A stretch of DNA of 33,290 bases from Bacteroidales bacterium. Lineage in GTDB: Bacteria; Bacteroidota; Bacteroidia; Bacteroidales; UBA7960. A program made the position numbers and the translations under genes. The notes under the pieces are model-generated. The model was not told where the DNA came from. It saw nothing but the letters and a program-made list of their open reading frames with translations, and searched no databases. Location of the stretch: NCBI GenBank assembly GCA_007118135.1, contig SKSE01000149.1, forward strand, positions 1-33,290. The letters are read 5' to 3'. Shown here in pieces: positions 1 through 33,290 of the stretch. Positions within the stretch are counted from its first letter, which is position 1, and each line of letters opens with the position of its first letter.

Positions 1-195
1 ATGCCCATAAACGAACCTGTTGTACAACATGGCCCGTTTGTAATGAATACTTCCGAAGAGATACACCAGGCTTTTGCTGATTATCGTCGCACACAATTCG
101 GCGGATGGCCCTGGGAAGACTACGACCATGTGCATCCGCGCGAAGAAAGCCGCTTTGCAAAATATAAGGAAGGAAAAGTAGAACGGCCGGGGTAA
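1..195 (+). CDS. Pirin family protein, C-terminal part (5' end outside window)
   Basis: The 64 codons open at base 1 match the end of the pirin C-terminal cupin domain: a block reading EPVVQHGPFVMNT, a following helix with ADYRRTQFGGWPW, and the VHPREESRFAKY tail common in bacterial pirins. The ATG at base 1 is an internal methionine, since pirins are normally about 230-300 residues and only the last quarter is here. Pirins are metal-binding bicupins; some bacterial members have quercetinase activity, but the role of most is unknown. The gene runs convergently towards the ammonium transporter operon and is unrelated to the glycan genes further right. The family call is secure; the function is not. 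Confidence 0.85.
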   Translation: MPINEPVVQHGPFVMNTSEEIHQAFADYRRTQFGGWPWEDYDHVHPREESRFAKYKEGKVERPG

Positions 196-205
196 TCATT
201 TTAAC

Positions 206-240
206 AAGTCCGGGCGCGACTCAAAGTCGCACCCGGACTT
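206..240 (+). terminator. Strong stem-loop after the pirin-like gene
   Basis: AAGTCCGGG pairs with CCCGGACTT, and after one C/A mismatch GCGACT pairs with AGTCGC around a CAA loop, giving about 15 base pairs. It starts 11 bases after the pirin stop codon. There is no clear U-tract on either side, so it may act with the next hairpin or only protect the mRNA end. Confidence 0.5.
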
Positions 241-248
241 ATTAAGGC

Positions 249-278
249 ATAAAAAACCGCACAGATTTCTCTGTGCGG
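249..278 (-). terminator. Rho-independent terminator of the ammonium transporter operon
   Basis: On the minus strand the perfect 9-bp stem CCGCACAGA/TCTGTGCGG with a four-base loop is followed directly by a run of six T. It lies about 70 bases beyond the amtB stop codon, the classic intrinsic terminator layout. Confidence 0.85.
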
Positions 279-345
279 CTGCAATTGTGGTTATTGTGGT
301 TAAGGAGTTGCTTTGTTTTGGTGTATTTAAGAAATTGAAAGAAAA

Positions 346-1623
346 TCAGTTAAAAGCATTTTCACCATGCTCGTAAACATCAAGCCCTTCCTCTTCAATA
401 CGCTTGGATACCCGCAAGTTATTGCTGGCTTTAAGTATGGAGAATAGAATTAATCCTGTAACAAAGGCCCATCCGAATACTGCAACCACTCCAATTGCCT
501 GTATTCCAAGCTGGCTAAGTCCGCCACCATATAATAGTCCTCCATCCAGGGCAAAAACACCCACCATGAGAGTGCCGAATGCACCACAAATTCCGTGAAC
601 GGTTATGGCACCCACAGGGTCGTCAATCTTAAGTTTCTGATCTAAAAGCTCAACACCTAATACGAGAATGATACCTGCCAGAATACCTATTGCAACAGCA
701 CCGGCCGGAGAAACCACATCGGCACCGGCAGTTATTGCTACCAGTCCGGCAAGGGCCCCATTGAGCGATAAGCTTAAGGATGGTCTTTTATGTCGAATGG
801 ATGAAGTAAGCATTGCAGTAACTGCACCGGCCGCAGCTGAAAGATTGGTAGTTAGAGCAATATGTGCTATTGCCACAAGGTTATCTTTACCTGCCGCTGC
901 CAACTGGCTACCTCCATTGAATCCGAACCACCCGAACCAGAGTATAAATACTCCCAGAGCACCCATAGCCATGTTATGTCCGGGTATTGCTGTCGGCTTG
1001 CGTTCACCATTGGTATATTTGCCAAGACGAGGGCCGATAATAATAGCACCCGCAAGGCCAACCCATGCACCCACGGAGTGTACTATTGTCGACCCGGCAA
1101 AATCCATAAAACCTAGTTCATCTAACCAACCGCCTCCCCAGAGCCAATGTCCGGAAATGGGGTATATAATAAGTGTAATGAAAAAAGAAAAAATCAGATA
1201 TGCCTGAAACTTGGTTCTTTCAGCCATAGCTCCTGATACGATGGTAGCAGCAGTTGCTGCAAAAACAGTTTGAAACAAAATGTCTGTTTTATCAGCATAA
1301 TCACCTATACCATCGCTATTGAAAAAAGCAAGATCAAATTTACCTATAACGCCCCAAAGGGATTCACCGTACATAATAGAATAACCAATAATCCAATAAA
1401 CAAGAGCACCGATAGAAAAGTCCATCAGGTTTTTCATCAGGATATTGGCAGTATTCTTTTTACGGGTAAAACCTGATTCTACCATGGCAAAACCAGGTTG
1501 CATAAACATTACCAGAATGGCTGCAATAAGCACCCACAGGTTGTTGATAGAAAAAGATATTTCGTCGAACAAGGCTGCCGACATTTCAAATACTTCGCTT
1601 GCAATTGTAGTTGTATCTTCCAT
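346..1623 (-). CDS. amtB: Ammonium transporter, Amt/MEP family
   Basis: The 425-residue protein is a polytopic inner-membrane channel that takes up ammonium/ammonia. The sequence shows the Amt N-terminal helix with MFMQPGFAMVESG, the signature region around residues 180-200 (VHSVGAWVGLAGAIIIGPRLGKY), and the late DDPVGAITVHGICGAFGTL block that carries a conserved pore histidine. About eleven hydrophobic helices follow the expected pattern, and length is normal. It is the last gene of a three-gene operon: the PII gene ends 21 bases upstream, the usual amtB-PII pairing in which PII plugs the channel when nitrogen is plentiful. A terminator hairpin follows. Nothing looks disrupted. Confidence 0.96.
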   Translation of the reverse strand: MEDTTTIASEVFEMSAALFDEISFSINNLWVLIAAILVMFMQPGFAMVESGFTRKKNTANILMKNLMDFSIGALVYWIIGYSIMYGESLWGVIGKFDLAFFNSDGIGDYADKTDILFQTVFAATAATIVSGAMAERTKFQAYLIFSFFITLIIYPISGHWLWGGGWLDELGFMDFAGSTIVHSVGAWVGLAGAIIIGPRLGKYTNGERKPTAIPGHNMAMGALGVFILWFGWFGFNGGSQLAAAGKDNLVAIAHIALTTNLSAAAGAVTAMLTSSIRHKRPSLSLSLNGALAGLVAITAGADVVSPAGAVAIGILAGIILVLGVELLDQKLKIDDPVGAITVHGICGAFGTLMVGVFALDGGLLYGGGLSQLGIQAIGVVAVFGWAFVTGLILFSILKASNNLRVSKRIEEEGLDVYEHGENAFN

Positions 1624-1644
1624 ATTATTTTAGTTTTCAGGTTA

Positions 1645-1992
1645 TTACTCTTTTATATATAAGGATTCGTCTCCTTTTTCCTCGGTGCGGATGCGATAAG
1701 ACTCTATAATGTCAGAGATAAATATCTTACCATCTCCCACTTCACCGGTTTTAGCAGATTCCAATATAGTTTTAACGGTGCGGTCCATGTTAACATCTCG
1801 CACTACGATAGAAAGATATAGCCTTTCAATAGTGCTGGTATCATAGGCTATACCTCTGTATACCCTGCTTTCGCGGGCTTTACCCACACCTGTAACTTCC
1901 CAGAATGAGAAAAAATCAATTCCGGACTCATGCAAAGCTTTTTTCACTTCATCAAATTTTGATTTTCTGATGATGGCTTCAATTTTTTTCAT
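1645..1992 (-). CDS. glnK: PII nitrogen regulatory protein (GlnB/GlnK type)
   Basis: At 115 residues it has the PII fold motifs: the MKKIEAIIRKSKFDEVKKAL start, the T-loop region ending in YRGIAY, and the C-terminal signature GDGKIFISDIIESYRIRT that shapes the nucleotide site. PII proteins sense ATP/ADP and 2-oxoglutarate; GlnK types bind AmtB. Tyr50 lines up with the uridylylated Tyr51 of Escherichia coli PII, with one residue fewer ahead of it. The T-loop tip (DTSTIERLYL) differs clearly from the proteobacterial one, so modification should not be assumed. Its place between the outer-membrane protein and amtB argues for a GlnK-like role. Confidence 0.94.
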   Translation of the reverse strand: MKKIEAIIRKSKFDEVKKALHESGIDFFSFWEVTGVGKARESRVYRGIAYDTSTIERLYLSIVVRDVNMDRTVKTILESAKTGEVGDGKIFISDIIESYRIRTEEKGDESLYIKE

Positions 1993-2023
1993 AGAAATAA
2001 GTGTTTTAAATTATACCTGGATT

Positions 2024-2782
2024 TTAAAAAGACACACCTGCTACGATGTAAAAGTTTCCTGCTTCCGGATTGAAGATTAATGAAGAAAATACCGGAAGTG
2101 ATTTATCAACTATTTTAATGTCCTTTGAGATGGTAATACCCAAATTGATAATGCCTGCATCATCACCATACCATCCTGCTCCGCCCAAATCTGTTTTAGG
2201 ATCATCAAGGGCAAATCCTGCAAATATGCTTGCATCAAAGTCTTGAAACGCTCTATTGTACCCTACTTCCAAATACTTAGCATTGTATTTATCACCATTC
2301 TCATCTACACCATCATCACCAAAAATATTGATAGCAAAAGTTGCATAAAACGGAACAGCCTCAGAACCGCCAACTGTTACCATTGCCTCAATGGTATGAC
2401 CGGTTTCATCGCTGGAGTAGTTAAAATAGTCATTGGCTTCAAAAGCTTCATCGGAAGGGAAGAAGTAATCTGTAATTGTAAAATTCAGCCAATCGGTAGC
2501 ATCAAAAGAAATATATAAATCTGCCTCTGCACCATAAAGACCAAATCCCGTAGAATATGATCCCCAGGCCCCAATGGAAAGTCCACTCTCTCCAAAAGAA
2601 TACTCTGCAAATGGCTGAATTGCGGGTGATGGTCCACCCAGATTTATACCTCTCCATACATAACGACTTACCATATCGGCACCCATCGAAAAGTTGGAAC
2701 TATTTTCCTGTGCACTGACTGCAGGAACAAAAAAAACGCAAATAAATACTGCGCTAAACAAAATTGTAAATTTGTTTTTCAT
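2024..2782 (-). CDS. TorF-family putative porin, outer-membrane beta-barrel
   Basis: This 252-residue protein starts with a clear signal peptide (MKNKFTILFSAVFICVFFVPAVSAQ). The mature part has alternating amphipathic strands and the start typical of the TorF/gcw_chp family (NFSMGADMVSRYVWRGINLGG), with a terminal aromatic residue (VAGVSF) as in outer-membrane barrels. Such genes often sit beside glnK and amtB, and an outer-membrane role in uptake of small nitrogen compounds is plausible but unproven. It is the first gene of the operon: the PII start lies 31 bases downstream of its stop, and a Bacteroidetes-type promoter lies about 40 bases upstream of its ATG. Confidence 0.85.
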   Translation of the reverse strand: MKNKFTILFSAVFICVFFVPAVSAQENSSNFSMGADMVSRYVWRGINLGGPSPAIQPFAEYSFGESGLSIGAWGSYSTGFGLYGAEADLYISFDATDWLNFTITDYFFPSDEAFEANDYFNYSSDETGHTIEAMVTVGGSEAVPFYATFAINIFGDDGVDENGDKYNAKYLEVGYNRAFQDFDASIFAGFALDDPKTDLGGAGWYGDDAGIINLGITISKDIKIVDKSLPVFSSLIFNPEAGNFYIVAGVSF

Positions 2783-2819
2783 TGTGGTTAGTTTTTGTGG
2801 TTAATAATTTTAGAACGGG

Positions 2820-2827
2820 CAAAAGTA
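2820..2827 (-). promoter_or_regulatory. Bacteroidetes -7 promoter box for the torF-glnK-amtB operon
   Basis: The minus strand reads TACTTTTG, an exact match to the Bacteroidetes housekeeping -7 consensus TAnnTTTG. It predicts a leader of roughly 30 bases before the ATG at 2782. No TTG is found at the usual -33 position; a GGGGGTA box occupies that place instead. Confidence 0.6.
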
Positions 2828-2843
2828 TACATTTTTTAATAAC

Positions 2844-2902
2844 TACCCCCATTTTTTTTATCAACATTACATATTTTTATCATTATTTATCAACATACCC
2901 CC
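2844..2902 (-). promoter_or_regulatory. Two GGGGGTA boxes 52 bp apart, candidate activator sites
   Basis: The minus strand carries GGGGGTA at 2844-2850 and again at 2896-2902, in a region otherwise almost free of G/C runs. The spacing is close to five helical turns. The near box covers about -28 to -34 relative to the predicted start, the far one about -80 to -86. TTATCAACAT is also present twice on the plus strand (2858-2867 and 2887-2896). Binding of a nitrogen-responsive activator is an inference from position. Confidence 0.45.
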
Positions 2903-3280
2903 CTTTTTATTTGATAATAACCTAAATATTTATCACTTTTATCAATTTAGAATATTTCAAATATTAACCAAATGACAAGGATTACATTTTCATTTTTGCA
3001 ATCAAAATTTTACACATCACGGTTGAACGAACTTTATCGTCAAATAAATTTTTTGAATCATAGTATCTAAAAAAAATGATAAGCCTATCTCGATTAGGAT
3101 AATCAATGAGGAGAACACAAGGCACTAGTACCTTGAATGTTTATACCATTTTAAGAATATGGTTAGGAAAGTCTTATGAACAAATGAAAGAAGTACAGTT
3201 GAGCTGTCTGTTAACAACTGAGAAAATATGTTTATTTGTCAACCTTCCCTTACACAGGTAAGGCTTAGTGTAATAATTGC
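2903..3280. other. AT-rich intergenic stretch without a convincing gene
   Basis: The gap between the nitrogen operon and the glycan locus contains several TATCA repeats up to about 2944, an 18-base inverted repeat at 3118-3135, a small hairpin CCTTAC/GTAAGG at 3248-3263, and ATTGCTT/AAGCAAT at 3276-3296 that overlaps the remnant's stop codon. A 51-codon open frame at 3106-3261 on the plus strand has no recognisable family and I do not call it a gene. Confidence 0.5.
3118..3135. repeat. 18-base inverted repeat CAAGG-N8-CCTTG
   Basis: CAAGGCACTAGTACCTTG is a near-perfect palindrome with a single C/A mismatch and an ACTAGT core. It stands alone, 150 bases from the start of the remnant gene. It could be a protein-binding site or a small hairpin; nothing links it to a neighbouring promoter. 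Confidence 0.4.
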
Positions 3281-3505
3281 TTAATTATCAAGCAATATGA
3301 ATGAAACCGGAGAATAAGGCGTAGCAGTGTAGTTAAACTTTTGACCTGTAATATTTACAGGCTCCCCCGCAACTTCGCCCCGCAAATTAACCGGTTGCGC
3401 AGTTTTGTAAGTTGATCCTGCCGGAAAGGTAATTGTTACATTACCACTTGTGCCTGCCTGTTCCCATATCCTAAGAAGGGTGCCTTCTCCAACTGGGTTT
3501 CCCAT
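3281..3505 (-). pseudogene. C-terminal remnant of a DUF5054/GH38-like gene
   Basis: The 74 codons repeat the last part of the complete GH38-like protein encoded at 5641-7476, from NPVGEGTLLRIWEQAG through TYKTAQPVNLRGE. At DNA level 3375-3499 aligns with 5729-5853 with no gaps and about six mismatches in 125 bases by hand. After that block the two tails differ in sequence although both end in a short beta-strand (VSFILL here, LSFIIK there). There is no signal peptide or catalytic domain, and a stop codon lies four codons ahead of the first ATG. It is best read as the 3' end of a lost second paralogue. An open stretch in another frame directly upstream (about 3497-3614) may be further debris. 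Confidence 0.75.
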
Positions 3506-3574
3506 TCTACAATTCTATTTCCATGAATACATTGGGTCATTAAGGCCATGTATACAACATCGGGCAATATATTT

Positions 3575-3595
3575 CGGTAATTAATTTTATTACCG
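3575..3595 (-). terminator. Hairpin downstream of the GH97 gene
   Basis: CGGTAAT and ATTACCG form a 7-bp stem with a seven-base AT-rich loop, 32 bases past the GH97 stop codon. No T-run follows on the minus strand, so termination here is only a possibility. Confidence 0.3.
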
Positions 3596-3626
3596 GCAAC
3601 TCCTTAACAAATGTATTTTGATAATT

Positions 3627-5594
3627 TTATTTTTCCGGTGTTATGATTGCCACCCAGCCACCGCCCGGGGCAAGGTTCAATTCGAAAATTTCACCTGCTG
3701 CAAAAGACCTTGTGATTAACCGGTAGTCATTGGCCCTTTTATCAGCATTTACCCCATCTTCTATGGCTTCCAACCGGTAATTGCCGGGGGGCAGAAAATT
3801 GGTTTCGATCTTCATGGTCCGTTTGTCCCAATTGGTGATTGCTCCAATATACCATTGATCACCTGATCGCCTCGCCATTACAGTGTATTCACCAATTTTC
3901 CCTTCCAAAAACCGGGTTTCATCCCACACCACCGGTAGTTTTGCAATAAACCGTGTGCATTCATCTTCACGGTAATAGTCAGAGGGTGAGTCAGGCAGCA
4001 TGGTCATGGGGCTGTTAAGTACCACCCATAATGCTATTGAGTTTGCCCGGGTACCCTGCCCCATAGGGTAGTCATTTATTGCCCGGAAGTTATGTTTTGT
4101 AGCATTGCGCATGGTACCGGGAATAAAATCCATGGGGCCGGCAAACATACGGATATAGGGAAGCAGATTGGTATGATGCGGCGATACATAGTCTGAAACA
4201 CCATTATATTCGAACTCAATAAGGCCTTCACTGGTGAGCATGTTCGGATATGTTCGACGCAAACCGCGGGGAGTAAAAGAGCCATGCCAGTTTATGACCA
4301 TCTTTTTCTCAGCCGCTTTTTTTAATACCCTTTGATAATATTCAACCATGGGTTGGTCGTCGCGGTTCATAAAATCAATCTTTAACCCCTTAATGCCCCA
4401 TTTCTCATACAGATCGAACGCCTCTTCAAATTGTTTCTCAAGCGAATGCCACATAACCCATAGCATAATATCTACACCTTTTTCTTTGGCATAAGCCAAT
4501 ACTTCCTCCATATCGAGCTCTTCACGTGCCACCAGTATGTTATCATGCGGACTCCAGCCATCATCGAACAAAAAATAACGAAAGCCATATTCAGCACAAA
4601 AATCAATATAGTACTTGGCTGTTTCCGTATTGATTCCTGATTTGAAATCAACGCCATAAATATTGTATTTACCCCACCAGTCAAACATGACTACTCCCGG
4701 TTTAATCCACGAAACATCACCAATAGCATTGGGTTCTGAAAGAAGATAAACCATGTTGTTGTCAATTAGTCCCGATTCATTTTCTGCAACAGCAAATATC
4801 CGCCATGGATATGTTCGGGTACCGTTAACCCTGGCTATGTAGTCGTAGGTTTCAACAACCTGATTCAGGCCATACATATCGCCTGTTTCTCTAAGTTTAC
4901 TGGGATAGTTTGCATTGGTGCCAGTAAGCATAACACTTCCGGTCCCTCTTGACCAAAGCGCAGGATAATTATAAAGGCCGGCTTCTGCTACCATCACTTT
5001 CAGCCCATTTTGCTTTTCAACAAGAAGCGGAAAGCAAAGAAGTTTCCCCTGCTCTATATCGAAAATCGCCCTATGCTCATAGGGTGTTTCGTAAGCTGAG
5101 TTAAAGCTTCCCGATGCCTGAAAACGAACCGAATCTGATATGGCAAAGGACATATCAAGGTTTTCTTTGAACACAGTTAAACTATCTTTTATGTTTGTGG
5201 AAAAACGATATGCCATACCATCATCGAATAGCCTGAAAGTAATGCTGTTTCTGTCTCTAAAGGTAATGATCAACTCATTGTATCTATTGGTGAGAATGGC
5301 TGCCTTTTCTCTTATTTCGGGGGTAACAGTTTCATCAACGCTGTTTCTTGTTGCCCTTCTCACCCTTGTGTTTTTAACCGGTATGGTACCTGCAGAGGTT
5401 TCAAGGGATATGTTGCTAAGCTCAACAGCTTTCTGGCCATAGCCAGAAAGTAAGACTGTAATATCCTGTCCTATATCAATACTGGCAGTTAAGTTGTTGT
5501 CTGGTGAGTTCAGAATATAACTCTGCGATTTTGCGAAAAACGAAGATAAAATAATTGCAACTAAAATTAGTGGCTTTTTCTTAAGAATTTTCAT
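3627..5594 (-). CDS. Glycoside hydrolase family 97, probably retaining alpha-galactosidase type
   Basis: I chose the start at 5594 because it gives a classic signal peptide (MKILKKKPLILVAIILSSFFAKSQ); an in-frame ATG at 5633 adds 13 residues. GH97 enzymes release alpha-linked glucose or galactose from chain ends, usually in the periplasm. The order is an N-terminal beta-sandwich (about 35-300), a TIM barrel with WWGKYNIYGVDFKSG, YFLFDDGWSP and WGIKGLKIDFMNRDDQ, and a C-terminal sandwich with the MARRSGDQWYIGAITNW block. The aspartate in KIDFM (420 counted from the longer start) occupies the nucleophile place of the retaining, alpha-galactosidase-like branch, unlike the inverting SusB branch. 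Length is normal. It lies 46 bases after the GH38-like gene and should be cotranscribed with it. Confidence 0.9.
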   Translation of the reverse strand: MKILKKKPLILVAIILSSFFAKSQSYILNSPDNNLTASIDIGQDITVLLSGYGQKAVELSNISLETSAGTIPVKNTRVRRATRNSVDETVTPEIREKAAILTNRYNELIITFRDRNSITFRLFDDGMAYRFSTNIKDSLTVFKENLDMSFAISDSVRFQASGSFNSAYETPYEHRAIFDIEQGKLLCFPLLVEKQNGLKVMVAEAGLYNYPALWSRGTGSVMLTGTNANYPSKLRETGDMYGLNQVVETYDYIARVNGTRTYPWRIFAVAENESGLIDNNMVYLLSEPNAIGDVSWIKPGVVMFDWWGKYNIYGVDFKSGINTETAKYYIDFCAEYGFRYFLFDDGWSPHDNILVAREELDMEEVLAYAKEKGVDIMLWVMWHSLEKQFEEAFDLYEKWGIKGLKIDFMNRDDQPMVEYYQRVLKKAAEKKMVINWHGSFTPRGLRRTYPNMLTSEGLIEFEYNGVSDYVSPHHTNLLPYIRMFAGPMDFIPGTMRNATKHNFRAINDYPMGQGTRANSIALWVVLNSPMTMLPDSPSDYYREDECTRFIAKLPVVWDETRFLEGKIGEYTVMARRSGDQWYIGAITNWDKRTMKIETNFLPPGNYRLEAIEDGVNADKRANDYRLITRSFAAGEIFELNLAPGGGWVAIITPEK

Positions 5595-5640
5595 TGATTT
5601 AGTGTTTTGAATGTTGGTTTTTTTAGTAAACATATAGGTA

Positions 5641-7476
5641 TTATTTTATGATAAAAGATAAAACAGAGTTTGGGTTTATGTTGTAAATCAATTTGTGATT
5701 CTCCAATTTAATTGGATGGCTTATTGCCTCGCCCCGCAAATTAACCGGTTGCGCAGTTTTGTAAGTTGATCCTGCCGGAAAGGTAATTATTACTTCACCA
5801 CCTTTGCCTGCCTGTTCCCATATCCTAAGAAGGGTGCCTTCGCCAACTGGGTTGGGACAAAAAGCACCAATCTGCAGGCCTTTGCGCGACAATGTCAACC
5901 CTGTGGCAGTGAGCGGCATTTTACCGGGTTGTCCACTTGTATATGCCGCCAGCAGTGGATTGAGAAACTCTTCGGATGGAGTGATGACCGCATGTTCGTT
6001 AGAATAACTATCGAACGACCACAGGTAAAATCTTGCCTGCCATGAGCCCTCGACCCAATAGGTAAAATTGGTGCTCCATTTATTATTATAAAGGTTGAAA
6101 AATACATTTCCTTTTTGCGGGATAAAGTCGGTAGAGTACTTCCACAATCCCGGCCTGTCGAGACTAATGCCTGGCACATCGGGCGACATGATCCCAAAGC
6201 CACTATCACCGCTTTCGGTGATCGCCATTCCCGTGTTCAGGAAGTAGTAATCCATATTGGTACCTTTGATAAAATCGGTTACCGGATCAACAACGGCGCC
6301 GGGCCTTCCAAGCCTGAACTGAGGCTCATTGATATTGAATGGGAACGACAACCATCCGGCCTCAGGCCAGGATTCGGCAGGCTTGCCATTGATGCTCCAG
6401 ATTAATTCAATGTATGGAGAGTCGCCGTAAAGGGTAATAATCATAGTGTATTTGTGCCCATACTGCTCCCTGGGCTCAAAATGAATATTTGCTGATACCG
6501 ACACTTCATCCTGAACAAATATGATTTCCGGATCAGTACCTGTTATTCGACGGTAGGGTTCGTTGGTAAGGTTTATTCTTCCCAGTTCCGGATAGGCCCA
6601 ATATCCCCCGTGGCCATGGCTCATGGCCAAACCGAATGTGTGTTCATTGAAAAGATGGATTTTTTCCATGGCCCTTTTAGTACGTGCATGCAGTCCCGGT
6701 TCAGACGCTATATTCCATACATCAAACAAGGTTGTCATATTTTCAATATTGACGATATCTTTGGCAAGATGCCGTGCCAATTTTGTTTCGCAGGGTGTTG
6801 ACATATAACCGTGTGCCGGCGAGGTGCCATAATAAGGTTCAAAATACATGGTCATAAGCCGTGACTGGTCGGGACCCTCCCACCAGAAAAGCAAAGGTAC
6901 TTCAGGAGAAGGTGAGGCCGGGTTACACCCGATATGCAGGAACTTAATACCTGCATTGGCAAGTATAGTCGGTAGTACCCATGAATGACTTGGTACATCC
7001 GTTTGTTTGGCATCGATAGGCAACTGAAGACCTGCCTGGCGATTAATGGCAGATGAATATCCCAACGACCGGACCATAGATTCGGGTTCACAGGCATCAA
7101 CTTGAAAGGTAAAAGGCAATCCGTGTACAGTGAAATTGCCGTTGCGGATAGCCTGCTCTATACGTGGTTTTACTTCCGGCTTCGAATTTTCAAGCATCTC
7201 TTTCATGGGCCAGCCAGCAATAATCCAATTGAACTGCTGATGCTCAGGCATTTGATGAGATTTTTCAACAATTTCAAGAGCACCTTCCACCATCGGCCCG
7301 GCGTAGTTATACCTTACATTATCAGCCCAATCGGTATAGCCTATATCGAAATGGGTTTTGAATACCACAATTACATCCCTGGTCTGCTGTTTTGTTGTGT
7401 AATCCCCGGCGGTAAGCATAAACCCGCATAATACCCCAATCAATGTCAGATAAAAAACTTTTTGTGATAGTTTCAT
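5641..7476 (-). CDS. DUF5054 / GH38-like glycosidase, apparently missing internal blocks
   Basis: After a signal peptide (first 23 residues) the protein shows the GH38-like start VVFKTHFDIGYTDW (His42, Asp44 as candidate metal ligands), then DVPSHSW with Asp160 at the expected nucleophile place, and HIGCNPASPSPEVPLLFWW as in DUF5054 proteins. GH38 relatives hydrolyse alpha-mannosides; the substrate of DUF5054 members is unknown. It has 611 residues, shorter than I expect. The chain jumps from EPYYGTSP (about 220) straight to HGYMSTP, and from GHGGYWAY (about 295) straight to ELGRINL, where relatives, as I remember them, carry about 100 and 200 more residues. The C-terminal sandwich is intact and partly duplicated at 3281-3505. 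Activity is doubtful if the gaps are real. Confidence 0.75.
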   Translation of the reverse strand: MKLSQKVFYLTLIGVLCGFMLTAGDYTTKQQTRDVIVVFKTHFDIGYTDWADNVRYNYAGPMVEGALEIVEKSHQMPEHQQFNWIIAGWPMKEMLENSKPEVKPRIEQAIRNGNFTVHGLPFTFQVDACEPESMVRSLGYSSAINRQAGLQLPIDAKQTDVPSHSWVLPTILANAGIKFLHIGCNPASPSPEVPLLFWWEGPDQSRLMTMYFEPYYGTSPAHGYMSTPCETKLARHLAKDIVNIENMTTLFDVWNIASEPGLHARTKRAMEKIHLFNEHTFGLAMSHGHGGYWAYPELGRINLTNEPYRRITGTDPEIIFVQDEVSVSANIHFEPREQYGHKYTMIITLYGDSPYIELIWSINGKPAESWPEAGWLSFPFNINEPQFRLGRPGAVVDPVTDFIKGTNMDYYFLNTGMAITESGDSGFGIMSPDVPGISLDRPGLWKYSTDFIPQKGNVFFNLYNNKWSTNFTYWVEGSWQARFYLWSFDSYSNEHAVITPSEEFLNPLLAAYTSGQPGKMPLTATGLTLSRKGLQIGAFCPNPVGEGTLLRIWEQAGKGGEVIITFPAGSTYKTAQPVNLRGEAISHPIKLENHKLIYNINPNSVLSFIIK

Positions 7477-7546
7477 CTTTCAAAAATTTTTGTTTATAAT
7501 TTTTTCGCCAGGGGGAAATTTGTAAGACGGTTAAGTTTGATTCGGA

Positions 7547-8908
7547 TCAATTGCTTTCAATAACCTGACCCGATTCTCTGTAAAGCTCAATACTACCATC
7601 AAGCAAAACGGCCAATACCGTTACATCTTTATCAAGCACTACCTCCGGAACATCAATGTAAATAATACCTGGGACACTACTCCAGTATTGTTTCATTTTT
7701 ACATCATACGATAATTTAGTACCATTACCAACCACCCAAATCCTGTTGACCTTATTTTTAATTCCCCTTAATGCTACCGGTCCTATCGGTTTGTAAGGAA
7801 GATATAAGTATAGGATATCTCCTTCGCGGTTAAGTGCAGTAGGACCATGAAAATGTTCTGCCGGAATACCTGCCCGGGTGCCATAAATGGCTTCGCGATG
7901 TTTGGAAGTCCATCGCCCAAGCTCTTCCAATATTTCTACCTGTTCTTCCGGGATTGTTCCGTCAGCCATTGGCCCCACATCGAGCAACAGATTTCCGCCT
8001 TTGCTAATGGTTTCAACAAAGATATTGATGATCTGATTCGGTGTTTTGTAATTGTAATCGTTATGCTGATACCCCCATGAGTCGTTCATGGTCATGCAAA
8101 GTTCCCAGTAACGTTCATTTGGTCTGGTTACAGGCAAACCCTGTTCGGGAGTAGCATAATCTCCAAATCCTTGTATCCTGTTGTTTAAAATAACGTTCTC
8201 GTTCATACCACGTAGCATTCCGGTCAATTCCCTGGCACGCCAGGCTTCTGCTGAAGCTTCCCAGTCACCATCGAACCAGAACAGGTCGGGGTTGTATTTC
8301 CTGGAAAGCTCTTCCAACTGGCAAAAGTTAAAGTCAACAAATCTGTTCCAGCGCTCCGGATCATCTGTATACCTTTTCTCTGTTCTGGTAAAGTTGGGAT
8401 AATCAGGATGAGACCAATCCAATACAGAAAAGTAAAGACCAACCTTCATGTCGTTATCTCTCAAGGCATCCACAAAAGGACCAATCAGGTCTCTGCCGGC
8501 CGGAGTCCGTTTTGCCACGCTTAGATCGTTGCAATTGGTGTCCCACAAAGACACTCCGTCGTGATGTTTCGCCGTGAGAACAGCATACTTTGCACCGCTT
8601 CTCCTGAATAATCCGGCCCATTCATTTGGGTCATAGTTTTCAGCGGTAAAACCGTCAAGCTGTTGCATGTATTTTTCATAAGGCAGATATTTATTAAAGA
8701 ATGACCAGCTCTCGTCAATTCCGAATACAGAATAAATACCCCAGTGAATGAAAATGCCCAATTTAGCATCTTCAAACCATTGCATCCTTTTTTCTTTTGC
8801 TTCAGCTGTTTCCTGCGCCCTAAGCACGTTTACGGGAACAAAGAGTATTAATGCAATAATAGCGATAACCAGCGAAACATTCAATCCTCGTTTTATTAAT
8901 TTTATCAT
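7547..8908 (-). CDS. Alpha-L-fucosidase, GH29
   Basis: The 453-residue protein has an N-terminal hydrophobic export segment (about 10-31) and a GH29 catalytic domain: WFEDAKLGIFIHWGIYSV, then YAVLTAKHHDGVSLW (His115-His116), and DLFWFDGDW with Asp213 as the predicted nucleophile. The conserved end of the barrel, SKGGNLLLDVGPMADGTIP, is present, followed by a C-terminal beta-sandwich. The reaction is removal of terminal alpha-L-fucose with retention. The gene lies 70 bases ahead of the GH38-like gene and looks complete. Linkage preference cannot be read from the sequence. Confidence 0.95.
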   Translation of the reverse strand: MIKLIKRGLNVSLVIAIIALILFVPVNVLRAQETAEAKEKRMQWFEDAKLGIFIHWGIYSVFGIDESWSFFNKYLPYEKYMQQLDGFTAENYDPNEWAGLFRRSGAKYAVLTAKHHDGVSLWDTNCNDLSVAKRTPAGRDLIGPFVDALRDNDMKVGLYFSVLDWSHPDYPNFTRTEKRYTDDPERWNRFVDFNFCQLEELSRKYNPDLFWFDGDWEASAEAWRARELTGMLRGMNENVILNNRIQGFGDYATPEQGLPVTRPNERYWELCMTMNDSWGYQHNDYNYKTPNQIINIFVETISKGGNLLLDVGPMADGTIPEEQVEILEELGRWTSKHREAIYGTRAGIPAEHFHGPTALNREGDILYLYLPYKPIGPVALRGIKNKVNRIWVVGNGTKLSYDVKMKQYWSSVPGIIYIDVPEVVLDKDVTVLAVLLDGSIELYRESGQVIESN

Positions 8909-9006
8909 AGTGCGAAAAATCTTTTTGCTGTTTAAAATGTTCTGAAGAAATTACCATGCAAAATACGGCTCATTTAGTTCTTTCAATCAGAGAATAAAAA
9001 ACAATA

Positions 9007-9072
9007 CTACTGATTATCAAGCTCTTTTATCCTCATATTCCTGAATTTGACCGTTGACCCTTTTTCCTGTTC
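9007..9072 (-). pseudogene. Last ~21 codons of a lost DUF1080 gene
   Basis: Just past the stop of the HEAT-DUF1080 gene the same reading frame, after a second in-frame TAA (9073-9075), encodes EKGSTVKFRNMRIKELDNQ and a TAG stop at 9007-9009. KFRNMRIKEL is the usual closing strand of DUF1080 domains, and the upstream gene already has its own version (EFRDIYIREIPRP). The piece is therefore a second DUF1080 3' end without a gene body. It is short, so chance resemblance cannot be fully excluded. Confidence 0.6.
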
Positions 9073-9093
9073 TTACAGACCCAATACATAAGG

Positions 9094-11874
9094 TTAGGGG
9101 CGGGGAATCTCCCTGATATAAATGTCCCTGAACTCGGCTCGGGATGCATGTGCCTGTAATTCAATAACTTCCTTGTCGAAGACAGGGATGCTTCGGTCCC
9201 AGAAGTTCTCAAGCACCACATTATCTGTAACCAGCAGGCCGTTGAGATACACGGTAACCTTATCGTCGATCATGACAATGCGGAAAGTATTCCACTCATC
9301 TATGGGATTGTCAGCCACCAAAAGCGGATCACTCTGATACTTCTGGTTATTATATAAGCCACCCGAACCGACCTGAGCTCCTACTTCAATGAGCGCAGTA
9401 TCCCAGGCCTGCACCTGTGGAGTACCCCGGAGATACAATCCTGAGTCTCCTTCAGGTTCTAACTTCCAGTCAATGTACAATTCAAAATCGCCATACATCT
9501 TTTCAGTGCATATGTTATCGAAGCCATCGCCTTTATAAATGAGTATTCCGTCTTCCACATGCCAATTGCTTCGCATGAGTTCATCGGCTTTTTCCTGCTC
9601 AGCAGCAAGCTCCTCGGGAGTCATGTTTGCCCGGGCAATCGGGTTTCTCACCAGTCCTTTCCATCCGGTAAGGTCAACACCGTTAAAAATCGATACAAAA
9701 CCCCCTTCATCAGGTAGTTCTGACAAGTGTCTCAGGAGCGCCTCCCTCTGATAGTCTGCTTCTGCATCCTGATTAACATCTATGGCTTTGTAAACAATCT
9801 CATTTACAGCAGGACCATAAAGGTCACTGTTTTCAAGTACGATATTCTGTATAGATTGCACGGCAACCTGCTTTAGTTCAGGATCATCAAGATATCCTGA
9901 AAGAAACACCAAGGCCATCAGCGTTTTATTAGCTGAAATTTGATTTAGTATCATTCGTTTTTGCTGAAGGGTTGTGGCAAGCTCCATCGCATTCCGGAAC
10001 ATCAGCACCTTTTGGTCTTCTGGCTCACCCGAACGATTGATCCCCCCTATATAACCCGACAGTGCCTGCTCGCGCAAACGGCTATCGTTGTTTGTTTGGG
10101 CAGTATTCCATAGTATTGGCATTGCAGCCGGATCGTTCCAAACAGTCAATGCTCCAATGGCAGCTTCCTTTTGCTCCATACTACCTGAGTGAATTGCATT
10201 TTCCATTAACGACAATGACTCTTCACCTCCAATCCGTGCAAGTACCCGATAATAATTGATTTCAGCGGCTCCCGGACTGGTCATAAAACCGGTTACGATA
10301 TCAACCTGTTGTGAAGTGCTTTCCTTCCCGCTTAAAGCTTTTAACAGGGCATCCTGCAAGGCAATTATATCTTCATTAGTGCTTACCTTATTCAGTAATG
10401 CAGCAATTTTTTCCTCATCGCCTGGTTTTGCAACTGCAGGTAAAGCTGTAATTGCGGCATTTACTATCCGGGTATCATTGTTTTGAGTATCAGAGAAAAT
10501 AAGTGCGGAATGTCGTTCGGCCTGTTTCTGAGCAATAATGTCAATGAAAGCAATACGTGCCAATCCATCAGATTGGGGTAATACTTTGGCAACAGCGTCG
10601 GCAATTTCATCACCATCAATGATAAGAAGCGACTCTTTGACCGCATGAATTAACTCAGCATCTGCAGTATTCATAATTCTAAGTAATCCTGGCACCGATT
10701 CCTTGTGCCTTAAGGAAGCCACTGCATGAACAGCTGCCAACTGAACCTCTCTGTTATCAGACTGAAGTGATTCTGTGATAAATGGAACTGCATTGCGATA
10801 ATTTTTTTGGGAAAGCAGCCATATTATTTCTGAACGGAGAGCCATGTTACCGGTAGACCTGGCCAGATTTAAAAGTTCACCAGCCACATCGTCTGAGTAA
10901 TGCTCATCCAACAGGTATAATGCTGTCATGCGAAACTCGTTACTTGATGACTGCAGTGCCTGCAAAAGTTGAGGTAACGGCACCTGATCCAAAGCATTTG
11001 TAAATATTCGTAAGGTTCTGCTACGGGTTTGCACCGGAACATTCTCATTGAACATGATTTTTTCAAGATCATTTACCGCGGCTGTCTTATGTTCTCCTGT
11101 CGCCATATTTTCAAGCAACAATAAATAGGAAGCAGTTGCCTCAGTTGCTTCCCAGGCAAAACCTGCTCTCCGGGCTGCCCTCTCCAGGCGTGATTTCGAA
11201 CGTACATGAGTCATTTCAGCCAAAGCACGCATTGCGGCTTTTGTCTCATCAACTTTTGAGGAACGTGCCATTCTTCTGAGAGAATTTGCCGCAGGGGTAT
11301 ACTGCAATGCACCCAGTGCCTGTGCAATAATAACTTTGTTTTCACCTGTTGCACCTGGAAAAGCATCCAACAGGGCCTTTCCGGCACTTTCTGATGAAAT
11401 ATTTATAAGTACGCGGGCAGCAGGATCAGCAAGCCTTTTGTGCTTTAGCAACGCAGCCATGGCAGGAACAGCTTCGTCGCCGGCAATATATTGCAACTCC
11501 TGAAGCAGAAAATCCTTTACCTCATCGTCTTGCACAGAAGCAATTGCTTTGGTAAGTGCCTGAGAGCACTCCCGCATTTTTTCAGGTTTGCTCCCATCGG
11601 CAATATATTTCACAAGACTACCTATGGCATAGCGTTCTTTTGTATCATCTCCCTGGCCCGGAGCAACCAATGAGGGTGTTAATGTGGCAATAACCTGCCC
11701 ACTCATCTGCGATAATTCTCCCATAATATGGTTAAAATCTTCACTGTTTTGCGCCGGCAAATGCATAAGCAAGTCGGCAATTATTGTCTGGTTTGTCCGA
11801 TTTTGCGGCTGTTGCGCCCAAATGCCCAAAAGAAGCATGGAGCATATAACTGTAAATAAAGCTTTTTTCATCAT
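9094..11874 (-). CDS. HEAT-repeat protein fused to a DUF1080 (3-keto-disaccharide hydrolase-like) domain
   Basis: A signal peptide (about 1-21, ending IWAQQPQ) is followed by some 690 residues of helical pairs typical of HEAT repeats (for example AVPAMAALLKHKRLADPAARVLINI and EVQLAAVHAVASLRHKESVPGLL). A DUF1080 domain starts near residue 724 (FVSIFNGVDLTGWKG) and includes DFELYIDWKLEPEGDSGLYLRG and WNTFRIVMIDDKVTVYLNG. DUF1080 members act on 3-keto sugars as hydrolases or lyases, or bind glycans with a concanavalin-like sandwich. The HEAT part probably serves binding or display. The neighbouring oxidoreductase, ending 24 bases upstream of this start, could make the 3-keto substrate. An alternative start is the second methionine. 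Confidence 0.88.
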   Translation of the reverse strand: MMKKALFTVICSMLLLGIWAQQPQNRTNQTIIADLLMHLPAQNSEDFNHIMGELSQMSGQVIATLTPSLVAPGQGDDTKERYAIGSLVKYIADGSKPEKMRECSQALTKAIASVQDDEVKDFLLQELQYIAGDEAVPAMAALLKHKRLADPAARVLINISSESAGKALLDAFPGATGENKVIIAQALGALQYTPAANSLRRMARSSKVDETKAAMRALAEMTHVRSKSRLERAARRAGFAWEATEATASYLLLLENMATGEHKTAAVNDLEKIMFNENVPVQTRSRTLRIFTNALDQVPLPQLLQALQSSSNEFRMTALYLLDEHYSDDVAGELLNLARSTGNMALRSEIIWLLSQKNYRNAVPFITESLQSDNREVQLAAVHAVASLRHKESVPGLLRIMNTADAELIHAVKESLLIIDGDEIADAVAKVLPQSDGLARIAFIDIIAQKQAERHSALIFSDTQNNDTRIVNAAITALPAVAKPGDEEKIAALLNKVSTNEDIIALQDALLKALSGKESTSQQVDIVTGFMTSPGAAEINYYRVLARIGGEESLSLMENAIHSGSMEQKEAAIGALTVWNDPAAMPILWNTAQTNNDSRLREQALSGYIGGINRSGEPEDQKVLMFRNAMELATTLQQKRMILNQISANKTLMALVFLSGYLDDPELKQVAVQSIQNIVLENSDLYGPAVNEIVYKAIDVNQDAEADYQREALLRHLSELPDEGGFVSIFNGVDLTGWKGLVRNPIARANMTPEELAAEQEKADELMRSNWHVEDGILIYKGDGFDNICTEKMYGDFELYIDWKLEPEGDSGLYLRGTPQVQAWDTALIEVGAQVGSGGLYNNQKYQSDPLLVADNPIDEWNTFRIVMIDDKVTVYLNGLLVTDNVVLENFWDRSIPVFDKEVIELQAHASRAEFRDIYIREIPRP

Positions 11875-11898
11875 ATTTTTTTAGTTTTCATATAAATA

Positions 11899-13152
11899 TC
11901 AGATATTCCAGGGTGCCCTTAATGGTTGATTAATCATTAGGTTGGCAGCATGGTCGCCAATAAATTCACATTTTACGGGATCAAACTTCAGCGAACGCCC
12001 AAGACGAATAGCAACCAAGGCCATGTTTACAATGGTTCCCGAGCGGAAACCGTTATCTTCATTCAAAGCAAATTTTTGTCGTGTTCTAACAGATTCGGAG
12101 AAGTTTGTAATCTGACGGGCAGGATTTGGCATGGATGCAAGTTTCTTTTCTAAATCGGGGATATCGCTACGGAAACCTCTAAAGAGCTTTCCATTGGGAC
12201 CTTCAATATATGCGGCATCCTTATCTTTATTGTCACCATCCAATATTATTTTGCAACCATCGTCATAGGTAAGTTCTACCCGTTTCCATACACCAGCTGC
12301 ATCAGGATGCTGCTGTTCGGTATCTACATCAACTGCAATCGGACTGGTATTGTCTTTACCAAGGAAATATTGAACAGGATCGAGGTAATGTTGCCCCATG
12401 TCGCCCAAACCACCGCCATCGTAATCCCAATAACCGCGGAAAGTACTATGAACTCTATGCGGATGATAGGGTTTAAACGGAGCCGGACCCAGCCACATAT
12501 CGTAATCAAGATGTGATGGAACCTCTTGAACATCTAAATCCGTACGTCCAACCCAAAAGAATTTCCAATCGAAGCCTGTGGCATCGTTTACTGTTACCTT
12601 CAAAGGCCAGCCAAGCAGTCCGCTGTCGACCAGTTTTTTTATCTTATCTACCGTAGTTTGCATACCGTAGAAATTATCCTTGAACCGGAACCATGTGTTA
12701 AGACGGAACATTCTGCCGTATTCCGCCATGGCTTCTTTTACCCGAAGTCCTTCTCCGATGGTCCGTGTCATAGGCTTTTCGCACCATATATCTTTTCCTG
12801 CCCGTGCTGCATCAACACACATTACACCATGCCAGTGGGGCGGTGTAGCTATATGCACTATATCTATCTCCGGATTGAGGAGCAACTCGCGGTAATCATG
12901 ATACGCCTTTACCGGATATCCTAATGCTTGTTTAGCAAGTTCAATATGCTTTTTATCCACATCGCAAATGGCTAATACCCGCGTGTTATCATAAGGAATA
13001 TGACCTCGCCCCATAGCACCGACACCAATAATTGCTTTAGTAAGCCTGTCGGATGGAGCGATATACTTTGCACCACCCAAAACCCAGGAAGGAACAATGG
13101 AGAAAACAGCTGCAGTAGCCGCTCCTTTTTTGATAAAATCTCTTCTGTCCAT
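11899..13152 (-). CDS. Gfo/Idh/MocA family oxidoreductase with Tat-like signal
   Basis: The 417-residue protein opens with a twin-arginine-like leader (MDRRDFIKKGAATAAVFSIV), then a Rossmann fold with GVGAMGRGH (about 43-51) for NAD(P) and the family's EKP motif at 125-127 (WCEKPMTRTIGEG). The second domain holds GGGLGDMGQHYLDPVQYF, whose Asp and His match the usual catalytic pair. Such exported enzymes oxidise or reduce sugar hydroxyls, and several act with DUF1080 partners in 3-keto-glycoside pathways. That partnership is suggested here by the next gene starting only 24 bases downstream. Substrate and cofactor retention in the periplasm are not visible. Confidence 0.92.
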   Translation of the reverse strand: MDRRDFIKKGAATAAVFSIVPSWVLGGAKYIAPSDRLTKAIIGVGAMGRGHIPYDNTRVLAICDVDKKHIELAKQALGYPVKAYHDYRELLLNPEIDIVHIATPPHWHGVMCVDAARAGKDIWCEKPMTRTIGEGLRVKEAMAEYGRMFRLNTWFRFKDNFYGMQTTVDKIKKLVDSGLLGWPLKVTVNDATGFDWKFFWVGRTDLDVQEVPSHLDYDMWLGPAPFKPYHPHRVHSTFRGYWDYDGGGLGDMGQHYLDPVQYFLGKDNTSPIAVDVDTEQQHPDAAGVWKRVELTYDDGCKIILDGDNKDKDAAYIEGPNGKLFRGFRSDIPDLEKKLASMPNPARQITNFSESVRTRQKFALNEDNGFRSGTIVNMALVAIRLGRSLKFDPVKCEFIGDHAANLMINQPLRAPWNI

Positions 13153-13411
13153 CTAAGAAAAATTTTGATTTATAAAAATATAAAGTACTCAGTATTCATG
13201 TAGATATCTTAAATCAGTTCGATACATTTTTCAGTACAATCAGGAATAATCAACTCTTCAATGTAGCTCGCAAAATAGTGATAAGTAGGTAAAAATACAA
13301 ATAAAAGTATATAGTCTTTATAAATTTTTTACTAAAGTTTGCTGTCAACTGGAAATTTAAGAAAAAAGTAAAATTCAACATCTAAAGTCCATTTCGTCTT
13401 TCATTAATTGG
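13153..13411. other. 259-base AT-rich gap, possible internal promoter region
   Basis: This is one of the longest gaps inside the minus-strand run, between the 825-residue lipoprotein and the oxidoreductase. No open frame or hairpin stands out and no exact TAnnTTTG box was found. The length leaves room for a separate promoter for the oxidoreductase and downstream genes. Confidence 0.35.
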
Positions 13412-15889
13412 TTAATGAACTCTTTCAGGCTCTCCGACCACCTTAAACTCAAATTTCAACACCGGCGATTGCTCTCCGGAAAATTGCCCCGTGACTTCTA
13501 CCCTATTCTCTCCCTCCGACCATATTGGTAATGTTGTAAATTCAATCTTTTTACGGGGTTTCCAAAAAGTATCTGTAATATACAGGCTTTCACCGTCAAA
13601 AACAATGCAATCCCCTGCCTTAACGGGTTCATCGATACTGATTACCTGATAGTTATTGAATGAAATGGTCAATCCGGAAATGTATGCTGTTCTGTTTCCA
13701 TCCGTAGGTGAAGTAGTCATATAAAACCTGGCCGGTTGATCATCGTATGGATTATTGAATGCAAACCTACCGGCAACAGGTTCGCCGGTTTGCACCTCCC
13801 TGTAGGCATGCTCGAAACCTCTGAAAAGCATCAATTGACGTAATTCCCAATGATTTTCATCCACCTTAGTCAACTGAAACTCATTATTGGGGTTCTTGAG
13901 TCGCTCAATCTGGTCAGGCGAGAAGACCTTTGCATGCCTGGCCTTTTGCCATTCGCGGATTGCCTCGAAAAGCCGGTCGCGAAAACCGCTTTGCTCTATC
14001 CTATCATCTATACGCAACAGGTAACCCGCATCGTATCCTGCGCTTCTTGCCTGTATCCATTCCACATCTTCGGGGCGAAATTCGGGATGCAGAACAAACC
14101 ATCCCAACATACCTGGCATCAGGTTACGGTCGAAGTAGCGCTGATTTTCGATACGGTAGTTTACCTGACTTTCGCGCAAGGCATCGTACCATGGTTCGCC
14201 CCAGTTCATAAATGAATAAATGTGCCAGTAAAAGTGAAAAGTTCCTGCGCCACATGTGAGCCGGTATCGGTCAAGGTTATTGTACCACTCTTCAATAAAC
14301 AGCCCTGCTGCATATTGATCATGCCCGGTAGGCGATGCAGCAGCATGTGGATAGCCGTCGAAGTCCATCAGGTCAATTCCGGTTTCATTGCATACTTCTG
14401 CAAGTCGTCGGGCATATTCCTGCTGGAGGTGAATATCGGGGTAAAAGCCACTATAACTATTGTTTGTGAGTTTGTCGATTTTGGTTCCGGCTTCAAAAGC
14501 TGCCGGGGTGGTACCAAACTGCCCTCTTCGGCAATCGAGCAGGCGCCAGGGTTCTTCGTCAGATACCTTCCGGTAGTTTATCAATTCCTTGCCTATTTTA
14601 ACTGTATGGGTTAAACCGGGGTACAGGAAAAACATTGGGTCTTCAATGTAGATAACATCGTCATCAATTGCAAGGTCTCTGGTAATCAATGCGCTTCCAG
14701 TTCTGGCCAGGCTGTCGCTGGGAACGGGTGTTACGTAGGGATCGTGCGGAGATGTGAACATGGCAAGGGTATGCACACCCAGTGAAATACCTTCCTGCCT
14801 GGCAGCATCAGTAATTGCCCTGATCTCATCAGCGCCACCAGGAAAACGGCCTGTTGTCAGACCAAAATGCCCCCATGACTGGAAAATATCACCAATATGG
14901 ATTAGGTTAAATCCGCACTCTTTAGCATATTTCATACTTTTATACGGATCGCCTTCGTTGAGCAGATATGCTTGTCCGGGAATATCAGATCGCTTTATCC
15001 ACTCTCCGTTAAGCTTAGGATAAGGCAGACCTTCACCGAGGACGATTTTTTCAATATGGTCGAGTGTTTCGGGCTCCGGACAACCAAATATGGCAATGGC
15101 GCTGCCGATAAAATCAACATCAATTGGCTCTACATATTGCAAGTAGTTTGCCGGCCCCTCCCATACCTGAATAATCCGGGGAATTCTATAATCGCGTGAG
15201 AACAGGCGTAACTCGCTTCCCACACGCGTCTTAACCGCAGCAGCCCCCCTGTAAAGCCGCACATAAGGTGGCATATCACCGGCTACATTTACGTCAATAC
15301 TCACCCTGGTACCGGTAAGTCTTCGTATTGAATCAGAGACCTCTTGTCCGGGTAAAGGTTCTATTACAAAACCACCTGAATTGTCAGCATCGGGCAACCC
15401 TTCTATGGTTTTTATATTGAGGCCCTGCATTCCAATGGCAAATTCGCTGTCTCTCACAACGCAAATGGTTTCCCCTATTTTCTCATCTATAGTGGTAGAA
15501 TAAGGGCCCCATACTACAGCCTGAATGCCGTTGCGGGGTTCGACCGATAAAAGTTCAAATCGCAGGTAATCGGTTTTATTCTCAACGCTGATGGTAGCCA
15601 GCGAACCATTCTTATAAGATAATACAAGCTCCTTCTTATCGTGATCAAAATGAGCCGATGTCGGTTGAAAGTATACCGAATCCATGTAGAGAGCAAGTAC
15701 AGGTGATTTAATACCCCGTGGAATATAGGATATGTCTCCCGGTTTACTTTGCAATTGAGAGATATATCCATTTTTATCAATACCAAGCTTTAAGTAAGTG
15801 GTTTCAAACACTATACTGTCGCGGCTGCAGGAAAGCTGCAATAAAAACATTAAAAGCAAAAGCAGTTTTGTTGTGGTCTTTTTAATCAT
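13412..15889 (-). CDS. Lipoprotein with glycosidase-like barrel, family not recognised
   Basis: A lipoprotein signal (MIKKTTTKLLLLLMFLLQLSC, lipid cysteine about 21) leads an 825-residue protein. Residues about 25-265 look like a beta-sandwich of the kind ahead of GH36/GH97 barrels. From about 300 the sequence looks like a TIM barrel: CGFNLIHIGDIFQSWG, EGISLGVHTLAMF, and GIDLMDFDGYPH (Asp509, Asp511 as candidate catalytic residues). A strand-rich insert (about 400-470) interrupts it. A C-terminal sandwich (about 690-825) follows. It lies 79 bases after the GH110 gene, so it probably acts on the same glycan. I know no family with this combination; alpha-galactosidase-like activity is a guess. 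Confidence 0.6.
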   Translation of the reverse strand: MIKKTTTKLLLLLMFLLQLSCSRDSIVFETTYLKLGIDKNGYISQLQSKPGDISYIPRGIKSPVLALYMDSVYFQPTSAHFDHDKKELVLSYKNGSLATISVENKTDYLRFELLSVEPRNGIQAVVWGPYSTTIDEKIGETICVVRDSEFAIGMQGLNIKTIEGLPDADNSGGFVIEPLPGQEVSDSIRRLTGTRVSIDVNVAGDMPPYVRLYRGAAAVKTRVGSELRLFSRDYRIPRIIQVWEGPANYLQYVEPIDVDFIGSAIAIFGCPEPETLDHIEKIVLGEGLPYPKLNGEWIKRSDIPGQAYLLNEGDPYKSMKYAKECGFNLIHIGDIFQSWGHFGLTTGRFPGGADEIRAITDAARQEGISLGVHTLAMFTSPHDPYVTPVPSDSLARTGSALITRDLAIDDDVIYIEDPMFFLYPGLTHTVKIGKELINYRKVSDEEPWRLLDCRRGQFGTTPAAFEAGTKIDKLTNNSYSGFYPDIHLQQEYARRLAEVCNETGIDLMDFDGYPHAAASPTGHDQYAAGLFIEEWYNNLDRYRLTCGAGTFHFYWHIYSFMNWGEPWYDALRESQVNYRIENQRYFDRNLMPGMLGWFVLHPEFRPEDVEWIQARSAGYDAGYLLRIDDRIEQSGFRDRLFEAIREWQKARHAKVFSPDQIERLKNPNNEFQLTKVDENHWELRQLMLFRGFEHAYREVQTGEPVAGRFAFNNPYDDQPARFYMTTSPTDGNRTAYISGLTISFNNYQVISIDEPVKAGDCIVFDGESLYITDTFWKPRKKIEFTTLPIWSEGENRVEVTGQFSGEQSPVLKFEFKVVGEPERVH

Positions 15890-15968
15890 AATCAGCGGTT
15901 TTAATCATTATGAAAAGGTAATGGTCCAGTGGTTTTTTGAGTCCAGCCTCAATCCGGCTGAAAACATG

Positions 15969-17789
15969 TTAATGCCGGATAATCTCTTTCAAATCAGTTT
16001 TTATTTCATTTTCTTCCATTTGTTCCAGTTTTATAACTGGCTTTGTCTGTATATCCCATATATTTCCGGTAATTTCAACACTATGGCAATTGTTCAGGTT
16101 AAAGTCCGGTCGGTTGCCCTGGGGCAAATCACCAATATCTCTTCTGATAATTTTGTTATTTAAAAAGCTGAGATTTTTAGTGCTTTTGGCAATGAGTAGC
16201 GGCGAATCAAATACCCTGAAAATGTTTTCCTCAATTCGGATATTCCGGTGAACGTAAAAACCGTCAACTGCCTGATGGTTTTCGGGGGCAATGGAAATAA
16301 TGTAATTGTTTGGTGCTGAGTTGTAGCCGCAGTTTTCGAATATATTATTGCGGATGGTAACATCGGTGACCGGCCCCGATTCAAACCAACTTGATGCATC
16401 GTTGGCTATGAGGATACCATGCATGCCGGTGTGCGAAAAATGGTTGTTTTCGATGACTACCTTGCGGCGCGTAGTTACAAGAAGACCGCGGGTGTTCACT
16501 CGGGTGAAAAAGTTATTGGTAACACGTACTTCAGGGGTCCATGTAATATTTTCGATTACCTGTCCTGTTTCTGTATTTTTGGGAAGCGGCCCTTCCAATT
16601 CGACTTCCATTTCGCGGAGGTTGATAAGCTTCGCCGATTTTACTTTGCTGTAGGCCAACGGTTGCAAAGTTGGCGCATTTACAAAAGCAATGCTGTCGCC
16701 GGCAAAAAAAGCCTCGAAACCATAGCTCTGATGATGCATGAACCTGACCTGTATTTTGTTTTCTCCCAAGATATCGGTGATTTTCAAATGGGTACCATGA
16801 ACATTAATGGGGTCATCGTGTGAGCCGGATGTATAGCAACTGTCAATGGTTATCAGTCCTTTACAACCCGAGAAATGAAAGCAATCGGCAAATGCGGCAA
16901 TTATCCTTCCCGATCCTTCACGTGGGGCAACCCTAACCTTGCGAAACGAGATGTTCTCCGAAAATTGTGATACGATGCCCATCCCATGCATATAGTGCAT
17001 GTTCACGTTGTATAAACTGATATTGGTGGAGCGATTGATAAAACCACCACAGTTATCCCTGTAAGGGTCGCGGGTAGTCAACACATCGCCCGGTCTGAAG
17101 TGTGTTCCCGAAAAATCGCCTTCGAACCTAACCCTGAACGGGGCGGTTTCTATGGCTGTACTGCTTAAAAATGGCCTGAAATTGCTGTAAACCATCGCTT
17201 CCAGTTCAGGCCGGAACAGAATGGTGTGGTGGGCGTTGGTTTTCCAGCCTTCTCCATAAAATACAATGCGGCCATCATCAATCATATACCGGGAGTCGGG
17301 GTGTATCTCGGTTTCAACCACATTGTTATACACCGATCGAATAGTTAGTTCCGACATGGTTGGTCTTTCGTAATCGAAGCTGATGTTTTGGATCCGGATA
17401 TTTCTGCTGTTTTTCAGGGCAAAAGAGATCATCTTGCCATGCAGGACAACCAGGGTTTGGTTTCCTTCTATAGTAAAATCTTCAAGGTCTTCAAGCCAAA
17501 AGGCAATGTTTCTCACCTTGCTCAGGGTATCGTTTTCAGTGCTGTTCGAAATAAAAAGTTCTTCTCTGAAAGCACCTTCAGGCCACAGGTCGATGCGTCC
17601 ACCGGGAAGTTTCAATACCACATCTTTTTTGCCTCGACACCATTCGATAGCGGCCCTAAGGGCAGGCGATGAGTTGGAAAATGTATTTGGCTTTACGCCC
17701 CAATCAGCCAAATCAACAATTTGTTGAGCTGCCAATGGGTTTGTTAACAAAATTAGCAGAAGGAATAATATCCTGATTTTGTTTTTCAT
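15969..17789 (-). CDS. Alpha-1,3-galactosidase, GH110
   Basis: The 606-residue protein has a signal peptide (about 1-21, PLAAQQ) and a right-handed beta-helix rich in short Asn/Ile turns. It carries the GH110 core: HGMGIVSQFSENISFRKV, then ADCFHFSGCKG and SGSHDDPINVHGTH. Asp302, Asp325 and Asp326 have exactly the spacing (+23, +24) I recall for the catalytic Asp321, Asp344 and Asp345 of the Pseudoalteromonas enzyme. GH110 enzymes remove alpha-1,3-galactose, as in blood-group B or linear alpha-Gal ends, with inversion. The start codon overlaps the stop of the upstream GH29 gene by four bases, which implies coupled translation of fucosidase and galactosidase. Branched versus linear preference is not readable. 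Confidence 0.93.
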   Translation of the reverse strand: MKNKIRILFLLLILLTNPLAAQQIVDLADWGVKPNTFSNSSPALRAAIEWCRGKKDVVLKLPGGRIDLWPEGAFREELFISNSTENDTLSKVRNIAFWLEDLEDFTIEGNQTLVVLHGKMISFALKNSRNIRIQNISFDYERPTMSELTIRSVYNNVVETEIHPDSRYMIDDGRIVFYGEGWKTNAHHTILFRPELEAMVYSNFRPFLSSTAIETAPFRVRFEGDFSGTHFRPGDVLTTRDPYRDNCGGFINRSTNISLYNVNMHYMHGMGIVSQFSENISFRKVRVAPREGSGRIIAAFADCFHFSGCKGLITIDSCYTSGSHDDPINVHGTHLKITDILGENKIQVRFMHHQSYGFEAFFAGDSIAFVNAPTLQPLAYSKVKSAKLINLREMEVELEGPLPKNTETGQVIENITWTPEVRVTNNFFTRVNTRGLLVTTRRKVVIENNHFSHTGMHGILIANDASSWFESGPVTDVTIRNNIFENCGYNSAPNNYIISIAPENHQAVDGFYVHRNIRIEENIFRVFDSPLLIAKSTKNLSFLNNKIIRRDIGDLPQGNRPDFNLNNCHSVEITGNIWDIQTKPVIKLEQMEENEIKTDLKEIIRH

Positions 17790-19387
17790 AAAGCACCTTC
17801 AACTTTCAGGACCAAAGCATAGTTGGTTGGCCTGTCTTCAGGTATCGTCAGTGTAAGATGATTATTTCGCTGTCTGAATCGAATTTTCTCATCGGCACCC
17901 ACCATGGTAACCGAACTGATCTTATTGACATCAAAGTCCGAACGAAGCCCCAGTGAAGGCAAATTGATATTTCCTTTTACCGGGTTCAGGATGAAAACAA
18001 ACAAATCATCCCCTTTAACAGTAAATCTTACTTCATCGTGCCCAAATGGTGGGCTGTTAACAGTGCGCTGGTTATAATGCTCGCTCTGGTCTAACTGCTG
18101 AAGAGCTTCAATATCGACATTTCTCAACTCACGTTTTGAAAGCCCAAGATGAGAGTGAAGGTTATCTCCATAAATTTTCCATGCATTGCTGGCAAAAATA
18201 GCTTCAGCATTGATATTGATCCATTCGCCTATTTCGTCAAGGATGGGTTTATGGTCAGGTGGGATGGTTCCGTCGGGTAAAAGCTCCACATTCAATATCA
18301 GATTGCCATTCTTACTGATCACATCGGACATCATTTCAATTACTGTCCGGGCGTTATGGGTCAGTTCATCATCTTCCTTGTAAAACCAATGAGTAAAAGT
18401 AATAATGCTCTGCCAAGGCTCAGGAATAATCTCATTGGCTGCACCACTTTCAACGTCTTTTACAATCATGGGCTCGTCATCAATCTTACCAACCCCAACG
18501 GTAGTTATCTTTCCATCCCTGGCCAACGCATTGTTGAACAATCTGCGGAATACCTCTCTCCCGTATTCATCATATGGCATCCCTATTCCATCAACCCAAA
18601 GCATGTCGACATCATATTTTGTTACCAGCTCAATGTGGCGAAGCATATAATTGTGTTTCACCTCCTCTATCCATTCCGGAGTGCGTTTATCAGGGGGTAG
18701 TCCATAGAGTTCAGCGGGATCAAGGCCTTCCCACCACTTTCCTATTCCATCTTCTTTGGTCATGTGTCCGTCGTAGGGTATTCCCTTGTAAGGACCAACA
18801 GTATCGGCACCGAAAGCCGGCAGCCACCAATGCAAAAAGCGGTCGTCGTGCGAGCTTACACCAAATGGTAAACCATATTTACGTGCCGATTTTTCAAATT
18901 CTCCAATGATATCTCGTTTGGGGCCAATATTGACCGAATTCCACGCAAAATGGGTTGATTCAAAATTATCAAACCGGTCATGGTGATTGGCCAGTGCCAT
19001 AAAGAATTGGGCCCCCAGGCTTTTAAAATAAGCCATGAGTGAGTCGGTATCAAGGTTTTCTCCTTTCCAGGAATGTATTACATCCTTATAACCAATCTCG
19101 GAAGGATGTCCATAGTTTTCAAGATGATACGAATAGGCATTTCTGCCAAATTGTTCTCTTCCCACATCCTGCATGTACATGTTCCTTGCATACCAGCCGC
19201 CACCCAACCGGGGCTGTGTCTGGGCGCCCCAGTGTGTCCAGATGCCAAACCTTGCCTGGGTGTACCATTCGGGAAAAGTATGTACTTCACGCAGTTCTTC
19301 CCAGCTAAGTTCTCTTTGCTGAGCATTTACAGTTAAAGAAATCAGGGCTAAAGCAACTATGCCAATTAATTTTTTCGAATAATTCAT
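17786..19387 (-). CDS. Alpha-L-fucosidase, GH29
   Basis: The 533-residue protein has a signal peptide (ending VNAQQ, about 23) and a GH29 domain: WYTQARFGIWTHWGAQTQP, FFMALANHHDRFDNF (His135-His136), and YDVDMLWVDGIGMP with Asp266 as predicted nucleophile. SKNGNLILNVELLPDGTIP closes the barrel, and a C-terminal sandwich (about 440-533) follows. It differs clearly from the GH29 at 7547-8908, with a longer insert around 185-240, so another fucosyl linkage is likely. Its TGA stop overlaps the GH110 ATG (ATGA). The pairing suggests that fucose removal and alpha-galactose removal act on the same chain end. Confidence 0.94.
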   Translation of the reverse strand: MNYSKKLIGIVALALISLTVNAQQRELSWEELREVHTFPEWYTQARFGIWTHWGAQTQPRLGGGWYARNMYMQDVGREQFGRNAYSYHLENYGHPSEIGYKDVIHSWKGENLDTDSLMAYFKSLGAQFFMALANHHDRFDNFESTHFAWNSVNIGPKRDIIGEFEKSARKYGLPFGVSSHDDRFLHWWLPAFGADTVGPYKGIPYDGHMTKEDGIGKWWEGLDPAELYGLPPDKRTPEWIEEVKHNYMLRHIELVTKYDVDMLWVDGIGMPYDEYGREVFRRLFNNALARDGKITTVGVGKIDDEPMIVKDVESGAANEIIPEPWQSIITFTHWFYKEDDELTHNARTVIEMMSDVISKNGNLILNVELLPDGTIPPDHKPILDEIGEWININAEAIFASNAWKIYGDNLHSHLGLSKRELRNVDIEALQQLDQSEHYNQRTVNSPPFGHDEVRFTVKGDDLFVFILNPVKGNINLPSLGLRSDFDVNKISSVTMVGADEKIRFRQRNNHLTLTIPEDRPTNYALVLKVEGAL

Positions 19388-19571
19388 TACTACCAGTTTT
19401 ATGGATTAATTATATTTAAAATTTACTCAAACACCTACTCTCCAATTGCTTAAAAATCCTGGGCAGCCTTTTGTATTTTATCGTTCGAAAACAATTTGGA
19501 TTTCGAGGTAGTAAAATTGTGGCGTATTATTAAATATAGCAAATGAAAAGTTTATAATTTTTCTGCTTAAA

Positions 19572-21962
19572 CTATTCACTGCTCATTGAAGGTGGCGGAA
19601 TATCAATTCCCCAGGATGTATTCGGCTCAGGACCCATTTCAAATACAAGAGTTCCGCCACCGGTGAGCCTGTCATGTTTGATCCAGCAATTATTTATGGA
19701 TTCACCGTTAAAGTTCACACCCTGCACATACATGTTTTCCCTTGAATTATTGACGGTCTTAATCACCAGTTCTTTACCCGGATAATAATCCTGATGAAGC
19801 TGAATAGTTACCTTATCAAATATGGGACTGCCAAACTGAAAAGTCGGTTTTGCCCGTGTGTGCCCCTGTACATCAAACAAGCCCAATGCCGCCATTACAT
19901 ACCATGCACCCAGTTGACCCTGGTCTTCATCCTGGCCAACTCCATAACCATGCAAGGGTTCTGTACCGTAAAACTCATTACATATTTTACGGGTCCACCT
20001 CTGTGTCAGCCAAGGTTTTCCTGAATAATTAAACAACCACGACTGATGAAGACAGGGTTGGTTTCCGTGGTTATACACTTCATTAACCCCCGAGAAACTA
20101 TCTATCTCTTTGGGGTCGCCGCCAAACATGCTTTCCCTGGAGTTCAGAAACATATTCTCCAAACGGTTGTTGAAGCGTTCGTGGCCTATCAACTCTATCA
20201 AACCTGCCACATCGTGGGGTACATACCATGTATATTGAAATGCATTGCCTTCCTGGAAACCATCCCATGCGCGCATGGGGTCAAAATCTTCAATGAATGA
20301 ACCGTCCTCATTTCTCGGACGAATCAGCCGGGTTTCCTCATCAAACAGATTCCTGTAGTAAGTCGCCTGCTTCATTAGTTTTTCAGCATCCTGATCATGA
20401 CCCAATGATTTAGCCATCTGTGCTACGGCATAAGAGCTGAAAGCATATTCAAGTGTGTGCGATGCACCAAAATTAAATACCCAGTCGTTGGGTAATATGG
20501 TATCTTTATATGGAATAAATCCCATCTTTACAAAATCGCGCAAATCATATTTACCGTTGCCCATATTACGTCCCCTGTATTCAATCTCATTCTTAAGTGC
20601 GGCTTCATAACCCTTTTCTAACTCAAAATCCCTGATACCTACATTGTAGGCTGCAGCAATCATCAATCCCTGAAAATTGGTCTGCACACCATTGGTAAAC
20701 AAACCTGCTGCCTGTCCATCATGAAGCCACTCACGATGTTTATAAAAGTCAATATTCGACTGCAGGTACTCACTGAAATAATCAGGATAGGCAAGTGACC
20801 ATAACTGGCTGAGATTCCAGAATCCTCCCCAGATTCCATCGGTGTTATAATGGTTGTAAAGCGGACGACCATTTTTATCAAGTGGTATTTGACCAATTCC
20901 GCCATCTACAATTGGATATTGCCCGTTAACATCGCTCGAAAGACCACGACCCAATAGTGCATGGTACAAGCCCGTATAAAACTTAACCCTGTCGAGGCTG
21001 TCACCTCCTTCAACCACGATTCGTCCAAGTTTTTCGTTCCATGCATTTTTGGCCTCTTGTCTGACCAAATCAAATGTTTTGCCTTTTGACTCTGTATCCA
21101 GATTGAGCCTTGCATTCTCTATTGATGTATAGCTGAGCCCTGTCTGAATTTCAAGTATTTCATCAGGCTCCATCGTGAAATTGAGATAAAGGCCATTATT
21201 GATGCCCCTGGTTACACTAGCTCCATGCTCTGTCTTCTCTTCAACAAAAGAACCTGTTGAGACAGGCTCCTTGCTGAGCCTGGCCACAAAATACATTCTC
21301 AAATGTTTACCCGGGTCGCAAAACACAGCATATTCAGGATAGGTTTCAACCCACCCTTCAACTTCATTACCGTTAACCAACTTCGCATAGGAATCCATAA
21401 CCGCACCGCTTTCACCCTGTCTGTGACCAATGTCGATGAGTAGCCACGCCTGGTCTGTTTCAGGAAAGGTATAACGATGGTAGCCAACCCTTTGTGTAGC
21501 TGTCAGCTCGACACCCACACCGTAGTCTTCAAGGAATACGGTATAATAACCTGTAGTAGCCTTTTCTGTTGCCTTTTCAAATCTTGATCGGTATCCTTCA
21601 TCAGGGTTCTCCAGAGTGCCGGGTACAGTTAGCATGTTTCCCGTACCTGGCATGAAAACTACTCCACCTATCTGAAACTCATGAAAATGACCAAATCCCT
21701 CAATAGATGTGTGCCGATCGTCGTATCCGTTTGGCAACCATCCGCCCGGACTGCCGTGGGCATTGGTGTGCGGTGCCAGTTTTGCCATCCCAAATGGAAC
21801 CGCAGCCGGGGTATAAAAAAACCAACGACCATGAACTGATCCAATTTGCGGATCGGCATAAATTGTCAGGTCAATGGGTTGTTGATCTACTGAACATGAT
21901 GCCAAAATAAAAAAAAGATTAACTAAAAGTGCTTTAATACCAAATTTTTTGAATGTTTGCAT
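19572..21962 (-). CDS. GH92 family glycosidase (alpha-mannosidase family), lipoprotein
   Basis: A lipoprotein signal (LFFILASC, Cys23) precedes a 796-residue protein with the full GH92 layout. The N-terminal sandwich has VPFGMAKLAPHT and SIEGFGHFHEFQIGG; the helical barrel has DGIWGGFWNLSQLWSLAYPDYFSEYL, EGNAFQYTWYVPHD and GQDEDQGQLGAWYVMAALGLF. GH92 members are calcium-dependent inverting exo-alpha-mannosidases. The motif I remember as GNEPSHH reads GNQPCLH here, with glutamine in place of glutamate, which may change +1-site preference. It is followed by a 184-base gap before the GH29-GH110 pair and is the first minus-strand gene after the divergent region, so it probably has its own promoter. 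Confidence 0.92.
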   Translation of the reverse strand: MQTFKKFGIKALLVNLFFILASCSVDQQPIDLTIYADPQIGSVHGRWFFYTPAAVPFGMAKLAPHTNAHGSPGGWLPNGYDDRHTSIEGFGHFHEFQIGGVVFMPGTGNMLTVPGTLENPDEGYRSRFEKATEKATTGYYTVFLEDYGVGVELTATQRVGYHRYTFPETDQAWLLIDIGHRQGESGAVMDSYAKLVNGNEVEGWVETYPEYAVFCDPGKHLRMYFVARLSKEPVSTGSFVEEKTEHGASVTRGINNGLYLNFTMEPDEILEIQTGLSYTSIENARLNLDTESKGKTFDLVRQEAKNAWNEKLGRIVVEGGDSLDRVKFYTGLYHALLGRGLSSDVNGQYPIVDGGIGQIPLDKNGRPLYNHYNTDGIWGGFWNLSQLWSLAYPDYFSEYLQSNIDFYKHREWLHDGQAAGLFTNGVQTNFQGLMIAAAYNVGIRDFELEKGYEAALKNEIEYRGRNMGNGKYDLRDFVKMGFIPYKDTILPNDWVFNFGASHTLEYAFSSYAVAQMAKSLGHDQDAEKLMKQATYYRNLFDEETRLIRPRNEDGSFIEDFDPMRAWDGFQEGNAFQYTWYVPHDVAGLIELIGHERFNNRLENMFLNSRESMFGGDPKEIDSFSGVNEVYNHGNQPCLHQSWLFNYSGKPWLTQRWTRKICNEFYGTEPLHGYGVGQDEDQGQLGAWYVMAALGLFDVQGHTRAKPTFQFGSPIFDKVTIQLHQDYYPGKELVIKTVNNSRENMYVQGVNFNGESINNCWIKHDRLTGGGTLVFEMGPEPNTSWGIDIPPPSMSSE

Positions 21963-22143
21963 GATTTCCGGATTGATTTAAATTCAGTCTGTAAATGTGG
22001 GTAAATTGATTATTTTCTTAACCTGAACATGTAAAACCTGAAAAAATTAAACTATAGAGAAAACTTCATTTTACACGGTAGCAAGATACTAAAAAACATT
22101 AAAAAAATTCTTAACCTTTTAATAAAATTAACCATCAGGAAGA

Positions 22144-22151
22144 TAGATTTG
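22144..22151 (+). promoter_or_regulatory. Candidate -7 box TAGATTTG
   Basis: TAGATTTG matches the Bacteroidetes -7 consensus TAnnTTTG exactly. There is no TTG at the -33 spacing, so this is weak. It would start a transcript about 8 bases downstream that meets the hairpin at 22217-22243 or, on read-through, serves the PHP gene at 22388. Confidence 0.3.
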
Positions 22152-22216
22152 TAAGTATTATAAGATTAGGCTTGTAAATCCAGGAATACTCAACTTGATT
22201 AAAGATTGCTGATGAG

Positions 22217-22243
22217 CGGGTGAAAATAAATAACCCGTTTTTT
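22217..22243 (+). terminator. Orphan intrinsic terminator-like hairpin
   Basis: CGGGT pairs with ACCCG around an 11-base A-rich loop, followed directly by six T. No plus-strand gene ends here. It could end a short leader or small RNA, or act as an attenuator before the PHP gene. Confidence 0.4.
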
Positions 22244-22387
22244 AAACATATTCTGGAGAGGCCAGGGATGTATTTCAGTTGGTCAATTTTTTTTAATATT
22301 TTAGCAAATGAAGTTTTTATAACCACAATCATATTATTTCCAAAATTATTTGTAATTTACTTAAGTCTCATTTCATAAAAAGGAAAA

Positions 22388-23710
22388 ATGAAAAAACTAT
22401 TTTCACATCTAATTATCAATCATAAGGTTATTGACTTTATTTACTTTTTGAATACCAAGTTTTTAAGGACAGGCTTTCTTGCCCTTTTAATAGTTATTAC
22501 ACTCTTTTCATGTAGCCAGCCCGAACCCAACTGGTTGAAAGGAAATTTACATACCCATTCATTCTGGAGCGATGGCGATGATTTTCCTGAAAGTGTTGCA
22601 GCGTGGTATAAAGAAAATGGTTATGATTTTCTTGCACTAACTGACCATAATGTAATACTGGAAGGTGAACGCTGGAGGAATTTTCCGAAAGACCACCCCA
22701 CATTGCTCAAATATATTGAAAATTATGGTGATGATTGGGTGGATATGCATTTGCATGAAGAAGAGGAAGGAGTAAAACGGGTGCGGTTAAAAACACTGGA
22801 GGAGTTCCGATCAATGTACGAAGAACCCGGAAAATATCTGTTGATTATGGGTAACGAAATTACCAATCATCACGCCGTGCACCTGCTGGCATTTGACCAG
22901 CATAGTTTGATTCCTACAGTTCAGGGAACTGCAGATGAACGGGAAAAAATATTTCGGGAAACCGTTAAAAATGTAAAAGCCTACCGGGAAGAAACAGGAA
23001 TTAACGCGCATCCGGTACTTGCACATCCCAACTTCGGGTGGGCCATAACAGCTGAAATGATACTGAATGTCCCTGATTTACGTTACTTTGAAGTTTATAA
23101 TGGTCACCCAGCGGTAAACAATGCAGGTGATGAATACCGGGCAAGTACCGACAGAATCTGGGATATTGTTTTAACTAAGCGCCTTACCACGGGAAATGGT
23201 GAACTGCTTTATGCCATGGCCACCGATGATGCTCACAACTACCATGGGGGAAGCTCCGGTCCGGGCAGGGGCTGGGTTATGGTTCAGTCCGACGAACTGG
23301 CAACCCATGCCATTCTTGACGCCATTGACCGTGGAGATTTTTATGCATCGACCGGCGTAACATTAAAAAATATTCAGTTTAACGGTAAAAACCTGAAAAT
23401 CGAAATTGAACCACAGGATGGAGCAACATATACCACGGAGTTTATTGGTACACTCAGGGGTGTTGATACCACAGGGGTTCCAACGCTGGATTCAGAAGGA
23501 AATAAAATCAAAAATACAACTAAAACTTACTCAGAAGAAATTGGAAAAGTATTGGCAACCAGCCAATCATTAACACCTTCTTACAGATTTACCGGCGATG
23601 AATTGTATGTACGTGTTCGAATCACCTCTTCAGGCGATCAAATCGACCCGAATACAGGAAATATTCTGGGAAAACAAAAAGCGTGGGTGCAGCCACAGAT
23701 AAAGAAATAA
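22388..23710 (+). CDS. PHP-domain (CehA/McbA-like) lipoprotein, function unknown
   Basis: The 440-residue protein has a PHP metallohydrolase domain: GNLHTHSFWSDG (His55, His57), ALTDHN (Asp86, His87), GNEITNHHAVHLLAF, AHPNFGW, EVYNG and ATDDAHNYHG, which together supply the usual metal ligands. CehA/McbA-type PHP proteins are exported metal-dependent hydrolases whose natural substrates are mostly unknown. A C-terminal beta-sandwich follows (about 325-440). The lipid cysteine would be Cys42 (ITLFSCSQ), giving an unusually long stretch before the hydrophobic core; a non-ATG start nearer it is possible. It is the only plus-strand gene within the glycan locus, divergent from GH92 and convergent with a sulfatase. 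Confidence 0.82.
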   Translation: MKKLFSHLIINHKVIDFIYFLNTKFLRTGFLALLIVITLFSCSQPEPNWLKGNLHTHSFWSDGDDFPESVAAWYKENGYDFLALTDHNVILEGERWRNFPKDHPTLLKYIENYGDDWVDMHLHEEEEGVKRVRLKTLEEFRSMYEEPGKYLLIMGNEITNHHAVHLLAFDQHSLIPTVQGTADEREKIFRETVKNVKAYREETGINAHPVLAHPNFGWAITAEMILNVPDLRYFEVYNGHPAVNNAGDEYRASTDRIWDIVLTKRLTTGNGELLYAMATDDAHNYHGGSSGPGRGWVMVQSDELATHAILDAIDRGDFYASTGVTLKNIQFNGKNLKIEIEPQDGATYTTEFIGTLRGVDTTGVPTLDSEGNKIKNTTKTYSEEIGKVLATSQSLTPSYRFTGDELYVRVRITSSGDQIDPNTGNILGKQKAWVQPQIKK

Positions 23711-23754
23711 AATCAAGTTATCACGTAAGGTGAAAAAATAATGAAACAAAAATT

Positions 23755-23780
23755 CAAGTCAGATTTTAAAATCAGGCTTG
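23755..23780. terminator. Palindromic terminator between convergent genes
   Basis: The perfect 12-base palindrome GATTTTAAAATC is extended by CAAG/CTTG arms into a hairpin of roughly 12 pairs with a T-rich and A-rich core. It lies between the PHP stop (23710) and the sulfatase stop (23794) and could serve both directions. Confidence 0.45.
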
Positions 23781-23793
23781 CACTTGTTTATTG

Positions 23794-25341
23794 CTAATCT
23801 AACTCACCTGGCCAGGGCGTCAATTCACCGGTAGATTTAAATGAGGGTCGCATGGCATTTACACTCTGAAGGTAGCTGCCAAGTCTTGATGCCAATTCTG
23901 TGACCTTTTCCGGATGCTTCTCAGCAAGATTATGCTGCTCACCAATATCTTCAGCAAGATTATAGAGTTCAATTTTTTGATTTTTGTACCAGTAAATCAG
24001 TTTCCAATCTCCACTGCGTATGGTGCTGGTACTTCCTATGCCTGGCCCGGAAGGCCCCCATTTGTTGGGATAATGCCAAATCAAATCACGGTTTTCGACA
24101 GTTGAACCTTCCTGCTTTAGCATGGGCACAAAACTGATACCATCAACCTCCTGCACAACATCGTAACTGCCTATGCCAGCCATTTCAAGAATGGTGGGGA
24201 AAATATCTTCAATTATAACATAATCATCACATGATGAACCCGGTTGCACTATTCCCGGCCACTTTACCAACATTGGAACCCGAATGCCCCCTTCATGTGC
24301 CGAACCCTTTCCGCTGCTAAGCGGCCAATTATGAGTATGAGGTTCCCCTCCCCTTGCGGAAGCACTTAAACCACCGTTGTCAGACTTAAAAAGGATGATA
24401 GTATTATTTGTTAAACCATGCATCTCGAGATAATCCATCAAATCACCCAGGCTCTGATCCATTCCTTCAATCATAGAAGCATAACGGGCTTCACGTTCAT
24501 CAAGGCCCATCTCCCTGTATTTATCAATGTATCTATGGTCAGGTTCAAGGGGAATATGCACTGTGTAATGCGACATATACAAATAGAATGGTTTTCCTGT
24601 CTCCCTGGCCTTGTCCAATGCGGCCATTGCTTCAATGGTCAATGCATGAGTAAGGTTAATAGTGTCGCCATGGTATTTTTCCATACCTGGAACTCCCCAG
24701 GGTAAGGTGTGTTTTCCCTTTTCTGCATTGCCGAAATTTCGTTCTCCAAGAAAACTTCCCAATCCACCAGATGCGTGACCCGCAATATTAACATCAAAAC
24801 CCAGGTTCAGAGGATTCTCTCCGGGTGTATCCATGGCCCCCCAATGCGCTTTCCCGCAGTGAATGGTAAAGTAACCGTTGTCTTTAAGCAGTTGGGCCAG
24901 TGTGGTAGCATATACCGATTGATTGATAGTATCTGTTGGCTGAAGCCCGTTCATATTCCATGCGGGCATTTTCAGGAAATCATCAGATGCATCCTGTGAA
25001 ACATCTCTGCGCAATGTCCAGTTGGTAACACCATGCCGGGCAGCATTCATACCGGTCATAAGGCTGGTGCGGGTGGGAGAACAAACGGCACTGGCATATG
25101 CCTGAGTAAATTTCATACCTTGTGCAGCCATCCTCTCCATATAGGGGGTGTGGTACAAATCATTGAAATGGGTTCTCTGCGTCCAGAAAGGAACCGATGT
25201 GTCCTGCCAGCCCATATCATCAACAAAAAAGAAGATGATATTTGGAGGTTGTTCGTCTTTCGAACTACATCCTGCGGATAGCAGTGTTGCTGTAAGTGTA
25301 GCAGCTCCTGCTGCCTTCATCCTGTTTATCAGATGGTTCAT
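23794..25341 (-). CDS. S1-family sulfatase, lipoprotein
   Basis: A lipobox (LLSAGC, Cys25) precedes a 515-residue type I sulfatase. Metal-binding Asp41-Asp42 lie in FFFVDDMGWQD, and the maturation motif CSPTR has Cys87 as the residue converted to formylglycine. Later blocks include HCGKAHWG, KSDNGGLSASARG, KGSAHEGGIRVPMLVKWPG and the C-terminal GDWKLIYWYKNQKIELYNL. It hydrolyses sulfate esters on sugars; the position cannot be told. A formylglycine-generating enzyme is needed but is not in this window. The SASA esterase ends 29 bases upstream of its ATG, so the two are probably cotranscribed. Confidence 0.95.
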   Translation of the reverse strand: MNHLINRMKAAGAATLTATLLSAGCSSKDEQPPNIIFFFVDDMGWQDTSVPFWTQRTHFNDLYHTPYMERMAAQGMKFTQAYASAVCSPTRTSLMTGMNAARHGVTNWTLRRDVSQDASDDFLKMPAWNMNGLQPTDTINQSVYATTLAQLLKDNGYFTIHCGKAHWGAMDTPGENPLNLGFDVNIAGHASGGLGSFLGERNFGNAEKGKHTLPWGVPGMEKYHGDTINLTHALTIEAMAALDKARETGKPFYLYMSHYTVHIPLEPDHRYIDKYREMGLDEREARYASMIEGMDQSLGDLMDYLEMHGLTNNTIILFKSDNGGLSASARGGEPHTHNWPLSSGKGSAHEGGIRVPMLVKWPGIVQPGSSCDDYVIIEDIFPTILEMAGIGSYDVVQEVDGISFVPMLKQEGSTVENRDLIWHYPNKWGPSGPGIGSTSTIRSGDWKLIYWYKNQKIELYNLAEDIGEQHNLAEKHPEKVTELASRLGSYLQSVNAMRPSFKSTGELTPWPGELD

Positions 25342-25370
25342 ATGGGTCTTACTTTGAATGTTTTAACTCA

Positions 25371-26243
25371 TTATAATTCCTTATTGATTTTGTTTGCAAA
25401 TCGTTCGCCCAACTTTAAAAGTCCAAAAGTATTAAAGTGAACTTTGTCATCCGGGTAAGGAGAATTTGGTTCATCGAAACGCAGAGGCAAATCGTCTGTT
25501 TCAACTACAAAAGCTCTGTCTAATGCCAAATTATGACCAGAATTCTGATCCACATTTCTTTGTGCTTCACGAACTTCTTCCCGGCCGGTGAATCTGTCGA
25601 GAGGTATTGGAATTACATATGCATAAACAAACAACATTTTCGGTACATTTAACTGCTCACGTACTCTCTTTATAAAATGATTCAGATTTGTACCATAATT
25701 TCTGCTGTTTTCCAACCCCGCTATGTCACGTGCATCTGCTTCACCTTGAATCCAAATCATCGCCTTAATCCTGGGGTCAAATCCTTTTGCCTCCAATTCC
25801 TTCAATCCAACTTCAACAGTATAAATAAACTTTTTAAACTCTGGGCCAAAGCTTTCTGTGTCATTTTTATGTTTTCCGGGAGCCCATTGATAGTATAAGT
25901 TTGAGCCTGATAAACCATGTTTAATTAATGCGATTTCTCTTTCCGGTTTTAGATGCTTTAGCTTTGTTCCCAAACTCAATTCGACACCAAACTTATCAGG
26001 AGTTTCTGAGGCCTGGCACAGAGGTCCCCATTCCATTGCCTTACCACCTCCTCCTAATTCACTGGAATAAAAAAAATGCACCGATTTATCTATTTCAAAA
26101 TCAGGGGGAATATTTTTCATATATCCCTGACCAGTTGCATTCGACTGACCTCCAATTAAATATACATCAATCTGTTTGTTTTCCTGCGAGCAAGAAACCA
26201 AAACCGAAAAAACCAGAAAGAACATCAAAAAATATCGTTTCAT
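25371..26243 (-). CDS. SASA-domain carbohydrate esterase (SGNH fold), lipoprotein
   Basis: I chose the ATG at 26243 for its compact lipoprotein signal (MKRYFLMFFLVFSVLVSC); an in-frame ATG at 26261 adds six residues. The mature protein carries SGNH/SASA motifs: LIGGQSNATGQG with the nucleophile Ser40 (counted from the longer start), IWIQGEADARD, and a terminal DDKVHFNTFG with Asp272 and His275. SASA enzymes remove O-acetyl groups from sialic acids or acetylated polysaccharides. Placed between two sulfatases, it probably de-esterifies the same glycan. Whether the substrate is sialic acid or another acylated sugar is not decided by the sequence; no sialidase is in the window. Confidence 0.85.
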   Translation of the reverse strand: MKRYFLMFFLVFSVLVSCSQENKQIDVYLIGGQSNATGQGYMKNIPPDFEIDKSVHFFYSSELGGGGKAMEWGPLCQASETPDKFGVELSLGTKLKHLKPEREIALIKHGLSGSNLYYQWAPGKHKNDTESFGPEFKKFIYTVEVGLKELEAKGFDPRIKAMIWIQGEADARDIAGLENSRNYGTNLNHFIKRVREQLNVPKMLFVYAYVIPIPLDRFTGREEVREAQRNVDQNSGHNLALDRAFVVETDDLPLRFDEPNSPYPDDKVHFNTFGLLKLGERFANKINKEL

Positions 26244-26584
26244 ACTTTTGAAATGATTCATTAAAATTTATTCACAAAAACACCAATCTCTATATCAAAA
26301 AGAGCTTTCAAAATCAAAGCCAGATCATACCCGTATGTTGCCATTTTGTATTATTTATTGTTTTGATTGCAGGAAGTAACTGCTGGCAAAAATAATAAAA
26401 TTACAATCCTTGTTAATCCACTAATTAAACTCATTATTCGTTTTATTATGGTTTTTAAATAAAACAAATCCATGCGATAACTATTTCATTTCAATATTCA
26501 TCCTTGAAGAATCGTCACTTGAAAATCCGCTAATTTAAAAGGAATTGCAATTAACGAAGCATCACAATCCTGAGTATTCCGGAT
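26244..26584. other. AT-rich gap between sulfatase and SASA esterase, no gene seen
   Basis: The stretch is more than 320 bases and is the widest break in the right-hand minus-strand cluster. I looked here for the missing C-terminal sulfatase motifs in all minus-strand frames near the break and saw none. After the stop the same frame stays open for about 28 codons without recognisable content. Confidence 0.4.
26387..26394 (-). promoter_or_regulatory. Candidate -7 box for the SASA-sulfatase pair
   Basis: The minus strand reads TATTTTTG, fitting TAnnTTTG, about 130-140 bases upstream of the esterase start. No good -33 element is seen, and in such AT-rich DNA a chance match is likely. Confidence 0.25.
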
Positions 26585-27832
26585 TTAGCTCAGCTGGATC
26601 AGCTTCCAGTCGCCCAGCCTTACAACTGATCCTGGCCGTGTGCGAAACAGGGGATCCTGTGTGGGATCTTTCTCTCCGAGGTATGTCTCGAGATAAACCG
26701 GGAAATGCCAGAACAAAGGACGATCTTCCAAAGTGCCTGAGCCCGTTAACAGAGTTAACAGCGACTGGCCATCAAGGTTTTTACCAGCTGGCTTTTCAAT
26801 ACCGGCCACTTCGAGAAGGGTCGGGAAAAAATCGAGCATAGTGACCGGAACATCAGAGTTTGAATTTTCCGGAATATGTCCTTTCCACCAGGCAAACATG
26901 GGAACACGAATACCGCCTTCGTAATATGAACCTTTTCCGGATCGTAAGCCTGGGATGGAAGTGAAGCTCAAATGTCCTCCGTTGTCAGAAATAAACAAAA
27001 TGAAGGTATTGTCCATTTTGCCGGTCTCTTTTAATATGGAAATCAATCTTCCAATCTGGGTATCCAGATTCTCAACCATGGTTGCGTAAGCAGCGTGACC
27101 TTGTCCTTTCCATACAGGCTTATCCTCATATTTAGATAATAAATCACTGACAACCTGGATGGGTGTATGAACAGCATAGGGAGCGTAATAGAGAAAAAAA
27201 TTCTTGTCGTTTACAGAGTTTATAAAATCTATGGTCTTATCCATGATCAGGTTCGTAAGGTAATAATCGTCTGTTGGAGATTCCAGTGGAACATTCGTGT
27301 AAGGGGGATAATAACTTCCGGGGTTGCCTGCCTCAGCCCCCCCTATGTTTATGTCAAATCCAAAATCGGTGGGGTCTTTACTCACGTGCCATTTGCCTGC
27401 ATGGCAGGTCACATAGCCCACTTCCTTCAGTGCCATTGGGATAATATACTGATCTTCGGACAGGAATAGTGTATTTTCAGTTGGGATCAATTTGCGATTT
27501 TTGCTCCTTCCTCTTTCAGAAGAGGCAACAGTATATATTCCATGTCGCGGAGTCCATTGTCCGGTCAGCATTGAGGCCCTGCTGGGAGCGCAATTTGAAG
27601 CAGAAGCATAGGCATTTGTAAAGATCATGCCACCGGCAGCCAATGCATCAAGATTGGGTGTTTCATAGTACTCTGACCCCATAAAACCGACATCGCGCCA
27701 TCCCATATCATCGATATTGATTAAAATAATATTTGGCCTTTTTGAGTTTTCATCAGAAAACTTGCAATCAGTTAGTGCAAAGGTTGCTGCAGCCAATCCT
27801 GCTGTTGCAATTCCAGTTTTGTAAATATTCAT
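26585..27832 (-). CDS. S1-family sulfatase, C-terminally short
   Basis: A lipoprotein-like signal (FALTDC, Cys23) leads into a type I sulfatase: Asp41-Asp42 in INIDDMGWRD, and the formylglycine motif CAPSR with Cys81. HAGKWHVSKD, FISDNGGHLSF, KGSYYEGGIRVPMFAWWKG and TMLDFFPTLLEVAGI follow in order. The protein stops at 415 residues with GSVVRLGDWKLIQLS, exactly where relatives continue with a closing block containing ELYNL and a long helix (about 60-90 more residues; compare the sulfatase at 23794). All core catalytic motifs are present, so it may fold, but the lost C-terminal subdomain often helps substrate binding. The F5/8 remnant ends 33 bases upstream of its ATG. Confidence 0.9.
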   Translation of the reverse strand: MNIYKTGIATAGLAAATFALTDCKFSDENSKRPNIILINIDDMGWRDVGFMGSEYYETPNLDALAAGGMIFTNAYASASNCAPSRASMLTGQWTPRHGIYTVASSERGRSKNRKLIPTENTLFLSEDQYIIPMALKEVGYVTCHAGKWHVSKDPTDFGFDINIGGAEAGNPGSYYPPYTNVPLESPTDDYYLTNLIMDKTIDFINSVNDKNFFLYYAPYAVHTPIQVVSDLLSKYEDKPVWKGQGHAAYATMVENLDTQIGRLISILKETGKMDNTFILFISDNGGHLSFTSIPGLRSGKGSYYEGGIRVPMFAWWKGHIPENSNSDVPVTMLDFFPTLLEVAGIEKPAGKNLDGQSLLTLLTGSGTLEDRPLFWHFPVYLETYLGEKDPTQDPLFRTRPGSVVRLGDWKLIQLS

Positions 27833-27865
27833 GACCGATTTTTTAATGGACTGCTATGTTGTCTT

Positions 27866-28111
27866 TTATATGCCTGAAGAGATCAGTATCTTAAAATCCG
27901 CTGCGCCTACCCTATCAAGTCCTTCGGGTGCCCGCAGGTTCGAGAATCTTACGTAACGGGCTTTGAATTCACCATCGAAAAACACTATTCTCTGGCTGGG
28001 GTCATTTTGTATGTTGTCAAAGCATCCCCGACGAATGATCTCCCGGCTTTCGCTGTTGTGGCTGATCATAACATCAGCAGATTGTTCATATTGATCTTGT
28101 TTTTGGATGTT
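27866..28111 (-). pseudogene. C-terminal remnant with an F5/8-type (discoidin-like) domain end
   Basis: An open stretch between stops encodes about 81 residues: YEQSADVMISHN, then RIVFFDGEFKARYVRFSNLRAPEG and GAADFKIL. The ARYVRFSNLRAPEG block is typical of the last strands of F5/8 type C carbohydrate-binding domains attached to glycosidases. There is an internal ATG at 28069 but no signal peptide and no catalytic part. It lies between the fusion enzyme and the short sulfatase and is most simply the 3' end of a deleted gene. It does not match the C-terminus of the 801-residue neighbour. A very small secreted binding protein is less likely. Confidence 0.6.
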
Positions 28112-28130
28112 TTAATTCAAAAAACCAGCT

Positions 28131-30536
28131 CTAATCTACGTAAAATGCTGAAAACACCTTTATGTCGGGTTCGGCTATGCTTTCTCCGATGGTTAGGCGC
28201 AGCCTGTCAACCCTGACATCATCGAATAGCTCTATGCGTTTATGACCAACCGACTCCCCCTCGCATAAAGTAACCCAACTGCCACCTATCCTGCCTTCCA
28301 CCTTGTATTTTCTGATCCTTTCCCCGTTTTTGATCTCTTCCTGTATGATCACATGGTTTACAGGCTGTCTGCTCCCCAGGTTTATGGTATGCACATTTCC
28401 TTTACCGGAAATGGTGGCCAGTGGGGTCTCAAAGCGCCTTCTGATCTCGTCACCCCACTCTTTGATCCGGGTTACATCAGGTTCAGGCATCAGACCAGTG
28501 GGATCAGGGGTAAGCCCCATGATCAGGGTCGAGTTCCTTCCAACGGACTTATAATACATCTCCATTAGGTTCTCCAAAGGGAAAATGTGGTCTTCGTCTT
28601 CAGGTTCCCAGAACCACTCATGGCGTCCATTATACCCGCGCAAGGGTGCATCGCTCATGGCAGGCATCCAATACGGCCCATCAGGATCGCCAGTCTTCAG
28701 CAGTTGAAAATTGTTGTCTGCAATTTCTTTTCGGGCCGACTCTCCTGCACCTGTCGAATAATACGGAAAAGTGGCCCAGCAGGGATAGGCAACAGTCCCT
28801 GACTCGGAACCGCCCCACCTGGCTTCTGCAAGTTGCAGATTATGATAAAATAGTGCGTTAGGCTGATATTGTTGCACAATGGGCAGCACATCGGGGGCTC
28901 CATTTTTGGGGTGGTCGGCGCCACCGTCGAACCAGACTTTGAAAAGCTCTCCGTAGTTGGTACATAATTCCTTTACCATGCCTTCAACCATCTGCTTATA
29001 CCAATGCTGGCGGTTCTCACGAAAAGGACCTTCACCCTTTACCTGGAAATCATGAACACCAAGAAATGAATTCCAGCGAATCCCAACATATATGCCCGGT
29101 TTAATGCCATACTTGAGGCACGAGTTCACAAAATCACGCACAATATCACCCTGTCCGTCCTGAAAATTAAGCGCCCTCATGCTGTAAGGGTTCACGTCCG
29201 ACTGGTATATGGCGAATCCGGTTTCGTGTGTGGCGGTAATCAGCGCAAAGGTAAACCCGGCATCCTTGATCGCTTTTACCCACTGGTCGGTATCAAGGTT
29301 TTCCGGATTGAAAATCTGGTAATCGGGCATTGGGTTGATCCTGTTCTGGTGTTGATTGTATCTTTTCCCGTCAAAAACGTGCAGGTCATAATGAAAGATG
29401 GCCCCCAACTCAGCCTCCTGCCAGGCCAGCTGACGGTGGTTGGGAAGAGGTGTCGGTTGCTCTTTTACAGGGAGAAATACGATGTAAGCATCATTGCCCT
29501 CTCTCACCGCCAAACTCAGCACCTTTGGTTCGCCATCCTCCTGATATACAAACGGGCGCTCCATGCGGTTGGGGATCACTTCAGAACCATCCAACAACGG
29601 GATCCGTTTGTGTTGAATCGCATATTCAGTGGCTTTTTGCCAGTCGATTCCATCTGTCGAGGTGATCATTCCTGTAAAATGATGCGCATGGAAAACACCG
29701 TAAAACCTGCCGCGTCCGGCATCGAACCAAACCGACATGTCTTCTGTGTCCATGTAATCAATCACTGCTCCGGGCTGCATTTCAAAAGGGCCTGCGGGCG
29801 TGTCGGAGATGGCCACGACCTGGTTGCGGGTAAATTGGGTGTCGGGCTTGTCACCTTTGACAATCAGGTAATACCTGCCATCACCGCCCTTTGAAATGGC
29901 GGGGTTAACGGTTAAAGTGATAATCGGACCTGAAGGTTCGATCAGTGGTTGATCCATGCGTATCCAGGGACCGTCGATTGACTCGGCCACTGCCACCCCG
30001 GTGCGCTGGTTCGGACGAAGGTATTCTCTCCAATTCGGGTGGCTATATCCCACACGGGCGGTCTCGATAAGCTCTTCTTCGGTGTAATCACGATCGCCCA
30101 TGTTGGTGGATACATAGTATAGATAATATTTCCCATCAAATTTCTTTATTTTGGGATTGTGAATCGTTATGGCATCCCAGTGCCCTTTCCCACGGCTCTG
30201 CATAACAGTTTCCTTATATTCCCAGGGGCCGGCCGGACTGTCGGAAACAGCACGGGCAATCTCGGAATGGGTCAACCAGCTCAGAAAAGTATATTCTTTA
30301 GGCCACCGCGAATAGAAAAGGTGGTACCTGCCATCGTCGCCCTTGATGATTGACGAACACCAGTTGAAGTAAACATCAGACTTAAAGATGTTTTCTTCTG
30401 CCAAAGGTTGCAGCCGATCTTTAAAAAACAGGTCGTCGGCAACATACTCTGAAAAAACAGCTGGCATTCCTAATAAAAATAAAACCAGTGATATTAGTGT
30501 TCTTGTTCTCAAAAAATTATTTTGTAAATGCTTCAT
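28131..30536 (-). CDS. Fusion of a GH43-like beta-propeller and a GH29 fucosidase
   Basis: After a signal peptide (about 1-29) residues 33-358 form a five-bladed-propeller-like domain related to GH43/GH117-type proteins: FNWCSSIIKGDDGRYHLFYSRWP, WDAITIHNPKIKKFDGKYYLYYVS and AISKGGDGRYYLIVKG. A short linker (QPTPLPNHRQ) leads at 371 into a GH29 barrel: AWQEAELGAIFHYDLHVFDG, ITATHETGF, and KVWFDGGAD with Asp537 as predicted nucleophile, ending STLIMGLTPDPTGLMP. A C-terminal sandwich (about 715-801) resembles the discoidin-like tail of such fucosidases. The barrel motif usually written KHHDG reads THETG here. The GH20 gene ends 11 bases upstream of its ATG. The propeller's substrate is unknown. 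Confidence 0.85.
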   Translation of the reverse strand: MKHLQNNFLRTRTLISLVLFLLGMPAVFSEYVADDLFFKDRLQPLAEENIFKSDVYFNWCSSIIKGDDGRYHLFYSRWPKEYTFLSWLTHSEIARAVSDSPAGPWEYKETVMQSRGKGHWDAITIHNPKIKKFDGKYYLYYVSTNMGDRDYTEEELIETARVGYSHPNWREYLRPNQRTGVAVAESIDGPWIRMDQPLIEPSGPIITLTVNPAISKGGDGRYYLIVKGDKPDTQFTRNQVVAISDTPAGPFEMQPGAVIDYMDTEDMSVWFDAGRGRFYGVFHAHHFTGMITSTDGIDWQKATEYAIQHKRIPLLDGSEVIPNRMERPFVYQEDGEPKVLSLAVREGNDAYIVFLPVKEQPTPLPNHRQLAWQEAELGAIFHYDLHVFDGKRYNQHQNRINPMPDYQIFNPENLDTDQWVKAIKDAGFTFALITATHETGFAIYQSDVNPYSMRALNFQDGQGDIVRDFVNSCLKYGIKPGIYVGIRWNSFLGVHDFQVKGEGPFRENRQHWYKQMVEGMVKELCTNYGELFKVWFDGGADHPKNGAPDVLPIVQQYQPNALFYHNLQLAEARWGGSESGTVAYPCWATFPYYSTGAGESARKEIADNNFQLLKTGDPDGPYWMPAMSDAPLRGYNGRHEWFWEPEDEDHIFPLENLMEMYYKSVGRNSTLIMGLTPDPTGLMPEPDVTRIKEWGDEIRRRFETPLATISGKGNVHTINLGSRQPVNHVIIQEEIKNGERIRKYKVEGRIGGSWVTLCEGESVGHKRIELFDDVRVDRLRLTIGESIAEPDIKVFSAFYVD

Positions 30537-30547
30537 AAGAAAAGTAT

Positions 30548-32425
30548 TTATCTCCGTTTCTTAAGCTCATCAATGCGCAGCCTGATCATTTTGCCAACAG
30601 GTTCCTCATCCCGATAGGTAATGACCTTCAGCCACGTGGCATCTTTTGGTATGGAAAGAACGTGCTCATACCTGGGACTGTACAAATCGGGGTGCGTATT
30701 GTCGAATGTATAAAAGATATCAAGGCCATCTATTTCCGTATCCAGTTTGATCTGCATTGGGGAATTTTCATCATAAAACGGGGTGATGATGGCATTGTAC
30801 ATGCTTCTGGCATAATTGATCCCACCAAAATCGGCCCGGATAAAATGATCTTCGGTTTTCTTCACAAAATGGGTCCAGTTCTTTCGCTCCGCAGGTGTCC
30901 AGAAGACCTCGGCCAAAGCCCAACCCCTGGGCCAGGTCATGTACTCGGCGTGTCTGAAATGGGGCACCGATTCAGTCCACAGATTGCCTTGCCCTCCCAG
31001 TATCAGATCAGCGTCAATGCCGTCGGGAACAGGCTCAAAATGATACGAATCAGTTAATCTGCACATTGAATAGGTATCTGGCTCAACGGAAGGTTCTCCC
31101 TGGTAAAGATCAAGATAGGTGTGATTATTGGGGGTCATAATAACCTCATGGCCTGCTTTTGCAGCCTCTATGCCTCCGGCCATACCTCTCCATGACATCA
31201 CAGTGGCTGAAGGGGCCAGCCCCCCTTCCAGTATTTCATCCCATCCAATTAGCTTCCTGTTTTTTGCCTGAAGTATCGTTTCAACCCTTTTTATAAAAAA
31301 GCTTTGAAGTTCATATGTGTCACTTAACCCCTCGTTTTTCATTCTTGCCCGGCATTTCGGGCATCTCTGCCAAAAGCCTTTGTATACTTCATCTCCGCCA
31401 ATGTGAACATACTCAAACGGAAACAGCATGGCCACTTCAGTAAAAATCTTGTCAAGATAATCGAAGGTAAGGTCGTTGCCGGCACACATGGTGTTTTCAT
31501 CTATTCTGTAAAATGGATTTCCTACATTAATATCGGTAACCGTTTGGGTGCATGATATTTCAGGGTAGGCTACTATGGCGGCAAGTGCATGGCCGGGTAT
31601 ATCAATCTCAGGCACAATTTCCACAAACCTGTCTTTTGCATACTGAACAATTTCCCTGATATCATCATGTGAATAGTACCCGCCATAATCTGCAGGTTCT
31701 CCATCCTGACGAGGGGTTCGTGTCCACCATTGCCCAACCCTTTTGGCCCTCCAGGCTCCTTTTTCGGTGAGCAGAGGCAGGTTTTGAATTTCAATTCTCC
31801 ATCCCTGATCATCGGTAAGATGCCAGTGGAAAATATTCATCTTGTACTCTGATAGCTGGTCAATATACTGCTTTACCTCCTCTTTGGTGAAAAAATGCCT
31901 GCTTACATCAAGCATTAACCCACGCCATTTAAATCTGGGCTTATCCAGTATCTCAGCACTCCTTATTTTCCATTCCACATCTTTCTTTAAGGAGTTGCTT
32001 TTTATCTCTGCAGGTAACATCTGCAACATGGTTTGGATTCCGTAGAAAACCCCATTCCCCTGATTGGCAACGATTTCAATATTCCGGGGGGTAACAGTAA
32101 GCCTGTATCCTTCATCACCCAAAAGTTCATCTTCAATATCCAGTAGTGTAAGATTAATGCCTCTGCCTGTTCCTTTTTTTATAGATAAACTGAAACCCAT
32201 TGCAGGTTCAATCCTGGTATTGAAGTATTGAGCTACAGCTTCCAGGCCTTCTCCTTCCCAATAAATTGCAGTGTTGTTTCTGATTGTGAAATAACCCGGT
32301 TTCAGGTCAATGTTTACGGGTTCGGGAATGATTGACAAGGCCTCATCCTTGAAATTTGATTCCTGTGTCTTCTGGCATGAAGCCACAAAACAAGCCAGGC
32401 ATAAAATAAAGAGTTGATTTTTCAT
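30548..32425 (-). CDS. Beta-N-acetylhexosaminidase, GH20, lipoprotein
   Basis: A lipobox (CFVASC, Cys17) precedes a 625-residue GH20 enzyme. The N-terminal alpha/beta domain (about 30-160) leads to RFKWRGLMLDVSRHFF, MNIFHWHLTDDQGWRIEI, EIDIPGHALA and the catalytic pair Asp345-Glu346 in YVHIGGDEV. Tryptophan-rich closing motifs (VMSWRGM, GGQGNLWTE, YMTWPRGWALAEVFWT) are present, and a small C-terminal sandwich with YTFDNTHP follows. GH20 removes terminal GlcNAc or GalNAc by substrate-assisted retention. It is complete and sits 47 bases after the GH29 at the edge and 11 bases before the fusion gene, so the three form a tight operon. Confidence 0.96.
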   Translation of the reverse strand: MKNQLFILCLACFVASCQKTQESNFKDEALSIIPEPVNIDLKPGYFTIRNNTAIYWEGEGLEAVAQYFNTRIEPAMGFSLSIKKGTGRGINLTLLDIEDELLGDEGYRLTVTPRNIEIVANQGNGVFYGIQTMLQMLPAEIKSNSLKKDVEWKIRSAEILDKPRFKWRGLMLDVSRHFFTKEEVKQYIDQLSEYKMNIFHWHLTDDQGWRIEIQNLPLLTEKGAWRAKRVGQWWTRTPRQDGEPADYGGYYSHDDIREIVQYAKDRFVEIVPEIDIPGHALAAIVAYPEISCTQTVTDINVGNPFYRIDENTMCAGNDLTFDYLDKIFTEVAMLFPFEYVHIGGDEVYKGFWQRCPKCRARMKNEGLSDTYELQSFFIKRVETILQAKNRKLIGWDEILEGGLAPSATVMSWRGMAGGIEAAKAGHEVIMTPNNHTYLDLYQGEPSVEPDTYSMCRLTDSYHFEPVPDGIDADLILGGQGNLWTESVPHFRHAEYMTWPRGWALAEVFWTPAERKNWTHFVKKTEDHFIRADFGGINYARSMYNAIITPFYDENSPMQIKLDTEIDGLDIFYTFDNTHPDLYSPRYEHVLSIPKDATWLKVITYRDEEPVGKMIRLRIDELKKRR

Positions 32426-32472
32426 GATGTGTTTGGTGATTTACGTTTAAAAAAAGATACCCGGATACTAAA

Positions 32473-33290
32473 TCATTCCCAGATTGCCTCATCAGCTATA
32501 TATTCATCTTCTCCCCTGATATAGCGTCCGACCTGGCGCAGTGTTGCAACATCAACATCCCTGATTCGCCCGTTGTAGTCGGGCCCAACATTCAGTGAAA
32601 AAATATTTCCATACTTTAAGGCACCAAGATAATCTTCATAGATTTTTCCAGCGGGATGGGCAAGGTGGTCATATTCAGGCAGGGAATAAAACCAATCGGC
32701 GCCTCCTGAACGTTTCGTTCCGTCTTCCAGATTGGCTGGCAGCAAAGGATAAGTAAATTCGGCCACCAAAAGATTTTCATAACTATCAGGGAGGTGGTGT
32801 TCGTTCCATACTGTGTTAATATCACCAATTGGCCCGGGCCTTCCTCTTTCTCTGATGTTCAAACGTCCGGCACCTTCTCCTGTGTTAAATCCAACGAAAC
32901 AGTTGGGTTGAAACTGATGCACCCATTTCACCGTTTCTGTGTGGCTTACCCCTCCGTTGCCCACTGCATGGTCCATCCAGAAAAACTCTATCGGACCATA
33001 TTGGGTGCACAATTCCTTCAATTGGGCTTTTTTCATTTCGGGATGATAACCGCCCTTCATCCAGCCACCATCTTCAGCGCCGGGCCAGTTCCAGTCGCCC
33101 TCGGAAAAATATAATGCCAACTTGATGCCGTATTTGTCGCACGACTTGCGAAGTTCGGCCAATACATCAATTCCGAGTGGACTGTTGGTCACTTTTTTAT
33201 CTGTGGTTTGGGTATCCCAAAGGCAAAAGCCATCGTGATGCTTGGTGAGAAAAAGTATGTAGTTCATTCCTGCCTCTTTTGCAACCCTTG
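32473..33290 (-). CDS. Alpha-L-fucosidase, GH29, 5' end outside window
   Basis: The frame is open through base 33290, so the N-terminus is missing; the first visible residues are RVAKEAGMNYILFLTKHHDGFCLW, the GH29 His-His motif. FFWMDHAVGNGG carries the predicted nucleophile aspartate, in a less usual WMDH context instead of WFDG. GNIFSLNVGPDYNGRIRDVDVATL closes the barrel and the protein ends soon after (DEAIWE), so there is little or no C-terminal sandwich. It is the fourth GH29 module of the locus. It is the most upstream visible gene of the right-hand operon. Confidence 0.9.
   Translation of the reverse strand, partial: RVAKEAGMNYILFLTKHHDGFCLWDTQTTDKKVTNSPLGIDVLAELRKSCDKYGIKLALYFSEGDWNWPGAEDGGWMKGGYHPEMKKAQLKELCTQYGPIEFFWMDHAVGNGGVSHTETVKWVHQFQPNCFVGFNTGEGAGRLNIRERGRPGPIGDINTVWNEHHLPDSYENLLVAEFTYPLLPANLEDGTKRSGGADWFYSLPEYDHLAHPAGKIYEDYLGALKYGNIFSLNVGPDYNGRIRDVDVATLRQVGRYIRGEDEYIADEAIWE

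Follow-up and report, generated by a model that had tools for sequence, protein, structure and literature searches.

The 33,290-nucleotide stretch of DNA analysed here (the window) carries, amid genes for glycan breakdown, an open reading frame for an 825-aa protein of no recognised family, and we asked what this protein is, which of its residues could be catalytic and what kind of sugar it might act on. The frame was called and translated from an ATG start on the minus strand (Table 1), and the plus-strand reading of the same positions contains many stops. Of the 29 candidate stretches that a contig scan yielded, 22 encode relatives, some of them truncated at a contig end, and the 19 query-type genes that were aligned (L001-L019) are 48-79% identical to the 825-aa protein; the frame is therefore a genuine ORF, beyond chance. 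Read by eye, the N-terminus looks like a lipoprotein signal, with LSC at residues 19-21 following a hydrophobic stretch. The same-strand flanks are a GH110 gene (15969-17789) and a gene for a Gfo/Idh/MocA oxidoreductase (11899-13152), and transcription along this one strand proceeds in the order GH92, GH29, GH110, the 825-aa gene, the oxidoreductase, a protein with HEAT repeats and a 3-keto-disaccharide hydrolase domain, GH29, GH38 and GH97, with a 4-base overlap between the GH29 and GH110 genes. The gene set of the window comprises GH92, GH29, GH110, GH38, GH97 and GH20 genes as well as two sulfatases.

Table 1. Features of the 825-aa gene and its product, in window coordinates.
Feature	Position	Strand	Basis
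Whole ORF, predicted secreted lipoprotein glycosidase	13412..15889	minus	ORF call, translation, relatives
Residues 1-21, hydrophobic signal ending LSC, likely lipoprotein signal	15827..15889	minus	Read by eye; helix 3-19 in model
Residues 25-290, N-terminal beta domain	15020..15817	minus	Model; aligns with the barrel onto GH36 structures
Residues 305-665, barrel domain	13895..14977	minus	Model, fold searches, profile comparison
Residues 391-482, inserted six-strand beta-barrel, phage baseplate/tail-related	14444..14719	minus	Profile, PHROGs, fold
Residues 509-512, DFDG; D511 codon 14357-14359, predicted nucleophile	14354..14365	minus	Model, alignment, conservation
E565 of NWGE, predicted acid/base	14195..14197	minus	Alignment; inferred
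Residues 670-825, C-terminal beta domain	13415..13882	minus	AlphaFold2 model

No Pfam model was above cut-off for the 825-aa protein, and at E up to 1 the sole match was a sub-threshold one of residues 432-470 to Rcc01698_C (PF23666; 16.7 of 27 bits, E 0.009). Melibiase PF02065 (GH36) and the GH31 and GH129 models were not matched at E up to 1, nor did the Pfam models for the N, catalytic and C domains of GH97, for Glyco_hydro_101 or for Alpha_L_fucos (GH29) match the protein, the similarity to GH29 lying at remote profile level. The NCBIfam search gave zero matches, and searches of the PDB by single sequence and by profile gave chance-level matches only (E about 1). Nine further relatives had no catalytic family above the Pfam cut-off; the accessory domains above it were Laminin_G_3 (L087, L094) and F5/8 type C (L085), and in NCBIfam the nine produced just one fimbrial match, far below cut-off, in the Laminin_G_3 region of L087. 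The family is thus without a name in Pfam and NCBIfam, in line with the original prediction, which recognised no family for it, and its novelty is judged against these two collections. We recognised no published description of the family, or of the activity of any member, in the open-access papers searched. As far as the accessible parts of the respective papers go, the recently added GH195 is related to GH99 (PMC13063451), GH191 is related to GH114 (PMC12054363), and GH192-194 originate from a paper on beta-1,2-glucanases.

The reading that we consider probable, on the basis of the predicted fold and of alignments, is that the gene product is secreted, probably anchored by a lipid, and hydrolyses alpha-glycosides with retention; it would represent an undescribed family of the alpha-galactosidase superfamily, the fold group to which GH36, GH31, GH101 and GH129 belong. 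An AlphaFold2 model built on the 22 sequences of the family profile A1 (mean pLDDT 83.4, pTM 0.80) bore out the proposed layout of sandwich, barrel and sandwich, with the approximate borders given in Table 1. In the model a strand at 507-511 ends at D511, extra strands lie at 396-474, and confidence is low within 540-580, the stretch with E565, the blocks of 541-580 scoring 68, 60 and 53, below their surroundings. Foldseek against the PDB gave its top E-value to GH101 EngBF (6e-15) and also ranked high the alpha-galactosidase 8k1a, a close GH36 relative (3e-14), FpGalactosaminidase 8x1b, which we take to belong to GH36 (5e-13), and the GH129-like 5opq (2e-12); alpha-glucosidase structures, presumably of GH31, were also among the matches listed. 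VIA-align superimposed the model on 8x1b over 460 residues (model range 26-685, Z 16.4, rmsd 5.5) and on larger GH36 entries over about 440-470 residues (Z 14-16), and the predicted structure thus appears to share the combination of beta domain and barrel found in GH36. However, GH27-type and some amylase barrels also reached Z 14-15, and therefore the barrel alone singles out no family; a common fold is by itself no proof of function. A comparison with GH36, GH97 and GH31 had been suggested at the outset, and the GH36 fold was matched; two GH97 sequences reached 20% in hhalign, and GH31 gave no Pfam match at E up to 1. The likeness to the Zobellia enzyme 5opq, a 3,6-anhydro-D-galactosidase, is one of fold and of being an enzyme of a polysaccharide-utilisation locus; searches of the PDB by sequence did not match the 825-aa protein to 5opq, which, in the accessible part of the source, comes from a carrageenan locus that also has GH127 and sulfatase genes (PMC5698469). 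Its authors argued there for a new family, given 16% identity to GH129 and catalytic residues that are not shared (PMC5698469).

Profiles were compared with hhalign after taking out the insert columns. The family then aligned with eight GH36 sequences over residues 304-561, corresponding to barrel strands 1-5 (prob 94.5, score 65.0), and with six divergent melibiases over residues 319-513, strands 2-4 (prob 97.0, score 84.7), compared with best scores of 18.6 and 20.9, respectively, in 40 column shuffles each. When the insert was kept, the match to GH36 shrank to 61.7 over 66 columns and that to the melibiases to 95.2 over 54, neither reaching D511, and single sequences gave probabilities of 0.9 to 83.8 (8 GH36 sequences) and 13.9 to 92.6 (6 melibiases). 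Control families compared without the insert (GH20, GH2, GH38, GH92, GH95, GH3, GH123 and Gfo/Idh, two of them as single sequences) had a prob of 1.1 or less, and one unknown neighbour protein had 2.2. For three GH101 sequences the strand-4 Asp aligned with D511, but the match was weak (46%), its score of 40.6 being little above the 33.7 reached in 40 shuffles.

These alignments bear on whether the protein is simply a very divergent branch inside GH36, or inside a different family with this fold, and not a new family. The GH36 and melibiase alignments both fall within the barrel, and among the nine relatives scanned only L096, from Verrucomicrobiota, touched the Melibiase model, with 16.0 bits against a cut-off of 27 (E 0.006). 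Like AgaA and FpGalactosaminidase, the 825-aa protein would combine an N-terminal beta domain with a barrel and place D511 where these enzymes have the catalytic Asp at the end of strand 4. Yet the protein itself lacks a Melibiase match in Pfam, is only 8-11% identical to the GH36 structures among the matches listed by VIA-align, has an Asp in place of the Lys of the K-x-D motif, offers E and not D as acid/base candidate and carries a phage-type barrel after strand 3. A Lys was absent from column 509 in all 87 rows, so that K-x-D is not found even though its D is kept, and we regard a placement inside GH36, or inside a different family with its fold, as improbable.

An alpha-fucosidase-like enzyme closer to GH29 than to GH36 was weighed in the same way. 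Four GH29-type proteins of the window aligned over 242 columns (prob 93.9, score 59.7, best of 40 shuffles 15.6), placing D511 opposite the Asp of WFDG, which we take to be the GH29 nucleophile, and an xFDG motif at strand 4 is common to both; fucosidase-type genes also occur in the window, and GH95-type genes in three related loci (L001, L008, L016). Against this, Alpha_L_fucos was not matched in Pfam, and the 50 matches listed by each of Foldseek and VIA-align included GH36-, GH101- and GH31-type structures in which the N-terminal beta domain was aligned too; GH29 structures were absent from these listed matches, which does not decide against a GH29-like fold. A fucosidase of this kind is very improbable in our view, but since the GH29 prob lies near that of GH36, the profile match does not point to a single family or a single sugar.

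The undescribed alpha-glycosidase that we favour would have D511 as its nucleophile, and this assignment, like that of the fold group, is well supported by computation. Conservation was read in an alignment of 88 relatives, 4 of 92 sequences (under 350 aa) having been removed beforehand, and a tree was built by a quick method from 87 rows after the removal of 1 of the 88; two of these rows, L102 and L103, fall outside every clade and had their residues read separately, and the distant Verrucomicrobiota rows carry a long-branch warning. All 87 relatives with a letter in the D511 column have D, and 84 of 87 have G in the next one. On the evidence of model, alignment and conservation, D511 would be the Asp with which barrel strand 4 ends, the place of the nucleophile in retaining alpha-glycosidases, and to this extent the earlier proposal of such an enzyme is supported. 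In the profile alignments it stands opposite the D of KWD in GH36 and of KIDG in the melibiases, with D509 opposite the Lys in both. The KWD Asp is D478 of AgaA by residue numbering, and D478A is named in the PDB title of 4fnu, the stachyose complex; WTSD of AgaA holds D548, which is named in the title of the raffinose complex 4fnt.

Both aspartates of DFDGYPH (residues 509-515) had been put forward as a catalytic pair, with their loss among homologues as an observation that would speak against the proposed new family. Both are kept, together with E565, in all 21 members of the query clade, but in the wider family half of the motif fails this test, as D509 does not hold: column 509 has D in 49 of 87 rows, Y in 16, S in 12, H in 4, E in 3 and P, A and N in 1 each. 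Only D511 therefore fits a shared nucleophile, and because D509 is variable in the family and stands opposite the Lys of K-x-D, it appears to be at most a clade-specific subsite residue.

E565 is the best candidate for the acid/base, since GH36 has NWLSD or TWTSD at the place of its NWGE, although the local GH36 alignment ends just short of it and the global alignment has a gap there. This place is acidic in all 60 rows with sequence across seven clades, including 21 of 21 in the query clade. It is non-acidic throughout clade B (0/18 acidic) and clade I (0/5), as well as in L102 and L103, so the acid/base may lie elsewhere. The lack of an acidic residue there in clade B, together with the loss in 19 of 21 query-clade members of an acidic residue at D511+3 that is usual elsewhere in the family, would suit a non-catalytic relative of glycosidases that binds glycans and aids their capture by SusC/SusD. 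The position of the gene would suit it as well: in 10 of the 18 query-clade loci with upstream sequence, the gene next upstream is a SusD, recognised by its similarity to a Pfam-checked one, and the place downstream of SusD is often held by glycan-binding lipoproteins. Nevertheless, the invariance of D511 and the retention of all three residues in the query clade would be unusual for dead enzymes, and we consider such a binding protein rather unlikely. In the catalytic reading, D511 would attack the anomeric carbon and E565 would serve as acid/base. If the enzyme is active, it would add a glycosidase family.

The strand-rich insert at 400-470 had been singled out as unusual, and it is, but it is not private to this protein: a phage-type barrel occurs across the family, inserted after the third strand of the glycosidase barrel and before the fourth. 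The Pfam model Rcc01698_C was touched by 16 of 22 members at E up to 1, with 0.00019 as the best value. PHROGs matched residues 386-475 to a virion structural protein family (E 8e-5) and residues 428-471 to a tail protein family (E 0.004), with no further family for the 825-aa protein at E up to 0.01. An alignment of residues 391-482 across 30 members (A2) was compared by hhalign with three phage-tail sequences (L042, L050, L138) and scored 66.8 (97.8%), compared with at most 18.9 in 100 column shuffles; this comparison is partly selected, as L042 and L050 were first found through the family profile, L138 coming from the Pfam search and a fourth phage-tail locus, L139, being left out without a motif match. 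L042 and L050 are phage tail proteins with 58.8 and 53.7 of 27 bits to Rcc01698_C.

Modelled alone, the insert formed six strands (pLDDT 89.7). Foldseek gave no match for it at E up to 0.001, the best being a phage VP1 chain at 0.0032. In VIA-align three phage chains led with Z 10.0, 9.6 and 9.2, the JBD30 baseplate chain 8rk3_b having Z 9.6 over 90 residues (rmsd 3.4), followed by other phage rows at 7.0-7.7 and F1-ATPase barrels at about 6; the margin is modest, as unrelated models often reach Z 7-8. Run against 247 genomes from the phylum of the window, the insert profile matched 13 times in 11 genomes; 11 of the matches were in family members and 2 in tail proteins of one genome, G193. By profile, PHROGs and fold, the insert is thus related to the beta-barrel of phage baseplate and tail proteins (JBD30 8rk3_b; Rcc01698_C), differing from these in that it would lie inside a glycosidase barrel and in that its Pfam score is below cut-off. 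Domain B forms a wall of the substrate cleft in other alpha-glycosidases, and by analogy the inserted barrel may form one wall of the cleft here. If the enzyme is active, this raises the question of how a barrel common to phage tails came into an enzyme.

Two residues of the insert, E435 and R455, are invariant in 88 of 88 sequences, but they were set aside as catalytic candidates, since L042, L050 and L138, all phage tail sequences, have the same E and R. The accessible text of the GTA baseplate paper had no residue-level match on the role of the phage domain (PMC7296036). A phage origin of the 825-aa gene was likewise rejected, as the only phage-collection record with a relative (MT835657) is bacterial DNA. 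This record, MT835657.1 (L153), is an UNVERIFIED 'Bacteriophage sp.' entry from human faeces that looks like a bacterial polysaccharide-utilisation locus and holds SusC-, SusD-, GH95-, GH29-, sulfatase- and GH20-like genes together with part of a family member.

The family spans Bacteroidota, Verrucomicrobiota and Actinomycetota, at times with several copies per genome; the window's own genome holds a second member at 35% identity. At E up to 0.001, profile A1 matched 14 genomes among 395 from the phylum of the window, counting the one that holds the window itself; 13 are left when G193 is set aside, which matched only via its two phage tail proteins. Of 288 genomes drawn from the phylum of an Akkermansiaceae MAG, 27 matched, some weakly, and a single-sequence search in the class of L011's genome matched 2 of 295, one being L011's own genome; in Actinomycetota, two Embleya plasmid records matched at 28%. 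With 13/395 and 27/288 genomes carrying an unnamed family, the loci that hold it are easily misread. We give about even odds to the broader proposal that these sequences form a large undescribed superfamily of retaining alpha-glycosidases across the three phyla, with a cleft domain that is the barrel shared with phages, and with clades that differ at nucleophile-2 (D, S, Y, H) and in the acid/base, and would therefore probably act on different sugars, some of them without a known family. A 16-row clade (among L086-L099, L101, L111 and L041), mostly from the Verrucomicrobiota draw, has Y in place of D509. Open frames in the same draw were as long as 1578 aa, and some carried Laminin_G_3 domains. 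Elsewhere an in-frame TAG interrupts the family member of L037 (G034), and those of L068 and L084 contain one TAA each.

It is most likely that the enzyme belongs to polysaccharide-utilisation loci, as a retaining alpha-glycosidase that would trim an alpha-linked sugar off branched glycans handled by SusC/SusD systems. The flanking GH110 and oxidoreductase genes had originally been taken to tie the protein to glycan breakdown, but although both are present as neighbours in the window, each was near relatives in only 1 of 22 loci, and there on the opposite strand (L013 for GH110, L017 for Gfo/Idh), several loci being cut by contig ends; we therefore rejected them as evidence on the substrate. 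GH110 enzymes are, in the accessible part of the source, alpha-1,3-galactosidases acting on blood group B or Gal-alpha-1,3-Gal, with a proposed role on lambda-carrageenan (PMC7939477), and these substrates do not carry over to the 825-aa gene. Family paralogues lie within 4 genes in 9 of 22 loci. Across loci the neighbours include GH95-, GH78- (rhamnosidase), GH2-, GH3-, GH20-, GH92-, GH38-, GH97-, GH43-, GH123-, GH120-like and GH127-like genes, and since they vary from locus to locus (GH78-, GH43-, GH127-like, GH2, GH3), the context fixes no sugar. The gene set of the window together with MT835657 hints at fucosylated, sulfated, hexosamine-containing glycans, and sugars of galactose, GalNAc or fucose type would agree best with the nearest folds and with the neighbouring genes in the window, several candidates standing.

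Some neighbours gave no Pfam match at E up to 0.001 (L010:1911-3941, L001:18298-21096, L014:6926-9844, L018:12603-14996, L012:5306-6652, L021:5837-8398 and L021:8449-10647). The one in L018 strongly resembles a protein of L022 (1065 bits), which itself has just sub-threshold GH127 and borderline GH76 matches. Within the window, a single ORF at 28131-30536 combines a GH43-type region, matched in three stretches with 39.8 of 32.2 bits, with a GH29-type domain (PF01120, residues 407-696). At 9094-11874 a 3-keto-disaccharide hydrolase domain is fused to HEAT repeats; the adjoining Gfo/Idh protein resembles glycoside 3-dehydrogenases in a sub-cut-off match, and the pair may represent a keto-sugar route alongside the ordinary glycosidases.
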